From Opitutia bacterium (GTDB lineage: Bacteria > Verrucomicrobiota > Verrucomicrobiia > Opitutales > Opitutaceae): DNA of 64,000 nucleotides. The notes beneath the pieces are model-generated. The model saw only the letters and a list, made by a program, of their open reading frames with translations. It was not told the DNA's origin and ran no database searches. Below are positions 1-64,000 of the stretch, piece after piece. Both the position numbers and the translations under genes were made by a program. The stretch spans positions 310,001-374,000 of the forward strand of contig JACPIT010000005.1 in assembly GCA_016187945.1 (NCBI GenBank). The letters run 5' to 3'. The first letter of the stretch is position 1. Every line of letters begins with the position of its first letter.

Positions 1-1131
1 GAACCCGCGCCACACGACTTCGAGCGGCGCGTCGAGTCCGCGCGCGCTGCCGATTTTGTTTTCGGCGAGCGCGGCCGCGAGGCGCAGCAGCGCTCCGCCC
101 TCGGTCCGGCGAAACTCGTGGCGCAACGCGACGCGCACCGGGACGTTGTTGCCGCCCTTCAGCCCGGGGCGGAAATACCACGCGTCGACCGCCGCCGCGA
201 GCGCCGCGCCGAACTCCGGGGCCGAGCACTCGCCGAGCGCGAACTCGGTCACGCCCCCGCGCGGGCTGATGACGAACGTCGCCTCCGCGCTACCCTCCTC
301 GCCCGCGACCAGCCGCTCGCGCGGGTAAACCGGCTCCTGCATCACCACCGGCTCGGGCCACACGTCGACCTCGGACTCGTCGGCCAGTCGCAGACCGTTG
401 GCCGCGCAAATCTCCGGCCGCCTCGCGCCCACGCTCACGAAGCTCACCGGCGCACGCATCGTCGCCGGGCGCGCGAGCAGCCCCTGTCGCGCCGGCTCGA
501 ACGTCCACCGCTCCGCCACGCGCAACGCCTCCGCCACGAACGCGCCGTGCGAAGCCCACAACACGCGGCGCGAGGCCACGCGGCCGTCCACGCCGATGCC
601 GAGTTCGAGTTGCACTTCGCCGGGCAGTTTGCGCGGGTCGAGTTCCTCCGGGTAATCCGGATCGACCGCATTCGCCACGCGCGGGGCTTTGCGCTTCGCC
701 GGCGCCGGCCACTGCGTCTGCGGCGGCAGGCCGTAGGGCGGCTTGAGTTTCGGCGACGCGAGCGAAAACACCACCGGCGCGGTCATGCCGCTGGCGACGG
801 GTTTGCCGTCGTCGAGCGCCGGCTTGAATTTCCAGCGTCGCACCGCCTCGAGCGCGGGCGGCGCAAAGACCGGATCGGTCGCGTCGGCCACTTGCGCGTC
901 GGTGACTGCGCCGTGCTCGTCGACGATGAGGTCGACCTCGACGCGGCCTTCTTTCTTCGCCTGGCGCGCCGCCTCGGGATAGGCAGGCGGCGACCATTCC
1001 TGCAACAGCGCGGGACCATCGACGACGAGCGCGGACGGCGGGATCGGATCGGTCGCGCGCAAGGCCGGCGCGGCCAGCAAACCAAGGACGATCGCGACGC
1101 GGAGCGCGCCGGACAAGGGGGATGAGTTCAT
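1..1131 (-). CDS. TonB-domain (energy transducer-like) protein, 3' part cut by window edge
   Basis: Minus-strand frame open from an ATG at 1129-1131 to the window edge, so the C-terminus is missing. The first ~22 residues (MNSSPLSGALRVAIVLGLLA) look like a signal peptide. Three TonB C-terminal-like modules follow, each with a Tyr-Pro motif: PAYPEAARQAKKEGRVEVDL near residue 37, DPDYPEELDPRKLPGEVQL near 130, and EPVYPRERLVAGEEGSAEATF-type sequence near 240. TonB C-terminal domains contact TonB-dependent receptors or form periplasmic beta structures. Repeats of this domain without a transmembrane anchor and proline-rich spacer suggest an exported TonB-like protein rather than a canonical TonB. 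Divergent from the next gene. Confidence 0.75.
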   Translation of the reverse strand, partial: MNSSPLSGALRVAIVLGLLAAPALRATDPIPPSALVVDGPALLQEWSPPAYPEAARQAKKEGRVEVDLIVDEHGAVTDAQVADATDPVFAPPALEAVRRWKFKPALDDGKPVASGMTAPVVFSLASPKLKPPYGLPPQTQWPAPAKRKAPRVANAVDPDYPEELDPRKLPGEVQLELGIGVDGRVASRRVLWASHGAFVAEALRVAERWTFEPARQGLLARPATMRAPVSFVSVGARRPEICAANGLRLADESEVDVWPEPVVMQEPVYPRERLVAGEEGSAEATFVISPRGGVTEFALGECSAPEFGAALAAAVDAWYFRPGLKGGNNVPVRVALRHEFRRTEGGALLRLAAALAENKIGSARGLDAPLEVVWRGF

Positions 1132-1289
1132 GCGTGCACGTCTGGCCCGTGACGAAGCGGGGCACACTAGGGCCGGTGCGAGCGTGCGCAAGGCTGCGCG
1201 CAACCGAGCCGCGTCAAGCGCGCCGCGTTTCCCGTTTGCTCGCGATCGCGCAACCGGCGATCCTCGCCTCGCGTCACTTCGTCAACGCC

Positions 1290-2156
1290 ATGCGCCTCGT
1301 CAGCCTGCTGCTCCTGATCGCCTCGCTCGCCGCGCCGCGGCTCGCCGCCCGCGGTTTCCTCGACTTTCTCCTCGGTCACCGCGACCTCGAGGTCATCACC
1401 GTCACCGACACGACTCCCGCCGCGAGCGCGTTGCCCGCTGCGACGAAGGAGCACCCGCAATACTACCTCGGCCTCAGCCTCGGCTTCCGCGACCTCGGCG
1501 CGCCGGTCGGCGGCATCAAGGAGCCGCCGTCGAAGGACGCGCTGCGCTTCATCGCGGCCGAGCTCGCGAAACAAGGCTACCTGCCCGCGACGGACAAGTC
1601 GCCCCCGCCCACTCTCCTGCTCGCCTACACTTGGGGCACGTTCAACGCCGACGTCTTCCAGCCCGATCCCGACCTGCCGCGCTCCTACCGCAACCGCGCG
1701 CAAATCCTCCGTTTCCTCGGTGGGAAAAAAGTTGGCTTCGACGACAACTTCTTCGACCCGCTGACCGCTCCCGTCACCGGCCTGCAGACGATGGGCTACG
1801 ACGCGCGCAACCTCTACGACATCGCGTCGGAGGATTTCTACATCATCGTCGTCAGCGCCTACGACCTCGCCGCGATGCGCCAGAAAAAGAAACAACTGCT
1901 CTGGATGACGCGCATCGCCACGCCGTCGCTCGGCTTCGATCTCGGCGAATCGATGCCGGCGATGCTCGCGATCGCGGGGCCGAACTTCGGCAAGGAAACG
2001 GCGCGCCCGGTGTGGACGAGCGCGACGGACAAATTCAAACCGAACGTGAAGCTCGGCGAGTTGCGCCTCGTGGAATACCTCGACGGCGCCCCGCTGCCGG
2101 TGATCGAGAAACCCGCAGCCCCGCCGAAGCCGCCAAAACGCGGCGAGAAGAAGTAA
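1290..2156 (+). CDS. Secreted protein of unknown function
   Basis: 288 residues. The start at 1290 is preferred over an upstream in-frame ATG at 1122 because it begins a clear signal peptide (MRLVSLLLLIASLAAPRLAA), while the upstream extension is arginine-rich and overlaps the divergent neighbour. The mature part is mixed alpha/beta with few charged clusters and ends in a Pro/Lys-rich tail (PAAPPKPPKRGEKK). I recognise no domain. It resembles unannotated exported proteins that parse string-like or lipoprotein-like components, but no function can be assigned. Likely monocistronic. Confidence 0.7.
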   Translation: MRLVSLLLLIASLAAPRLAARGFLDFLLGHRDLEVITVTDTTPAASALPAATKEHPQYYLGLSLGFRDLGAPVGGIKEPPSKDALRFIAAELAKQGYLPATDKSPPPTLLLAYTWGTFNADVFQPDPDLPRSYRNRAQILRFLGGKKVGFDDNFFDPLTAPVTGLQTMGYDARNLYDIASEDFYIIVVSAYDLAAMRQKKKQLLWMTRIATPSLGFDLGESMPAMLAIAGPNFGKETARPVWTSATDKFKPNVKLGELRLVEYLDGAPLPVIEKPAAPPKPPKRGEKK

Positions 2157-2169
2157 CGCGCCGCCGCCG

Positions 2170-2231
2170 GTAGCGGAATTCGTCAGAATTTCGCGTGGCG
2201 TCGCCTGCGAAAGCCTCACGGCTTCCGCTAC
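2170..2231. repeat. GTAG palindrome (62 bp), free copy
   Basis: Begins gtagcggaattcgt and ends with the inverse ttccgctac. About the same length and sequence as the block at 2431-2492 inside the inserted element. It lies directly downstream of the secreted-protein gene. Confidence 0.75.
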
Positions 2232-2319
2232 GGAGAACCTCCGCTTGGGGCGGGTCTCGGCTCCTGACTTTCGCCTCGTTCAAATGCGCCCGTCAGCATC
2301 GTTCAGCCGAAAAAACGCC

Positions 2320-2588
2320 GTTGAAACGCGGAGGACGCGGAGAGCGCAGAGGAGAAACTCCGATCATTCCGCTCCGCAGCCCTTCAACCTGGATATTTCA
2401 CCCGCAGAGCGAAGCACGCGACGCAGCGTGGTAGCGGAATTCGTGAGAATTTCGCCGCTGCCGAGTCGCGAAAACCTCACGGTTTCCGCTACGCTGTGAA
2501 ATATCCGGGTCAACCGGCAGGTGAGTCCTTCGGCGGCCGGATTTCCCCGCGTTCTGCTCCGCGTCCTCCGCGCTCTCCGCGTTTCAAC
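2320..2588. repeat. Long inverted-repeat element, copy 1, interrupted by an insertion
   Basis: Ends are inverted copies of a GCGGAG-rich sequence (gttgaaacgcggagg... / ...cctccgcg...cgtttcaac). A second, shorter copy lies at 48606-48747. Copy 1 differs by an extra block at 2390-2515. The whole 2157-2821 gap between the secreted protein and glyQS holds only repeats. I see no gene in it. Confidence 0.8.
2390..2509. mobile_element. 120-bp MITE-like insertion flanked by 6-bp direct repeat tcaacc
   Basis: Compared with the uninterrupted copy at 48606-48747, this block is extra. It is flanked by tcaacc at 2384-2389 and 2510-2515, and its ends are inverted (ggatatttcac at 2391-2401, gtgaaatatcc at 2496-2506). 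Inside it sits a 62-bp GTAG palindrome (2431-2492) that also occurs at 2170-2231. No coding capacity, so it must be mobilised in trans if it is mobile. Confidence 0.7.
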
Positions 2589-2821
2589 GGCGGAATTTGG
2601 GTTCAAGGCCGGGAAATTCACGTTTCGTCGAGGTCAGCGCGTCCGCGTCTTTTTTTGCGCTTCTTGTGCTTTTGGGGCCCTCCGATTCCGGCCTCTTCGC
2701 GCACCCTTCGTCCAAAAAAGCGTGTCCCCCGCGTGACCAACGGCGGCATTGACCGCCCCGGAGCGCGCGCCTTCACTGGCCGACCGCTCGTCACATCCAG
2801 TGGGGGGCGGATTTCATCACC

Positions 2822-4351
2822 ATGTCCAACAACTCCACCGAAGCTCCGAATCTCATGGAAGCCCTCGTGTCGCTCGCGAAGCGCCGCGGCTTCATCTACC
2901 AGTCGTCCGAAATCTACGGCGGCCTCAACGGATTCTTCGACTACGGTCCGCTCGGCGTGGAGCTGAAGCGCAACATCCGCGACTGCTGGTGGCGCGACAT
3001 GGTGCACCGCCGCGACGACATCGTCGGCATCGAGACCTCGATCATCATGCACCCGAAAGTCTGGGAAGCCTCCGGCCACGTCGCCGGCTTCACCGACCCG
3101 CTCGTCGACTGCAAGGTGAGCAAGCAGCGCTATCGCGCGGACCAGTTGTTTTTCGCCGCCGTCGTCGTCGACGGCAAAACCGTCGGCTACGTCTCCGCCC
3201 TCGAGTCGGAAAAAACCGCCGAGGATCTCCAGCAGGCGGCCGAGAGCTTCAAGCGCAAGAAAGCCATCCAGGGCACGCTCGAGTCGGTGAAGGTTCGCGA
3301 GTTCACCGAAGCCACCGAGGCCGAGATCCCGCTCATCCCCTCGCCCGCCACCGGCGAGCCCGGCAGCCTCACGCCGCCGCGCGCGTTCAACATGATGTTC
3401 GAGACCAACGTCGGCGCGCTCAAGGACGCGAGCAGCGTGGCGTATCTCCGCCCCGAGACGGCGCAGGGCATGTTCGTCGATTTCAAGAACGTCGTCGACA
3501 CCACGCGCGTGAAGCTGCCCTTCGGCATCGCGCAAGTCGGCAAGTCGTTCCGCAACGAGATCACGCCGCGCAACTTCATCTTCCGCTCGCGCGAGTTCGA
3601 GCAGATGGAGATGGAATATTTCATCCACCCCGACGCCGACTGGCTCGCCTGCCACGAGGAATGGCTGAAGTGGTGCCAGGACTGGCTGAAGTCGATCGGC
3701 CTGCCCGAGTCGCACCTCTCGCTGCACGAGCACCCGAAGGAGAAACTCGCGTTCTACTCGCGCCGCACGGTCGACATCATGTTCAAGTATCCGTTCGGCG
3801 TGCAGGAACTCTGGGGCATCGCCGCGCGCTCCGACTACGACCTCCAGCAACACCAGAAATTCTCCGGCGTGCCGCAGGTTTATTTCGACGAAGGCACGAA
3901 GGCCAAGGTCGTCCCGCACGTCATCGAACCCGCGGTCGGCGTCGACCGCATCTTCCTCGCCGTGCTCGCGTCGGCCTACGCCGTCGAGGACGTGAAGGAC
4001 GAGAAGGGCAACGTCGAGCAACGCACCGTGCTCCGCCTCTCCCCGCGCATCGCACCGACGAAGGTCGCCGTGCTCCCGCTGCTCAAGAACAAGGAAGTCC
4101 TCACCAACCGCGCCAAGGCCCTCTACGCGAAACTCAAGAAGCGTTACGCCGTGCAATACGATGACGGCGGCGCGATCGGTAAGCGTTACCGCCGCCAGGA
4201 CGAAGCCGGCACGCCGTGGTGCGTGACGATCGACTTCGACACGATCGAAAAGCCCGGCGACACCTTCACCCTCCGCGAGCGCGACTCGATGTCGCAAAAG
4301 CGCATCACGGAAGCCGAACTGTTCCAACTCCTCGAAGACCAGGTATTCTAA
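2822..4351 (+). CDS. glyQS: Glycine--tRNA ligase, single-chain class II type
   Basis: 509 residues, normal for the homodimeric glycyl-tRNA synthetase. It charges tRNA-Gly with glycine in the cytoplasm. The N-terminus has the family signature [20 protein letters not shown], followed by class II motif 2 ([20 protein letters not shown]) near residue 250 and motif 3-like sequence ([17 protein letters not shown]) near 365. An anticodon-binding domain follows from about 400 ([14 protein letters not shown]). Start is the first ATG of the conserved protein. The gene is followed at once by palindromes, one of which is a strong terminator (4403-4433). No T-box or other leader is visible upstream, where only repeats occur. 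Confidence 0.96.
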
Positions 4352-4402
4352 GGTAGGGCGGGACCGCTGGGCCCGCCGCTTCAAACCAGCATCTCATTGT
4401 AG

Positions 4403-4433
4403 GGCGGGGTCTCCGAACCCCGCCTTTTTGTTT
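4403..4433 (+). terminator. Rho-independent terminator formed by a GTAG palindrome, after glyQS
   Basis: Arms ggcgggg (4403-4409) and ccccgcc (4418-4424) are perfect and followed by tttttgttt. The hairpin begins with GTAG at 4399-4402, so a REP-like unit doubles as the terminator. Another GTAG copy lies directly after the stop codon at 4354. Confidence 0.75.
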
Positions 4434-4636
4434 GGATAGCTTGGCTTTACTAAGAACTCCCTAAGTAAAGCGAAGGGCCTTTCGGGTTACTTAGGTTCGG
4501 CTTGGCCAATCGTCCCCTCGCACAACCGCTTCGATCACTCCGCTTGGCGCTCCCTTGCCCGAGTTCGCTTAACTCAGCCGGACTCATGCAGCCCCAAACA
4601 GCAAAACACGTTTTTGCGCCGGACGGAAAGAAACGG

Positions 4637-5002
4637 ACTGTAGGACGGGCTTTATGCCCCAATTCGAATGTCGTTCCGCTATCGAGGGCCGATCTCGCGG
4701 CATAAAGCCGCTCCTACAGTTTCGGGCCATGAGCTGTTTCCTAGGAGTTGGCCCCGACTTCCCTCCGAAATTCTACGACTGAAAAGTGCGAGGGTGGGCC
4801 AGCCCGCTGGCGGGCGCCCAAGGAGCGCGAGCAAGCTCGCTGGCCCACAGGCAACTGCATGATCCCGGCTCAGCTCAGTTCACCACGATTCCCCGCCGCC
4901 CGCCTGCCCGACGATTGTGTTTTTTTCCGCAGGTAGGGCGGGACCGCTGGGCCCGCCGCGAACGTGATGCCGCCCGCGCGGCGGGCCCAGCGGTCCCGCC
5001 CT
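4637..5002. repeat. Cluster of three palindromic repeats in a gene-free gap
   Basis: The 4434-5044 interval holds no convincing gene. It contains inverted repeats at 4637-4720 (actgtagga... / ...tcctacagt), 4794-4848 (gtgggccagc / gctggcccac) and 4935-5002 (arms of about 26 bp, agggcgggaccgctggg... and its inverse). The first is the same family as 28785-28860, and the third repeats the sequence right after glyQS. Confidence 0.75.
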
Positions 5003-5044
5003 GCCAGTGCCGAGCCATCGTGCACTAGCACCGGGCGATCGGTA

Positions 5045-6316
5045 TCAATCCGTCCCGCGCGCCAACTTCGCCCGCAGCTCCGCGATGAGTTCATCCACGT
5101 CGTGCGCGAGGTCGACCACGTCCACGAGCGTCGGTCCGAGCTGTGCGGCCGTAAGCAGCTTCTCCTCCTGGCACGACTCCATCGCTCGCAGCGCATCGTC
5201 GAGATACTCGCGCGCCTTTTTCAACCGCACGATTGCCGCCGCGCAAAATCCCAGTTCCGGCGGCCACTCCCGACCATTGAGCGCGCCCGCCAGTTTCGCC
5301 CCGGCGATCATCGTCGCATCGAGCAACTCCTGCACGGGATGTTCCTGACCGGCGTCCGCCGGAATCCAGTTCTCGGCCTCCGCCTGCTGATGCAAGCGCA
5401 CGTGCAACTCCGTCGTCCGCTCCACGAGCGGGTGGCGGAAACGCAACTGCTCCTCCACCTCCGGATCGGGATGCGCCAGCGCTTCGTCCGCAGCGGCATT
5501 CATCTCCTCGATCCACTCGGCGCTGCGCGCGCGATCCTCCTCCGTCGGCTCCGGTTCGCCGCGTTCGCGACGCAACCGCTCGATTTCCTCTTCGAGGATT
5601 TTCTCGTAGTCGGCGCCGTCTCCCTCGCGCTCCATCCGCGCCGCGATGCGGTCCGCCAGCAAATCGCTGCGCGCCTGCCGGGCCTCGGCCTCCGCTTCGG
5701 TCTCGGGCTTTTCATCCCATGCCGCCGGCTCGTCTTCGCCCTCGCTGTTTTCCAAATCCCACTCGGGCGGCGTGTCGTCGACGACCTTGCCGGCCTGCGC
5801 TGCACCCGCCGCTTCACCCAGTCGCTCCATGAACCCGCCCATTGCCTCGCCGTTCGCGCGGCGCTGCGTCTCGTCCTCGGCCTCGGTCATTTCCCAGGCC
5901 GGTTCGGCGACGATCTTCAGCTCGAAACTCGCCGTCTCGATCACCACGCGGCCGTTGCGCTCGGAAAACCACTCGAGATAGAGCAAATTGCCCCAGTGCC
6001 ACGGCATCTCGCGGCCGGTCTTGTAGTAGAGGTGCATGTCCTCGAGCGGAAAATCCAATACCTTCACCTTGCGCGATGCCGTGACGTCGCCGACCGAGCC
6101 CACTTGTCGCGCCGCGAAACTCTCCGCGAGCCCCGGCTTCGGCGCCGGATTCACGAACTCCAGTCGGCGCCCCGCGAGGTCGCGCCAGCAATCGCCCGTC
6201 AACTCCAACTCCACCGGCTCCGCGCGTCCGACGAACCAGATGCGCCCCGTCACGCGCCCGCGCGTGCGATTGTCGATTTCTCCGCGAATCACCTGCTCGT
6301 CGATGCGCCAAGCCAT
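5045..6316 (-). CDS. Conserved-looking acidic protein of unknown function
   Basis: 423 residues from the ATG at 6314-6316 (MAWRIDEQVIRGEIDNRTRG). The longer in-frame extension to 6367 overlaps the spacer of the divergent helicase and looks non-coding. The N-terminal ~110 residues are beta-rich (RVTGRIWFVGRAEPVELELT). Residues ~150-260 form a very acidic, probably helical or coiled segment (DYEKILEEEIERLRRERGE), and the last ~130 residues are helical (LGPTLVDVVDLAHDVDELIAE). No signal peptide or membrane segment, so it is cytoplasmic. I do not recognise the family. It is divergent from the SNF2 helicase gene. Confidence 0.75.
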   Translation of the reverse strand: MAWRIDEQVIRGEIDNRTRGRVTGRIWFVGRAEPVELELTGDCWRDLAGRRLEFVNPAPKPGLAESFAARQVGSVGDVTASRKVKVLDFPLEDMHLYYKTGREMPWHWGNLLYLEWFSERNGRVVIETASFELKIVAEPAWEMTEAEDETQRRANGEAMGGFMERLGEAAGAAQAGKVVDDTPPEWDLENSEGEDEPAAWDEKPETEAEAEARQARSDLLADRIAARMEREGDGADYEKILEEEIERLRRERGEPEPTEEDRARSAEWIEEMNAAADEALAHPDPEVEEQLRFRHPLVERTTELHVRLHQQAEAENWIPADAGQEHPVQELLDATMIAGAKLAGALNGREWPPELGFCAAAIVRLKKAREYLDDALRAMESCQEEKLLTAAQLGPTLVDVVDLAHDVDELIAELRAKLARGTD

Positions 6317-6465
6317 GCCCGCGCAGTGTGCGCGCGCCGCGCCGCCGCGCGAGCCGGTTCTTTCCACGGTCCTCGCTCGTTCTTTCGAATAAGCCTCACG
6401 CCGCCCCGCTTCCGCCCGCCGGCCGGCGGTTGACTTCCCCGCCGCCGCGTCGGAATTTCCGCCCG

Positions 6466-9400
6466 ATGCCCGCGTCCGCCGACAACAATCCCGCGTCCGA
6501 CTCGGCGCTGTCCGCGCTCGCGAGCTTCATCGACCGTTTCGACCAAGGCACCCGCCTGCGCGGCCGCCATTATTTCGAGCAACGCCGCGTCACCGTCGTC
6601 GATGCCGTCGCCAATCAAGTCATCGGCCTCGTGCGCGGCTCGTCCGACTACAAAGCCAAACTCTCGTGGATCGGCGGGCGCTGGATTTCCGAGTGCACCT
6701 GTCCCGTCGGCGACGACTGCAAACACGTCTACGCCACCGGCCGCGCCTGGCTGCGCAAATGCGACCGCACCGGCCGCGCCGCGGCCACGCGCACCGCGCC
6801 CACTCCCGCTCCGGTCCGCGCCACGCCCGCCACCGCCGCGCACCCGCTCTGGCAACCGCAGGAGCAGCCGCTGGTCGACGAGTTCGCCGCCGCCACCGGC
6901 CAGCTCCCCACGCGCGAACAACTCGCCTGGCTCCGCAATCTCGCCCGCGTCTTCCACTCGCTCCCGCGCACCGAGCATGGCTACGGCTGGCTCGACCTGC
7001 ACGGACTCACGGCGCTCGTGCCCGCGTCGCACCGCGCCGTTGCCCCGCGCTTCGGCCCCACCCCTTTTCACCAGTTCTGGAAAAAGCCGCCGGCCTCGCC
7101 GCTGAAACTCTGGTCGTTCATCGCGCTGCTGTTCGAGGAGCACCGCCTGCCGCTGCCGGAGTTCGCCGCGCCGTTCACCGATCTCGCCCACGCGCGCGCC
7201 TCCCGCGCGGCGATCCAGCGCGAATTTCAACTCCGCATCTGGCGCGAACGTTTCGCCGAACTCGACGCGCACGCCGCCGCGCCGGCGGAAACCGCTCCCG
7301 CCGGCGCCCTGCGCCTCCGGCTCGACGCGCGCGCCAAGTCCCGGAAAGCCGTCTGGGAATTCTGCGCCGCCGGTCCGCTCGGCGCGTTTTCGGCCTGCCC
7401 CGCCGACACGCTCCGCCGCTTTCTCGACGATCCGGCCGAGGCGGCGCGCACACTCGACGAGCCGAGCAACACGCTCCTCGCCTACGTGCGCACCAGTTAT
7501 CTCCAGCACAACCGCACCACGCTCAAACTTTCCGACTCCGAAGACTGCGCGCTGCTCGGCCAAATGCTCGCGCACCCGCGCGCACGCGATCGCGTCGTGA
7601 CGGCGAACGGCACCGCATTCGCCGAAGCGGACGAGCGCCTGACGTGGCAAATCGTCGATCATCCCGACGACCCGCACAGCACCATCGTCCGCCTCGCCTT
7701 CGCCGACGGCACGCCGGCCCCCGCCCCGCTCGTTTTCGTCGAAGGCAATCCCTCGCTCTACCTGCACGAAGACACGCTCTACCGCGGCCTGCCGCCGCCG
7801 AACCCGCAGCTCGACACGTCTTCCGACGATGCGTTTGCCGCCATCGTGCCGCGCGATGCGCTCGCGCTTCCCGAGGCGGGCCGCTTCGCCGCGCGCGCCC
7901 GCGTGCCGTTGCCCGGTGACGCCGCCGGTCGCTACCGGCACGAGCCTCTGCGCGCGCGCTTCCGCGCCACCACCGTCTCCCCTTACGACGGCGCATCCCC
8001 CGACGAGGATTTGCTCGTCCTCGAACTGCACGCTATCGCGCCGGACGACGCTCCGCGCGCCCGCTGGGGCCCGGAGAGCTGGAACACCGACGCGCCCAAA
8101 CTCAAACGCCCACCGGACGCCGCATTCGTGTTGCACGATTTCGCGCCGCTCACGCCCGCCACCGAACACCTCAGCCGCTTCATCGAGCTGCACTGGCAAT
8201 ACGATGGCCCCGGCGACGGCGACTTCGTCGCCGAGATGGCGCGCACGAACTTCGCCACGCGATTCGCCGAGTGGCTCGCAGCGATGCCGCCCGGCATCCT
8301 CGTCGAGCTCAGCCCCGAACTCGCCGCCTTCGGCGCCCCGCCCACGCGCGCGCACTTCGCCCTCGAAATCGAAGAGAGCGGCATCGACTGGTTCGGCGTG
8401 CGCGTGAGCCTCCGTGCCGACGACACCACGCTGACCGCCGAGGAAATCGCGCTCCTGCGCGCGGCGCGCGGCCGCTTCGTCCGCCTCGCCGGCCGCGGCT
8501 GGCGCCGCCTCGAACTCACGGCCGATTCGTCACCCACTGCCGCGCTGACGCAACTCGGCCTCGATGCCGAGACGCTCGCCGCCACTCCGGCCGGCGAAGC
8601 CCCGCGGCTCCACGCGCTCCAACTTGCCGATCCCGCCCTCGGCGACGCGTTACCCGAAAAACTCGCGGCGCAAATCCGCGCGCGCGCCGCCGCGATCCGC
8701 GCGACGCCCGCTCCGGCATTGCCCACCGGCCTGCGCGCCGAGCTGCGCCCGTATCAGGTCGAGGGCTTTCACTTTCTCGCGCACCTCGCCGCCAACCGCT
8801 TCGGCGGCGTGCTCGCCGACGACATGGGCCTCGGCAAAACCCTCCAGACCCTCGCCTGGCTCCTCTGGCTCGCCGAACAGAAAGCAGCTTCCCCGCCCCC
8901 CGCCGCCACCCCACTCAATGTTCGTAATACGAACGTCGCCACCGCCACCGCCACCGCCGCCTCTCGTCCATCCGTCGGGCGAAAAACCAAACTCCGTAAT
9001 ACGGAGTTTGCCGCGACGACTTCGATGACCGCTGCGCCCGCTCTCCGCGCGCTCGTCGTCTGCCCGAAATCCGTCGTGTTCAACTGGGAGAGCGAGACGG
9101 CCCGCTTCGCTCCGATGCTGACCACCGGCCGACTCGCACCGCGCTCGGCCGAGCCGGTGCCGGCCGGCGTCCAACTCGTGATCGCCAACTACGCGCAGCT
9201 CCGCCTCAACGCGGCGGCGCTCGCCGCCGAGTCGTGGGACGCGGTCATCCTCGACGAGGGACAGAACATCAAGAACCCCGCCAGCGCCACTGCCGCCGCC
9301 GCTCGCGCGCTGCCCGCCACGCACCGGATCGTGCTCACCGGCACGCCCGTCGAAAACCGCCTGCTCGATCTCTGGAGCCTGTTCGCTTTCGCCCAACCGG

Positions 9401-10428
9401 GCCTGCTCGGCGGCCAGACCGCGTTCAAACGCCTCTACAACGACCGCGAGAATCCCGCCGCCGCCCACGCCCGCCTCGCCACGCGCGTCCGTCATTTCCT
9501 GCTCCGCCGCACAAAGAACCAGGTCGCCCGCGACCTGCCCCCGCGCACCGAGGAAGACATGGTCGTCGAACTCGACGGCCCGCAGCGCGCGCTCTACGAC
9601 GCGGAATTGAAACGCGCCCGCCAACTCCTGCTCGGCGTGAAAGACGCGCGCGAGTTCGACGCGCAGCGTTTCAACATTCTCCAATCGCTCCTCCGCCTCC
9701 GCCAGATCTGCTGCGACCCGCGCCTCCTCGGCGCCGACCTCACCGCCGCCGCCGACCGCGACGCGCCCGCGCCAGCCAAACTCCGTAATACGGAGTTTCG
9801 CTCCGACGCCGACGCCACCACTTCGGGCAAAACCGCGCGCGCCCGCACCGCCGACGCTCCGCCAGCCAAAGTCCGTGATACGGACTCTGCCGACGAAACC
9901 GCTCCGGCGCGCAAGCCCGCCGCCAGCGCCAAACTCGAAGCGCTGCTCGACACGCTCGAGCCGTTGCTGGAGGAGGGCCACCGGGTGCTCGTGTTCTCGC
10001 AGTTCGTCTCGATGCTCGGGCTGATTCGCGACGAACTCGGCGCACGCAGCATCCGTCACCTGATGCTGACCGGCCAGACCGAGAACCGCCAGGAGCTGGT
10101 CGAGCAGTTCCAAGCCGCCGACGGTCCGCCCGTGTTTCTGCTCTCGCTCAAAGCCGCCGGCTCGGGCCTCAACCTCACCGCCGCCAGCTACGTCGTGCTC
10201 TACGACCCGTGGTGGAACCCGGCCGTCGAGGCGCAAGCCATCGACCGCACGCACCGCATCGGCCAGACCGAACACGTCATCGCCTACCGCCTGCTCGCCC
10301 GCGACACAGTCGAAGAGAAAATACGCGCGCTCCAAAAAGAAAAAGCCGCCCTCGCCGCCGCCGTCGTGCAAGAGGAGTCCCTCGCCCGCGTGTTGGATTT
10401 GGAAAGTTTGAAACGAATCCTGAGCTGA
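6466..10428 (+). CDS. SWIM zinc-finger SNF2/RapA-type helicase
   Basis: 1320 residues from the ATG at 6466. A further 46 upstream codons are open but overlap the divergent gene and lack sense as protein. Order: SWIM zinc finger (CTCPVGDDCKH; C77, C79, C85, H87), a long bacterial SNF2-associated middle region, then the SNF2 ATPase with Walker A DDMGLGKT (786-792), box II DEGQ (930-933), and helicase C with VLVFSQFVSMLGLI and motif VI QAIDRTHRIGQTEHVIAYRL. ATP-dependent DNA translocase, probably remodelling DNA-protein or transcription complexes. Four short palindromes are inserted in frame and encode KLRNTEF-like peptides (see separate entry). Monocistronic, divergent from the gene at 5045-6316. 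Confidence 0.93.
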   Translation: MPASADNNPASDSALSALASFIDRFDQGTRLRGRHYFEQRRVTVVDAVANQVIGLVRGSSDYKAKLSWIGGRWISECTCPVGDDCKHVYATGRAWLRKCDRTGRAAATRTAPTPAPVRATPATAAHPLWQPQEQPLVDEFAAATGQLPTREQLAWLRNLARVFHSLPRTEHGYGWLDLHGLTALVPASHRAVAPRFGPTPFHQFWKKPPASPLKLWSFIALLFEEHRLPLPEFAAPFTDLAHARASRAAIQREFQLRIWRERFAELDAHAAAPAETAPAGALRLRLDARAKSRKAVWEFCAAGPLGAFSACPADTLRRFLDDPAEAARTLDEPSNTLLAYVRTSYLQHNRTTLKLSDSEDCALLGQMLAHPRARDRVVTANGTAFAEADERLTWQIVDHPDDPHSTIVRLAFADGTPAPAPLVFVEGNPSLYLHEDTLYRGLPPPNPQLDTSSDDAFAAIVPRDALALPEAGRFAARARVPLPGDAAGRYRHEPLRARFRATTVSPYDGASPDEDLLVLELHAIAPDDAPRARWGPESWNTDAPKLKRPPDAAFVLHDFAPLTPATEHLSRFIELHWQYDGPGDGDFVAEMARTNFATRFAEWLAAMPPGILVELSPELAAFGAPPTRAHFALEIEESGIDWFGVRVSLRADDTTLTAEEIALLRAARGRFVRLAGRGWRRLELTADSSPTAALTQLGLDAETLAATPAGEAPRLHALQLADPALGDALPEKLAAQIRARAAAIRATPAPALPTGLRAELRPYQVEGFHFLAHLAANRFGGVLADDMGLGKTLQTLAWLLWLAEQKAASPPPAATPLNVRNTNVATATATAASRPSVGRKTKLRNTEFAATTSMTAAPALRALVVCPKSVVFNWESETARFAPMLTTGRLAPRSAEPVPAGVQLVIANYAQLRLNAAALAAESWDAVILDEGQNIKNPASATAAAARALPATHRIVLTGTPVENRLLDLWSLFAFAQPGLLGGQTAFKRLYNDRENPAAAHARLATRVRHFLLRRTKNQVARDLPPRTEEDMVVELDGPQRALYDAELKRARQLLLGVKDAREFDAQRFNILQSLLRLRQICCDPRLLGADLTAAADRDAPAPAKLRNTEFRSDADATTSGKTARARTADAPPAKVRDTDSADETAPARKPAASAKLEALLDTLEPLLEEGHRVLVFSQFVSMLGLIRDELGARSIRHLMLTGQTENRQELVEQFQAADGPPVFLLSLKAAGSGLNLTAASYVVLYDPWWNPAVEAQAIDRTHRIGQTEHVIAYRLLARDTVEEKIRALQKEKAALAAAVVQEESLARVLDLESLKRILS
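8920..9888. repeat. Four in-frame 15-21 bp palindromes inside the helicase gene
   Basis: Copies lie at 8920-8934 (gttcgta/tacgaac around one base), 8989-9009 (aaactccgta/tacggagttt around one base), 9778-9798 (the same 21 bp), and 9868-9888 (agtccgt/acggact). They encode NVRNTNV, KLRNTEF, KLRNTEF and KVRDTDS. All fall in low-complexity Ala/Pro/Thr-rich segments, one pair after the Walker A region and one pair in the linker between the two RecA lobes. Confidence 0.85.
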
Positions 10429-10537
10429 AACGGACCTCCGCAATCGCCCGCGAATTTCGCGAATCCGCACGAATGAAAATCGTCGGTCTCCGGGCCCACC
10501 GAGCGGTGCCGTCGATCAGCCTAAATTCCGCAGAAGA

Positions 10538-10680
10538 TTAACCACTGATGAGCACTCATGCACACTGATGCAGGAGAAGGCCGAGAAGCGCGGCGTGAGG
10601 TGGCTCACCTGCCAGGTGGGCGATCGCGGTGATCCAAGTCTGCTTCGATGAGTGCTCATCAGTGAAAATCAGTGGTTCAA
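10538..10680. repeat. Long imperfect inverted repeat between helicase and UPF0149-like gene
   Basis: Left arm contains aaccactga and tgatgagcactcat, right arm contains atgagtgctcatca and tcagtggtt. The central ~80 bp are unrelated to the arms. The 10429-10860 gap (432 bp) holds this element and no convincing gene. Confidence 0.7.
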
Positions 10681-10860
10681 CTGCGCCTTCTAGGATCAGG
10701 CGAAGGAGCGGGAATTTCCCTTTCTGACTTCGCGCCAATTCGCGCCATTCGCGGGAGGTCTTCTGTCGCGAGCCGTGGCGATCCAGCGCTCACGCTTCCA
10801 CGCGACACCTCCGCCGGGTTTTTGCCTTTTCCCTCCGCCGAGTCTTGCCACCGTGACGGG

Positions 10861-11991
10861 ATGACCCGGCACGACGCGTTCATCCAAAAGGACTGGGAAA
10901 AGGGCGGCCTCGCCAGCCTCGCCGTTTGGCGCACGCGCAGCGACGGCAGCGTCGATTACGCGATCTTCATCGTGGACGCCTACTGCCTCGGCGTGAAGGA
11001 CTGCGTCACCGAGACCGGCGTCTCCGCGACGGATGTCGCCGCCGATATCGACGTGCAGTTGCCCCCGGCGATCCGCGAGCGCATCCACCCCGCCTGCGCG
11101 AAGAAACTCATCGAGGGCGCCCTCGCCTACGCGCAGGCCCTCGGCTTCGCCCCGCATCGCGACTTCCGCAAGGCCCGCAAAATCCTCAACGGCATCGACG
11201 CCGCCGCCTGCCCGCGCGAATTCACCTACGGCCTCGACGGCAAACCGTGCTACGTCCGCGGGCCCGAGGACGACGACGACCGCGTCGACCGCATCCTCGC
11301 CATCCTCGAGGCCCGCTGCGGCGAAGACGGCTACGATTACGTGGACCCCGAGGAGGACGAAGACGAACTCGACGACTTCAAAACGCGCGAAGCCCTGATG
11401 GAACTCCTCGACGCCGAACCGGAAAACGTGCCGCGCCTCTACGAAGTCAGCGGCCTCATCGCCGCCATGTCGCTCTGCCCCACCGTGCTCTCGCCACTGA
11501 AACTCCTCGACGTCCTGTGGGGACCGCAAGGCAAGCAGTGGAAGAGCCACGAGGAAATGCAGGAGTTCATGAATCTGCTGATGAGCTACTGGAATCAGGT
11601 GAACGACCTCATCCTCTCCACGATCGATCCCGACGCGCATCCGGACAACAACATCATCGACATCTTCTCGGAGGACTTCGACGAGTTCGCCGCCGAGGAA
11701 GGCGAAGAGACGGCCAGCCGGGCCATGACCGCCGCGAGCATCGTCTGGGCCCGCGGATTCCTGCGGGCCACGGAACTATGGCCCGAAGCCTGGGGTAACT
11801 TCCTCGCGCGCCCGGATCTCGCGCGGCATTGGGAAGTCATCGGCTGGTGGGCTCACTTCGAGCGAAAAGAAGTTCGCGAAAAAGCGATCGCCGCCGCCGA
11901 GTCCGAGCCTCCTCACACGCTGGCCGCCGCCGCAAACGCCCTCGCCCGCGCCCTGCGCCGCCCGCTGCCGCGCGCCGGCGAATCGGATTGA
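10861..11991 (+). CDS. UPF0149/YecA-like protein
   Basis: 376 residues from ATG 10861 (MTRHDAFIQKDWEKGGLASL), preceded by weak purine-rich sequence. The upstream open frame to 10672 runs into a repeat. Residues ~1-90 resemble the N-terminal part of YecA-type proteins (LAVWRTRSDGSVDYAIFIVD). Residues ~185-320 carry the UPF0149-like helical pattern (LYEVSGLIAAMSLCPTVLSP, EEMQEFMNLLMSYWNQVNDL). A very acidic stretch (about residues 139-175) lies between. No SEC-C zinc motif is visible at the C-terminus. Molecular function of the family is not established. Cytoplasmic. Followed 135 bp later by the DUF4202 gene. Confidence 0.65.
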   Translation: MTRHDAFIQKDWEKGGLASLAVWRTRSDGSVDYAIFIVDAYCLGVKDCVTETGVSATDVAADIDVQLPPAIRERIHPACAKKLIEGALAYAQALGFAPHRDFRKARKILNGIDAAACPREFTYGLDGKPCYVRGPEDDDDRVDRILAILEARCGEDGYDYVDPEEDEDELDDFKTREALMELLDAEPENVPRLYEVSGLIAAMSLCPTVLSPLKLLDVLWGPQGKQWKSHEEMQEFMNLLMSYWNQVNDLILSTIDPDAHPDNNIIDIFSEDFDEFAAEEGEETASRAMTAASIVWARGFLRATELWPEAWGNFLARPDLARHWEVIGWWAHFERKEVREKAIAAAESEPPHTLAAAANALARALRRPLPRAGESD

Positions 11992-12126
11992 GCTGCGCCC
12001 CCGCTGCCGGCGGTCGAGCTCATAGAGGGCGGCGCGCGGTCCCCAGTCGCCGGCGCAGCGCGGCACCGCGATTCGTGACGCATCGACCCCTTGCCTCCGC
12101 GCACCGGGCGCGTCTCGCTCTAGGAC

Positions 12127-12714
12127 ATGTCCGACGCCTACGCCGCCGCTCGCTCACTCATCGATGCCGCCCACGCCGCCGACCCGAAGAAGACCGCGGA
12201 CGGCCGCGCGGCGGAGCTTGTCTACGCCGCGCGCATGGAAGCGTGGGTCGCGCGCGTCGTGCCCGACGCTTCGCCGCTGCTGCGCCTCGCCGCGCGTTGC
12301 CAGCACCTCGAGCGCTGGAGCGTGCCGCGCACGACGTTCCCCGACGGCAAGGTCGGCTATCTGAAATGGCGCCAGTCGCTCTACGTGAAACAGGCGACAC
12401 GCGCGAAAGAGCTGCTCCTCCAAGCCGGCGTGCCCGCCGCCGAAGCCGACGAGGTTTCCACCTGGGTTTCGAAAACCGCTCTGAAAACCAATCCCGGCAC
12501 GCAAGCGCTCGAAGACGCCGCGTGCCTCGTGTTTCTCGAAAACGAGATCGGCGACTTCGCCGCGCAACACGCCGACTACACGCGAGAGAAGTTCATCGAG
12601 ATCATCCGCAAGACGTGGAAAAAAATGAGCCCGCGCTCCCACGAACTCGCGCTCGCCCTCCCGCTGCCCGACGCCATCGCCGCGCTCGTGCACGAAGCGG
12701 TGGCGGACGCGTGA
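12127..12714 (+). CDS. DUF4202-family protein
   Basis: 195 residues. Matches the DUF4202 pattern: N-terminal helix with IDAAHAADPKKTADG, central HLERWSVPRTTFPDGKVGYL and WRQSLYVKQATRAKELL, then ALEDAACLVFLENEIGDF and a C-terminal WKKMSPRSHELAL. His and Asp residues are spaced as in HD-like or haemerythrin-like helical folds, but no enzymatic role is known to me. Cytoplasmic, no signal peptide. Same strand as the UPF0149-like gene with its own spacer, and convergent with the Sel1 gene 16 bp downstream. Confidence 0.8.
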   Translation: MSDAYAAARSLIDAAHAADPKKTADGRAAELVYAARMEAWVARVVPDASPLLRLAARCQHLERWSVPRTTFPDGKVGYLKWRQSLYVKQATRAKELLLQAGVPAAEADEVSTWVSKTALKTNPGTQALEDAACLVFLENEIGDFAAQHADYTREKFIEIIRKTWKKMSPRSHELALALPLPDAIAALVHEAVADA

Positions 12715-12730
12715 GCACCGGAACGCGCGG

Positions 12731-14071
12731 TCATTCCTTCACGAAGTTCAGGTAACGGCGGGCTTTTTCGCTTCCGCTGGATTCGCCCTGCTCGAACGAC
12801 TCCCAGTAGAGCTTCGCGGCCAGCAGATAGTCTTCGCGCGTGCCGACCCCATTGGCGTAGCAGACCGCCAGGTTGTGCACGGCGAAGAGGTCACCCTTCT
12901 GCGCCGCGAGCCGTATGTAACGAAAGGCCGTCGCCTCGTCCCGCTTGAGCCCCGCCACCACGGAAGCCCCCCAGTAGTGCACGTAGCCGTAGTATCCCGC
13001 CGCGCGGACATTCCCGGCATCGGCCATCGTGTGAATCTCCTCCAACGCCGCCGGCTCGCGCGTGCAGCCGATGCCCTCCAGCCGCAGGCGCGCGAGCACG
13101 AATCTCGCATCCTGGCTTCCTCCGGCGACAGCCGCGCCGAGAAGCTTGCGCGCCAACGGCAGGTCGCGTTTCGCGTAGTAACCTTCGGCGTGAGCCAGGC
13201 CGAGTTCCGTCATCGCATCGGGAAACGTCGGATTCATCGACTCCAGGGCCACGAGGTATTCCTTGCCTCGCTTCAGCATCATCCACCGCCCTCCGTTCGC
13301 CGTGCGGGCCAGTTCGGTGGCGTAGAGGAGTTTCGCATTTTCGTTCGTCGCCGCGAGCCGCTTGAGGGCGTCGCGCCCTTTCGCGGAATTGAAACGCCAC
13401 GCTTGTCGGTAAAACTCAAGGGCGAGCGGGGGACTGGCTCCCGGGGCCGCCGTGCCCTCTTCGTAGGCGGCCGCGATGTCCACCAACCCGCCGGGATTGC
13501 CCAACTCGGCCGCGCGCCGGACTAGATGGATGCCGCGCGGGATATTCACGGGCACGTTCCATCCCAGGATGTGATACCAGCCGAGGCGCGCCATGCAGCG
13601 CGGCACGCCCCGCTCCACCCCGCGGCGGATAAACGCAATCGCCTCCGACCGCGATTTGCCTTCCACCAAACCTTCCGCGATCGCGCGCCCATAGACGTCC
13701 AGCGCCGCCGCGCTGCCCTCGGCGATCGCCTCCTCCGCCAGTTGCCGGCCGCGCTTCGCATCCACCAGCAACGGCATGCCCCAATCTTTTCCGTAGAAAT
13801 ACATGCGCACCATGAACGCCTTCACCGCGGGCCGCGGATCGCGGGCGAACTCCTGCCGCAGAAACTTTTCCCCCGCCGCGTCGCTCTTCGTCTCGCAGAT
13901 CACGCGCATGCGCAGCTCGAACGCCATCTCCGCGCGCTGTGCCGGCGGCACATCCGGCCACGACACGTCCGGACTTTCGTCGGCGCGAGCGGCCGCTCCC
14001 ACGAGCAGGCAAATCACCGCGATCGCGCGGCATAGGCGGCAAATCGAACTCGTCAGGATAGAAACCCACAT
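12731..14071 (-). CDS. Exported Sel1-repeat protein A
   Basis: 446 residues. Start chosen at the ATG giving a signal peptide (MWVSILTSSICRLCRAIAVI...GAAARA). Several Sel1-type TPR units follow, for example RGQLAEEAIAEGSAAALDVYG-like sequence near 105, GWYHILGWNVPVNIPRGI near 175, ALEEIHTMADAGNVRAAGYY near 350 and GDLFAVHNLAVCYANGVGTR near 400. Sel1 repeats mediate protein-protein contacts, here in the periplasm. It is a paralogue of the gene at 34507-35850, with similar length, the same ordering and WPDxPPA near the mature N-terminus. Confidence 0.85.
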   Translation of the reverse strand: MWVSILTSSICRLCRAIAVICLLVGAAARADESPDVSWPDVPPAQRAEMAFELRMRVICETKSDAAGEKFLRQEFARDPRPAVKAFMVRMYFYGKDWGMPLLVDAKRGRQLAEEAIAEGSAAALDVYGRAIAEGLVEGKSRSEAIAFIRRGVERGVPRCMARLGWYHILGWNVPVNIPRGIHLVRRAAELGNPGGLVDIAAAYEEGTAAPGASPPLALEFYRQAWRFNSAKGRDALKRLAATNENAKLLYATELARTANGGRWMMLKRGKEYLVALESMNPTFPDAMTELGLAHAEGYYAKRDLPLARKLLGAAVAGGSQDARFVLARLRLEGIGCTREPAALEEIHTMADAGNVRAAGYYGYVHYWGASVVAGLKRDEATAFRYIRLAAQKGDLFAVHNLAVCYANGVGTREDYLLAAKLYWESFEQGESSGSEKARRYLNFVKE

Positions 14072-14239
14072 AAGTCACGTCATCCCAATCGCGCGTTTTT
14101 TCCCAACGCAACCGCGTTTGCGCCCGCCGCCGCGCGTCAACGGGGTGCCGGACCCACACGGCGAGATTCTCGCTCCGAAGCCACCGCCGCGCGAGAATTC
14201 CGGCAACCGCCCGCGAATCTGCCGGTCTCGGGAGGAACC

Positions 14240-17200
14240 ATGCGCGGCGCACGGAAGGCTTTGCTCTTGCTGTTCATACTGCTGGCCCTCGGCGTGGTTA
14301 CGCTGCCGTGGTGGCTGGGCGCAGTCCTGCGTCCATTGGCGCGGGCGCAAGGCGCGTCGTTCGAGCGCTACGAAACCGTCGGCTACACGCGATTCCGCCT
14401 TCACGGTATCACGTTCAGACGCACGGGCGTGGCGTTCTCCGCCGGCCAGGCCACGCTCGACACGCCCGCGCTCTGGTTGCTTCGCCGCGCCCGCGCGCAC
14501 GTGGAAATATCCGACTGGGCGCTGCGGCTCGCGCCCGCCGACGCGCCGGCCCCTCGCGCGCAACCGGCCGCGTCGCCCGCGAACGTCCACTCACTCGTGC
14601 AGCACACGTTGCAAACGTTGCGCCGCTGGCTCCCGCGCCTGTTCGCTGAAAACGGCACCATCGCCCGCGGCGGTCAGACCTGGCGCATCGCCCGCGCGAC
14701 GTGGGCCGACGGCGTGCTCCGCGCCGACGGCGCGCTGCCCACGCGCGCGGACGTGCGTGCGACGTTCACCGAAAAAGACGGCTCGTTCCTCGCCACCGCC
14801 GACCTGCCGTCGCTCGCCGCGCGCGCCGAACTCGCGTGGACGCCGAACGCGCTGCGCGGCGCCGGCACGTGGCGCGAGCAGCCGTTCACCGTCGACGCGC
14901 GCTTCGACGATGCATCGTGGCTGCCCACGCGCGCGGAGCTCCGCGCGGAAAACTGGGATCTGCCCGCCGCGGACATGAAACTCGGCCCCGCCTACGAGCG
15001 CGTGCGCGGTCGCCTTCTCGCGCGTTGGGCCGACGGCGCGTTCACGATCGATCTCGCCGCCGTCGCGACGCCGGCCGGCGAAAAGAAAGCTCCGCCGTTT
15101 GAGCTGGCGGCGCACGCCACCGGCGACCGTCGCCAGATCGTGATCCGCACGCTGGAGGCGCGCGCGCCGTTCGCGACTGCGACGCTGAGCGCGCCGCTCA
15201 CGTTTTCTTTCGATCGCGCCGTCGCCGCCGGGGCGGCCGTGCTGACCGTCGATGCCGATCTCGGCCGGCAGCCCTGGATTGATGCCGTCGGCAAGTTCAC
15301 CGGAAATATCCGCGTCGTGCCGAGCGGCGCCGATTCCCGCGGCGAGTTCCGCTGGCAGCTCGACGCCTTCCGCTGGGGAAAATTCGCCGCGCACTCCGGC
15401 AGCATCCGCGGACGCTGGCAGTGGCCGCGCGTGCGATTCGACGAGATCGCCGTGACGCTCGATGCCGCGAGCCGCCTCGCCGCGCACGGCGTCCTCGACT
15501 GGCCGCGTCGCGAGCTGCACGACGCGCGCGTCGATGCGACGCTCGCTTCCGCGTGGGCTGCACCGCTCCTGCCGGACGGCGTCGCCTTCGAGAAGATCGT
15601 CGCGGCGATCGAGGCCGACGGCCCGTTGGAAAAGCTCGCTCACCGCGGCGAACTTACCGCGACGAAACTCCGCGCCAACCGTCTGCGCCCGATCGAACTC
15701 TCCGGACAATGGACCGGCGAGGCGCTCGCGCTGCGCGAGTTTTCCGCCTCCGCCCACACGGAAAACGCCACGCTGCGCCTCGCGGGCTCGCTCGACGCAA
15801 ACCGCGCGACGGTGCGCGAGTTCACCCTGCGGCGCGACGGCCGCGAGCTGCTCCACAGTGTGACGCCCGCAGAAATCCTTTGGCGGCCAGCCTGGAAAAT
15901 TTCCGGCGTTCGCCTCGAAGGCGCGGAGAGCGCGCTGGCCACGGACCTCGATTGGAGCGCGGCGCCGAGCTTCTTCGTCTCCGGGCAAAAGCTCCCTTCG
16001 GAGTGGTTCTCCGATTGGTGGGCGGGCGAAATTATCCCGAGTCGCTTCGAAACGCTGAATGTCCGCGGCAGCGTCCACGACGGCGTGCTCGTCGGCGAGA
16101 CCGCGGCCGAAGTCGCGGCGCAGATCGACGGCGAGGGGTGGCAGGGCCGCCTCGGCGCGAGTGCGGCGGCGGACGGCGTCCGCATTTTGCAGCTCGAACT
16201 CGCCGGCGCCCGCGGCCTGATGGCGCAGGCGCGCGGGCGCGTGCCGGTGCGCGTGCACTGGCCGCGCACACCGCGGGTCGAACTCGACGCGCAGGCGCCG
16301 CTGGAACTCGCAGCGTCGATCGCACCGGACTCGCCGCTGTGGGAAGTCATCCGCCGGCAAACCGGGTTCGCCGTCGATGGCGGCGCGATCGAGGCGAATC
16401 TGAGCGGCTCGCTCGCCGAGCCGCGCGGCGAAGTGCGGATCGAGGCGAGGCGCATCGCGCGCAGCGGCGACGATGCGGAAAAAATCCCCGCGGAAATCAC
16501 CGCACTCTCCGCCACGCTCCGCGGACAGCGCGACGGCCTGCGGCTCGCGTCGCTCGACGCGCAGATCGCCGGACATCCCGTGCACGCCACCGGGCGGCTG
16601 CCGATGGATGACGCGGCTTGGCGCACGTTGCAGCACGCGCCGCGCGATTTCGACTGGCGTCGGGTCGAGGCCCAACTCTCCGTGCCACGCGTCGAACTCG
16701 CGGCGCTCGCGCACACGTTTCCCGCCCTGCCGTTCACCGCCGGCACGCTCGGCGCGCAGGTGCAGTTCGCCCGCGGTGAATTCACCGGGCACGCGGAACT
16801 TCGCGACGGCGCCACGCGACCGTTGCCCGGCCTCGGGCGGCTGCTCGCCGTCGAGGCCGATCTCGCGCTCGCGGGGCGGCGCGTCGACGTGCGCACGTTT
16901 TCCGCGCAACTGGGCGGCGAGCCGGTGCAGTTGATCGGCACGGCGGCGCTCGGCGCGCGCGAGCGACCCGAGCTCGACCTCCGCTTGCAGGCGAAGAACG
17001 TCCCGCTCGTGCGTCGGCCGGGGCTGCTCGTGCGCACCGATCTCGACTTGCAGGCGAAGACGCCCGAGCGCGGGCCGACGCGCATCAGCGGCCGCGTGGG
17101 CTTGCGCGACGCGCTCGTGCTCGCCGATCTCGCCGCGATTTTGCCCGGCGGCCCGCGCGGCGTGGCGCACGCGCCGCCGTATTTTTCGGTCAACGTGGAA

Positions 17201-17872
17201 CCGTTTTCGCGCTGGCCGCTGGACGTGCGGATCGACGGCGCGCGGGCGGTGCGCGTGCGCACGGCGGTGTTCAACGGGATCGCGACGCCGCAATTCCAGC
17301 TCACCGGCACGCTCGGCGATCCGCGCGCCGTCGGACAGCTCGCGGTGGACGAGGGGCTGGTGTTGTTTCCCTTCGCGCGCTTCGCCGTGCAACAGGGCAC
17401 GGTGCGGCTCACTGCCGCGGACCCGACGCAGCCGCAGCTCGCCGTGAACGCGACCGCGAAGCGCATGGGCTATGAACTGCGACTCGAAGCGGGCGGCACG
17501 ACGGCGGCGCCGACGCTGACATTCTCCTCCAACCCGCCGCTCGAATCTGCGGACATCCTGCTGCTCGTCACGACCGGCCAGCCGCCGAAGGACGAGATGA
17601 GCGCGCTGACGAATCAGCAGCGCCTGACGCGCCTCGGCACGTTCCTCGGCAGCGGCATTTTCCAGAATTTCGGCGGCACGGAGGATCGTCTCGAAATCAC
17701 TTCGGGCGAACAGGTGTCGGAAGCCGGCCGCGAAACCTACCGCGCGGAATACAAGGTGACCGACAAGCTCTCGCTGACCGGCGAATACGACCGCTACGAC
17801 GACTACAACGCCGGCGTCAGCTATCGCATCTACACGAAGGAGGGCGCGAAGCGTGACGAGCGAAAGAAATAG
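14240..17872 (+). CDS. tamB: TamB-like translocation and assembly module protein (DUF490)
   Basis: 1210 residues. An N-terminal anchor helix (ALLLLFILLALGVVTLPWWL) is followed by a long, repetitive beta-rich AsmA/TamB-like body and a C-terminal DUF490 domain (about 850-1200) that includes GIATPQFQLTGTLGDPRAVG and PPLESADILLLVTTGQPP. TamB spans the periplasm and works with a BamA-family protein in outer-membrane protein insertion or phospholipid transport. The next gene, overlapping by 20 bp, encodes that BamA-family partner, so the two form an operon in the order tamB-tamA. The proximal repetitive region is poorly conserved, as usual for the family. Confidence 0.88.
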   Translation: MRGARKALLLLFILLALGVVTLPWWLGAVLRPLARAQGASFERYETVGYTRFRLHGITFRRTGVAFSAGQATLDTPALWLLRRARAHVEISDWALRLAPADAPAPRAQPAASPANVHSLVQHTLQTLRRWLPRLFAENGTIARGGQTWRIARATWADGVLRADGALPTRADVRATFTEKDGSFLATADLPSLAARAELAWTPNALRGAGTWREQPFTVDARFDDASWLPTRAELRAENWDLPAADMKLGPAYERVRGRLLARWADGAFTIDLAAVATPAGEKKAPPFELAAHATGDRRQIVIRTLEARAPFATATLSAPLTFSFDRAVAAGAAVLTVDADLGRQPWIDAVGKFTGNIRVVPSGADSRGEFRWQLDAFRWGKFAAHSGSIRGRWQWPRVRFDEIAVTLDAASRLAAHGVLDWPRRELHDARVDATLASAWAAPLLPDGVAFEKIVAAIEADGPLEKLAHRGELTATKLRANRLRPIELSGQWTGEALALREFSASAHTENATLRLAGSLDANRATVREFTLRRDGRELLHSVTPAEILWRPAWKISGVRLEGAESALATDLDWSAAPSFFVSGQKLPSEWFSDWWAGEIIPSRFETLNVRGSVHDGVLVGETAAEVAAQIDGEGWQGRLGASAAADGVRILQLELAGARGLMAQARGRVPVRVHWPRTPRVELDAQAPLELAASIAPDSPLWEVIRRQTGFAVDGGAIEANLSGSLAEPRGEVRIEARRIARSGDDAEKIPAEITALSATLRGQRDGLRLASLDAQIAGHPVHATGRLPMDDAAWRTLQHAPRDFDWRRVEAQLSVPRVELAALAHTFPALPFTAGTLGAQVQFARGEFTGHAELRDGATRPLPGLGRLLAVEADLALAGRRVDVRTFSAQLGGEPVQLIGTAALGARERPELDLRLQAKNVPLVRRPGLLVRTDLDLQAKTPERGPTRISGRVGLRDALVLADLAAILPGGPRGVAHAPPYFSVNVEPFSRWPLDVRIDGARAVRVRTAVFNGIATPQFQLTGTLGDPRAVGQLAVDEGLVLFPFARFAVQQGTVRLTAADPTQPQLAVNATAKRMGYELRLEAGGTTAAPTLTFSSNPPLESADILLLVTTGQPPKDEMSALTNQQRLTRLGTFLGSGIFQNFGGTEDRLEITSGEQVSEAGRETYRAEYKVTDKLSLTGEYDRYDDYNAGVSYRIYTKEGAKRDERKK

Positions 17873-20033
17873 CGCACGCACGCGCGTCGTAGCGCCGGTC
17901 TCCGACCGGCGATGGTTGCGCGCGTGGCATGCGCTGCGTTCTGCCGCCAGTCGGAGACTGGCGCTACTGCCGGCGTGCGGGATCGCGCTGATGTTCGCCG
18001 TCGCTCTGCCCGCCGCCGAGTTGCGCGTCGACGGTCTCGGCTGGTTCGGCAGCCGCGAGACAGCGCGCAACTTGCAAGTTCTCCTCGGCGACCAGCTCGC
18101 TCCCGAAACCGTCGACGCGCCGCCGATCGAGGACGCGGCGCTGATTCTCTATCACGAACTCCAGCGCAACGGCTATCTCGACGCGCGAATCACAGCGGAG
18201 ATCGCGCAGGCGAGCGGGCAAACGTCGCGGCACCCGATCACGGCGACGCTCGACGAGCCGCTGCCGCGCCCGCTCGCCGCGCGTCGCGTCGTGCTGCACG
18301 TCGCACGCGGCACGCGCTTCCTGATCCGCGAAGTGGTTTTCCGCGGATTGCACGCGATGAAACACGACGAGGCGCGGCGGTTCTTCACTGGAGAAACGAT
18401 GCTGATCCCGCTCGCGGCGGATCGCGTGTATTCGCCCGACGGCGTGCGCACGTCGCTCTCGAATCTCGCCGAGGAGCTCCGTCTGCGCGGCCACGCCGGC
18501 GCGGGCGCGACGCTCGCGCGCGAGGACGTCGATCGCGCGACCGGACGCGTGCGGCTGGAGGTCGACGTGAACGAAGGCCCGGTCTGGCGCGTCGACGCGA
18601 TCGAGTTTTTCGAGCAGGTCGATCCGATGACGCCGCCGGATTTTCTTCAGGACCGCCGCGGGTTGCCTTGGTCGACGCTGTGGCGACAAGACGCGGCGAC
18701 GGCGGTGCGCGCGTGGTATTTCGCCCGCGGTTTCCCGGACGTGCGGGTGCGCGTCAGCTCGCGCCTCGGCGAACGCATCGATGGACGGCAGAGCGTCACG
18801 GCGGAGATCCGCGTGGCGTTAGGCAAGCAGGTGCGCCTCGGCCGCGTGTCGCTCGAGGGCAACACGCACACGCGCGAGCGCACGATGCGCCGCATGCTGC
18901 GCGTGCACACGGGCGACTTGCTCAATCCAGTAGCCATCGACAACGCGCAGGCGCGGCTGGCCCGGCTCGGCGTGTTCAACCGCATCGATCTCCGCTACGA
19001 GGAGGCCGAGCCCGGCGTGCGCGACGCGATTTTCTCCGTGGCCGAGGGTCGACTCGAGGAGATCAACCTGCTCGCCGGTTACGGCAGCTACGAGCAGCTC
19101 CGCGCGGGCGTGGAGTGGCAGCACCACAACCTCTTCGGCCGCGCGCACACCGACAACCTGCGGCTCGTGCAATCGATGAAGAGCACCACCGGCGAATACC
19201 GCTACACCGTGCCGTCGCTCTTCGGCACGACGGCCGACGGCAGCGCGCGGCTCTTCGGCTTGCGCCGCGAGGAGTTGTCGTTCGTGCGCCAGGAATACGG
19301 CGCGGATGTCTCGCTCTCGCGCGAGTTCCCTTCGCTCCACTCGACCGGCACCGCGAGCTACACATTGCAGCGGCTCAAAACCACGGCCAACGAACTCGCG
19401 ACGAACCCCATCGACGAAACCGAGACCGACGTCGCGAGCCTCGACTTGCGGCTCGTGCGCGATCGGCGCGACAACCCGCTCACGCCGCGCTCCGGCCACC
19501 GGCTCTTCGCGCAGGTGCAGCTCGCGAGCAAGTTCCTCGGCGGCGAGGTCGATTATCAGCAATTCCAGTTCGGCGGGTCGTATCACCGGGCCGTCGGCGC
19601 CGGCCGCTGGGTGCACCTCGGCCTCGAGCACGCGATCGTGACGACGTTCGGCGCGACGGACGATCGCGCGGTGCCGGTGAACGTCCGCTTCTTCCCCGGC
19701 GGCGACACGTCAATCCGCGGCTACAATCGCGGCGAAGCCGCGCCGCGCGCCGCGAACGGCCAGTTTGTCGGCGCGAAAAGTTTCGTGCAGTTCAGCGCCG
19801 AGTTCGAGCAGGCACTGACGCCGAAGCTGTCGACCGTGCTCTTCGGCGACGCGCTCGGCACCGCGGCGCGGCTCGCGGATTATCCGTTCGACGAGAAACT
19901 TTTCTCCGTCGGCCTCGGTCTGCGTTACCACACGCTCATCGGCCCCGTGCGCGTCGAATACGGCCGCAACGTGAACCCGCGCCCGCTCGACCCGCGCGGC
20001 ACGCTGCTGGTGTCGATCGGGTTTCCGTTCTGA
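17853..20033 (+). CDS. tamA: BamA/TamA-family outer-membrane protein
   Basis: Up to 726 residues from a GTG at 17853 overlapping tamB. An internal ATG at 17991 would remove most of the hydrophobic leader (LALLPACGIALMFAVALPAA), so a start upstream of it is likelier. POTRA-like segments occupy about 60-400 (FLIREVVFRGLHAMKHDEA, KQVRLGRVSLEGNTHTRERT). The C-terminal ~330 residues form the Bac_surface_Ag barrel with FFPGGDTSIRGYNRGE, where RGY is the conserved barrel-loop motif, and the final residue is Phe (VSIGFPF). Inserts or threads substrates at the outer membrane together with TamB. A GTAG palindrome lies within the leader codons. Confidence 0.88.
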   Translation: MTSERNSARTRVVAPVSDRRWLRAWHALRSAASRRLALLPACGIALMFAVALPAAELRVDGLGWFGSRETARNLQVLLGDQLAPETVDAPPIEDAALILYHELQRNGYLDARITAEIAQASGQTSRHPITATLDEPLPRPLAARRVVLHVARGTRFLIREVVFRGLHAMKHDEARRFFTGETMLIPLAADRVYSPDGVRTSLSNLAEELRLRGHAGAGATLAREDVDRATGRVRLEVDVNEGPVWRVDAIEFFEQVDPMTPPDFLQDRRGLPWSTLWRQDAATAVRAWYFARGFPDVRVRVSSRLGERIDGRQSVTAEIRVALGKQVRLGRVSLEGNTHTRERTMRRMLRVHTGDLLNPVAIDNAQARLARLGVFNRIDLRYEEAEPGVRDAIFSVAEGRLEEINLLAGYGSYEQLRAGVEWQHHNLFGRAHTDNLRLVQSMKSTTGEYRYTVPSLFGTTADGSARLFGLRREELSFVRQEYGADVSLSREFPSLHSTGTASYTLQRLKTTANELATNPIDETETDVASLDLRLVRDRRDNPLTPRSGHRLFAQVQLASKFLGGEVDYQQFQFGGSYHRAVGAGRWVHLGLEHAIVTTFGATDDRAVPVNVRFFPGGDTSIRGYNRGEAAPRAANGQFVGAKSFVQFSAEFEQALTPKLSTVLFGDALGTAARLADYPFDEKLFSVGLGLRYHTLIGPVRVEYGRNVNPRPLDPRGTLLVSIGFPF
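17889..17967. repeat. GTAG palindrome within the tamA 5' coding region
   Basis: gtagcgccggtctccgaccg at the left and the inverse (cgccagtcggagactggcgc, then tac) at the right enclose ~33 bp. It lies between the possible GTG start and the hydrophobic leader, so either the repeat encodes the extreme N-terminus or the true start is later. Confidence 0.75.
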
Positions 20034-20309
20034 GCGCGCGACGGGAGCGTTCGCCGGAGGGCATGGCTCCCGTCGAGGCGTTGCGCGGGCGAGGACGCGG
20101 CGGCGTTCGCGACTTGAGGTGGTCGCTGCTCTCCCGGCGGCGACGAGGCGCGTGCCGCCGGCGCAGCCGCTCACGTTGTCTCCGCACTTCGGCGCGGCGG
20201 TCACCGATCCGCCGCAACAGGGCGAACGTCGGCATCGCGTCACGCTCCGCGCGTTTGAGCTGGCCAAGCCGCCGTGCGTGCGCCTGATTTTGCCTTAAAT
20301 CTCCCCTCA

Positions 20310-21632
20310 ATGGCCCCGCACCGCGCTTTGCGCCACCCCCTCACTTGGGTGCCCTCGCTCTATCTCGCGATGGGTTTGCCCAACGTCACCGTCGGCGTCG
20401 TCGCCGCGATCATCTACAAAAACCTCGGCGTCTCGAACACCGATATCGCGCTCTACACCTCGCAGATGTATCTGCCGTGGGTGCTGAAGCCGCTCTGGTC
20501 GCCGTTCCTCGAGCCGTTTCAGACGAAGCGCTGGTGGGTGATCGCGATGGAGTTCCTGATGGCGGCGGGGCTCGGCGCGGTGGCGTTTTGCCTGCCGCTC
20601 GACGGCTTCTTCCGCGCGTCGCTGGCGTTTTTCTGGATCATCGGCTTCGCCTCGGCGACGCAGGACATCGTGGCGGATGGCGTCTTCATGACGACGGTCT
20701 CGATCAAGGACCAGGCGCGCTACTCGGGCCTGCAGGGCATGTGCTGGAACATGGGCGCGGTGATCGCGTCGGGCCTTCTGGTGTCGCTCACCGGCTGGCT
20801 GCACAACAAGGCCGGCCTGTCGTGGGTGCATTGCTGGATGATCATCATGGTCGGCACGGGCGCGGTGATGGCGGGCTTCGGCGCGTGGCACCTGCGCACG
20901 CTGCCGACCGGCGAAATCTCCGCGCTGCACGGCCAGGGCGCGCGCGCCGCGTGGCCGGCGTTGAAGGAGTCGTGGGTGTCGTTTTTCCAGAAGCCGCAGA
21001 TCTGGCTGATGCTCGCGGTGGTTTTCTTCTACCGCTTCGGCGAGGGCTTCATCGAAAAATTCGGTCCGCTCTTCCTGCTCGATCCGCGCAGCGCCGGCGG
21101 CCTGGGCCTCGACAACGAATCGCTCGGTCACATCAACGGCACCGTCGGCACCGTGGCGTTCATCGTCGGCGCGTTCGCGGGCGGTTTCTTCGTGGCCAAG
21201 ATGACGCTGCGGCGCTCGTTCTTCCTCCTCGCCCTCGCGCTCAACGTCCCGCACCTCACCTACTATTTCCTCAGCCACGCGATGCCGACGAACGTCGTCG
21301 TGATCGGCGCGATCGTGGCGGCGGAGAAGTTCGGCTTCGGCATGGGCTCGGTCGGCCACATGCTCTACCAGATGCAACAGGTCGCGCCCGGGCCGTTCAA
21401 GATGACGCACTACGCCTTCGCGACCGGCGTGATGGCGATGACGAAGTGGGCGACCGGCTCGATCAGCGGCTGGGTCTACGGGCTGTGCGGGCAACACTAC
21501 GCGACGTTCTTCACGTTCGTGCTCATCGCCTCGGTGCCGCCGATCATCTTCGCGTGGCTCGCGCCGTTCCCGCAGAATGGGCACGATTTCGCGAGCGAGG
21601 CAGAGAAACAAAGCTCCCCCGGAGCACACTAA
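20310..21632 (+). CDS. Major facilitator superfamily transporter, AmpG/PAT-like
   Basis: 440 residues from ATG 20310. A GTG at 20274 would add 12 residues without improving the protein. About 12 hydrophobic segments. The first helix region (WVPSLYLAMGLPNVTVGVVA, then YKNLGVSNTDIALYTSQMYL) matches muropeptide-permease-like AmpG relatives. A charged cytoplasmic loop lies near the middle (LPTGEISALHGQGARAAWPA). Inner membrane. Substrate unknown. AmpG relatives import anhydro-muropeptides, while others take sugars or nucleotides. The following gene encodes a GH74 enzyme, so uptake of a carbohydrate product is possible but unproven. The C-terminal codons run close to a repeat region. Confidence 0.85.
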   Translation: MAPHRALRHPLTWVPSLYLAMGLPNVTVGVVAAIIYKNLGVSNTDIALYTSQMYLPWVLKPLWSPFLEPFQTKRWWVIAMEFLMAAGLGAVAFCLPLDGFFRASLAFFWIIGFASATQDIVADGVFMTTVSIKDQARYSGLQGMCWNMGAVIASGLLVSLTGWLHNKAGLSWVHCWMIIMVGTGAVMAGFGAWHLRTLPTGEISALHGQGARAAWPALKESWVSFFQKPQIWLMLAVVFFYRFGEGFIEKFGPLFLLDPRSAGGLGLDNESLGHINGTVGTVAFIVGAFAGGFFVAKMTLRRSFFLLALALNVPHLTYYFLSHAMPTNVVVIGAIVAAEKFGFGMGSVGHMLYQMQQVAPGPFKMTHYAFATGVMAMTKWATGSISGWVYGLCGQHYATFFTFVLIASVPPIIFAWLAPFPQNGHDFASEAEKQSSPGAH

Positions 21633-21679
21633 ACACACGGAAAGGAGTGGCGCTGTGGATCGCGCGTTTGTCTCGACCC

Positions 21680-21763
21680 GGTGGAGCGCGTTGACCTCAA
21701 CGCGCTCAGACGTCCGTCCGGCGGCGAAAACGCTCGAACGCGTTGGGGTCAACGCGTTCCACC
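21680..21763. repeat. Inverted repeat between MFS and GH74 genes
   Basis: ggtggagcgcgttgacctca at the left is the inverse of sequence ending at 21763 (ggtcaacgcgttccacc), one to three mismatches. It occupies the spacer between the transporter stop codon and the inferred GH74 start. Confidence 0.7.
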
Positions 21764-21795
21764 TCACGAGCCCTCCCTCGCGCATCGCCCGCCGC

Positions 21796-24057
21796 GTGCT
21801 CGCCACTCTCCGCCGCCTTTCGTGTCTTTCGTGTGTTTCGTGGTCTCTGCTCAGCTCACCTCTGTCTCTCTTCGCCGTGAACGCTGAAACCTACACCTGG
21901 CGCAACGTCGCGATCGGGGGCGGCGGCTTCGTCACCGGCGTCGAGTTTCACCCGACCGAGCCCGGTCTCGCCTACGCGCGCACCGACGTCGGCGGCGCGT
22001 ATCGCTGGGACGCCGCCGCGCAAACCTGGGTGCCGCTCCTCGATTGGCTCGGCCAATCCGAGTGGAACCTCCAAGGCGTCGAGAGCGTCGCGCTCGATCC
22101 GACCGACCCCAATCGCGTCTATCTCGCCTGCGGCACCTACACGCGCCCCGACGTCGGCAACGCCGAGCTGTTCCGCTCCACCGATCGCGGCGCCACATGG
22201 CAGCGCACGACGCTCCCCTTCAAACTCGGCGGCAACGAGGCCGCGCGCGGCAGCGGCGAGCGCCTCGTCGTCGATCCGAATTCGCCCAACCTCCTCTATC
22301 TCGGCACGCGCAACGCCGGTCTGTGGCGCAGCGCCGATCACGGCGCGACGTGGGCGCGCGTGACGAGCTTCCCCGATCTGCCCGACGGCAGCGCCGGTCA
22401 GCAGCTCATCGTCGACGGCCGTTTCAACTACCTCGCGCAACCCGTCGGCATTCTCTGGGTGCGGATCGATGCGCACCGCGGCACGCGCGGTCAGCCGACA
22501 CCCGTGCTCTACGCCGCGATCTCGCGCATCGGCGAAAGCATCTTACGCAGCACCGACGCCGGCGCGACCTGGCGCGCGTTGCCAAAGCAGCCGACGACGT
22601 TCCGCCCCACCGGCGCCGCGCTCGCGCCGGACGGCACGCTCTACGTCACCTACGCCGACGAGCCCGGCCCGAACCGCATGCGCGACGGCGCGGTGTGGAA
22701 ATTTTCCCCGCGCGACGACGCCTGGGCCGAAATCACGCCGGAAAAGCCGGACGCCGCGAATCGCGAACGCCGCTTCGGCTACGCCGCCGTCGCCGTCGAT
22801 CCGGCTGCGCCCGCGACCGTAGTCGTGACGACGTGGGGCCGCGGCAAGCCCGGCGAAGAAATGTTCCGCAGCACCGACGCCGGCCGCACGTGGCGCGCGA
22901 CGATGGCCAACGCGACCTGGGACCACTCGTCCGCGCCCTACACGCAAACCATGTGGCGCCACTGGATGTGCGACGTGGAGATCGATCCCGCCACCCGCGA
23001 CCGCATCCTCTTCACCACCGGCTACGGCATCTGGGCCTCGACCAACGCCACCGCCCCCGACCGCGGCGCGCCCGTGAACTGGGTTTTCCGCAACCGCGGC
23101 CTCGAGGAAACCGTGCCGCTCGCGCTCCTCAGTCCGCCCGAAGGCGCGCACCTGATCAGCGGCCTCGGCGACATCGACGGCTTCGTGCACGACGATTTCG
23201 CGGTCTCTCCGCAAAGCGGCCGCTTCTCCGCTCCCGGCTACAAGAACACCGAGTGGCTCGACGACGCCGCGCTCGCGCCGCGCACCATCGTCCGCTCCGG
23301 CACGACCTACGACGACGACCGCATCCTCGCTGCCATCTCCGACGACAGCGGCCGCACCTGGGCGGCGCTTGCCACGCAGCCGCCGCACAAAGACACGCGC
23401 CGCCGCTTCGTCACCGGTCCGATCGCGATTTCCGCCGACGGCAAAATCATCTCGTGGACACCAAACGGCGCGACGCCGTTCTTCACCGCCGACCGCGGCC
23501 AGACCTGGCGCGCCGCGCGCGGCGTGCCGGCGGACATCCGCCTGGTCGGCGACCGCGTCGATGCGCGCACATTCTATGGCTACGACGCCGACGCCGGCGC
23601 GCTCTACGTCGGCACGAGCGACGATGCGGCGAGTTTCACGCGCCTGCCGCACCGGCTGCCCGTGGCGAAACACGCCTTCTGGCATCGCAACTACGGCGAT
23701 CTCGCCGCGGTGCCCGGCCGCGCCGGCGAGTGCTGGCTCGTGGCCGGCGAAAAACTTTTCGCGTTCACCGAGCGCGGCGCGCAGCTCCGCGAGTTTCCCG
23801 CGCTGTCCGCAGTTGGTGGCGTTGGTTTCGGCAAAGCCGCGCCCGGCCACGAGTATCCAGCGGTGTTCGCCACGGCGACAATCGACGGCGTGCACGGCAT
23901 CTACCGCTCGGACGATGCCGGCGCCACCTGGGTCCGGCTGACGGACCCCGCGCACCAATTCGGCTCCGCGTCGCGTCTCACCGGCGACCCGCGCGTCTTC
24001 GGCCGCGTCTACGTCTGCACCGGCGGCCGCGGCATCACCTACGGCGAGCGGAAGTAG
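21796..24057 (+). CDS. GH74-family xyloglucanase-like glycoside hydrolase, secreted
   Basis: 753 residues from an inferred GTG at 21796. No ATG is suitably placed, and this GTG begins a plausible signal peptide ending FAVNA before ETYTWRNVAIGGGGFVTGVE. GH74 hallmarks: YARTDVGGAYRWD near residue 60, carrying the N-terminal catalytic Asp, and SGLGDIDGFVHDD near 455, carrying the second one. BNR/sialidase-type turns (RSTDRGATW, RSTDAGATW, RSDDAGATW) recur through two seven-bladed propellers. The family hydrolyses xyloglucan and related beta-1,4-glucans outside the cell or in the periplasm. Its TAG stop lies inside a GTAG palindrome. Likely linked with the upstream transporter in carbohydrate use. 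Confidence 0.88.
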   Translation: MLATLRRLSCLSCVSWSLLSSPLSLFAVNAETYTWRNVAIGGGGFVTGVEFHPTEPGLAYARTDVGGAYRWDAAAQTWVPLLDWLGQSEWNLQGVESVALDPTDPNRVYLACGTYTRPDVGNAELFRSTDRGATWQRTTLPFKLGGNEAARGSGERLVVDPNSPNLLYLGTRNAGLWRSADHGATWARVTSFPDLPDGSAGQQLIVDGRFNYLAQPVGILWVRIDAHRGTRGQPTPVLYAAISRIGESILRSTDAGATWRALPKQPTTFRPTGAALAPDGTLYVTYADEPGPNRMRDGAVWKFSPRDDAWAEITPEKPDAANRERRFGYAAVAVDPAAPATVVVTTWGRGKPGEEMFRSTDAGRTWRATMANATWDHSSAPYTQTMWRHWMCDVEIDPATRDRILFTTGYGIWASTNATAPDRGAPVNWVFRNRGLEETVPLALLSPPEGAHLISGLGDIDGFVHDDFAVSPQSGRFSAPGYKNTEWLDDAALAPRTIVRSGTTYDDDRILAAISDDSGRTWAALATQPPHKDTRRRFVTGPIAISADGKIISWTPNGATPFFTADRGQTWRAARGVPADIRLVGDRVDARTFYGYDADAGALYVGTSDDAASFTRLPHRLPVAKHAFWHRNYGDLAAVPGRAGECWLVAGEKLFAFTERGAQLREFPALSAVGGVGFGKAAPGHEYPAVFATATIDGVHGIYRSDDAGATWVRLTDPAHQFGSASRLTGDPRVFGRVYVCTGGRGITYGERK

Positions 24058-24191
24058 GGCCGGCTGACCCGGCCCTACCTCGCGACCAACCGAAACGGAT
24101 CGCATACGCGCTGCGGTCATCCGACTAAAAGGTTCGCGCAATAGACTGACGCGAGCGAAGCGGAAGGTAGGGCGGAGCGGCCCGCTCCGCC
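24054..24191. repeat. Two GTAG palindromes after the GH74 gene
   Basis: First: gtagggccgg/ccggccctac at 24054-24078, whose TAG is the GH74 stop codon. Second: GTAG then ggcggagcgg/ccgctccgcc at 24167-24191. The rest of 24079-24418 holds no convincing gene. Confidence 0.75.
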
Positions 24192-24418
24192 GCGAGGGCG
24201 ACATCACGTTCTCGGCCCACCGGGCCGGCGACGAGTGCGATGCCTCGACGGTGCGCCCAACCTATCAGTCTGATATGCGAAGCTCAATAATCCGCGCCTT
24301 TCATCCGCGAAACCCGTGGCAAAATGAAACACGCGAGCGCGGCATGCGCCCGAACCGACTCGCCGCGCGGAGTGACGCGCGCTTGCCTCGCGGCGGCGTT
24401 CGCGACCTGCTCGGCCGC

Positions 24419-24479
24419 TTGGACAACGCCTGCCCTTTCTCGCCCGATCGCCGGCACCGCTACTCGCTCATGCATCGCT
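24419..24479 (+). pseudogene. 5' fragment of a DUF1643 gene
   Basis: The first 61 nt from a TTG (24419) match the first 61 nt of the intact DUF1643 gene at 28295, 52 of 61 identical. They encode MDNACPFSPDRRHRYSLMHR against MENVCHFTPDRVHRYSLVHR. Similarity ends abruptly at 24479, after which the frame is unrelated to DUF1643. It lies ~100 bp from the 3' end of the ATPase gene of the SIR2 operon. Reading: remnant of a second DUF1643 gene, or a duplicated insertion-site sequence. Confidence 0.75.
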
Positions 24480-24546
24480 TCCCCTTCGCGTCGGCGCCTG
24501 CTCGTCTCGCCCCGCGCCCAAACCGCGCGCTCATCTCGGCTCCCTG

Positions 24547-24570
24547 CCGCCCTGGGTTCTTGGAGGGCGG
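24547..24570 (-). terminator. Hairpin just downstream of the SIR2-ATPase operon
   Basis: Perfect 7-bp arms ccgccct (24547-24553) and agggcgg (24564-24570), 5 nt after the ATPase stop codon on the minus strand. No U-tract follows, so termination there is only inferred. Confidence 0.4.
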
Positions 24571-24575
24571 GGCGA

Positions 24576-26810
24576 TCAGGCGGCGGGCGACTCCGGATTC
24601 GGCAGCGGCGTGGGCTGGACCCCGCCGGCTTGGGTGCCGGCGTGTTCCGCAGCGGTGTCTCCTTCGGCCACCGTTCCGCTGAAACCCTGCATTTTGGTCA
24701 CGTGGAGTATCTGTCCTTCGGCTTGCTCGAACAACCGGGTCTGTTCCGAGTTGATCGCATAGTTTCCCAGCATCCAGCTCCCTCGCGGCACGAAGAGCCG
24801 GGCGCCGCGGAGAACCGGGAAGGCGAACAGGTTCTTTTTTTCCTCGGAAAACCCGACCGATGTGCGGTCCACGTAGATCATGAGATAATCGCTGCGTTCC
24901 TCCGTCTCCTCAGTCTCCTTCCAAATCCGGTCGATCAACTTCGTTTTCTCGCCCTTGTCGGTCGACCCGCGCTTCAGCCGGTCGCGCCAGCAGAACAACA
25001 CATTGTCGGCGACCGCGGCGATCATGCCGCTGAGCCGCGCGTTGGCCGCGCCCATGAAGACAGATTTCACGCGCCGATCCGGCGCGGGCGTTTCTCCCTG
25101 CGGCAGTGCAGGCGGTGCCAATTTCACTTTGAATAGATCGAGCAACGCCGGGACGAACATCGGATCGTTGGCCAGCAGCGGAAACCGGTATTCGAGTTGG
25201 GTCAGATCCCAGAATGCCAGCCGGCGAATCGGCGGATTCGCCACCTGGAGCCGTGTTTTCAAATAGTGCAGGAATTCCGGTGGGGCGATGGCTCCCGGTC
25301 GCTGGTAGAAGACGAAGACGTGCCCGCAACAGGCGGCGAAACCCGGACAACAGTCCTCCGGGCGGCGACCCAGCGGGCATTTTTCGTGGACGCGCAGCGT
25401 GTATTTGTTGTCGATGACAGACACCAGCAAGCCGTGCTGTGCAGTCTGGAAGTTCATCGATTGCCCGGCTTCGGGTGAGCAGGCATCCTCCGGACTCGGT
25501 CCGTGCTCCGGCTCCGTGTGGCTGCGGCTGCGAAAGAGGAAATCACGCGTCAGGGTCGTCTTGAAGGTTCCGCGTGGCCCGAGCAACGCGATCGAATCTC
25601 CCAGTTTCACTCCGCCCAACACCTGTTCGATCACCGACCAACCCCACTCGGTCAGAATTTCGTTTGGATCGGCTGCGGCCCCAAACGGTTGGTTCCTGGC
25701 GGACTTTCCGGTCCGTGGTTGTCCATCGGCGCCGTCTTTTTCTTCTGACCCGCCGGTCTCTGGATTCGGCTTCGGCCTGACGGCTTGAAGCGACTCCGTC
25801 CATTGCGACGCCATGTAGAGGTGCGAGTGCACTTGGAAGTGAACCGAGGGATAAATCTCCAATCCGCATCCCCGGATCTTGTATTGGTGCCAGCCGAGCG
25901 CGGCTTCCTGATAGCGGGATTTCTTGAAATGCAGTTCGTGCAACACGTAATCGATCGGGATCTTGACGTGTTTTTCCTCCAACTCGATCACCAGGTCGAC
26001 CTGGTGATCGATACTCTCCTCGATACCGCGCGACGGTTCATAGGCGATCACCGCGAGCAGGCAGCACTGACGCAGCTTGCGGATTAAATCTGCCAGCTCC
26101 AGTTGCCCGCGTTTTTCCAATGAAAGGATGCTGAGGCCGTCGAGAAACACGATGGGGCGCTCGGCCCGCTTCTTGCCTTCGGCTCCCTTCATAATTCCAT
26201 CGACGAAGCCATGCGCCCGCGCCAACGGATCCTCGCGCAAATGATCCTCCGCCGCCACTTCGCCCGCGAATTCGATGAGGTTGGGACATGGCAGGACGGT
26301 CTCGCCGTTTTCGTCTTTTTCCTTCTCCGAAATGTCTCCGTCATCCTCCAGCATCTCGATCGCTGTCTTCTTCAGCTTCGGATCCGCGGGGTCGACGCCC
26401 AAGACGGTGAGGTATTCTGCAGCGACCTGCTCGATCGTGGCACCGCTTTCGACGGCGCGGACCAATTCCCATTTTTGTCGGCACTGATTGGTGACCAAGC
26501 GCCGATAGATCGACCTCAGTTCGTCGCCATCCTGCTCGAGGGAAAAGAAGTGTCGCTTCGGCTGCCCCGCCGCAAAGGTCACGTTGGCCGCCAACTGGAG
26601 CGCCAGCGTCGACTTCCCGGTGCCGGCCTTGCCGCACAGCATGACGATCAGTCCATCCGGACTCTTGTCCGGGGGTGGCAGCACCAACCCTCCCCGGAGC
26701 AACTCATCCAGCATGCCTTGCCGGATGATCGGCGACCTGTCTGGCCCGCCAGTATGATCGACCACCCAACCGCCGCTGTTGGTCGGGATGACAGAACGAG
26801 TGTTGTTCAT
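24576..26810 (-). CDS. Tandem KaiC/RecA-like P-loop ATPase, partner of SIR2 protein
   Basis: 744 residues. Two P-loop units. The first has Walker A GKAGTGKST (60-68) and Walker B PIVFLDG (219-225). The second has a degenerate Walker A GPRGTFKTT (411-419, Phe where Gly is usual) and a possible Walker B LAFWDL (531-536). A linker rich in Gly, Glu and Lys (about 345-375) separates them. A Cys cluster (C478, C487, C488, C494, C495, with H497) could bind zinc. Tandem RecA-like units recall KaiC. ATG overlaps the SIR2 stop by 4 bp (ATGA) with GGAAGGAAAA upstream, so translation is coupled. Likely senses or remodels a target and controls the SIR2 protein. That role is inferred, and I know no named family with this architecture. 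Confidence 0.75.
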   Translation of the reverse strand: MNNTRSVIPTNSGGWVVDHTGGPDRSPIIRQGMLDELLRGGLVLPPPDKSPDGLIVMLCGKAGTGKSTLALQLAANVTFAAGQPKRHFFSLEQDGDELRSIYRRLVTNQCRQKWELVRAVESGATIEQVAAEYLTVLGVDPADPKLKKTAIEMLEDDGDISEKEKDENGETVLPCPNLIEFAGEVAAEDHLREDPLARAHGFVDGIMKGAEGKKRAERPIVFLDGLSILSLEKRGQLELADLIRKLRQCCLLAVIAYEPSRGIEESIDHQVDLVIELEEKHVKIPIDYVLHELHFKKSRYQEAALGWHQYKIRGCGLEIYPSVHFQVHSHLYMASQWTESLQAVRPKPNPETGGSEEKDGADGQPRTGKSARNQPFGAAADPNEILTEWGWSVIEQVLGGVKLGDSIALLGPRGTFKTTLTRDFLFRSRSHTEPEHGPSPEDACSPEAGQSMNFQTAQHGLLVSVIDNKYTLRVHEKCPLGRRPEDCCPGFAACCGHVFVFYQRPGAIAPPEFLHYLKTRLQVANPPIRRLAFWDLTQLEYRFPLLANDPMFVPALLDLFKVKLAPPALPQGETPAPDRRVKSVFMGAANARLSGMIAAVADNVLFCWRDRLKRGSTDKGEKTKLIDRIWKETEETEERSDYLMIYVDRTSVGFSEEKKNLFAFPVLRGARLFVPRGSWMLGNYAINSEQTRLFEQAEGQILHVTKMQGFSGTVAEGDTAAEHAGTQAGGVQPTPLPNPESPAA

Positions 26811-27889
26811 GATTTTCCTTCCAGCTCCAAATACAAAGCGTCCGCAAAGCCCCGCACGTCGGCATACACTTTGTCGCCCTTGCCCACCGCCGCGTGATAG
26901 GTGACACCGAGTCCGGCCAGCAGCCGGCGTTTGAGTTCATGTTGGAGAGGATCCGGGCTCGCCCCGACGCAATGCAGTCGCCGTGGCCGGCTGTCTCGCC
27001 CGGCCGAATGCAGCAACCGGAGGATGTTCCAATCGCTCATCGACAGTCCGAAAAAAAGACCGGGGTGGCTGCGCAGAAAGTGCAGTTGGGACGACTCCTC
27101 CCACGCGTAGGGATCCTGCATCGAACGGGCGAAATCCTCCTGGCGCAGCACCACGGGGATATTCAGTTGATGCGTCCCGGTGCCCGCGGGCGGCAGACAT
27201 CCGTGCACATGATAGACGGGCAACCAGTCAACTCCGGCTTGCCCGCCTCGCAGTTCCGTCTGCCGCGAGATCGACAGCGGCTGGCGTGCCCGCTTCGCCC
27301 CGGCAGCATCGGCGATCATTTGCATCGCCAGCTCCAGCAGCGTGTCGAAGTTGTAGGTGACCACTGCGCCGATTTCCGACCGCAGGCACAACCGCGCCAG
27401 CGAGACCAGAAAACCGAAATTCTTCTGCTGTGTCTCATCGCCCTCCAGCTCGGTCATCCGCACGTCCGGCTGCTTCGCCGCCGCAGCGCACATGGCCTCC
27501 AGTCGGATCAATCCGTCCCCTTGGGTCAGACGGCTATAGATGAGATTGCGCAACTCGGGGGTGAAGCGGTTCTCGCCCAGCAGAATTGCCGCAATGCCGG
27601 CCTGCGCGTAGGTGTCGTGCTCCTTTTGTATTTCCGCCAGTATTTCCGTCCTCTTGTCGGCCGACGGCACCGGTTCGACAGTCCCCGTAATGCCGCGCAG
27701 CAACAGTTGTTTGAGCAGCTCCTTCCACGTCAGGCCAGCGCCGCCATTGACGCCCGCGCCGACAAAAAGCACGATTCGCTCACGCCGCGCGAGCTGCGCG
27801 ATCTCACCGACCAATTCGTGTCCCAGTGGGGGTCCATTCACGGCAGGCGCGGTTGGCCCGTAGTTCCCGCCTCCTAACTTTCCGCGCAT
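26807..27889 (-). CDS. SIR2-like NAD-binding protein (candidate NADase effector)
   Basis: 360 residues from ATG 27887-27889. This start is preferred over the ATG at 27904 because GGGAGG sits 7 nt before it, while the upstream ATG overlaps that same sequence. SIR2 Rossmann motifs: VLFVGAG (40-46), TYNFD (178-182), YHVHG with the catalytic-type H229, and GLSMSD (281-286). There is no Cys4 zinc module, which fits the SIR2_2 group of NAD-consuming immune effectors rather than protein deacylases. The C-terminus ends 4 bp into the ATPase gene. In SIR2 defence systems NAD+ depletion follows phage sensing. Here that activity is inferred only from motifs and gene pairing. Confidence 0.85.
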   Translation of the reverse strand: MRGKLGGGNYGPTAPAVNGPPLGHELVGEIAQLARRERIVLFVGAGVNGGAGLTWKELLKQLLLRGITGTVEPVPSADKRTEILAEIQKEHDTYAQAGIAAILLGENRFTPELRNLIYSRLTQGDGLIRLEAMCAAAAKQPDVRMTELEGDETQQKNFGFLVSLARLCLRSEIGAVVTYNFDTLLELAMQMIADAAGAKRARQPLSISRQTELRGGQAGVDWLPVYHVHGCLPPAGTGTHQLNIPVVLRQEDFARSMQDPYAWEESSQLHFLRSHPGLFFGLSMSDWNILRLLHSAGRDSRPRRLHCVGASPDPLQHELKRRLLAGLGVTYHAAVGKGDKVYADVRGFADALYLELEGKS

Positions 27890-27896
27890 TCTACGA

Positions 27897-27902
27897 CCTC
27901 CC
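27897..27902 (-). promoter_or_regulatory. Ribosome-binding site that decides the SIR2 start
   Basis: GGGAGG on the minus strand, 7 nt upstream of the ATG at 27889 and immediately overlapping the alternative ATG at 27904. A GATAAT-like -10 sequence lies about 20 bp further upstream (27922-27927), with no clear -35. Confidence 0.55.
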
Positions 27903-28008
27903 ATCGGCCGCCAACAAGGCTATTATCCGATCGGCCCAGCGCCGCGCGGATCCTCACACCCGCTGCTTCGCTCTTTCACCGCACGGCGCGCGCTGGCACC
28001 GTGAGACC

Positions 28009-28248
28009 ATGAAACCGTTTTCCCTCCTCGGCCCGTGCCTCGCGCTGGTGTGCGCCGTCGAGCCGACGCCGGTTCTCCTCGACACGAACATCGGCCGCTC
28101 CATCGACGACGCCTACGTTCGGGCGCAACTTGTCCACAATCCGATAGTGCGGCTGCTCGGCGTCACTCCCTTTTCGGGCAACACCGGCGCGCGCACCCCC
28201 GATCCCGCTGCAGTCCTCGCCTGCGTGGAATCCCTTTTCACGCACTGA
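28009..28248 (+). pseudogene. Truncated nucleoside hydrolase remnant
   Basis: 79 residues. A short signal-like start (MKPFSLLGPCLALVCAVEP) is followed by the N-terminal nucleoside-hydrolase motif region, VLLDTNIGRSIDDA and LLGVTPFSGN. Intact family members carry DxDxGxDxDDA here and are about 300 residues long. The first Asp-rich cluster is altered and everything after ~75 residues is missing, so catalysis (N-ribosyl hydrolysis of nucleosides) is not expected. It lies between the SIR2 operon promoter and the DUF1643 gene, marking a disturbed boundary of the island. Confidence 0.65.
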
Positions 28249-28294
28249 ATCCCACGCCGCGCCGATCGCACGTCGCTCGGCGCTCCCATACCCC

Positions 28295-28789
28295 TTGGAA
28301 AACGTCTGCCATTTCACGCCCGACCGCGTGCATCGCTACTCGCTCGTGCATCGCTGGAATCCGCTCTTCGGCGACCGCTTGATCATGTGGATCGGCCTCA
28401 ACCCTTCGACGGCCGACGAGTCGCAGCTCGACCCGACGCTCACCCGCATCCGCGCGTTTTCGCAGCGCGAGGGCTTCGACGGTTTCTGGATGGCCAACCT
28501 CTTCGGCCTGCGCACGCCGTATCCCGAGGAGATGATGAAGGCGCCCGATCCCGTCGGTCCGGAAAACGACGCGTCGCTCCTCGCGGCCGCCGAGCGTTGC
28601 GAGAAGATCGTCGCCGCGTGGGGCGTGAGCGGCGTCTATCAAGCCCGCGCCGAGGCCGTCGCGCGCCTCTTCGCCGGTCGCGAGCTGTGGTGCCTCGGCA
28701 CGACGCAGGACGGCCACCCGCGTCACCCGCTCTACGTCGCGGCGAAGCAGCCGCTCGTCCGCTGGGAGCCGCGGTCCGGGAAATTGTAG
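28295..28789 (+). CDS. DUF1643 domain protein
   Basis: 164 residues from a TTG at 28295. Family features: RYSLVHRWNPLFGDRLIMWI, GLNPSTADESQLDPTLTR, GFWMANLFGLRTPYPEEM, and a C-terminal HPRHPLYVAAKQPLVRW. This is a near-complete DUF1643 protein of usual length. Function unknown, and the family is scattered and often near mobile DNA. The first 61 nt are duplicated at 24419-24479 on the other side of the SIR2-ATPase operon. The TAG stop codon lies inside a GTAG palindrome (28785-28860). Confidence 0.85.
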   Translation: MENVCHFTPDRVHRYSLVHRWNPLFGDRLIMWIGLNPSTADESQLDPTLTRIRAFSQREGFDGFWMANLFGLRTPYPEEMMKAPDPVGPENDASLLAAAERCEKIVAAWGVSGVYQARAEAVARLFAGRELWCLGTTQDGHPRHPLYVAAKQPLVRWEPRSGKL

Positions 28790-28860
28790 GAGCGGCTTTA
28801 TGCCGCGATACGAACGCGGCATGCGCTTCGCAGCCATCGCGGCGTAAAGCCGCTCCTACA
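28785..28860. repeat. GTAG palindrome after DUF1643
   Basis: tgtaggagcggctttatgcc at the left and the inverse ggcgtaaagccgctcctaca at the right. Same family as 4637-4720. It provides the DUF1643 stop codon. 28861-29057 contains no gene. Confidence 0.85.
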
Positions 28861-29057
28861 GTTCACGCAACGGAGGCGTCGAGTAGGAGCGGCGATATTA
28901 TATCACCGCTCCCCCGTTCCGGCGCGGCGATGGCCGGAAAGCCCCTGCCACGCCCTCGCCGCAAGTTTTCGCGATTTGTGCCGATTACGTCGGCAAGGCG
29001 CCGCACGCTCTGCGTTTCGGCTGCCTGCACACGCACCCGCCCCCGTTCTCCGCCGCC

Positions 29058-29708
29058 ATGTCCGCCGAATCCCCCGAACTCCTCGATCCTTCCGCTTCCG
29101 CGCACGAAAAGGCGAAATACGAACAGATGTGGGAGCGCGACGATTATCGGAAATTTTCGCCCGGCCTGCATGCGCTCGAACGCCTCGACCTCGCGGCGCG
29201 CTTCCGCGACTTCGGCGTGCGCACGATTCTCGACGCCGGCTGCGGTTCGGGAAAATTCATGCAGCGGATCATGGAGCGCCACGCGAGCGAGTTCACCATC
29301 CGCGGCTTCGACATCGCCGCCAATTGCCTCGACCCGTGGTTCGCCGACAAAATGGCACCCGGCTTCCTCTCGCTCGGCTGCATGTGGGACGAGGGCGCGC
29401 TCCCCGCGCCGAACGACGCCGTCGTCTGCACCGACGTGATGGAACACATCCCGACCGAGCACGTGCCGGCCGTCCTGCGCAATCTCCGCGCGGCAGCGAC
29501 GCGCTGCGTGTTCTTCGGCATCGCGCTTTTCCCCGACGCGTTCGGGCCGAAGGTTCTCGGCACGCCGCTCCACCTGACCGTGCAACCGGTCGATTGGTGG
29601 CGGGCGCGCGTCGCCGAGGCCGGACTCGAAACGATCTCCGGCGCCGTGCAGAAAAATCCCGACGAGACGCCGATGTGGCTTTACCTGCTCTGCCGCCCGG
29701 CAGCGTGA
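29058..29708 (+). CDS. Class I SAM-dependent methyltransferase
   Basis: 216 residues. SAM-binding motif I TILDAGCGSGKFMQ near residue 57, motif II region IRGFDIA near 82, and motif IV-like AVVCTDVMEHIPTEH near 120. No membrane segment or signal peptide, so cytoplasmic. The acceptor substrate cannot be told from sequence. The last part (VQPVDWWRARVAEAGLETIS) has the usual beta6-beta7 arrangement. A short spacer and a second methyltransferase locus follow, but the two proteins are not close paralogues. Confidence 0.85.
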   Translation: MSAESPELLDPSASAHEKAKYEQMWERDDYRKFSPGLHALERLDLAARFRDFGVRTILDAGCGSGKFMQRIMERHASEFTIRGFDIAANCLDPWFADKMAPGFLSLGCMWDEGALPAPNDAVVCTDVMEHIPTEHVPAVLRNLRAAATRCVFFGIALFPDAFGPKVLGTPLHLTVQPVDWWRARVAEAGLETISGAVQKNPDETPMWLYLLCRPAA

Positions 29709-29904
29709 AAAACTCCCGGTCGACCGTCGGAACTTCTGGCCGCCATCAGCCCGGTGCGTGACGCACGCGACGCCGTTTCGCGATTTGCGGCCGGCCGCGT
29801 TCCTCTTTTCGTGGGCGCATGCTCTCCACGCTCTCTCCTCGCGCGAACTTCTTTCTCCGCGTCGCGCTCGCGGTCGGCTCGGGTCTTTTGATCGCCGGCT
29901 TGCT

Positions 29905-30264
29905 GTGAAAAAATTCCGCTACGCGCTCGATCCGCTCTGCGTGGCGGCGGTGGCGGCCTACGCCTTCGGCCGCTGGTGGCTGCGCGCGCACGTCGCACAC
30001 GGGTTCTGGCACGATCAGTTCACCGACGTGCTGCTGATCCCCGCCGCGCTGCCGCTCGCTCTCTGGATTCAGCGCCAACTCGGGCTCCGCGCGCACGACG
30101 CGCGTCCCGGTTGGCGCGAGATCGCGCTGCACGTCGCCGTGTGGTCGGTGGCCGCGGAGGCGATCGCGCCGCACGTGTTTTCCCATGCGACCGGCGATTG
30201 GCGCGACGTCCTCGCCTACGCCGCGGGCGCGGCCGGTGCGGGCGCGTGGTGGAGCTTCGCGTGA
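29905..30264 (+). CDS. Small membrane protein of unknown function
   Basis: 119 residues from GTG 29905 (VKKFRYALDPLCVAAVAAYA). The longer upstream frame is arginine-rich and unlikely. Three to four hydrophobic helices, with conserved-looking His/Asp between them (AHGFWHDQFTDVLLIPAALP, APHVFSHATGD). It overlaps the next gene by 4 bp (GTGA), so the two are translationally coupled. No enzymatic signature recognised. Confidence 0.7.
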   Translation: MKKFRYALDPLCVAAVAAYAFGRWWLRAHVAHGFWHDQFTDVLLIPAALPLALWIQRQLGLRAHDARPGWREIALHVAVWSVAAEAIAPHVFSHATGDWRDVLAYAAGAAGAGAWWSFA

Positions 30265-30908
30265 GCTTCGACCGTCTCGCCCCGCACTACGGCTGGATGG
30301 AGCGCGTGCTCGCCGGGCGGCTGCTCCAGCGCTGTCGCACCGCGTGGCTCGGGCAACTCGCCGGCTGCGAACGTCTGCTCGTCGCCGGCGTCGGGCACGG
30401 ACGGTTCCTGCACGAACTGCTCCCGCGCCACCGCGCGCTGCGCGTCGTGTGCGTCGACGCGAGTCGCGGCATGTTGCGCGAGGCGGAAAAACGCGCCCGC
30501 CGGGCGCGCCTCGATGTCTCGCGCGTCGAATTCGTCCACGCGCGCCTGCCCGAATGGCGGCCGCGGTCGCCGGCGTTCGACGCGATCGCGACGCACTTCT
30601 TTCTCGATTGCTTCGCACCGCCGGAGCTCGACGCCGTCGTCGCGCGTCTGGCCGGCGCCGCGGCGCCGGCAGCGATGTGGCTGATCTCGGATTTCGCCGT
30701 GCCGCCGCGCGGCTGGGCGCGGCAGCGGGCGCGCGCGGTGCACGCGTTGATGTATGCGTTCTTCCGCGTCGTCACGCGATTGCCCGCGCGCCAGCTCACG
30801 CCACCCGACGCACGGCTCGCGGCACATGGCTTCGCGCTCGGCGGACGCCGGACGTTCAACCACGGGCTTTTGCAGGCGGACTGCTGGCAGCGTCCGGCTC
30901 GCGCGTGA
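30261..30908 (+). CDS. SAM-dependent methyltransferase coupled to a membrane protein
   Basis: 215 residues from GTG 30261 (VSFDRLAPHYGWMERVLAGR). Motif I is LLVAGVGHGRFLHELLP, a variant with Ala-Gly-Val in place of Asp-Ala-Gly. Motif post-I VVCVDASRGMLREAE and ATHFFLDCF follow. FDRLAPHY at the N-terminus is typical of UbiE-like or lipid-type methyltransferases. The coupling to a small membrane protein would suit a membrane-associated substrate (inference). Its 3' end overlaps the convergent WYL gene by 53 bp. Confidence 0.8.
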   Translation: MSFDRLAPHYGWMERVLAGRLLQRCRTAWLGQLAGCERLLVAGVGHGRFLHELLPRHRALRVVCVDASRGMLREAEKRARRARLDVSRVEFVHARLPEWRPRSPAFDAIATHFFLDCFAPPELDAVVARLAGAAAPAAMWLISDFAVPPRGWARQRARAVHALMYAFFRVVTRLPARQLTPPDARLAAHGFALGGRRTFNHGLLQADCWQRPARA

Positions 30909-31278
30909 CCTCGAGCTCGATGTCGCGCAAGCCGGCCTTGTCGCGCTGGTAGCTCGGCCGCGGGGAAAAGCCGCGCACGGTCAGCGACACCTCGCCCGTC
31001 TCCGCGAGCAGGAACGTCCGCCAGCCGCTCGGCGGCTCCGAGCGGCTGCCGCCTTCGATCTGCCACGCGAGCAAGGCGCGGTGTCCGCCCGCGGAAATCC
31101 CCAGCGCGTGCGGTTCGACGAAGCGCAGATGTCCGCCGTAACGCAGGCGCAACACGCGTTGCCGGCGGATGGCTTCGCGCACGAGTTCCGTGCTGTCGGC
31201 CCCGGCGGCGCGAGCCGGATGCGTCGCGCCGAGAAGCGCGGCGGCGGCGATGACGCGGAGAAAATCTCGCCGGTTCAC
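30856..31278 (-). CDS. Tat-exported WYL-domain protein
   Basis: 140 residues from GTG 31278. The N-terminus MNRRDFLRVIAAAALLGA is a twin-arginine signal peptide with cleavage near ARA-AG. The rest resembles a single WYL module (VLRLRYGGHLRFVEPHALGI, GHRALLAWQIEGG). WYL domains usually sense ligands in cytoplasmic transcription regulators or CRISPR-linked factors. Here there is no DNA-binding domain and the protein should be exported folded, which is unusual. Convergent overlap with the methyltransferase. Confidence 0.7.
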   Translation of the reverse strand: MNRRDFLRVIAAAALLGATHPARAAGADSTELVREAIRRQRVLRLRYGGHLRFVEPHALGISAGGHRALLAWQIEGGSRSEPPSGWRTFLLAETGEVSLTVRGFSPRPSYQRDKAGLRDIELEVTREPDAASSPPAKARG

Positions 31279-31453
31279 ACCGCGCAGCGTGCGGCGACAC
31301 AGCGAAGCTGGCAAGCTCGGGGGCGGCCATGGGGCGAGACGGTGCGCGCGCGAGGCGCTTTCTCCGATCACGGCCCGCTCAGCGCCGTGGCGGCGACGTT
31401 CCGGCTCGTAGTCGCGCTCGTCGGAACGCTGACGAACGTCCGCCCGCCTTTCC

Positions 31454-31477
31454 CAGCCGCCTCACGGCGGCTGCTAC
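31454..31477 (-). repeat. GTAG palindrome (GTAGCAGCC family)
   Basis: cagccgcc/ggcggctg with a 4-nt loop, followed by ctac, so it reads GTAG + hairpin on the minus strand. Relatives at 33236-33259 and 48824-48846. The 31279-31521 gap holds nothing else. Confidence 0.75.
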
Positions 31478-31521
31478 GACGCGACGGCGCGCGAATGTCG
31501 ACGAGTTCGGCGCGCGGCGCG

Positions 31522-32319
31522 TTACCGCTCGGCGTGCGCGTCGGGCTTTTTTCCAGCGGGCGCGTCGCCGGCGAGGAAGTCAGCGAGCGGCAGGCCGAGG
31601 CGGATGATTTCCTGCACCGCGAGCGCGGCGACACGATCGGCGCCGTAGGCGGAGTAATGCGTGTCGTCCTGCCAGCCTTTCGGTTGGCGCGCGTAAACGC
31701 CGGGAGCGATCCAGAGATGCAGGCGCTTCGAGCCTTCCAGACCGTGCGCTTCCTCGAGCGCGGCGGTGAGCGCGTTCAGTTCGAGGAGCGGCGCTTTTTC
31801 CTGCTGTGCGACTTCGCGGGCGGCGGCGATGTAATCGCCGTGCGTGTCGACGAGGTGCGTGCCGTCGGCCGACCATTTGCGGCGCGCCGCGGAGGTCGCG
31901 AGAATCGGCGTGGCGCCTTTCGCGCGCACGTCGGCGATCATGCGCCGGAGGTTGGCGGCGAATTCGCCGCGCGGCTCGGTGTGGCGCGCGGCGTCGGGTT
32001 TTTCGTCGTTGTGGCCAAATTGCACGATCGCCCAGTCGCCGGGCTGGAGGGCGTCGACGAGTTTTTGCCAGCGGCCTTCGTCGATGAACGACTTCGTGCT
32101 GCGGCCGTTCGTGGCGTGGTTCACGATCGTGAGCGCGCGACCGAAATAGCGCGGCAGCATCTCGCCCCAGCCGTATTCGGGGTTGGGCGTCTGCCGCTCC
32201 TTGGTCGCCAGCGTCGAGTCGCCCGCAAGGTGCAACTGCGCCGCGGCGAGGCGGGCGGCGCACAGTGAGAGGAGGCAAAACCAAGTCGCGAACGGGGAGC
32301 CGAGTTTCACGCGCGGCAT
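31522..32319 (-). CDS. Secreted SGNH esterase, rhamnogalacturonan acetylesterase-like
   Basis: 265 residues from ATG 32319, chosen for its signal peptide (FATWFCLLSLCAARLAAA). SGNH blocks: block I LAGDSTLA with the nucleophile Ser, a Gly-containing NHATNGRSTKSF, block III GHNDE, and block V DDTHYSAYGAD with the Asp and His. These match rhamnogalacturonan or pectin acetylesterases that remove acetyl groups from plant polysaccharide. Acts outside the cytoplasm. With the GH74 enzyme it suggests plant cell-wall use. Divergent from the haem-binding gene, with a 65-bp spacer. Confidence 0.85.
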   Translation of the reverse strand: MPRVKLGSPFATWFCLLSLCAARLAAAQLHLAGDSTLATKERQTPNPEYGWGEMLPRYFGRALTIVNHATNGRSTKSFIDEGRWQKLVDALQPGDWAIVQFGHNDEKPDAARHTEPRGEFAANLRRMIADVRAKGATPILATSAARRKWSADGTHLVDTHGDYIAAAREVAQQEKAPLLELNALTAALEEAHGLEGSKRLHLWIAPGVYARQPKGWQDDTHYSAYGADRVAALAVQEIIRLGLPLADFLAGDAPAGKKPDAHAER

Positions 32320-32384
32320 CTGAGGAACGCGCGCCGGCAACGGCGAGCTTGAACGCGGCTCGGTTCGCTGAAAATTTTGACGAC

Positions 32385-32864
32385 ATGAAGACCTCCGCAA
32401 AAATCCTCGTCGGCCTCGGTGCATTGCTGGTGGTGGCGCAGGCGATCCGGCCGATGAGCAACCGCGGCACGGTCGCCGGACCGAACCACCTCGCGAAACT
32501 CGCGCCCGTGCCGGCAGAGGTCGAGGCGGTCCTCCAACGCGCCTGCTACGACTGCCACTCGAACGCGACGACCTACCCGTGGTATGCGAATATCCAGCCG
32601 ATCGGCTGGTGGCTCGAGCAGCACGTGCGCGACGGCAAGCGGCACCTGAATTTCTCCGAGTTCACGACGTATTCGTTGAAGCGCGCGACCAAGAAACTCG
32701 AGGAAACGGCCGCCGAGGTGCGCGAGCACGAGATGCCGCTGCCGTCCTACACGTGGATGCATCCGGAGGCGAAATTGAGCGACGCCGAGATCAAACTTCT
32801 CGCCGACTGGGCCACGAATACGCGCCGCGCTGTCGGCGTGGCGCTGAGCGCACCGGGGAAGTGA
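32385..32864 (+). CDS. Haem-binding domain protein (single CxxCH)
   Basis: 159 residues. N-terminal hydrophobic anchor (ILVGLGALLVVAQAI) and one c-type haem motif CYDCH (C54, C57, H58), followed by a conserved set NATTYPWYANIQPIGWWLEQ and HLNFSEF. This is the haem-binding domain common in Bacteroidota and Verrucomicrobiota cytochrome-like proteins. A distal Met (MPLPSYTWMHPEA) could be the second axial ligand. Located in the periplasm, tethered to the inner membrane. Electron-transfer partner unknown. Confidence 0.85.
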   Translation: MKTSAKILVGLGALLVVAQAIRPMSNRGTVAGPNHLAKLAPVPAEVEAVLQRACYDCHSNATTYPWYANIQPIGWWLEQHVRDGKRHLNFSEFTTYSLKRATKKLEETAAEVREHEMPLPSYTWMHPEAKLSDAEIKLLADWATNTRRAVGVALSAPGK

Positions 32865-33008
32865 AGCGGCGTTCGTCGCGGCTCGCGACGCAGCCGACGT
32901 GAGTCGGCGGGCTCGGTGCGCAGCGATGGCCCGAGCGGCGGCGGCGCGAGTCGGCACGGCATGCGAAGCGGCCACGCAGCGCGCGCCACGCGCGGAAGTT
33001 CTGTTTTA

Positions 33009-33130
33009 CCACGGATTCGACGGATGGAAACGGATCACGCTGCGAGTGACTCAGCTCGTCCGCGCGTGACGCGGGTCACGCGAAGGCGGATATCCGGGCA
33101 ATCCGTGTCTTTCATCCGTGCGATCCGTGG
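33009..33130. repeat. Inverted repeat in a 425-bp gap
   Basis: ccacggattcgacggatg (33009-33026) and catccgtgcgatccgtgg (33113-33130) are near-perfect inverses. The 32865-33289 gap also has a possible diverged GTAGCAGCC-like unit near 32889 and a clear one at 33236. No gene seen. Confidence 0.7.
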
Positions 33131-33235
33131 CAAAACTGAACGCCCTCGCGCGGCAGGCGCGTCGCTCGCAGACGGCATGCGGGACTCGATCGCGCGTGGC
33201 GCACGGATCGACAAAGGTGGCGCGTGGAGACGGGG

Positions 33236-33259
33236 CAGCCTCGTCACCTCGGCTGCTAC
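33236..33259 (-). repeat. GTAG palindrome (GTAGCAGCC family), copy near marR
   Basis: cagcc...ggctg with ctac at the end. It sits just beyond the 3' end of the MarR gene. Confidence 0.65.
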
Positions 33260-33289
33260 GAGCAGCGAAGGTTTTGCCGCGGCGGCGGC

Positions 33290-33787
33290 TCACTCCGGCA
33301 GCTTCTTGTTCTTCTCGCACGCGGGCGCGCCGGGCATCTGCTCCATCGCGGAAACCACCTTGCTCATCAGGCGCGCGAACTCCTGCGCTTCGTCGTCGCT
33401 GAGGTGCGCCGCGAAATACTTCGCAATCCCCGCGCGGTAGACCGGCCAGATTTTCCGGAGAACTTCGACGCCCTTGTCCGTCAGCACCGCGTGCTGCACG
33501 CGGCCGTCGACCGGGCACGATTTGCGCTCGATGAGTTTCTCCTTTTCGAGCTTGTCCACCAGACGCGTGAGCCCGCTGCGACTGAGCAACGCGCTGCGCG
33601 CCAGCTCGCTCATCCGCAGGTGCCGGTCGGGCGCGAGGTAGAGCTCGTAGAGCGCATCATACCAGCTCAGCGACGGCAGCCCCGCCGCCTGCAAGTCCGC
33701 CTCGATTGCGGCAAAAATCCGCCAGAACGACACGTAGTAACGGCGCCAGGCTTCGAGGTGGGTTTCGGGCAGGTTGGGCTGCTTCAT
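33290..33787 (-). CDS. MarR-family transcriptional regulator
   Basis: 165 residues. Winged helix with recognition-helix region MSELARSALLSRSGLTRLVD and wing LIERKSCPVDGRVQHAVLTD, where Asp-x-Arg is the family's wing-tip signature. A C-terminal helix supports dimerisation (AQEFARLMSKVVSAMEQMPG). Binds palindromic operators and is usually released by small phenolic ligands or oxidants. Divergent from the doxX-like gene across a 58-bp spacer with two GTTG/CAAC palindromes, so it probably represses both genes. Confidence 0.9.
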   Translation of the reverse strand: MKQPNLPETHLEAWRRYYVSFWRIFAAIEADLQAAGLPSLSWYDALYELYLAPDRHLRMSELARSALLSRSGLTRLVDKLEKEKLIERKSCPVDGRVQHAVLTDKGVEVLRKIWPVYRAGIAKYFAAHLSDDEAQEFARLMSKVVSAMEQMPGAPACEKNKKLPE

Positions 33788-33808
33788 GCCGACACCGTAG
33801 CGATTTTA

Positions 33809-33852
33809 GTTGCATACGCAACCGATTCCGCTCTTTTAGTTGTGCATGCAAC
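33809..33852. promoter_or_regulatory. Two putative MarR operators between marR and doxX
   Basis: gttgcatacgcaac (33809-33822) and gttgtgcatgcaac (33839-33852), centres 30 bp apart, which places them about three helical turns apart on one face. The second overlaps the doxX ATG at 33846. Confidence 0.65.
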
Positions 33853-34298
33853 CATCATCCCTCTTCCACTCCTTCGTCGCGACCAGCGACTCTCTCGCGC
33901 CGCTCTTCCTGCGGCTTTCGCTCGCTCTCATGATCCTCCCGCACGGTCTGCAAAAAACCGTCGGCTGGTTCGGCGGCTACGGCTTCAAAGGCACCATGGG
34001 CTACCTGACCGGCACGGTCGGCGCGCCGTGGATTTTCGCGCTGCTGGCGATTCTCGCCGAGTCGGTGGGCGGCGCGATGTTGCTCGCGGGCGTCGGCACG
34101 CGCCTGGCGGCACTCGGGATCGGCGGCGTGATGATCGTCGCGGCGGCGCAACACCGCGCGAACGGCTTTTTCATGAACTGGTATGGCAACCAGAAGGGCG
34201 AAGGCGTCGAGTTCCACCTGCTGGCGCTCGGCATCGTGCTCGCGCTGCTCGTGCTCGGCGGCGGCAAATGGTCGCTCGACGCCGTGCTCGTGCACTGA
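33846..34298 (+). CDS. DoxX-family membrane protein
   Basis: 150 residues with four hydrophobic segments (FLRLSLALMILPHGLQKTVG, FALLAILAESVGGAMLLAG, ALGIGGVMIVAAAQHRANG, LLALGIVLALLVLGGG). DoxX proteins sit in the inner membrane and are linked to redox homeostasis and detoxification. The pairing with a divergent MarR regulator supports inducible expression. Start is ATG 33846, since the TTG at 33840 adds two residues and is less likely. Confidence 0.85.
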   Translation: MQPSSLFHSFVATSDSLAPLFLRLSLALMILPHGLQKTVGWFGGYGFKGTMGYLTGTVGAPWIFALLAILAESVGGAMLLAGVGTRLAALGIGGVMIVAAAQHRANGFFMNWYGNQKGEGVEFHLLALGIVLALLVLGGGKWSLDAVLVH

Positions 34299-34506
34299 TC
34301 GCGGAGCCGCCGGATCGAGGTCGCGCCCGCGAACTACGCGCATTCGCTCGATCGAATATCCTCCACCCGTCAGGGCTCGGCTCACCGGTCGGCGCCGCTC
34401 CCCGAGGCGTGGCGCCGGGTTTTCGTCGGACATTCGCGACGATTCGCGCAATTCGCGGGCGACCTTCTCCGACTCCGCGGGCGCACGAGCCGCGCCCACG
34501 TTCCGC

Positions 34507-35850
34507 TCACGGCACCTTCGCGAACGCCAGTTGCCGCACCAAATCCTCCTTCGCGCCGTAGTAGCCGTAGTCGGTCGCGCGCCAGTAGAGTTTCGCCGCG
34601 AGCACCGGATTCTCCTTCGTGCCGATGCCATGCTTGTAGCAATGCGCGAGGTTCATGATCGCCAGCTTGGAGCCGAGCTCGGCCGCCTTGCGCGTGTAGT
34701 GAAACGCCTTCGCTGGGTCTTCCTTCAACTTCCCCGCCTCCGACGTGCCCCAGTAGTAGAAAAACCCGAGGCGCGAGCACGCCCGCACATTGCCGGCGTC
34801 GGCCATCGCCGTCATCTCGGCGAGCGCCGCATCTTTTTCCTGCGGACCCGCGAGGCCGCGCAGCCGCATGTAGGCGAGGAAGAATTTCGCCTCCTGGTTG
34901 CCCTGCCGCAACGCGCGGGTGAAATACTCCTTCGCGCCCGCCGGATCGCGCTTGATCCAATCCACGCCGAACAGCTTCGCCACGCCGAGCTCCACGCAGG
35001 CGCGTCCGTCGTTCTGCCCGGCGCTTTCGAGCACCGCGAGGTGCTGCCGCACCACCGACGGCACGATGAAACCGCCCTCGTTCGCGAAACGCACGTAGGC
35101 GAGCGAGCGCATCAGCTTCGCATCCGGCACTCCCTTCTGCTCGAACTCCGCCAGCTTCTTCCACCCCAGCCCGTCGTTCTCCAACGCGAGCAGATAGTAG
35201 TATTCCAACGCCCGGCCCGGCCCCCAATGCTTGATGCCGATCGGCGACACCTGGCGCTCGAACGCCTCCGCCACATCCGCGAGATCCATGGTCGATCCCA
35301 GCGCCACCGCGCGCTGCAGATCAAAGACGCCCTCGACGGGATTCGCCGGCACGCCCCACCCCTGCACCTTCATGTGTCCGAGCCGCCCGATCGAGCGCGC
35401 GAAACCTGCGCCGGCCGCCTCGCGCAGCAGTCGCAAGCCCTCCGCCCGGTCTTCACCGAGGCCGAGTTGCCCGTGGACGAGCGCGTAGCCGAGCACGTCC
35501 TTGGCGACCAGACTCCCGTCCCGCGCCGCCATGCGCAGCAGACTTTCGCACGTCTCGTTCGGCACGATTTCGCCCAGCCCCCAGCCCTTCGGGAAAAGGG
35601 AAACCCAGGCCACATACGCCCGCACCTCCGGCGCGTCGGGCCGCTTGCGCATTTCGTCGCGCAGAAACTGCGCCGCTTTCGCCGGCCCCTTGTCGCCCAA
35701 CACGAGCCGGAAACGGATGCCGAACAACTCCTCGCGCAACACCGCCGGTGGCGCATCCGGCCATTGATAGGCCGTTTCCGCGCGCACCGCACCGGTCGCG
35801 AAAAGCGAAAGCAAAACGAGGCTGCAGCGAACCACTCCGAACGTATTCAT
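34507..35850 (-). CDS. Exported Sel1-repeat protein B
   Basis: 447 residues from ATG 35850, chosen for the signal peptide (MNTFGVVRCSLVLLSLFA, then TGAVRAE). The 88-codon upstream extension is arginine-rich and unlikely. Sel1-type units include RAEGLRLLREAAGAGFARSI, EYFTRALRQGNQEAKFFLAY and MTAMADAGNVRACSRLGFFY. It shares length, WPDAPPA near the mature start, and the AAKLYW ending with the protein at 12731-14071, so the two are paralogues. Periplasmic scaffold role is inferred. Confidence 0.85.
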   Translation of the reverse strand: MNTFGVVRCSLVLLSLFATGAVRAETAYQWPDAPPAVLREELFGIRFRLVLGDKGPAKAAQFLRDEMRKRPDAPEVRAYVAWVSLFPKGWGLGEIVPNETCESLLRMAARDGSLVAKDVLGYALVHGQLGLGEDRAEGLRLLREAAGAGFARSIGRLGHMKVQGWGVPANPVEGVFDLQRAVALGSTMDLADVAEAFERQVSPIGIKHWGPGRALEYYYLLALENDGLGWKKLAEFEQKGVPDAKLMRSLAYVRFANEGGFIVPSVVRQHLAVLESAGQNDGRACVELGVAKLFGVDWIKRDPAGAKEYFTRALRQGNQEAKFFLAYMRLRGLAGPQEKDAALAEMTAMADAGNVRACSRLGFFYYWGTSEAGKLKEDPAKAFHYTRKAAELGSKLAIMNLAHCYKHGIGTKENPVLAAKLYWRATDYGYYGAKEDLVRQLAFAKVP

Positions 35851-36164
35851 AAGAAAAATCGCCGCGCGGCCCAGACGCAGACGTGGCCGCGAAATTGCCG
35901 CCACGCGCAACCTGCGCGAGCGCAATTTTGCCGCCAAGCTCGCCAGCAGCACGCCGCATCGCGCCGATGAATTTCGTCGCACGCTGTGCCGGTCGCGACG
36001 CCGGCTTCCGCTCGGCGAATGCCCGCGAGCCCAAACCTCGCCCTTCTCGTCGCACTGCGCGCAACCTGACGCCGAAGCTCCGCCTCGTTTTTTTCGCCCG
36101 CGCTGTATCGCCACCGCATCGGAGCGGCGTCGACAATTCCGCGCACCCGCCTAAAAATGGCGCG

Positions 36165-36653
36165 GTGAACATCGTCGCGCCCACGCTCCGCCGTGCCCGC
36201 TCCGAGGATGCGAGCGCCTGCCTCGCGCTCGTGAGCGGCGTGCTCGCCGAATTCGGCCTGCGCCCCGACCCGTGCGGCACCGACGCCGACCTCGCCGATT
36301 TCGATGCAGCCTACTTCGCACGCGGCGGCGACTTCGTCGTGCTCACCGACGCCGCGGGGACGATCGTCGGCACCTGCGGCCTATTTCCCATCGACACCGC
36401 CCGGGGCGCGCCGCGCACCGTCGAGCTGCGCAAAATGTATCTCGCGCCCGCCCTGCGCGGCGCCGGTCAAGGCCGCCGCCTGCTCGAGTGGGCCTTCGCC
36501 CGCGCGCGCGAACTCGACTTCCGTCGCATGACGCTCGAGACGGCCACCGTGTTGAAAGACGCGATCGCCCTCTACGAACGCAACGGCTTCCGCCGCGACA
36601 GCGCCGCCGCCCACTCCTGCCGCTGCGACCTCGCCTACACGCGCGAACTGTGA
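36165..36653 (+). CDS. GNAT-family N-acetyltransferase
   Basis: 162 residues from GTG 36165 (VNIVAPTLRRARSEDASACL). Acetyl-CoA binding motif A: LRKMYLAPALRGAGQGRRLL, with the R/Q-x-x-G-x-G/A loop. Motif B: LETATVLKDAIALYERNGF. Transfers an acetyl group from acetyl-CoA to an amine. Substrate unknown. 28 bp before the cupin gene on the same strand, so the two may be an operon. Confidence 0.85.
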   Translation: MNIVAPTLRRARSEDASACLALVSGVLAEFGLRPDPCGTDADLADFDAAYFARGGDFVVLTDAAGTIVGTCGLFPIDTARGAPRTVELRKMYLAPALRGAGQGRRLLEWAFARARELDFRRMTLETATVLKDAIALYERNGFRRDSAAAHSCRCDLAYTREL

Positions 36654-36681
36654 GCTGAGCTATTTTCCGTCTTCCACCGCC

Positions 36682-37062
36682 ATGCACCGCATCAACCTGG
36701 TCGAGAAACTTGCGCTCTTCTCCACGCACTGGGATCCGAAGATCGTCGCCGAGCTGAACGGCCAGCACGTGAAACTCGCGAAAATCCTCGGCGAGTTCGT
36801 CTGGCATCACCACGCACACGAGGACGAGCTGTTCCTCGTCCTGCGCGGCGGCTTCCGGATGGAGTTCCGCGATCGTCCCGAAGGTCCGGCCAGCCGCATC
36901 GTCGAACTGCGCGAGGGCGACATGCTCGTCGTCCCGCGCGGCGTCGAGCACCGCCCGGTGGCGGAGCGCGAGTGCAGCATCCTGCTCTTCGAGCCCGCCG
37001 GCACGCTCAACACCGGCAACGCCGGCGGCGACCTGACGAAGACGCGCCCCGGCTGGATTTGA
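36682..37062 (+). CDS. Cupin-domain protein
   Basis: 126 residues. A single cupin barrel with motif 1 WHHHAHEDELFLVLRGGF (metal ligands His, His, Glu) and motif 2 LREGDMLVVPRGVEHRP (final His). Metal binding is expected. Many such small cupins are dioxygenases, isomerases or sugar-binding proteins, so no reaction is assigned. Downstream of the GNAT gene. Confidence 0.85.
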   Translation: MHRINLVEKLALFSTHWDPKIVAELNGQHVKLAKILGEFVWHHHAHEDELFLVLRGGFRMEFRDRPEGPASRIVELREGDMLVVPRGVEHRPVAERECSILLFEPAGTLNTGNAGGDLTKTRPGWI

Positions 37063-37161
37063 AATGAAGCTCGCGCGCCGCTGATTCCTCGTCAGCGCGG
37101 CACCCGACAGACACGGCAAAAATCCGCACGCCCGCATCAACGGCGAATCCCCTTTGGCGCA

Positions 37162-37290
37162 GGTCCGGTTTTTAACCGGACCATTTCCCGTGGAGAAAAC
37201 GGAACGTTCCCGCTTTCTCGCGGGTGACGCGCATTCGAAAATCCGGAGTCTCGCTGTGATCCGATTAGGCCAGTCGAAGACTGGCCCTAC
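37162..37290. repeat. Two short palindromes in the cupin-ADOP gap
   Basis: ggtccggtt/aaccggacc around ttt (37162-37182) and ggccagtc/gactggcc around gaa then ctac (37268-37290), the latter GTAG-type on the minus strand. No gene in 37063-37374. Confidence 0.7.
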
Positions 37291-37374
37291 GCACGCCATC
37301 GACTGTCTCCGCGGTTCTCCGTGGCCTCCGCGTTTCAGCGGCTGCTTCTTCGGCCGAACAGCGCGCACGCACCT

Positions 37375-40074
37375 TCACTCCGACCGTAGCAGTGCGAGCG
37401 GATCGACCTTCGCGGCGCGACGGGCGGGCAACAACCCGCCGACGACCGCCGCGAGCAAGCCGGCCGCAGCCGCCAGCGCGATCGCCACCCAGTCGACGCG
37501 CAGGCCCGTCATCATCCACGAGCCGAGCAAGCGCGGCAGCAACGCTGCGAGCCCCACGCCCAGCCCCGCGCCGAGCGCGCCGAGCAGCGCCGCATCGCGC
37601 AACACCCCGCGCCACACCCGCCCCGGCTCCGCGCCGATCGCGAGGCGCACGGCGATCTCGCGCGAGCGGCTTGCCACCAGATAACCGAGCGCGCCCAGCA
37701 CGCCGATCACCGCGAGCAACGTCGCCAGCGCGCCGAAGCCCGCGGTCAGCCGCACCGTCGCGAGATCGTTGCGCGTCCAGCGTTGCGCGCGTTCTTCGAG
37801 CGTCGTCCAGCGATTGAACAGCACGCCCGGCTCGGCGGCGGAGATTCTTTTCTTCAACGCCTCGCGCGCCGCCGCGGCGTCGCCCGCGACGCGCACGACC
37901 ATGCAGGCGGCCGGCGCGCGCCATTGCGGCAGCGGATCGTAGAACATCGCGGGCGCGGCCTCGCGCACGCCGTTCACCCGCGCGTCCGACACGATGCCCA
38001 CGATCTCGCGGTCGTCCGCGTCGGGATTTTCGCCGAAACCGAAACGCCGGCCGAGCGGATCGGCGTCGCCGAACACTTCGCGCGCCAGCCGCTCGCTGAT
38101 GATCGCGACGCTCGGCCGGCCGGCGACATCGTGCGCGGTGAAGCCGCGGCCGCGCACGAGCGTCATGCCCATGGTGGCGAAATAATTCTCGTCCACACTC
38201 TCGTGCTGGATGTTTTCGCGCGGCTGATGTGCGACTTCACCGCGGAAATACAGACCGCTCATCGAGCGACTGCCGCTGAGCGCACCGCTGGCTGCGAAAG
38301 CCACGTCGCGCACCGGCGGCAACTCGCGCGCCGCGGCGCGCAGTCGCGCGAGCAGCGCCGGTTGCCGCTCTTCCGGTATCCCCGCGCCGCGCAGGTCGAA
38401 AAAGGTCTGCACCAGCGCCGACCGGTCGTAGCCGGGCGCCGCGGCCAGCACGCGCCGCAAATCGAGCGCCAGCGCGCCGGCAACGGAAATCAACATCACC
38501 GACAGCGCGAGTTGCGCCACGATCAGCGAGCGCCCCAGCCGCAGCGTCCCGCCGACGCCGAGATGCCGCTGCTGCAGCACGGATTGCGGCGAAAGTCGCG
38601 CCATGAGCCACGCCGGCGCCAGCCCGATCGTCAGTCCGAGCACGACCGCCAGGACGGCGAGCGCGCCGACCAGTTGCCAATCCAGACCCGGCAATCCGCC
38701 GCGCACGTCCGGCACCAGCCAGCGCGCCAGCAACGGCGTGAGCCACGCACCGATCAGCCCGCCGCCCACCGCACCGCCGAGGGCGAGCAGCACGCTCTCG
38801 AGCAAGGCGCCGCGCGCGAGCCGCCAGCGGCCGGCGCCGAGAGCGAGACGCACGCCGAGTTCGCGGCCGCGGCCGAGCATGCGCAGCAGCAGCAGCGTGG
38901 CGGAATTCGCCGCCGTCACGAGCACGACCGCGGCGACCAGCAGCGTGAGCGTGAGGCCGACGCGGCGAAAATCGTTCCGCGTGTCGGAGTATCCCTGCGG
39001 GCTCGGCACGAGGCGCGGCACGCGGTTGCGGAAATCCTGGATCGTCGGCGCGTCGGTGATGATCGCCAGCGCCGCGGCGAGTTGCGGTCGCCATGAGCGC
39101 TCGAGCGCGTCGTGCGCGGCGGCATTTTCCCCCGACACGCGCACGAGGGCCGACAGCCAGTTCACGTTGTCGAGGCGCGTCCATTGCTCGAGCGGGATCT
39201 CCCCGTCGGAGATCGTCCACGCCGATGGCCGCGAGCCGAGCGGAGCGTGCAGACCGAGCGGCAGCCACAAATCCGGACTGTCGCCCAACGCCACGCCGTC
39301 GAACGACGCGGGCGCGATGCCCACGATGGTGATTTCCTGGCGATTGAGGCGAACGGTGCGTCCGACGGCGTCGGCCGCGCCGCCGAGCTTCGCCGTCCAG
39401 AACGCGTGCGACGCCACCGCCACCGCGTGCGGTGCGCCGGGCGCGTCGTCCGCCGGCATCAGCACCCGGCCGCGCGCGGCGCCGATCCCGAGCGCGGAAA
39501 AGAACGCGCCGTTCACGAACTGCACCTGGCAGGGTTGCGCGGGTTGGTCGTCGAGGCGCAACGCCGCACGCGTCGGATTCGAATACGCCGCGACGTGCCC
39601 GCCGAGTTCCGGCGCTTCCGCGAGCCGTCGAGCCGTCGGCGCGCTGAGGAGGAACGGATCGCCCTTCGGGTCCACCACCAGCCGCAATTCCTCCGGGTGC
39701 GGCACGGGCAGCGGCTCGAGCAACACGCCGCGCACGAGCGAGAATACCGCCGTCGTCACGCCGATGCCGAGGGCGAGCACGAGGATCAACGCGAGCGCGA
39801 AACCCGGTCGGCGCGAGAGGCTGCGCACAGCGACGCGCGCGTCGTGCGCCCAGGCTTCGAGCGTGGGCCAGCCGAGGGCGTCCTCGGATTCCTCGCGCGT
39901 GGCGAGCACGTTGCCGAACGCGAGGTGCGCCTGGCGGCGCGCCTCGACGCGATCGAGCCCGCGGCGGACGTTTTCCTCGGTGAGCTGCTCGATGTGGTGG
40001 CGCATTTCCTCTTCGAGGCGGGCGACGCGCGCGCGGCGACCGAGGAGGTTTTTCAATTTCGTCCAGAGTTTCAT
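37375..40074 (-). CDS. ADOP-type ABC transporter permease (MacB/FtsX family)
   Basis: 899 residues. N-terminal ~80 residues carry the ADOP signature (EEEMRHHIEQLTEENVRRGL, ARRQAHLAFGN). One membrane helix near 95 is followed by a MacB periplasmic core domain. Three helices near 375-490 form the first FtsX-like unit, then a second MacB-PCD and a final FtsX unit (ATLLAVIGVLGALGYLVAS) follow. No nucleotide-binding domain, as usual for duplicated orphan permeases. Probably mechanotransmission or export of an unknown substrate. PadR gene precedes it by 57 bp. Confidence 0.9.
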   Translation of the reverse strand: MKLWTKLKNLLGRRARVARLEEEMRHHIEQLTEENVRRGLDRVEARRQAHLAFGNVLATREESEDALGWPTLEAWAHDARVAVRSLSRRPGFALALILVLALGIGVTTAVFSLVRGVLLEPLPVPHPEELRLVVDPKGDPFLLSAPTARRLAEAPELGGHVAAYSNPTRAALRLDDQPAQPCQVQFVNGAFFSALGIGAARGRVLMPADDAPGAPHAVAVASHAFWTAKLGGAADAVGRTVRLNRQEITIVGIAPASFDGVALGDSPDLWLPLGLHAPLGSRPSAWTISDGEIPLEQWTRLDNVNWLSALVRVSGENAAAHDALERSWRPQLAAALAIITDAPTIQDFRNRVPRLVPSPQGYSDTRNDFRRVGLTLTLLVAAVVLVTAANSATLLLLRMLGRGRELGVRLALGAGRWRLARGALLESVLLALGGAVGGGLIGAWLTPLLARWLVPDVRGGLPGLDWQLVGALAVLAVVLGLTIGLAPAWLMARLSPQSVLQQRHLGVGGTLRLGRSLIVAQLALSVMLISVAGALALDLRRVLAAAPGYDRSALVQTFFDLRGAGIPEERQPALLARLRAAARELPPVRDVAFAASGALSGSRSMSGLYFRGEVAHQPRENIQHESVDENYFATMGMTLVRGRGFTAHDVAGRPSVAIISERLAREVFGDADPLGRRFGFGENPDADDREIVGIVSDARVNGVREAAPAMFYDPLPQWRAPAACMVVRVAGDAAAAREALKKRISAAEPGVLFNRWTTLEERAQRWTRNDLATVRLTAGFGALATLLAVIGVLGALGYLVASRSREIAVRLAIGAEPGRVWRGVLRDAALLGALGAGLGVGLAALLPRLLGSWMMTGLRVDWVAIALAAAAGLLAAVVGGLLPARRAAKVDPLALLRSE

Positions 40075-40105
40075 GAGCGTGGCGTGGATTCGTGGTTTCG
40101 CGCAA

Positions 40106-40127
40106 CGGCGGTCACAGACCGCCGCTA
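40106..40127 (-). repeat. GTAG palindrome between padR and ADOP gene
   Basis: cggcggtc/gaccgccg around aca then ctac. It sits in the 57-bp spacer of the operon. Confidence 0.6.
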
Positions 40128-40131
40128 CAGG

Positions 40132-40473
40132 CTAGGTTTCGGCGGAGAGCACGGCGTCGACGAGCGCGGTGACGCGCTGCCAGTTGGCGACCTCTTCCTT
40201 GAGCTGCTTTCGGCCGGCCGCGGTGATCGAGTAGAAGCGCGCGCGGCGGTTGTTGTCGCTCGTGCCCCACTCCGAGGAAATCCAGCCCTGCTCCTCGAGC
40301 CGGACGAGCGCCGGGTAGATCGTGCCTTGGTTGAGGAGCACGGAGCCGCCCGAAACCTGCTCGATCCGCCGCGCGATGCCGAAACCGTGCAGCGCCCCGA
40401 GCGTCGCGAGGGTTTTCAGGACGAGCAGATCGAGAGTGCCCTGGAGAAGTTCGGTGCGGTCGGCGTCGCTCAT
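40132..40473 (-). CDS. PadR-family transcriptional regulator
   Basis: 113 residues. Winged helix typical of short PadR proteins: ELLQGTLDLLVLKTLATLG, the recognition region GSVLLNQGTIYPALVRLEEQ, wing SSEWGTSDNNRRARFYSIT, and the dimer helix GRKQLKEEVANWQRVTALVD. Such genes commonly head ADOP permease operons and autorepress. An inverted repeat at 40483-40500 lies 10 nt before the start codon. Confidence 0.9.
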   Translation of the reverse strand: MSDADRTELLQGTLDLLVLKTLATLGALHGFGIARRIEQVSGGSVLLNQGTIYPALVRLEEQGWISSEWGTSDNNRRARFYSITAAGRKQLKEEVANWQRVTALVDAVLSAET

Positions 40474-40482
40474 GTTGGAAGT

Positions 40483-40500
40483 CAACAGGTGTTCCTGTTG
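40483..40500. promoter_or_regulatory. Putative PadR operator
   Basis: caacagg (40483-40489) and cctgttg (40494-40500) are perfect inverses around tgtt. Flanked by further gttg/caac half-sites at 40474 and 40505. Confidence 0.6.
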
Positions 40501-40734
40501 AAAGTCAACACGAGCCGCGGTGGCCGGTCGGCCGAGGGGCATCCGAATGCCCGCACCGCCAATCCCGGTTTGACCGCCCGCAACCCACCGCCCAGCCTCG
40601 CGAGCATCACGGGCCCGTTTTGATCCAGCCGTTTCCACGCAGAGAGACGGCGAGCATACCCTTTTGCCCCGATTGAAAGCGGCCTCGTCAAACTCGCGCC
40701 CACTAGAAATGCAACCGGCGGCGGTTGTGCCGCC

Positions 40735-40865
40735 GTGTGAAAACATTTCGGCGGCACCTTGCGATGCCGCCGAAAAAGAAGCGCTGTTGACCACGGTGTG
40801 TCCGCTTGGCGGACAGTGAAACGGGCTGCGCTCACTGACTTTGACTTGATTCCGCCGACACCGAA
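40735..40865 (-). ncRNA. tracrRNA of the type II-C CRISPR locus, antisense to cas9
   Basis: The anti-repeat is at 40839-40853. Read on the minus strand, ggaatcaagtcaaag pairs with 14 of 15 bases of the repeat's first part (ctttgccttgattcc on the minus strand). Downstream on the same strand come hairpins: cagtga/tcactg (40814-40837), a perfect 7-bp tgtccgc/gcggaca (40799-40815), and an 11-bp hairpin (40746-40775). The order anti-repeat then hairpins is that of type II tracrRNA. Its 5' end is not defined. It lies in the 405-bp gap between padR and cas9. Confidence 0.8.
40739..40775 (-). terminator. Terminator hairpin of the tracrRNA
   Basis: tttcggcggca (40746-40756) and tgccgccgaaa (40765-40775) are perfect 11-bp arms. 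On the minus strand TGTTTTC follows. No T-run follows on the plus strand, consistent with minus-strand transcription. Confidence 0.65.
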
Positions 40866-40878
40866 CCCGCCTTAAGAA

Positions 40879-43800
40879 ATGACCGCAAGCACGAACTCGC
40901 CTCGCCTCGAACTCGCTCTCGACATCGGCCACAGCTCCATCGGCTGGGCCGTGCTCTCCACTCCCGATGTCGCACAACCGAACCTGCTCGGCTGCGGCAC
41001 CGTCATTTTCGAAAAAGACAGCGCCCTCGCCAACACTCGCCGCCTGCACCGCTCTCAACGTCGACACGTTCGGGCCACGCGCCAGCGCATCGCGCGCATG
41101 GAAAAGTTGCTCGCCCACCTCGGCGTGTTCACCGAGTCGGAGTTGAAGAGCAAGCACGTCGCCAACGGCGGCCACCCCACGCCTTGGTTGCTCGCCGCCC
41201 GCGTCCTCGCGACCGATGGCCAACAAACGCTCACCTGGCCCGAGCTTTGGGACGTGCTCCGCTGGTATGCCCACAATCGAGGCTATGAGGAAATCTCCGG
41301 CGAGACACGCGCCCCCGACGAAGCGGAATCCGACGACAAGAAGAAGGACGCCGAGAAAGTGGCCAACGCCAAGGCCGCCCTCGCGAGGTTCGGCAAATCC
41401 ACGATGGCTGAGACCATCTGCGCATGGCTCGGACAAGACGCGTTGGCACTGCGCGCTGGAACCACCGCCAGCTACAAGGCGAACAACTGCGCGTTCGACC
41501 GGGAGAAAGTTGTTGTTCCTGAAGTCGCGCGCATCCTCGCCGCACACCGAGGCAAGCTGCCCCATGTGGACGAAGCGCTCATTGCCGCGCTCACGCTCGA
41601 TGCCCGCGCGATCAACGTGCCCACCATCAAACTGCCCAAGCGCTTCGACTCCGGCCCGAGTCGGACCAGCGGTCTCCTCTTCGGGCGACTCGCGACGCGC
41701 TATCACAACCGCATCATCGGCATCTGCCCCATTTCCGTTCCCGAGCGAAAGCTCCCGAACAAAAACTGCCCGGAGTTTCTCCGCTACCGCTGGGCGATGA
41801 ATTTGAGAAAAATCTCGGTGGCGAAATCCATCGAAGAGAAACTACGCACGCTGACACCGGACGAAATCGATGTCCTGACCAAGCGAATGAAGGAAGAGGG
41901 GCGAATGACATCCAAGGAGTTCATCAAGGCTGCACGAGAACTCGGGGGCTTCGTCCGCGATAACCTTGAACAGACCTTCATGGAGGCGACGGCGGATGAC
42001 GATCTGGTGTTTGACCCGATTCAGGCACTGGCAAAACGACACAAATATCTCTCCACCGTCTGGCCGCACCTGCCTCCCGCGTTGCAAGCGCGCACGCGCG
42101 GCCGCTTGCGCCGGGGAAAACCGACCTCTCTCGCACGTCTCCGCGAAGAAGCCGTGAAGCTCGGTCACGACTGCGCGGCATTCGACGCCGCCGTCGATGC
42201 GCTGTGCGCACCACCCGCGAAAAAATCCAAGCGGCAAACGCCGCCACCGACGCGCGACGAAGTGCTTGGGGCAGTCATCGACGCGAAGCGCGAACTCGCC
42301 AAGCTCTCCGGCCGCGCGCCCTACGCGCGCCCACTGCTGGCGAAAGCGTTCGACGAGGTCATGGCCGGCCGCGACCCCAAGGCGACAGGTGGTTGCCTGG
42401 AGGAGACCGACGAGGTCCGCCGCCGCCGCGAGGCGCGCTCCATCGCCAACCAGACCAATAACCACCTGCTCCGCCACCGACTGCAAATCCTCAGCCGCCT
42501 GCTCGCCGATCTCGTGGCCGACCCCGCCTACGGCGCAGGCGACGAGCAGCGCTTCACCCAAATCACCGTCGAGGTGAACCGCGAGCTGCGGGACATGGCC
42601 GGCTTGTCCGCTCAGGACATCGCCAAGGAGCTTGGGCAGCGTCTAAAACAGCACGGCGACGCCGTGAAATGGCTGGAACAAGACCCACAGGTCGCGCCGA
42701 AAATCGGTGCCGGCCTCATCCGCAAGGCCCGTGTCGCCCTCGATCTCGGCAAGCGCTGCCCCTACACCGGCGAGGAATTCAGCCCCATCGATCTCGTCAC
42801 CAAGCGCGTCGACCTCGACCACATCATCCCGCGTTCACAGCGCGCGTCCGACTCACTCGATTCGCTCGCTCTGACTTTCTCCGCCGTCAACAAGTGGAAG
42901 AAAGACCGCACCGCGTGGCAGTTCATCCAACAGGAAGGGGGCAAGCCAGTGCCCGACGCGCCCAACCTCTCCATCATGACGCCAGCGCGGTTCAAGGCGC
43001 ACGTCGAGTCGCTCGACACCAAAGGCCACCTCGACGACTACCGGCGCAAAAAGCGCCGGAAGGAATTCCTTTTGCTCGAAGCCTACGAGGAGAAAGCCCG
43101 CACCTTCACCCCCGGCCAACTCACCCAAACTTCGCAGCTCGCGCGACTCGGTGCACAGACTGTCCGCCAGGTGTTGCCGCACCTGGAGCCGCACCACCTC
43201 GTCGCGTTGCCCGGCTCTGTGACGGGCGCGGTGCGCAAGGCCTGGGACGTGCTCGGCTGCCTCGCCACCGCCGCCCCCGGCGTGATGGAGAAGGTGACGC
43301 TGCCCGACGGCACCGAGAAGAACGAGGTCCGCACCAAGACGGAAATCCGCGACATCACGCATCTGCACCACGCGCTCGACGCCTGCGTGCTGGCGCTCGC
43401 CGCGCACTTCATCCCCAATCGCGGAAACGTTTGGCGACTACTCGCCGAACGCCGTCTCAACTCTGCCCAGCAAGCCGAACTCGCCGCCCTCGACCTGCTC
43501 GATTTCGACGAGCGCGGCGGCTTCCGTCTCCGCGACCTCGGCTCGGGCCTGAAGGAGCAAATCCGCCAGCGCCTCGCCGAGCGCCGCGTCGTGCAGCATG
43601 TGCCAGCAGACATGAGCGGATTGAGAGTCGAGGAGAACACCCGTGGCGTGGTGAAACGCGAAGGCGGTTTCGTTCATCTTCGCCAGCAAAAGCGCAACGC
43701 CGACGGCAAACTCGTCGTGAATCACACGCGTGAGCCGGAGGGCAAGGTTGTCGGCCTGCCGCAATGCAGCGACGTGTCCGGCAAACTCGCGAAACTGAAC

Positions 43801-44196
43801 GGCGTGCGGGTAATCGCCGATAATTTTGGCGTAGCCATCTTGAAGGACGCCGCGCTCGACCCAGCTCTGCGATTCATCGTCATCCCCTACGAACGTGTGT
43901 GGCAGCGACTCGATGAACTTCGGGAGCGCAATGACGGTTCTCGCCCCCTTGTATTGCGCAACGGAATGCTAGTGGAGGTGCCTCGCGGACGATATCAGGG
44001 CCGCTGGATGGTTCGCGGGGTTCAGCTGAATCAGAAATCAGGCATGCTCGTGGACTTGAGTTACCCGGATTTCATCAACTACCGAGTGCCCGGCCGTTCT
44101 GAATCCAAACAGAATGTATCCTTGAATACTCTGGTGAAAGACGGCCTGCGCGTGCTTCGACCCCGCATGACCGCGAGCATCGATATGCAGCGCTGA
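40879..44196 (+). CDS. cas9: Cas9 endonuclease, type II-C
   Basis: 1105 residues, in the range of compact type II-C Cas9. RuvC-I LALDIGHSSIGW with D15, arginine-rich bridge helix (RRLHRSQRRHVRATRQRIAR) near 54, RuvC-II ITVEVNREL with E565, HNH domain CPYTGEEF...DLDHIIPRS with H648, and RuvC-III HLHHALDACVLA with H831 and D834. All nuclease residues expected for double-strand cutting are present, so it should be active. The last ~200 residues are the likely PAM-interacting part (GMLVEVPRGRYQGRWMVRG). First gene of cas9-cas1-cas2. cas1 follows 9 nt after the stop. PAM cannot be read from this window. Confidence 0.97.
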   Translation: MTASTNSPRLELALDIGHSSIGWAVLSTPDVAQPNLLGCGTVIFEKDSALANTRRLHRSQRRHVRATRQRIARMEKLLAHLGVFTESELKSKHVANGGHPTPWLLAARVLATDGQQTLTWPELWDVLRWYAHNRGYEEISGETRAPDEAESDDKKKDAEKVANAKAALARFGKSTMAETICAWLGQDALALRAGTTASYKANNCAFDREKVVVPEVARILAAHRGKLPHVDEALIAALTLDARAINVPTIKLPKRFDSGPSRTSGLLFGRLATRYHNRIIGICPISVPERKLPNKNCPEFLRYRWAMNLRKISVAKSIEEKLRTLTPDEIDVLTKRMKEEGRMTSKEFIKAARELGGFVRDNLEQTFMEATADDDLVFDPIQALAKRHKYLSTVWPHLPPALQARTRGRLRRGKPTSLARLREEAVKLGHDCAAFDAAVDALCAPPAKKSKRQTPPPTRDEVLGAVIDAKRELAKLSGRAPYARPLLAKAFDEVMAGRDPKATGGCLEETDEVRRRREARSIANQTNNHLLRHRLQILSRLLADLVADPAYGAGDEQRFTQITVEVNRELRDMAGLSAQDIAKELGQRLKQHGDAVKWLEQDPQVAPKIGAGLIRKARVALDLGKRCPYTGEEFSPIDLVTKRVDLDHIIPRSQRASDSLDSLALTFSAVNKWKKDRTAWQFIQQEGGKPVPDAPNLSIMTPARFKAHVESLDTKGHLDDYRRKKRRKEFLLLEAYEEKARTFTPGQLTQTSQLARLGAQTVRQVLPHLEPHHLVALPGSVTGAVRKAWDVLGCLATAAPGVMEKVTLPDGTEKNEVRTKTEIRDITHLHHALDACVLALAAHFIPNRGNVWRLLAERRLNSAQQAELAALDLLDFDERGGFRLRDLGSGLKEQIRQRLAERRVVQHVPADMSGLRVEENTRGVVKREGGFVHLRQQKRNADGKLVVNHTREPEGKVVGLPQCSDVSGKLAKLNGVRVIADNFGVAILKDAALDPALRFIVIPYERVWQRLDELRERNDGSRPLVLRNGMLVEVPRGRYQGRWMVRGVQLNQKSGMLVDLSYPDFINYRVPGRSESKQNVSLNTLVKDGLRVLRPRMTASIDMQR

Positions 44197-44205
44197 AACT
44201 CCCCC

Positions 44206-45132
44206 GTGTCCTACCACATCGTCAGCATCGACTCGCCCCAGGCCGATCTGACGTGCCGGGACGGGCAACTCGTTTCCACCGACGACAAGGGCACGAAACG
44301 TCAACTACCGCTTGAAGACGTCGCCGCGATTGTCGTCACGAGTTTCTCCGCGCGCATCCACAGCCACCTCTTCCTCGAAGCGGCGAAGCACGGCGTGTCG
44401 CTCATCATCTGCGAGCGCTTCCAGCCCGTCAGCCTCCTGTTGCCCGCGTGCCGCTCGGCCGACACGCTGCTGACGCGCCGCCACCTCACGCTCGACGAAA
44501 AAGTGCGCCGCCGACTCTGGGAAAAGACGATCGACGCCAAATGCCTCAACCAAGCCGCGGTTGCCGGGCTCGTCGCGCCAAAGAGCGATGCCACACGCGA
44601 ACTCGCCCGCGCCGCCCAGGCGCGCACCGCACGCAAGGAGGGCGGTTGCGCGAAGTTGTTCTGGGATGCGCTGACCGTGGGGCTGCGCATCGAGGGCTTC
44701 GCACGCGGTCGAAAACTCGGCGGCTTGAACGACCTCCTCAACTACGGCTACGCCGTGCTGCTCTCGACCGTGCTTCAAAAACTCTACGGATTCGGACTCG
44801 ATCCGACGGTCGGTATTTCGCACGCCATCCGCGAACGCAGTGCGCCGCTCGCCTACGATTTGATGGAGCCGTTTCGCCCCTGCGTGGATTGGCGCGTCTA
44901 TCAATGGGTGAAGGATCGCCCGCACGAGGAAGCCTTCGTCGTCAGCGGAGAATTTCGCCGCTGGGTGACCGGCTTCGCCGTGCAACGCGTCGATTATCTC
45001 GGACTCGATCTCGATATCCGCGGCGTGATCGAGGGCGACGTGCGCTCCTTCCGTCAAGCGGTGCTCAACGGCTCCGCGCGACACTACCGGCCATGGATGT
45101 GGAAAAATTCAAAATGGGCTGGCTGGTCGTAG
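44206..45132 (+). CDS. cas1: Cas1 integrase, type II
   Basis: 308 residues from GTG 44206. N-terminal beta domain, then the alpha-helical catalytic domain with E145 (ARKEGGCAKLFW), H206 (GISHA) and acidic residues in YDLMEPFRP (D218, E221). These are the metal ligands of the Cas1 integrase that inserts spacers. Lies 9 nt after cas9, and cas2 begins inside its 3' end. No Csn2 or Cas4 is present, which with gene order supports type II-C. Confidence 0.95.
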   Translation: MSYHIVSIDSPQADLTCRDGQLVSTDDKGTKRQLPLEDVAAIVVTSFSARIHSHLFLEAAKHGVSLIICERFQPVSLLLPACRSADTLLTRRHLTLDEKVRRRLWEKTIDAKCLNQAAVAGLVAPKSDATRELARAAQARTARKEGGCAKLFWDALTVGLRIEGFARGRKLGGLNDLLNYGYAVLLSTVLQKLYGFGLDPTVGISHAIRERSAPLAYDLMEPFRPCVDWRVYQWVKDRPHEEAFVVSGEFRRWVTGFAVQRVDYLGLDLDIRGVIEGDVRSFRQAVLNGSARHYRPWMWKNSKWAGWS

Positions 45133-45428
45133 CCTTCGACCTGCCGGTGCTCACGCCGAAGCAGCGCAAGGAGGCGACCGGTTTCCGGAAATTCCTCCTC
45201 GATGACGGATTTCAGATGATCCAATTCAGCCTCTACGTGCGCCCGTGCGTGAGCTTTGCACGGCAGCAGACGCACCTCGAGCGGGTGAAGCAGGGCATCC
45301 CACCGGAAGGAAAGGTGCGGGCCTTCTACGTGACACGAGCGCAGTGGGAACGAGCCTACGTGATCTACGGAAGTCCGGCCCAAGAGGTGCCTCCAGAAGA
45401 CATGCCGGAACAAATTCAGCTATGGTAG
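45093..45428 (+). CDS. cas2: Cas2 adaptation protein
   Basis: 111 residues from ATG 45093, which overlaps cas1 by 40 bp. ATG 45114 (MGWLVVAFDLPVLTPKQRKE) would give 104 residues and is about as likely. The beta1 strand ends with the family Asp (VAFDLP), followed by YVRPC and a C-terminal EQIQLW. Dimer forms the core of the Cas1-Cas2 integration complex. Its TAG stop overlaps the U-tract of the terminator that ends the opposite-strand crRNA transcript. Confidence 0.93.
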   Translation: MDVEKFKMGWLVVAFDLPVLTPKQRKEATGFRKFLLDDGFQMIQFSLYVRPCVSFARQQTHLERVKQGIPPEGKVRAFYVTRAQWERAYVIYGSPAQEVPPEDMPEQIQLW

Positions 45429-45460
45429 AAAAGCAGAAGGCCCTCGCAAGGAGGGCCTTC
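45428..45460 (-). terminator. Terminator of the minus-strand pre-crRNA
   Basis: gaaggccctc (45436-45445) and gagggccttc (45451-45460) form a 10-bp hairpin. On the minus strand it is followed by TGCTTTTCTA, a U-tract. On the plus strand no T-run follows. It lies between cas2 and the first repeat. Confidence 0.7.
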
Positions 45461-45469
45461 GCTTCGGCG

Positions 45470-46243
45470 GATCGTCTCCGCCGCGGATTTGGAATCAAGG
45501 CAAAGCTTGACCGTTTGCTTCTTCAATTCCTTCAGCGATCGTCTCCGCCGCGGATTTGGAATCAAGGCAAAGCTGTGCGGATCGTGGCTTGCGCCTGTTT
45601 TTCGATCGTCTCCGCCGCGGATTTGGAATCAAGGCAAAGCGCGTCGTCCGCAGGGCCATCGGCAAGGAAAGATCGTCTCCGCCGCGGATTTGGAATCAAG
45701 GCAAAGCGATCCGCTCCACCGGGTTCTCGCTGATCAGGATCGTCTCCGCCGCGGATTTGGAATCAAGGCAAAGCCGGGCTCGTCGTCTCGATGACGCGCG
45801 AAGAGATCGTCTCCGCCGCGGATTTGGAATCAAGGCAAAGCCGCCAAGTGGTAGGTGGCAAAACTGTGTCGGATCGTCTCCGCCGCGGATTTGGAATCAA
45901 GGCAAAGCACATCGACGGTGACACCGACGCCCCCGACTGATCGTCTCCGCCGCGGATTTGGAATCAAGGCAAAGCGCGATGGCGCCCGGCGTGGAGATCG
46001 GCAACGATCGTCTCCGCCGCGGATTTGGAATCAAGGCAAAGCAGTGGCCGCGCGTGGCGCAGGCGCGCCGCGGATCGTCTCCGCCGCGGATTTGGAATCA
46101 AGGCAAAGCCGGACTCTTTGCGCGGACCGCCACCGAGGCGATCGTCTCCGCCGCGGATTTGGAATCAAGGCAAAGCGGTTGGGCTCTCACACTTGCTAGC
46201 GTCGGTGATCGTCTCCGCCGCGGATTTGGAATCAAGGCAAAGC
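45470..46243 (-). CRISPR. CRISPR array: 12 identical repeats, 11 spacers of 30 nt
   Basis: Plus-strand unit begins GATCGTCTCC and ends AAGGCAAAGC, 37 nt. Starts at 45470, 45537, 45604, 45671, 45738, 45805, 45872, 45939, 46006, 46073, 46140 and 46207, an exact 67-bp period. All repeats look identical, so no degenerate end marks the distal side. Orientation is called minus from the anti-repeat (which pairs with GCTTTGCCTTGATTCC at the repeat 5' end) and from the terminator at the cas2 side. Spacers are all different and none matches other parts of the window that I could see. At the right end, the last repeat abuts the ric stop codon with no leader. Confidence 0.97.
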
Positions 46244-46975
46244 TCATCTGCCCGCGGCGCGGTCGAGGGCGCGGGGGAAGAGGATGTTGTTTTCCTTGTG
46301 CACGTGACGGTGCAGGTCGGACTCGAATTCTTCCAGGCCGCCGAGGAGGGCGCGGTGGGTGTTGCAGGCGTTTTCGTCGGGGCGGAAACCGTCGGTGAGT
46401 TCGCGCAGGCGCGCGACAGCGCGGCCGGCGAATTCGTGCTCGGCTTCCATCTGGCGGATCGGGTTGGCGATCGAACCGCAGTGAAACTCGTCCGGCGCGC
46501 CGCTATCGAGCTGGCGGACGATCGGGAAGAGCACGTTTTCCTCCTTCGCCATGTGGCTGAACATTTCGTGGGCGAGAATCGAGACGGTCTCGGCGACTTC
46601 CTTCAGGCGGTCGTCGCGCCAGGCGTGCTTGCGGGCGACGCGCTCGGCCATTTCGACGAGGCGGGGCAACTCGGCTTTCGTGTATTCGTGGTGCGTGCGC
46701 TCGATATGATCGGCGAGTTCGGTGAGCGAGAGCGTGGCGGGGTTGATGTCGTCGGTCCCGGGCGTGACGGCGAGGGCGGCGTCGATCAGCGCGAGCACGG
46801 TGGCGGGATCGAGGCCGCGGGCGGCGGCGAGTTCGGCGAGCGGTTTTTTGCCGCCGCAGCAGAAGTCGATGCCGAGTTTTTCGAAGAGGCGCGAGAGCGC
46901 GGGGCGGGCGGCGACCATTTCGCCGACGGTGGTTTGGATCGTGAAGGGAGCGGGAGACGTGGAGGAGGTGTTCAT
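46244..46975 (-). CDS. ric: Iron-sulfur cluster repair di-iron protein (Ric/ScdA/YtfE)
   Basis: 243 residues from ATG 46975 (MNTSSTSPAPF). N-terminal ScdA_N domain with the paired cysteines DFCCGGKKPL near 39-44. A haemerythrin-like four-helix domain follows with iron ligands in THHEYTKAELPRL, AHEMFSHMAKEENVLFP, EAEHEFAG and LHRHVHKENNILFP. Repairs Fe-S clusters damaged by nitric oxide or peroxide. Its TGA stop (46244-46246) directly follows the last CRISPR repeat, and both are read on the minus strand. A TTGA-N6-TCAA site upstream suggests CRP/FNR-type control. Confidence 0.93.
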   Translation of the reverse strand: MNTSSTSPAPFTIQTTVGEMVAARPALSRLFEKLGIDFCCGGKKPLAELAAARGLDPATVLALIDAALAVTPGTDDINPATLSLTELADHIERTHHEYTKAELPRLVEMAERVARKHAWRDDRLKEVAETVSILAHEMFSHMAKEENVLFPIVRQLDSGAPDEFHCGSIANPIRQMEAEHEFAGRAVARLRELTDGFRPDENACNTHRALLGGLEEFESDLHRHVHKENNILFPRALDRAAGR

Positions 46976-47012
46976 TGCGCCGGTAATGTAGCGAGGGGCG
47001 CGGCGCGACGCT

Positions 47013-47026
47013 TTGAGCTGGGTCAA
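47013..47026. promoter_or_regulatory. FNR/NnrR/DNR-type site upstream of ric
   Basis: ttgagctgggtcaa fits TTGA-N6-TCAA exactly and is centred ~44 bp before the ric ATG. Members of this regulator family control nitrosative-stress genes such as ric. No -10 was assigned. Confidence 0.5.
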
Positions 47027-47181
47027 GGGTTGCGCGGGTTCGCGTCGCCGGCGCGTGGCGCCGCCTGACGGTGGAAACCCTACCTGGCTGCGGGCGTTCC
47101 GGTGATGGCCTCCGGTCGGTTCGTCGGGACGACTCGTCCTACCCGTCTTTGCAAGACCGGCGCTGCGGCGCGGAGAGTTGC

Positions 47182-48435
47182 TCAGTTGGCGACGACGAGG
47201 GGGAAGCCGGCTTCGCGGAGGGCGCGGTGGAGGGCGCGGACGTGCGCCTGGTCGCGCGTCTCGACGGTGCAGACGGCGTTGACGGCGTGGACGTCGGGGC
47301 CGCTGAAGGCGCGGTCGTGCGCGATGTCTTTCACGCTGGCGCCGGATTGCGCGATGACGCGCGCGAGGGCGGCGAGGCCGCCGGGGCGATCGCTGATCGT
47401 GACGGTGAAGCGCGTGATGCGGCCGTCGCTGACGAGGCCTTTTTCGATCACGCGGCTGAGGATGGCGGGGTCGATGTTGCCGCCGCCGGCGACGAGCACG
47501 ACGTTCTTGCCGGCGAGTTCGGGGAGTTGCCCGGACATCATCGCCGCGAGCGGCGTGGCGGCGGCGCCTTCGACGACGATTTTCTCCATCTCGATCATGC
47601 GGAGGATGGCGACGGAGATTTGCTCCTCGGTGACGCGGACGACGCGGTCGACGTGCTGGCGGAGAATCGAAAACGAATTCGCGCCGACGGTGAGGGTGGC
47701 GAGGCCGTCGGCGAGCGTGGCGCGGCGCGGGGTGAGGACGGGTTTGCGGGCGCGAAGGGCGGCGGTGAGGTTGCCGGTGGCGGTGCTTTCGACGCCGATG
47801 ATTTTCACGGCGGGGCGGAGCGATTTCACGGCGAGGGCGACGCCGGCGAGGAGGCCGCCGCCGCCGACGGGGCAGACGATGGCGTCGAGGGTGTGGACTT
47901 GTTCGAGGATTTCGAGACCGAGCGTGCCCTGGCCGGCGATGATTTCGGGGGCGTCGAAGCCGTGGATGTAGGTGAGGTGTTCGTCGCGGACGAGCGCGTC
48001 GGCTTTGGCGCGGGCGGCGGCGAAATCGGCGCCGTGGACGAGGACGGTCGCGCCGAGTTTTTTGCAGGTGCTGATTTTGATGAGCGGCGCGTAGTCGGGC
48101 ATCACGACCGTGACGGGGATGCCGAGGAGTTTGCCGTGGTAAGCGAGGGCGGCGGCGTGGTTGCCGGCGGAAGCGGCGATGACGCCGCGAGTGCGCTGTT
48201 CACGCGAGAGCTGGAGGAGGGCGTTGCGGGCGCCGCGTTCCTTGAACGAGCCGGTGCGCTGGAGGTTGTCGAGTTTGCAGTAGATGTGCGCGCCGGTGAT
48301 TTCGGAGAGCGGGATCGATTCGGGGCAGGGCGTGACGACGACTCCGCCACGGATGCGGCGGCGCGCGGCGCGGATGTCGGCGAGGGAAACGGGGAGCATG
48401 GGGAACGGCGCGGGAAGCGGTGGGTGGATCGCCAT
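47182..48435 (-). CDS. ilvA: Threonine ammonia-lyase (threonine dehydratase) with ACT domain
   Basis: 417 residues from ATG 48435. A second ATG at 48399 (MLPVSLADIRAARRRIRGG) matches the usual start of the family better and may be the true one. PLP lysine in SFKERGA near residue 65, substrate loop SAGNHAAALAYHG, phosphate-binding GGGGLLAG near 190, and a C-terminal ACT domain (FTVTISDRPGGLAALARVIA). Deaminates threonine to 2-oxobutanoate for isoleucine synthesis. One ACT domain suggests the shorter TdcB/IlvA class with possible valine or isoleucine response. Confidence 0.93.
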   Translation of the reverse strand: MAIHPPLPAPFPMLPVSLADIRAARRRIRGGVVVTPCPESIPLSEITGAHIYCKLDNLQRTGSFKERGARNALLQLSREQRTRGVIAASAGNHAAALAYHGKLLGIPVTVVMPDYAPLIKISTCKKLGATVLVHGADFAAARAKADALVRDEHLTYIHGFDAPEIIAGQGTLGLEILEQVHTLDAIVCPVGGGGLLAGVALAVKSLRPAVKIIGVESTATGNLTAALRARKPVLTPRRATLADGLATLTVGANSFSILRQHVDRVVRVTEEQISVAILRMIEMEKIVVEGAAATPLAAMMSGQLPELAGKNVVLVAGGGNIDPAILSRVIEKGLVSDGRITRFTVTISDRPGGLAALARVIAQSGASVKDIAHDRAFSGPDVHAVNAVCTVETRDQAHVRALHRALREAGFPLVVAN

Positions 48436-48605
48436 GGTTCGCTGGTGGGGAGCCGCCGAAGGCGGGCAAGCCTCGCGATGCGCGATGGCGGGCGGTTTTT
48501 TGCGCGAGACGGTAGCGCGGCGCGAGGGGCGCGCAACAGCGTTGGGGCAGCCGCGGAGGGTTTGCGGGTGCGCTTCTATCGTCGCTCGGATGGCTACTGA
48601 CGCAG

Positions 48606-48747
48606 TGGAAACGCGGAGGACGCGGAGAGCGCAGAGGAGAAATTCCGATCATTCCGCTCCGCGGCCCTTCAACCGGCAGGTGAGTCCTTCGCGGGCCGGA
48701 TTTTCCCGCGTTCTCCTCCGCGTCCTCCGCGCTCTCCGCGTTTCAAC
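48606..48747. repeat. Long inverted-repeat element, copy 2, uninterrupted
   Basis: Same ends and interior as 2320-2588 but without the block at 2390-2515, joining ...cccttcaacc to ggcaggtgag... directly. It is the empty-site counterpart. The 48436-48930 gap contains this, a GTAG palindrome at 48824-48846, and no gene. Confidence 0.85.
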
Positions 48748-48823
48748 TGCGGAATTTAGGCTGAGTGGGGGCGTGGCCCGTGGGGTGGCGGGCGCAAGGC
48801 GGGCGGAGCGATGGCGGTGGGGT

Positions 48824-48846
48824 CAGCCTCCTCACGTCGGCTGCTA
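48824..48846 (-). repeat. GTAG palindrome (GTAGCAGCC family)
   Basis: cagcc...ggctg then ctac. Same family as 31454-31477 and 33236-33259. Confidence 0.65.
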
Positions 48847-48930
48847 CGGGAGGCGGCAGGGCGCCGGATGCGAAGCGGGCGCGCGGGCGGCGCGCGCGTT
48901 TGCGTTTTTTGGGCGGTTGAAAAGCCGTCC

Positions 48931-49386
48931 CTACTTGTCGAGGCGACGCTTTTGGCGGGCTTTGAGGGCGGCGGCGCGCTCCTCTTCGTTGAGGACGCCG
49001 TCGCCGTCGCGGTCGAAGCGTTTCAGGACGGCTTCGCGGTTGGCCTGGAATTCCTCGCGGGCTTTCTCGGCTTCGGTGCGTTCGGCGTCGTCGAGTTTGC
49101 CGTCGCCGTTTTTGTCGAAGAGCTTCAGCGCTTTCTTGTAGCGCTCCTTCGGGCCGCCGCCGCTCATGCCGCGCATGTAGGCGCGCGCGGCGAGTTTTTC
49201 TTCGTCGTCGATGCGGCCGTCGTGGTTCTTGTCGAATTTTTCCAGAAGTTCACGTTGGCGGGCGTTCAACCCGGGGCCGGCGGGGGTCGAGGCGGGAGCG
49301 GGCGACGCGGCGGGTTCGGCGGCGAGCGTCAGGACCGGGATTAGCGTTGCTGCGAGCAGGGAGAGAACTAGAGACCTTGGCGCCAT
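48931..49386 (-). CDS. Exported EF-hand calcium-binding protein
   Basis: 151 residues from ATG 49386, giving a signal peptide (APRSLVLSLLAATLIPVLTL). Three EF-hand-like loops: DKNHDGRIDDEE, DKNGDGKLDDAE and DRDGDGVLNEEE, all with Asp at position 1 and Glu at 12. A basic C-terminus (KARQKRRLDK). Predicted to bind calcium outside the cytoplasm, with structural or signalling role unknown. Confidence 0.88.
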   Translation of the reverse strand: MAPRSLVLSLLAATLIPVLTLAAEPAASPAPASTPAGPGLNARQRELLEKFDKNHDGRIDDEEKLAARAYMRGMSGGGPKERYKKALKLFDKNGDGKLDDAERTEAEKAREEFQANREAVLKRFDRDGDGVLNEEERAAALKARQKRRLDK

Positions 49387-49460
49387 AGCGGTGTTGGGAG
49401 GATTGCCGGCATCTGGCAAGACGACCAGCCCGTGGCGCGGTTACGACCGCTTTCACGCTT

Positions 49461-49814
49461 ATGTTCCAAGTCACTTTTTCCGAGCAGAGCATGCGCGAGC
49501 TGAACCGGCTCGACCAACTCGCCCAGTTGGAGGCCATCGAGCCGATCAGCAAGGTGAAGCCGTCCGATCTGGCGCACCCGCGCGAGCCTTTGGGCAAGTT
49601 CAACCGTGGCGGAGTCGATTTCTACCGGCTGCGCGCGGGCGAGTTCCGGTTCTACTTCACGGTCGAGGGCGATCAGCTTCACACGCATTACATCCTGCAC
49701 AAGGATTCGCTGGAGGACGCGCTTTTCCGCCTCAAGTTGCCGGTTTCCGAGAAGCAGCTCTTCGAGCAGGACTCGAAGTTCTGGAAATACCTCGAGAGCC
49801 TGACGAAAAAGTAA
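49461..49814 (+). CDS. RelE/ParE-superfamily-like protein without visible antitoxin
   Basis: 117 residues. RelE-like order: N-terminal strand FQVTFSEQSMRELNRLD with a helix, then GKFNRGGVDFYRLRAGEFRF and YFTVEGDQLHTHYILHKDSL. The arginine-containing RLRAGEFRFYF matches RelE/ParE beta strands. RelE-fold toxins cleave mRNA in the ribosome, but the usual catalytic set cannot be confirmed by eye. No small antitoxin gene flanks it. pssA begins 16 bp downstream on the same strand, so it is probably co-transcribed and may be a domesticated single protein. Confidence 0.6.
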   Translation: MFQVTFSEQSMRELNRLDQLAQLEAIEPISKVKPSDLAHPREPLGKFNRGGVDFYRLRAGEFRFYFTVEGDQLHTHYILHKDSLEDALFRLKLPVSEKQLFEQDSKFWKYLESLTKK

Positions 49815-49830
49815 TCGCCCGCCGCGCCCC

Positions 49831-50736
49831 ATGTCCGATCTCAAAGATCGCGAGAATCCCTACAACGTCACCCAGGCGAGCCGCATTTATTTCCTGCCGA
49901 ATCTGATGACGGCAGGGAACCTGTTCTGCGGGTTCATCGCGGTCATCCGCTGCATCCAGGCGCGCCTCATCACCGATGCGGGCGAATATGCGACCGCGCA
50001 CACCGCCCAGAATGCGCTCGAGCTCTACACGCAGGCGGTGTGGTTCATCCTGCTCGCAGTGGTGTTCGACTCGCTCGACGGGCGGCTCGCACGTTGGGGC
50101 GGGCGCACGTCGCTGTTCGGCGCGGAGTTCGACTCGCTGGCGGACGTGGTGTCGTTCGGCGTCGCGCCGGCGCTGATGGTGTTTTTTCTCATCCTCGCGC
50201 CGCGCGAGCAATACCAGTGGTTCCGCGAGCTGGGCTGGTTCATCGCGTTCATCTACCTGCTGTGCGGCGCGGTGCGGCTGGCGCGCTTCAACGTCATCAC
50301 GAACCCCCTGCTCCACCGCGCCGAGGCGGAGTCGAGCAAGGACTTCGTCGGCCTGCCGATCCCCGCGGCGGCCGGCACGGTGGCGTCGCTGGTGCTGTTG
50401 CTCGTGAACTTCGCCCGCAATGACCGCGAGCTGCGCCAGCTCACGGTGGCGATGCCGCTGCTGCTGATCCTCGTGGCGTTCCTCATGGTGAGCACCGTGC
50501 GCTACCCGAGCTTCAAGCAGATCAATTGGGAGACGAAGACGCGCTTCCAGACCTTCGTGCTGATGGTGGTGATCGCGGCGCTCGTGGTGCGGTTGCGCGA
50601 GGTGGCGTTCTTCTTCGTTTTCCTCGGTTACATCGCCTACGGCCTCTTCGCCCACTACCAGCGCGCGGCACGGCACGCCCGCATGCGAGTTCTTCGCAAG
50701 CGCGTTGTGAAGATGCGCGGGGAAAACCCCGAATAA
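49831..50736 (+). CDS. pssA: CDP-diacylglycerol--serine O-phosphatidyltransferase
   Basis: 301 residues. CDP-alcohol phosphatidyltransferase motif: SLDGRLARWGGRTSLFGAEF then DSLAD, i.e. DGxxAR-x8-G-x3-D-x3-D. About eight hydrophobic helices. Makes phosphatidylserine from CDP-diacylglycerol and serine in the inner membrane, the precursor of phosphatidylethanolamine. The C-terminus is basic and cytoplasmic (RKRVVKMRGENPE). Follows the RelE-like gene closely and precedes dnaN by 195 bp. Confidence 0.9.
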   Translation: MSDLKDRENPYNVTQASRIYFLPNLMTAGNLFCGFIAVIRCIQARLITDAGEYATAHTAQNALELYTQAVWFILLAVVFDSLDGRLARWGGRTSLFGAEFDSLADVVSFGVAPALMVFFLILAPREQYQWFRELGWFIAFIYLLCGAVRLARFNVITNPLLHRAEAESSKDFVGLPIPAAAGTVASLVLLLVNFARNDRELRQLTVAMPLLLILVAFLMVSTVRYPSFKQINWETKTRFQTFVLMVVIAALVVRLREVAFFFVFLGYIAYGLFAHYQRAARHARMRVLRKRVVKMRGENPE

Positions 50737-50931
50737 CTTTTTCCTGTGAACAACCACCGACTTATTCGCCCTTGCTCCACAGTTGTTCGCAGGCGCCGGG
50801 CATCCGGTTTTTCCCTCGGAAAACCTCGGAGTTACCGCGATATTCTTGGACCATAATAATACGGATACTTCCTTATTGAATCCCTCTCTATCTATCCATT
50901 CTGTGGGAAACCCTAACACCCTGCCCGCCCG

Positions 50932-52056
50932 ATGAAATTTAAGATCAATCGCGACCACTTCAGCAACGGCCTGGCTCAGGTCCTCAACGTCGTGGGATCG
51001 AAGGCGGCCATGCCCATCCTGAGCAACGTGCTCATCGAGGCGGAAAAGGATCAAATCTCGCTCTCCACCACGAACCTCGACCTCGGCATTCGCTGCAAGA
51101 TCAAGGCCGAGGTGAAGGAAGGCGGCAGCGTCACGCTCCCGGTGAAGCGCCTCGCCACCATCGTGCGCGAGTTGCCCAACGTCGACGTCACCGTCGACGC
51201 CGCGGCGAATCATCAGGTGAAGATCGCGTCCGGCGGCTCCAATTTCAAAATCATGGGCATCGGCGCCGAGGAGTTCCCGAAGCTGCCCGATACCGGCGAC
51301 GACAAGACGTTCTCCCTCGAACAAGCCGAGCTCGCCGGCATGCTCGGCAACGTCGCCTACGCGCAATCGACCGACGAGACGCGCTACATCCTCAACGGCG
51401 TCTATTTCAACTTCAAGGACGGCAAGCTCGCGCTCGTCGCGACCGACGGCCGCCGCCTTGCGCTCGTGGCGAAGGAGATGCCCGTGCCCGCCGCCAGCTC
51501 CGGCGCGATCATCCTGCCCGCGAAGACTGTGGCCGAACTGCTCCGCCTCCTCGGCAAGGGCGACCAGCTCAAGATCGCCTTCAACGATCGCCGCGCCGCG
51601 TTCCAGATCGATACGAACAAGGACACCTCCGGCCTCACCGACGCGATCTACCTCTTCTCGAAAGTCGTCGAGGGCAACTACCCGAATTACCAGCAGGTCA
51701 TCCCGAAGGAGACGCACCAGCGCATCGCGCTCGAGCGCGAACTGTTCCTCCAGTGCGTGCACCGCGCCGCCCTCGTCACCTCCGAGAAGTCGAACTCGGT
51801 TAAGATCAAACTCTCCGCCAACCTCCTCGAAATCACCGCGTCGTCGCCGGACTTCGGCGAGTCGCACGAATCGATGGCGATCGCCTACAGCGGCCCGGAA
51901 CTCCAGGTCGCATTCAACCCGCAATTCATCATGGATCCGCTCCGCGCCCTCACGAAGGACCAGGTGTTCTTCGAGTTGAAGGACGAGGTGAGCCCCGGCG
52001 TGTTCAAGACGCTGGAGAGCTTCGTGTGCGTGATCATGCCGGTGCGGCTGAGCTGA
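50932..52056 (+). CDS. dnaN: DNA polymerase III beta subunit (sliding clamp)
   Basis: 374 residues, normal size for the clamp. Three structural repeats with [31 protein letters not shown]-like sequence [20 protein letters not shown], and the C-terminal CVIMPVRLS ending in the conserved Met-Pro-x-Arg. Ring around DNA that tethers polymerases and repair enzymes. dnaA is not next to it here. The 195-bp AT-rich leader (50737-50931) is unusual in this GC-rich region and probably contains the promoter. Confidence 0.95.
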
Positions 52057-52113
52057 TTTGATTTCGCGGAGCGGCGACCACGCCGACGGGCCATGACCGC
52101 GCAACTCAGACCT

Positions 52114-52195
52114 GTAGCGGCGGTCGTAAGCCGCCGTAGTAGCGCAGGCGTCCCGCCTGCTCCGACGTTCATTGCAGGCGAGACGCCTGCGCCAC
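52114..52195. repeat. Composite GTAG palindromes after dnaN
   Basis: gtagcggcggtcgtaagccg then ccgtag (52114-52139), followed by gtagcgcaggcgtcccgcct (52139) and the inverse gcaggcgagacgcctgcgcc (ending 52195). No gene in 52057-52205. Confidence 0.75.
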
Positions 52196-52205
52196 TCCTC
52201 GCGCG

Positions 52206-53087
52206 ATGACGGAAACACTCACGCTCTTCCTCGCGCCCGCGGCCGCGCTGCTGCTGTTGCTGTTCTACATCAACCTCCGCATCGCATCGCCGTTGCTCGC
52301 CATCCCGATCCGCTGGCTGCGCTGGGTGCTCTTTGCGCTGTTCATGGCGGAGACCAACGCGCGCTTCGACTGGATCGACCGGCCGTTCTGGGTCGTGGCG
52401 GCGACGGCGTTTCTCGTGTGGTTCCTCGCCGAATCCGGTTTCAACTGGCTGCGCGTGTCCGCGATCAGCCTGAGTCCGCTGCCGCTGTTTCCGAAATTCA
52501 CCGCCAACACCAGCGGCGACGAGTGGCCGGTGCAGGAGCGACTGCTGCGCGTGCGCGATTGGCTGCGCGACAACCGCTTCACGCCCGTGCAGGCGCTGAA
52601 AGCTGAAGTCGGCGGAGGCATCTGGCTGCGCGTGTCGGTTTACCAAAGCGCCGATCACACGATGCGCCTGCAGGTGGCGTTCCTGCCACAGGACAGCGGC
52701 GCGATCACCGTCTGCTACAGCCTCTCAACCGAGACGCAGAGCGGCCGACGCTACGTCACCGACAATTTCTTCCTGCCCTTCGGTGGCTTTTATCCGGAGA
52801 ACTGGTTCGTCGACCGCAGCCCGTGGCGACGCGCGTTGCCGAAGTTCGTCGCGTATCACCTCGCGCGTCTCGCCCAGTCCGGCGAGCAGCTCGTGCCGTG
52901 GGAAACCGATCCGCTCGACGACCTCAACCGTCAGCAGCAAGCGATGGAGCAAGTGAACACCGAACTCGGTTTCCTGCTCCCGCACGCCGAGCGCGAGGAG
53001 CACGGCAAGATCACGCCCGAAGGCCGCTTCCGCATCTGGAAAGAGGCGTGGTTGCTCGATTACCTCGGCATCGCCGGGCGCTACTGA
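52206..53087 (+). CDS. Membrane-anchored protein of unknown function
   Basis: 293 residues. Two to three N-terminal membrane helices (LFLAPAAALLLLLFYINLRI, WVLFALFMAETNARFDW, FWVVAATAFLVWFLAESGF). The rest is a soluble cytoplasmic or periplasmic alpha/beta domain (FTPVQALKAEVGGGIWLRVS). No recognised family. Its 3' end overlaps the convergent DUF5069 gene by 7 bp. Confidence 0.75.
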   Translation: MTETLTLFLAPAAALLLLLFYINLRIASPLLAIPIRWLRWVLFALFMAETNARFDWIDRPFWVVAATAFLVWFLAESGFNWLRVSAISLSPLPLFPKFTANTSGDEWPVQERLLRVRDWLRDNRFTPVQALKAEVGGGIWLRVSVYQSADHTMRLQVAFLPQDSGAITVCYSLSTETQSGRRYVTDNFFLPFGGFYPENWFVDRSPWRRALPKFVAYHLARLAQSGEQLVPWETDPLDDLNRQQQAMEQVNTELGFLLPHAEREEHGKITPEGRFRIWKEAWLLDYLGIAGRY

Positions 53088-53557
53088 GGCTGCGCAGCGC
53101 GATCGTCCGCGGCCGGCGCGCGCGGCGCGATCTCGTCCAGGAAACCCTCGTCCCACGCGATGGCGGTGAAACCGCTGTCGACGCGCGGATCGGTGCAGGC
53201 CGCGTAGAGGTGCCGCCGCGCCCACGCGAAGCCCTTCTCTCCCGGGAATCCGGGCTTGCCGATCTGGGGAGCGAGCGCGTTCCACGCCGCGATTTTCTCC
53301 GCTGTGAAAGTGCCGCGCGAAGCGAGCCAGGCCGCCACCGCCGCGTCGTCCGCCGCCGCACCGACTGCGGCGAGCATTTCGTCTTTCGTCAGTGCGAAGT
53401 GCTGGAGAAAAATCCCGTCGATCCCGAATGGGCTGCAGAACGGCGCCTGAAAATCCGCCGGCAGCGCGCCGGCGTGATGCAGCCGGCATTTGTCGATGAA
53501 GCGCGGCAGCCACATGCAGTCGCCGAGCGTATCCGCCGGCCTTCGGAGTTTGGTCAT
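53081..53557 (-). CDS. DUF5069 protein
   Basis: 158 residues from ATG 53557 (MTKLRRPADTLGDCMWLPRF). The upstream extension to 53767 is arginine-rich. Family pattern: MWLPRFIDKCRLHHAG then FGIDGIFLQHFALTKDEM and WLASRGTFTAEKIAAWN. Cytoplasmic. No known activity. Convergent with the membrane protein gene, divergent from the AraC gene. Confidence 0.85.
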   Translation of the reverse strand: MTKLRRPADTLGDCMWLPRFIDKCRLHHAGALPADFQAPFCSPFGIDGIFLQHFALTKDEMLAAVGAAADDAAVAAWLASRGTFTAEKIAAWNALAPQIGKPGFPGEKGFAWARRHLYAACTDPRVDSGFTAIAWDEGFLDEIAPRAPAADDRAAQPQ

Positions 53558-53765
53558 GGCGGCAGCGTAGCGGACGGCGCGGGGCGCGACCTCCCGCTTC
53601 CGCGCAAACGCGTGCCGCAAACGCTCAATCGCGCGGCCCGCCGGACACGCGGCTTCCCCACGCCAGAAAACCCGCTCCAATCCCGACGATGCCGTTTCGA
53701 AATTCCGTTTCCGCTTTTCCCGCCGCGGCCGAGGAGAACGCCGGCTGAGCGCCGGTCGATTTGCC

Positions 53766-54608
53766 ATGGTCTCCGCGACAGGCCCTGCTCAGCGTGACGC
53801 GATGAAGCGCTCGCTCCATGTCCGGCCCGGTCTGGGCCTCGCCCTGCATGTCGTGCAGGAAGGCGGCCGGCCGTTGTGGCGGGTGGCCGTGGAGTTTCCC
53901 TCGCTGATCCTCGTGCGCGCGGGCGTGAAGCACCTGAAGCTCGACGGCGAGGAGATCGTCGCGCGCGAAGGCGAGATGATCGCGCTCTCCGGCGGTTGCG
54001 AGGTCGAGGTCGTCAACACTCCGCCGGCCACCGGCCCCTACCTGGCCGAGAGCCTGTCGATCGATCCCGCGCTGTGTCTCGAGAGCGAGCCGCCCGGCGT
54101 GCGCCTGACGCCCATTGCCGGTGCACGGCGGATCGCGCGACCGCCGGCGTTTCTGCGCGCGGCTTTCGTCCGGGCCTTGGCGGCGTGCGACGAGACCGCA
54201 GGGCCGCCGCCGGCCCTCGCGCGGCACCAGTTGCAGGAAGTCGTGTTGGCGCTCGCGGAGCTCGGCCTGCGTTTCGATCCGAGCCGGCTGAACCGGATAT
54301 CCACGCGCGTGCGGCGGCTCGTCGGTTCCGACGCTCCGCGACGGTGGCGCGTCGATGCGGTGGCGCGCCAGCTCGGCATGAGCGAAGCCACGCTCCGCCG
54401 CCGGCTCGAGCGGGAGGACACGAGCTTCCGGCGCGTCCTGCAAGAGGTGCGCATGGGGCGCGCGCTCGTGCTGCTGCAATCGAGCGAACTGCCGGTCGTG
54501 CAGGTGGCGCTCGAGGTCGGCTACGACAGCGTCTCGCAGTTCTCCGCGCGCTTCCGGCGACATTTCGGGCAGAGCCCGCGGCAACTGCGCGGCCCAGCGC
54601 CGCATTGA
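53766..54608 (+). CDS. AraC-family transcriptional regulator
   Basis: 280 residues. The start may be 53766 or ATG 53802 (MKRSLHVRPGLG), 12 codons later. N-terminal cupin-like sensor (ILVRAGVKHLKLDGEEIVAR). Two-helix AraC DNA-binding domain at the C-terminus: RWRVDAVARQLGMSEATLRR and LPVVQVALEVGYDSVSQFSA with RFRRHFGQSPRQLR. Ligand and targets unknown. The next gene (PEBP-like) is on the same strand and might be a target. Confidence 0.9.
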   Translation: MVSATGPAQRDAMKRSLHVRPGLGLALHVVQEGGRPLWRVAVEFPSLILVRAGVKHLKLDGEEIVAREGEMIALSGGCEVEVVNTPPATGPYLAESLSIDPALCLESEPPGVRLTPIAGARRIARPPAFLRAAFVRALAACDETAGPPPALARHQLQEVVLALAELGLRFDPSRLNRISTRVRRLVGSDAPRRWRVDAVARQLGMSEATLRRRLEREDTSFRRVLQEVRMGRALVLLQSSELPVVQVALEVGYDSVSQFSARFRRHFGQSPRQLRGPAPH

Positions 54609-54679
54609 GCGCGAACGGCCGCTTTCTGAGCGAAGCGGGAGCGCGGTCGAGCGGAGGAACGGGTAAGCTCGCCCCGTCC

Positions 54680-55291
54680 ATGAAAAATTATCCTCGCTCT
54701 CTCGCCGGCTTTTTCGGACGCGCACTCGCCGCGCTCGTCGCCGTCGGCTTCCTCGGATTTTCCTTCGCCGCCAAGGATCTCGCGGCCGGCGGCGAGCCGG
54801 CAGCGGCGGCGTTCCGTCTCTCCAGCGCCGACTTGGCGCCCGGCGGCCGGCTCCCCGAGGCGCAGGTGCTCGACGGCTTCGGCCGCCACGGCGGCAACCG
54901 CTCGCCGCACCTGCGGTGGGAAAACGCCCCGGCGGGAACGCGGAGCTTCGTCGTGACGTTGTTCGATCCCGAAGCTCCGACAGGCTCGGGCTGGTGGCAC
55001 TGGGTCGTGATCGATCTTCCCGCGACGACGCACGAGCTGGCGGCGGGAGCGAGCAAGCGTCCGAGCGCGCTGCCGGCGGGCAGCCGCGAGATGCGCACGG
55101 ATTTCGGCGCGCCCGGCTACGGCGGCGCGGCGCCGCCGGCGGGCGAGACGCACCGCTACATCTTCACCGTGCACGCGCTCGACGTGCCGCGCCTGGACCT
55201 GCCCGACGATGCGAGCGCCGCGATGGTGGGATTTTTTGTCCACCTCCACTCGCTGGGCTCCGCCACGTTGGCGGTGAGCTACGGTCCCTGA
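54680..55291 (+). CDS. YbhB/YbcL-type PEBP (Raf kinase inhibitor-like) protein
   Basis: 203 residues. Signal peptide (ALAALVAVGFLGFSFAA). PEBP core: GGNRSPHLRWENAPAGTRSF, DPEAPTGSGWWHWVVIDLPA with the conserved Asp-Pro-x-x-P and His, and the C-terminal RYIFTVHALDVPRLDLP. Exported. Binds small anionic ligands in characterised relatives. 71 bp downstream of the AraC gene. Confidence 0.88.
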   Translation: MKNYPRSLAGFFGRALAALVAVGFLGFSFAAKDLAAGGEPAAAAFRLSSADLAPGGRLPEAQVLDGFGRHGGNRSPHLRWENAPAGTRSFVVTLFDPEAPTGSGWWHWVVIDLPATTHELAAGASKRPSALPAGSREMRTDFGAPGYGGAAPPAGETHRYIFTVHALDVPRLDLPDDASAAMVGFFVHLHSLGSATLAVSYGP

Positions 55292-55343
55292 ACAACCCTG
55301 CGGGCGCCGCGCGGCGGGCCGCGATCTGCCAACTCCTTTCCCC

Positions 55344-55667
55344 ATGATCCACGTTACCCTCGCCTCCGAGGCCCAGAAAAGAAACTCGTTCGGTGTCGCG
55401 TTCGACCTGCTCGCGACCGGACCGCAGTGCATGATGACCGTGATGCACTACCGCGTCGGCAACCGCATCCCGTTCCACTCGCACCCGAACGAGCAGATCG
55501 GCTACATCCTGTTCGGCCGCACTCGCGTGCTGACGCGGGACGGCGCGCGTGAACTCGGGCCGGGCGACACCTACGCCGTCCCGGCCGGTGTCGAGCACAG
55601 CATCGAAATCCTCGAGGACGCGGACGAGGTGCAGGTGTTCACGCCGCCGCGGCCGGAGTTTCGCTGA
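55344..55667 (+). CDS. Small cupin protein
   Basis: 107 residues. Cupin motif 1 IPFHSHPNEQIGYILFGRTR (His, His, Glu) and motif 2 LGPGDTYAVPAGVEHSIEI (His). Metal-binding and cytoplasmic. Substrate unknown. 52 bp after the PEBP gene on the same strand, so it may be in the same transcript. Confidence 0.85.
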   Translation: MIHVTLASEAQKRNSFGVAFDLLATGPQCMMTVMHYRVGNRIPFHSHPNEQIGYILFGRTRVLTRDGARELGPGDTYAVPAGVEHSIEILEDADEVQVFTPPRPEFR

Positions 55668-55773
55668 CGGGGACGCCAATCCCCCGGCGACGGCGTTTGC
55701 CAAAGCCTCGTGAAACCCGCCGCACCCCTAAAATCGGCTCGTCTCGCCGCGCGTTCGGAATAGCGGTGGGAGC

Positions 55774-56073
55774 ATGACGCTTTTGCTGGCCACCTCCGCA
55801 CTCGAGACCGCGCAGAAGATTCCGCCCGCTACGTGGCTGAAGCTCGGTATCGGCATCGCCGCGTTCGTCATCGCGATCGTCATCCTGCGCAAAGTCGCGC
55901 AGATGAACAAAATCGTGCTCGGCGTCATCGTGTTCGTCGTCGTCTCGATCATGTTTTTCTCGTGGGTCTACAACCGCAACGAGCCCAAGTGGCTGACGCC
56001 GGTCGTGGAAAAGATCGCACCGTTCTTCCCCAGCGCCGGTGCCTACAACAACAAGCAGCAAAAGGCGCCCTGA
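55774..56073 (+). CDS. Small two-helix membrane protein
   Basis: 99 residues with two hydrophobic helices (LGIGIAAFVIAIVILRKVAQ, IVLGVIVFVVVSIMFFSWVY) and a soluble tail ending NNKQQKAP. No domain recognised. Precedes gnd on the same strand, 201 bp away. Confidence 0.7.
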   Translation: MTLLLATSALETAQKIPPATWLKLGIGIAAFVIAIVILRKVAQMNKIVLGVIVFVVVSIMFFSWVYNRNEPKWLTPVVEKIAPFFPSAGAYNNKQQKAP

Positions 56074-56274
56074 CGACAAGTAGGGCCGGTCTGCGACCCG
56101 CCCAAACGCGTCTCCGCTACCGCTCGGTCGCTAAGAACCGATCCCGCCCCCCCGCCGCTCGCGATTCGTTCGCCGGCGAACTTTTTGCCCTCCGGCGCGT
56201 AATAAGCAACGACGTGACCGGCTTTTGATTTGGTCTCGGGCGCGGCCATGGCTAGGTTCGCCGCTCCACATCTT

Positions 56275-57783
56275 ATGGCCAAGACGCACTCTGACATCGG
56301 ACTCATCGGCCTCGCCGTCATGGGTCAGAACCTCGCGCTCAACATCGCCGACCACGGCTTCCAGATCTCGGTCTACAACCGCACCGTCGAGAAGACCGAC
56401 AAGTTCGTCGCCGACAACCCGAACACGCCCGGCGGTCTCGTCGGCACGAAAACTCTCCAGGAGTTCGCCGCGTCGCTCGCGAAACCCCGCAAGGCGATCA
56501 TCCTCGTCCAAGCCGGCAAAGCCACCGACGCCGTCATCGACGGCCTCGTCTCCGTCTTCGAGCCGGGCGACATCATCATCGACGGCGGCAACGCGCTCTG
56601 GACCGACACCATCCGCCGCGAAAAAGCCCTCCGCGAAAAAGGCCTGCGCTTCATCGGCTCCGGCGTGTCCGGCGGCGAAGAAGGCGCGCGCTTCGGCCCG
56701 TCGCTCATGCCCGGCGGCGATCCCGCCGCGTTCAAGGAACTGAAACCGATCTGGGAAGCCGTCGCTGCCAAAGTCGACGCGAAGACCGGCAAGCCCATCC
56801 CCGGCGCCAAGCCCGGCCAGCCCGTCACCGGCGGCGTGCCCTGCACGACCTACATCGGCGAGAACGGCGCGGGCCACTACGTGAAGATGGTCCACAACGG
56901 CATCGAGTATGGCGACATGCAGATGATCTGTGAGGCCTACGCGCTGATGTCCGGCCTCCTCGGCCTCAAGCCCGCCGAACAAGCCGCGATCTTCGCCGAG
57001 TGGAACAAGGGCGCGCTCGACAGCTTCCTCATCGAGATCACCGCCGACATTCTCCAGCAGAAGGATCCGAAGACGAAAAAGAAGGCCTTCGTCGACATCG
57101 TCCTCGACACCGCCGGCCAGAAAGGCACCGGCAAATGGACCTCGGTCAACGCGCTCGACATGGGCGTCGCCGCGCCGACGATCGCCGAGTCCGTGTTCGC
57201 GCGCTGCATCTCCGCCATCAAGGAAGAGCGCGTCGCCGCCTCGAAAATCCTCAAAGGCCCCGCGAAGAAAAATTATCGCGGCTCGAAGAAAGCGCTCATC
57301 CAAGCGATCCACGACGCGCTCTACTGCTCGAAGATTTGCTCCTACGCGCAAGGCTTCCAGCTCATGCGCACCGCGCAGAAGGAATACAACTGGAAGCTCA
57401 ACTTCGGCGAGATCGCCCAGATCTGGCGAGGCGGCTGCATCATCCGCGCCGCGTTCCTCCAGAAGATCACCGAGGCCTACGCGCGCAACCCGGACCTCGC
57501 GAACCTGCTCCTCGACCCGTATTTCAACAAGACGGTGAAGGCCGCGCAGGAAAACTGGCGCAAGGTCGTCTCGCTCGCCGCCGAATACGGCGTGCCGGCT
57601 CCGACGTTCTCGTCCGCCCTCGCTTACTACGACAGCTACCGCTCGGCCCGCCTGCCGGCGAACCTGCTCCAGGCGCAACGCGACTACTTCGGCGCCCACA
57701 CTTACGAGCGCGTCGACCAACCGCGTGGAAAATTCTTCCACGTCGACTGGCCGGAAGCGAAGCGCCCGCAGCTCGAAGCCTGA
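56275..57783 (+). CDS. gnd: 6-phosphogluconate dehydrogenase, decarboxylating
   Basis: 502 residues from ATG 56275 ([20 protein letters not shown]). Two in-frame upstream ATGs (56230, 56248) add residues without homology to the family. NADP-binding [20 protein letters not shown], substrate residues in GGNALWTDT and [20 protein letters not shown], catalytic [19 protein letters not shown]. Oxidises 6-phosphogluconate to ribulose 5-phosphate, CO2 and NADPH in the pentose phosphate pathway. Its stop codon begins a 35-bp repeat and is followed by a terminator. Confidence 0.96.
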
Positions 57784-57815
57784 GCCTCCACTTGTAGGAG
57801 CCTGCTTGCAGGCGA
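57781..57815 (+). repeat. 35-bp direct repeat, left copy (begins at gnd stop codon)
   Basis: Starts tgagcctcc and contains GTAGGAGCCTGC. Matches 59400-59434 at 30 of 35 positions, which likewise starts at a stop codon, that of the HipA-like gene. The pair brackets the HipA-like cassette. Confidence 0.75.
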
Positions 57816-57825
57816 CCGATTCTCC

Positions 57826-57855
57826 AGCGCGGCCCGAAACGGCTGCGCTTTTTTT
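57826..57855 (+). terminator. Terminator after gnd
   Basis: agcgcggcc/ggctgcgct (one mismatch) with loop cgaaac, then seven T residues. It follows the GTAG repeat, an arrangement repeated after the HipA-like gene. Confidence 0.7.
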
Positions 57856-57889
57856 GCTGCTCAAGTGTCATCCGTCGCTTCCGATCAAT

Positions 57890-57991
57890 TCGACAAAATA
57901 TCTGGACAAAATAGGCACCGATAGCCGCATAAATCGCTGATTGAAAACGACAGTTGTTCTGATAAATCGTCAAAATATCTGGTCAAAACAG
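57890..57991. promoter_or_regulatory. Two 25-bp direct operator-like sites before the HipA-like gene
   Basis: 57890-57914 and 57967-57991 share 22 of 25 bases around caaaatatctgg. The second ends 7 nt before the ATG, over the ribosome-binding site. The segment is AT-rich compared with its surroundings. Autoregulation by the gene's own N-terminal helix-turn-helix is likely (inference). Confidence 0.6.
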
Positions 57992-57998
57992 CGTCCTC

Positions 57999-59402
57999 AT
58001 GCCCCGACCAACTTCCATCGATCCCGCTCAAATTCGCCTGCACTTGCAGGCGGGCGGGCCGGCTGGCGCCCAAGCCTTGGCTGCGGCAACGGGGGTCGAC
58101 CGGCGAACCGTGCTGCGTGCGTTGGCGACGCTCGGCGACGGCATCGAGCAGCTCGGAAAGACCCGCAACACTCGCTACGCCGCCCGCCGCGCGATTCAGC
58201 GTCAGTCGGGTCCTTTAGCGATTTCTCGCATCGGCGCCAACGGCGTCGCCTACCAATGGGCCGCGCTTACGCCGCTGCACGGTGGCTGGAGACTCGAATG
58301 GGCGTCTCCCTCGCTCCATCCCGATTGGGCCGATCAAGTTCACGACCACGCCGGATTTTGCGAGGGCCTACCGTTCTTCGTTGCCGATCTTCGTCCGCAA
58401 GGCTTCCTCGGCCGAGCGATCGCTCGCCAACTACCGACCGCCTTCGGTTTGCCGAGCGACCCACGGAATTGGAGCGACGATGACACTTTGGTCTACCTCC
58501 GAGAATGGGGCTACGATTTGCCAGGCAACTTGGTCCTGGGGTCCAGCGCGACCTCGCGCGCAATCAACGCATCCCGCACCAATCTATTAGCTGTGGGGGA
58601 TCGCGAAAGTCGCTATCCGGGCTTGGCCGAACAAGCCAATGCCGGTGAATCCGTCGGCTCTTCGGTCGAAGGAGAGCAGCCTAAGTTCACGGCGTGGCTG
58701 CACAATCAAGCTGCCGCCAATGCGCGTGGGGTTCTCGTCAAGTTCACCGATCGCCTCGACACTCCGACCGGCCGACGCTGGGCGGACCTGCTTGCGGCCG
58801 AAGCCATCGCGCTGAAGTTGCTCACGTGGTCTTCGCGCGGCGATGCGGAGTCGGCCGCCCCCCAGATTCTCGATTGCGGCGCCCGGCGTTTCTACGAACT
58901 CGAACGCTTCGACCGTGTGGGCACCCACGGCCGCCGCGGCGTCGTGTCGCTGCGCGCGTTGCACGACGCGGGCTTCACCGGCCCCGACACCAACGACTGG
59001 TCGCTCGCCGCCGCCGGGCTGCACGCGGCCGGCTGGATCAGCGATTTCGATCTTCGCGCGGTGCGCCTGCGTGCGCTGTTCGGCCGGTTGATCGGCAACA
59101 CCGACATGCATTTCGGCAACCTGTCCTTCTTCCTCGATCTCGGCCTGCCGCTCGCGCTCGCGCCGACCTACGACATGCTGCCGATGCACTGGGCGCCGCG
59201 CACTGGCGACGCTACGCCCGCGCCGGAATTCGCGCCGCTGGCCCCGATGCCGCAAGAGCTCGATCTCTGGCCTGAAGTCGCGCCTTTGGCCGAGCAGTTC
59301 TGGGCACGTGTCGAAGGCGACGCGCGCGTCTCCGACGGCTTTCGCCCCCACGCCGCCGCGGCGCTTCGCGCCCTGCGCGCATTGCGGACGCGTTTCGGCT
59401 GA
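57999..59402 (+). CDS. HipA-family kinase with N-terminal HTH (YjjJ-like)
   Basis: 467 residues. N-terminal helix-turn-helix (AAATGVDRRTVLRALATLGD) replaces the separate HipB antitoxin. Kinase-fold motifs: G225-EQPK with the ATP-contact Lys229, catalytic loop GNTDMHFGN (D369 acts as catalytic base in the family), and the metal-binding PTYDMLP. HipA kinases phosphorylate tRNA-synthetase-type targets. YjjJ-type single proteins have HTH and kinase in one chain. No partner gene is visible on either side. Flanked by 35-bp direct repeats, with its own operators and terminator, so it looks like a self-contained mobile cassette. Confidence 0.85.
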   Translation: MPRPTSIDPAQIRLHLQAGGPAGAQALAAATGVDRRTVLRALATLGDGIEQLGKTRNTRYAARRAIQRQSGPLAISRIGANGVAYQWAALTPLHGGWRLEWASPSLHPDWADQVHDHAGFCEGLPFFVADLRPQGFLGRAIARQLPTAFGLPSDPRNWSDDDTLVYLREWGYDLPGNLVLGSSATSRAINASRTNLLAVGDRESRYPGLAEQANAGESVGSSVEGEQPKFTAWLHNQAAANARGVLVKFTDRLDTPTGRRWADLLAAEAIALKLLTWSSRGDAESAAPQILDCGARRFYELERFDRVGTHGRRGVVSLRALHDAGFTGPDTNDWSLAAAGLHAAGWISDFDLRAVRLRALFGRLIGNTDMHFGNLSFFLDLGLPLALAPTYDMLPMHWAPRTGDATPAPEFAPLAPMPQELDLWPEVAPLAEQFWARVEGDARVSDGFRPHAAAALRALRALRTRFG

Positions 59403-59434
59403 GCCTCCGATGGTAGGAGCCTGCTCGCGGGCGA
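59400..59434 (+). repeat. 35-bp direct repeat, right copy (begins at HipA-like stop codon)
   Basis: Matches 57781-57815 at 30 of 35 positions. GTAGGAGCC lies 13 nt after the stop codon as in the left copy. Confidence 0.75.
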
Positions 59435-59447
59435 TTCGTTATTCCAT

Positions 59448-59474
59448 GCCGCGCCCGCACCGGGGGCGGCTTTT
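59448..59474 (+). terminator. Terminator after the HipA-like gene
   Basis: gccgcgccc and ggggcggc arms with loop gcacc, then tttt. Confidence 0.6.
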
Positions 59475-59511
59475 CCGAGCGAATTGAGCCGGCGGCAAAC
59501 GAGCATTCGGC

Positions 59512-59907
59512 CTAGCTCCGCTGTGCTGCACGCCACAGGCGAGCCGACCAACGTGTGGCGAGCAACCCTGCGACTGCGCCCACACCCCAGAGATTGTCGT
59601 TCATGTCGCGGGAAAAGATCAGCACCAATCCCGATGCGCGCATCGCTGTCGAAAAACTCGAAACGCAAAACGGAATGAGGAAGAAGCGAGCGATGGGCCA
59701 GAAACCCAGTTTTTGCGGCGAAACGCCGGCATGGTCGGCGTTCGCCAGGAGAATCGCGCCGACGACAACCGCGATTCCCGCGGCGTTCGCCCACGCGTCA
59801 AATGACCCTGGTGGGTGTCGCAAGATCATGATCAGATACCACCCAAAGGCGCTCCATAGCAAAGTGCGCGCTCGATCAAGGCCCGCTAGGTAGGCGACGA
59901 TGCTCAC
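59512..59907 (-). CDS. Small membrane protein in the TIGR04282 cluster
   Basis: 131 residues from GTG 59907, which overlaps the stop of the upstream gene by 4 bp (GTGA). Several hydrophobic segments (LLWSAFGWYLIMILRHPPGS, AGIAVVVGAILLANADHAG, FLIPFCVSSFSTAMRASGLV). No known domain. Coupled translation suggests a link with the glycosyltransferase-like protein. Confidence 0.7.
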   Translation of the reverse strand: MSIVAYLAGLDRARTLLWSAFGWYLIMILRHPPGSFDAWANAAGIAVVVGAILLANADHAGVSPQKLGFWPIARFFLIPFCVSSFSTAMRASGLVLIFSRDMNDNLWGVGAVAGLLATRWSARLWRAAQRS

Positions 59908-60518
59908 GTCCCGGTGAGCGGCTCGCGACGGCTGTCGAGGTAGCGCTGGAGCGTGGGCAGGTCGTCGATATCCAGTCGTTCGCGCAGCAGCGCCACGCTC
60001 AATCTTTGCTCTGCAGCGCGCCGCAGCGTTTCGGCAAGGACGGTCGAGGTGCTCCAATTAATCCCGGTAAACAGACTCGGCGCGGGCGCGCGCAGCCCGA
60101 TGAGGTAGTAGCCGCCGTCGCTCGCCGGCCCGATGACGACCTCGTGCGTCGCAAGCAATCCCACCGCCTCGCGCAAGCAGGCCTCGTCGAGGTCTGGACA
60201 ATCCGCGCCGATGGCGAGCATCGGCCGATAGCCGCGTCGGAAACCGGCGAGAAATGCGTGACTCATCCGCTGCCCGAGGTCGCCGCCGGTCTGCGCGCGA
60301 TAATGACGCTGACCCAGCCACTCGGTCATGTCGGGCTTCGCTCCACGCGGGGCGTAGTGCACTTCAGTGCGCATCTCGTCCGGTATTCGCGCGAGTTGCT
60401 CTTCGCCCATGCGGCGATACAGCGCCGTCGCCTGCTCGTGTCCGATTTCTCGTCCGAGGCGGGTTTTCACCGTGCCGGGGCGGGGTGCCTTGAAGAAGGC
60501 CATTACGAGCGGAGTCAT
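59904..60518 (-). CDS. TIGR04282-type (DUF2064) glycosyltransferase-like protein
   Basis: 204 residues. Nucleotidyl/glycosyltransferase-A pattern: MAFFKAPRPGTVKTRLGREI at the N-terminus, AIGADCPDLD with the metal-binding DCPD, and VVIGPASDGGYYLIGLRAP. Family TIGR04282 occurs in arsenosugar-type biosynthesis clusters with DUF547 and FAD-oxidoreductase genes, as here. The actual product is not proven. It starts 7 nt after the truncated DUF547 gene. Confidence 0.85.
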   Translation of the reverse strand: MTPLVMAFFKAPRPGTVKTRLGREIGHEQATALYRRMGEEQLARIPDEMRTEVHYAPRGAKPDMTEWLGQRHYRAQTGGDLGQRMSHAFLAGFRRGYRPMLAIGADCPDLDEACLREAVGLLATHEVVIGPASDGGYYLIGLRAPAPSLFTGINWSTSTVLAETLRRAAEQRLSVALLRERLDIDDLPTLQRYLDSRREPLTGT

Positions 60519-60525
60519 GGCGAAA

Positions 60526-60825
60526 CTAGAAAAGCTTGCCGAAGAATCCGCGGCGATAATTGCGGCCGCGTTCGCCCTGGTCGTTCAGGCCCCAGTCGTA
60601 GTCGCGGTATTCGACGCTGTAGCGTTGGCTGACGAGGAACCCGCGGTATCGCTCCGGGCCGAACTGCTCGAGCACGCGGCCGAGCGCGCCGCGTTCGACG
60701 AAGTCGGATTTGAACCATTTGAAGATCGGCGAAACGCGTGCGACCTGCGCGGCGGGATCGAACTGGTTGAGATCCTCGCGGCCGAGCCAGGCCCGGAAGG
60801 CGTCGTCGGTTTGTCGCGAGAGATT
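60526..60825 (-). pseudogene. DUF547 gene, C-terminal fragment only
   Basis: About 100 codons that read as the C-terminal end of DUF547: SPIFKWFKSDFVERGALGRV, EQFGPERYRGFLVSQRYSVE and YDWGLNDQGERGRN, ending at a TAG at 60526-60528. An intact protein would need ~150 more residues N-terminally, but upstream (60826 on) the minus strand no longer reads as DUF547, because the oxidoreductase begins on the opposite strand. 7 nt from the TIGR04282 start, so they once formed one operon. Confidence 0.7.
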
Positions 60826-60828
60826 CTC

Positions 60829-61980
60829 GGCGGTATCAGCCCGCACGATTCGGCGCGGCGTTTCGCGGAGCTTGGCGTCGATGTGTTCTTCGGCGCCGCC
60901 CGGTTCACCGGAGGCAACCAAGTCAGCGTCGGCGATAAACTCCTGCGTTTCAGCAAGGCGGTCATTGCTACCGGTGCGCGCGCATCGGCGCCGCCCATTC
61001 CGGGCCTGCGCGACGTGCCGTATCACACCAACGAAACGCTGTTCACCCTCACGAAGCTCCCGCGGCGGCTCGCGATCATCGGCGCGGGGCCGATCGGTTG
61101 CGAGATGGCGCAAAGCTTCGCCCGGTTCGGCGCGGAAGTTTTTCTCGTGGAGGCCGAGCACGGCATTCTGCCGCGCGAGGACCGCGATGCGGTGGAGGTG
61201 GTGCAGGCGGCGTTGCAGCGCGACGGCGTGCAACTGCTCTGCTGCGGAAAGGATTTGAAACTGAGCCGGGCGCCGGGAGGCGTTCGTCTGCAGGTTTCCT
61301 CGCACGGGAAGGACTACGATCTGGTCGTGGACGAACTTCTGGTCGCAGTCGGTCGCGCTCCCAACACCGAGGCGCTGGGCCTCGATGCCGTCGGAGTCGA
61401 ATACGACCGCAAGGGCGTAAAGGTGGACGATCACCTGCGAACAACCAATCCGCGCATCTTTGCCTGCGGCGACATCTGCTCGCCGTTTCAATTCACGCAC
61501 GCGGCCGACTTCATGGCGCGCATCGTGATTCAAAATGCGCTGTTTCTCGGCCGGGCCAGGGTCAGCGCTCTGACGATCCCGTGGGCGACCTACACCTCGC
61601 CGGAGATCGCCCACGTGGGGCTCTACGAAAAGGAGGCGGTCACTCGCGGCATCGCCATCGACACCTTTACGCAACCGCTGACTCAGGTCGATCGCGCCAT
61701 CCTCGACGGCGAAAGCGAGGGCTTCGTGAAGGTGCATGTGCGCCAGGGAACCGATGAAATCGTCGGCGCTACTGTCGTTGCCGCGCACGCGGGCGATCTT
61801 GTTTCCGAACTCGCGCTGGCCATGAAAAGCCGCGCCGGTTTGCGAACGGTCGGCGCAACGATTCATCCTTATCCCACGCAGGCCGAGGCAATCCGTCGCA
61901 CCGGCGACCTCTACAACCGCACTCGCCTGACACCGATCGTTCGCTGGCTTTTCGCGCGCTGGCTCGCGATGCGACGCTGA
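60829..61980 (+). pseudogene. FAD-dependent oxidoreductase (mercuric-reductase-like), N-terminus missing
   Basis: About 383 codons remain. GISPHDSARRFAELGVDVFF begins the recognisable part. NAD-binding RRLAIIGAGPIGCEMAQSFA, FAD motif NPRIFACGDICSP and the C-terminal dimerisation domain (ATYTSPEIAHVGLYE, ATIHPYPTQAEAIRRTGDLY) follow. The N-terminal FAD-binding GxGxxG and redox CxxxxC segment, ~130 residues, are absent. The open frame extends left to 60367 but reads as the reverse of DUF547. Likely non-functional unless start codons in the chimeric part serve. Confidence 0.75.
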
Positions 61981-62016
61981 CGGCAAGGGACGGTTCGTTC
62001 GACACATCGCCTGCGC

Positions 62017-64000
62017 ATGCATTCGCGAATTTCCAATTGGATCAAAACCCTCGCCGTTCGCCGCGGGACTCGCGACAAGGGCGGCGAGCGTTCGCAGGCT
62101 CTGGAGCCGAAGATGCGGCTGACGAGGCTGACGCTCGCGACCGGCCTCGCGCTCACGGTGGCCACTCTGCTGGTCGTCCTCTTGGGGCGGGCCTATTTGT
62201 TGGAGCGCATCGGCGAAACCTACGTCGAAGTCCAGCGCCACACCGCAGCCGACCAAGCGCGTCGCATCGCGCTCCTGCTTGAGCGGGAACTTGCCGCGGG
62301 CGAAGCACCGGGCGCCGTGCAACGGCGCCTTCAGGAAAGCCTCAGCCGCAGCCCCTACGACGACGCGGGTTTCCTGTGTTTGTTGGACGACCGCGCGACG
62401 ATTCTCTGCCACCCGGAACTCGCCGCGATTGGGATGCGAGTTCCTTTTGCCGCCGGGCCCGCGGCTCCCGCGTCCGGGGGAAGAGCCGAGCTGCTCACCG
62501 GACAAGATTACGCCGGAGACACGCATCTCGTCGTGCGACACCGCGTGACGGGCGCGCCGTGGCAGGTGTCGGTGCATTCGAACTATCGTGCCATCGAAGC
62601 GCGCGCGCGGTCGTTGCGCGACCGGGTCACCGTTGCGGCGCTGCCGCTTTTCTGCGGATTCATCGTGCTCGGGACGATTGCCGCGCGATTTGCCGGACGA
62701 AACTACGAGCGGCAGATCGAGGGAATGAACCGCACACTGGAAGAGAAGGTGCGACAGCGCACGGCGGAGCTCGCCGACACGTCCGCCTATTTTCGTCAGA
62801 TCATCGAAGCCGCACCGAGCGCACTTTTCATCTGCGGCACCGACGGAAAGATCCGCAGCGCGAATCGGCACGCGCTCCGCCTCGTCGACCGGCCATTCGC
62901 CGAACTGATGGGCATGGCGGTCGATTCGCTGTGGCGGTGGGCGCCGTCGCAACTGGCCCATGCCCACCGCACGCCGCCCGATGGTCTGCGGCTGCGCGAG
63001 GCGCAACTGGCAGCAGCCGACGGCCGCATCCGCGAACTGCATGTCTTTACCTGCGTGATCCAGCAGCGCGACGAGGCGGAAGCGCTCTTCGTCGTGCAGG
63101 ACATCACCGAGCTGAAGACCCTCGAACGCGAGTTCCTCCAAGCGCAGAAAATGGAGGCAGTCGGCCAGTTGGCGGGCGGCGTCGCGCACGATTTCAACAA
63201 CCTGCTCGCTGCGATCATGGGCTTCGCGGAGATCGCGCGACTGCAAAGCAGCGACCCCCCAGTGATCCGGCGGCTCGACCAGGCGGTCGCCGCGTGCCAG
63301 CGCGCCGGCCGGCTGAGCCAGCAACTGCTCGCATTCAGCCGCAAGCAGGTGCTCGAGCCGCAAGTGGTGCTCCTCCCCGACCTGATCGACGAAGGAAGAA
63401 AAGTTCTGGAGCGCGTCCTCGGCGAGGGCATCGCCATCGCGACGGAGCACGAGACTTCGCCGTGGTCGCTGCACATCGACCCCACGCAATTCGAGCAGGC
63501 GCTCCTCAATCTCGCCATCAACGCGCGCGACGCGATGAACGGACAGGGCACGCTCCGCCTGCGCTCGCGCAACGTGCCCGCCGGCTCCGCGAGTGGCGAC
63601 AACAACCGTTGCCTGCTTTCCGACTGCGTGTGCCTCGAAGTGGAGGACACGGGGCCGGGGATTCCTCCGGAAATCCAGTCACGGATTTTCGAGCCGTTTT
63701 TCACCACCAAGGAAGTCGGCCGCGGCACCGGACTCGGCCTCGCCTCCGTGCAAGGCATCGTCCAGCAGCACGGCGGTCACATCGAATTGCGGAGCGCGCC
63801 GGGGCGCGGCGCGCGCTTCTCGCTCTATTTTCCGCGCCACCACGGCGCGGCCGAATCCGCCACGAAGACGGAGAACGCCACCGCCATCGCTGGAGCGCGA
63901 AACCGGTTGCTCGTGGTGGAGGACGAACCGGCCCTGCTGGACTCGCTTTGCGGCCTCCTCGACCAACACGGCTATCGTTGCACGGGCTGCGCGACTCGCG
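62017..64000 (+). CDS. Hybrid sensor histidine kinase, cut by right edge
   Basis: At least 661 residues from ATG 62017. Order: membrane helix near 40-58 ([18 protein letters not shown]), periplasmic sensor ([20 protein letters not shown]), second helix near 205-228, helical linker, PAS domain near 255-365, HisKA with [17 protein letters not shown] (H391), HATPase N box [12 protein letters not shown]1 [10 protein letters not shown] box FEPFFTTK, G2 GTGLGLASV, and the beginning of a receiver domain ([19 protein letters not shown]). Membrane-bound phosphorelay kinase. Stimulus unknown. The receiver's phospho-Asp is beyond the window. Confidence 0.93.

Follow-up and report, generated by a model that had tools for sequence, protein, structure and literature searches.

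The question raised by this locus is how a CRISPR array can be transcribed and renewed when one of its ends lies directly at the stop codon of a neighbouring gene and no leader is seen between them. In the window, which is the whole analysed stretch of 64,000 nucleotides from an Opitutia bacterium, twelve identical 37-nt repeats (GATCGTCTCCGCCGCGGATTTGGAATCAAGGCAAAGC, perfect in 12/12 copies) are separated by eleven spacers of 30 nt, so that a repeat starts every 67 nt, and the repeat ending at 46243 touches the TGA of ric with 0 nt between them, array and gene being co-directional. The original prediction had placed this junction correctly to the nucleotide, and it had concluded that the locus lacks its leader and that the array might be transcribed by read-through from ric, from inside ric, or from promoters within the repeats. 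When the 13 genomes of the genus are compared, the 22-nt start of the repeat is present in two: this genome, where its 12 copies all belong to the array, and that of a second species, G047, with 10 copies. Protospacers were sought in order to orient the array by their PAM; a distant search of the array against phages returned 8 records, all of them weak matches with a best E of 0.2, and for four of the eleven spacers the 20-21 nt at the 3' end had no exact match in viral contigs.

The type of the system and its direction are given by the genes and elements around the array (Table 1). The CRISPR locus has padR (within 40132-40623) and ric as neighbours, and the interval 40879-45428 is filled by cas9, cas1 and cas2 alone, with neither csn2 nor cas4, which is the composition of subtype II-C; the HNH and RuvC domains of Cas9 are those of type II. 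The other hallmark of type II, a tracrRNA with an anti-repeat and a terminator, is present at sequence level: between cas9 and padR, on the minus strand, GGAATCAAGTCAAAG is complementary to positions 2-16 of the minus-strand repeat with one mismatch and is followed by a strong terminal hairpin, a layout that is the same in most relatives scanned. When ten loci were scanned for the anti-repeat GGAATCAAGNCAAAG with up to two mismatches, it was found outside the array and in tracrRNA sense in eight, G047 having two, and it was found neither in G049, which has no cas9, nor in G060, where cas9 and an array are present. Because the anti-repeat stands outside the array and in tracrRNA sense, the minus strand is likely that of the crRNA, which backs the direction assumed in the original prediction. 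The energy of the repeat:tracrRNA duplex (-32.2 kcal/mol) was dropped as proof of orientation since random stretches can pair better (the best of 398 from GC-rich DNA reached -45.7), and the anchored anti-repeat was used instead. As a separate observation, L063 and L064 (genomes G105 and G052) carry a long anti-repeat and then a hairpin-like stretch between array and cas2; this element is probably the tracrRNA of that different II-C lineage.

Table 1. Features of the CRISPR locus and its surroundings (positions in the window), with genes of relatives that run into the first repeat of an array (positions by locus).
Feature	Position	Strand	Basis and remarks
tracrRNA candidate	40746..40865	-	anti-repeat GGAATCAAGTCAAAG at 40839-40853; terminal hairpin about 40746-40775; 5' end provisional
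cas9, 1105 aa	40879..44196	+	Pfam HNH_4 and RuvC_III; TIGR01865 202.9 bits, cut-off 100
cas1, type II, NMENI-type	44206..45132	+	Pfam; TIGR03639 above cut-off
cas2	45093..45428	+	Pfam CRISPR_Cas2; start codon read by eye from sequence
41-nt segment between array and cas2, putative acquisition-side leader, strong hairpin	45429..45469	-	identical in G047
terminator-like hairpin, GAAGGCCCTCCTTGCGAGGGCCTTC then TGCTTTTCTA in minus-strand sense	45436..45460	-	terminator scan, 10 pairs
type II-C CRISPR array, crRNA sense likely minus strand	45470..46243	-	orientation from anti-repeat
first ("extra", presumably oldest) repeat, perfect copy, abuts ric stop codon	46207..46243	-	sequence and end comparison in relatives
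ric TGA stop codon	46244..46246	-	sequence
ric, iron-sulfur cluster repair di-iron protein, YtfE/ScdA family	46244..46975	-	Pfam ScdA_N and Hemerythrin; NCBIfam TIGR03652 FeS_repair_RIC 223.3 bits, cut-off 204.7
FNR/DNR-like site TTGACCCAGCTCAA, upstream of ric	47013..47026	-	TTGA-N6-TCAA motif
sulfatase running into first repeat	L118:6597		family match
PEP-CTERM-domain protein, Cerasicoccus maritimus	L102:6749		TIGR02595 just above cut-off
GH43-like protein, Pelagicoccus	L057 (array on minus strand)		below Pfam cut-off

How the array came to lie beside ric is suggested by two relatives. In G047, a species of the same genus, the order is padR-(tracrRNA-cas9-cas1-cas2-array)-ric-ilvA as in the window; DNA identity with the genome of the window (G000) amounts to 85.4% for ric, 89.5% for cas1, 91.6% for cas2 and 100% for the 41-nt segment between array and cas2, and protein identity to 96% for Cas1, 97% for Cas2 and about 52-57% for Cas9. 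G049 shows the empty site: padR comes after ric, and neither Cas genes nor an array separate the two. Most simply, the locus would have been inserted once between ric and padR, at a time before G000 and G047 split. In G047 a stretch of 42 nt separates ric from the first repeat, which carries 6 mismatches at its 5' end, and this decayed repeat closes a hairpin with the preceding DNA (z -2.3, 4/200 shuffles as good). A relative with a leader between ric and the array had been named in the original prediction as a finding that would speak against it; G047 does have 42 nt in that place, but together with the decayed repeat they make a hairpin and are not leader-like. We infer that G000 then lost the decayed first repeat and the 42 nt, probably by a deletion whose ends stay approximate, since by eye the 3' end of ric can be aligned in two ways; compared with G047 and G049, ric in the window stops about one residue sooner. 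It was also observed that a second anti-repeat of G047 lies next to the present cas9 start (L051:13300-13740), and that the opposite strand holds the apparent start of another cas9 (MSLSLDIGHGSIGW, read by eye). In G047, cas9 and its tracrRNA look replaced, beside cas1 and cas2 with products 96-97% identical to those of the window.

The premise of a missing leader does not fit the subtype. According to PMC12080349, II-C systems acquire spacers at the last repeat, on the cas2 side (3'), and each repeat has a promoter; acquisition at the 3' end is likewise described in PMC12638026, which warns of possible subgroups with different acquisition ends, and in the II-C system of Riemerella anatipestifer new units are inserted at the leader (PMC6008519). 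With acquisition at the cas2 side and promoters inside the repeats, an array of this subtype would not be expected to have a leader towards ric, and the leader-like segment of 41 nt that lies on the side expected for II-C, between array and cas2, had been overlooked.

The ends of related arrays carry a signature that agrees with this polarity. An earlier scan of genome contigs with Cas9 gave 0 confirmed relatives, and the repeat pattern was used instead: scanning genome contigs for two successive repeats gave 77 loci, mostly Verrucomicrobiota by record titles, which with the window and five family loci make 83 array pieces, from which 4 duplicates were removed (seven family loci were scanned, and neither G049 nor the cut-off contig of G090 yielded an array). 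Ends were counted with at least 150 nt of flank at the 5' side and at least 100 nt at the 3' side, those at record edges being excluded. On the crRNA-5' side, which faces ric in the window, 17 of 48 usable ends have a mutated first repeat, and on the cas2 side 0 of 51 usable ends have a mutated last repeat, with the proviso that repeats below 60% identity would escape detection at either end. Outside the window, 42 first repeats with a length of 36 or 37 nt hold 63 mismatches, distributed as 38 in positions 1-8, 7 in 9-14, 14 in 15-30, 3 in 31-36 and 1 in 37, and 642 inner repeats hold 2 mismatches in positions 1-36. Judged by this decay, the ric-facing end is the old end of arrays in the clade; all 12 repeats of the window are perfect, so its array alone does not mark the old end. 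Shared spacers were dropped as a test of polarity because none was common to different arrays among 79 array pieces with 732 spacers (4 pairs were shared within single arrays), and polarity is thus not directly visible. From the decay at the opposite end in relatives and from the conserved cas2-side flank, we infer the cas2 side as the acquisition end in this species.

The ric junction itself can be placed in a series of similar ones. A survey of 46 array ends, that of the window among them, each with 300 nt or more of sequence upstream, shows several at which a co-directional gene ends no more than about 50 nt away: ric in G047 (-42), a DUF481 protein in G072 (-13), a sulfatase in L072 (-36), a TIM-barrel protein in L096 (-40), an epimerase in L105 (-34), an AraC-type regulator in L129 (-50) and a UbiA protein in L134 (-51). 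Three upstream genes (L118, L102 and L057) enter the first repeat and stop at a repeat-internal TGA in the context GCT TTG CCT TGA or a decayed form of it, the gene having no stop of its own before the array; this count covers some, not all, of the candidate ORFs at the surveyed ends. An ORF of L087, considered as a fourth overlapping gene, has no Pfam or NCBIfam match and was not counted. Ric adjoins an array in just one of the 18 loci compared, that of G047. By these comparisons, ric at 0 nt is one case of the erosion of old ends into neighbouring genes. Among the papers listed by a literature search, none was by its title about arrays that overlap an upstream gene.

At the other end of the array, the cas2-side flank together with the end of the last repeat folds at -37.8 kcal/mol (z -5.0). 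Its hairpin is one of three terminator-like sites in 45400-47150, against 2.3 in shuffles, so that the count by itself is not significant; the two further sites are at 45930-45909 (minus strand, inside the array) and 45575-45594 (plus strand). In 43 arrays with distinct repeats, the 3' half of the repeat pairs better with its own downstream flank than with the flanks of other species: complementary stretches of at least 7 nt are seen in 16 of the 43, as opposed to 6.4% of swapped pairs, and the observed sum of downstream complementarity is reached in 0 of 10000 permutations; on the 5' side the values are 2 of 43 arrays and 2.9% of swapped pairs. Folding energies agree (-25.9 with the own flank against -19.3, 0/10000 permutations). 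The window is a weak case by exact pairing (5 nt), and not every spanning hairpin has a T-rich tail. Strong examples of this complementarity between last repeat and leader, which co-varies between species, are L080, L084, L144 and L100. The structure formed by last repeat and leader is possibly a terminator or an integration hairpin that would be re-formed with each new last repeat. Among the papers listed for terminators that include the last repeat of a II-C array, PMC12080349 and PMC13187072 alone appeared to bear on the subject. Judged by the papers listed, the possibly self-renewing cas2-side hairpin and the gene-overlapping array ends may be unreported, and they are more interesting than the ric junction itself.

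If no leader drives the array from the ric side, transcription could start in the repeats. In the II-C system of Campylobacter jejuni the repeat upstream of each crRNA holds the promoter for it (PMC3656092), and promoters within repeats, one option of the original prediction, are the default of II-C. The arrangement in the window repeat is TTGATT, 16 nt, GACGAT. All 51 distinct repeat consensus strings (36 or 37 nt; two of them, L073 and L131, from one contig) agree in the position of their best sigma-70-like arrangement, with TTGAWT at 9-14 and, after a gap of 16 nt, a hexamer at 31-36, a shared placement that is partly built in because the first hexamer is near-constant. Among 42 distinct 36-nt repeats, A32 is kept in 41, A34 in 37 and T36 in 42, and positions 20-29 vary; integrase pressure on the repeat end could be an alternative explanation of this conservation. 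The -10 hexamer of the window, GACGAT, matches TATAAT at 3/6 and is poor, and a consensus scan found 0 promoter-like sites at threshold in 45400-47150. Taken together, the sequences modestly favour a working repeat promoter in this species. The repeats of G000, G047, G072, G172 and G060 are 37 nt long with an extra terminal C, and the promoter scores of these family repeats are below those of most 36-nt repeats from other Verrucomicrobiota. The clade's repeat was also seen in L082, from a record titled Klebsiella pneumoniae MAG, and in L071, a Desulfocapsa MAG, both probably mislabelled or misbinned contigs.

The FNR/DNR-like TTGA-N6-TCAA motif upstream of ric lies where the original prediction had put it. 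Of 252 genomes of the family 65 have ric, and among the best 30 of these 65 matches the motif is found upstream in 29, beginning 42-76 nt before the aligned start (L044 is the exception); at 28 of the 30 loci the same contig has no match to the Cas9 of the window, which assigns the site to ric rather than to the CRISPR locus. Within 130 nt past the stop, a consensus terminator with a stem of at least 6 follows ric in 1 of the 30 loci, against 0.4 in shuffles. Missing intrinsic termination is therefore not peculiar to this species, and a loss of the ric terminator in it, considered in view of strong hairpins after ric in G049, was rejected as a general claim.

It is considered highly probable that a II-C locus lies here between padR and ric with its old, non-acquiring 5' end towards ric, acquisition at the cas2-side leader and promoters in the repeats. 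The locus would, on the simplest view, have entered the genome of a common ancestor of this and another species of the genus, and the ric-adjacent repeat would be the old array end. New spacers would enter at the opposite end, next to the 41-nt leader, which would also carry the likely terminator of the crRNA transcript. Weak promoters inside the repeats would initiate the crRNA transcripts, the minus-strand tracrRNA and RNase III would serve in their trimming, and the hairpin that precedes cas2 would end them. Loss of the decayed extra repeat and short DNA next to ric would have brought a perfect repeat against the stop codon, and read-through from ric may add crRNA without being required. 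Counted against this explanation are the weak repeat promoter, the G060 locus without an anti-repeat, the failure to find a protospacer, the non-distinctive duplex energy, the 12 perfect repeats, which do not mark an old end, the lack of spacers common to different arrays, the possible II-C subgroups of PMC12638026, and the minus-sense terminator-like site at 45930-45909, which could shorten a long transcript.

That last site would equally limit transcripts entering from ric, and this weighs on the reading in which the array is mainly transcribed by ric read-through and an FNR/DNR-type regulator ties immunity to NO or low oxygen. The claim behind it, that no terminator-like site lies between ric and the array, held in the scan of 45400-47150, where none was found from the ric start to the first spacer; read-through from ric is therefore possible, and with it, as far as sequence can tell, a control of crRNA by NO or low oxygen. 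The reading is further favoured by the co-directional contact at 0 nt, by the motif at 29/30 ric loci and by the weak repeat promoter of this species. Nevertheless, arrays of the clade end beside unrelated genes (sulfatases, the DUF481 protein, the PEP-CTERM protein, the epimerase), so ric is not a conserved partner; in G047, the sole other ric-array locus of the 18, a hairpin and a decayed repeat intervene; and nearly all repeats of the clade retain A and T at the -10 positions. Predominant read-through is distinctly unlikely. Read-through, if true, would also yield an extraneous crRNA with a ric-derived guide. A combination, in which repeat promoters would supply basal crRNA and ric read-through an inducible increment plus the extraneous crRNA guided by the ric 3' end, is less likely than not, and the same points speak for it. 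In addition, the first repeat is perfect (0/37 mismatches), and the ric end has no terminator-like site and no stronger folding than shuffled sequence (z -0.7); the three silencing devices published in PMC12080349 are thus all undetected here. Against this combination, Rho-dependent termination after ric would be invisible in sequence, and about one quarter of the II-C systems in that source are likewise unexplained by silencing devices.

The polarity itself could be questioned by supposing that the ric end is the acquisition end, that its leader was lost by deletion and that the array is frozen. The ric end indeed has no leader, and with 12/12 perfect repeats decay marks neither end in this species. 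In relatives, however, decay is confined to the ric-facing end (17/48 versus 0/51), the conserved flank is on the cas2 side, and the II-C polarity published in the articles cited above is the opposite one; a frozen array is thus very improbable, and an old end at ric is the preferred reading.

With that reading the locus can be compared with known systems. It is like the II-C systems of C. jejuni (PMC3656092) and Neisseria meningitidis (PMC3656092, PMC13187072) in having cas9-cas1-cas2 only, a tracrRNA that pairs with the repeat, and a -10-like hexamer at the repeat 3' end with no promoter-bearing 5' leader needed. It is unlike them in its 37-nt repeat, its weaker -10-like hexamer, and a perfect first repeat which touches a stop codon. 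The leader of R. anatipestifer is called A/T-rich (PMC6008519), whereas a G+C-rich hairpin dominates the 41 nt of the window. Two of the devices that PMC12080349 describes for suppression of extraneous crRNA, a 5'-mutated first repeat and a junction hairpin, are shown by G047, in contrast to the window array.

It can be said that the observation from which the analysis started is confirmed and its interpretation partly supported, the premise of a missing leader being the part that does not fit: a correct observation, no leader at one end, can mislead when the polarity of the subtype is reversed. Since no leader is needed at the old end of a II-C array, deletions can fuse this end to a host gene. 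It is a doubtful proposal that the array thereby becomes the 3' UTR of that gene and inherits its regulation, which with ric would give an NO- or anoxia-inducible layer of crRNA; if read-through from ric is true, the locus would be a concrete case of CRISPR immunity inheriting the stress promoter of a neighbour. For the II-C systems of Verrucomicrobiota, a testable comparative picture is obtained, in which the old end can erode into neighbouring genes, while the cas2 side retains a short leader that pairs with the last repeat in a manner co-varying from species to species.
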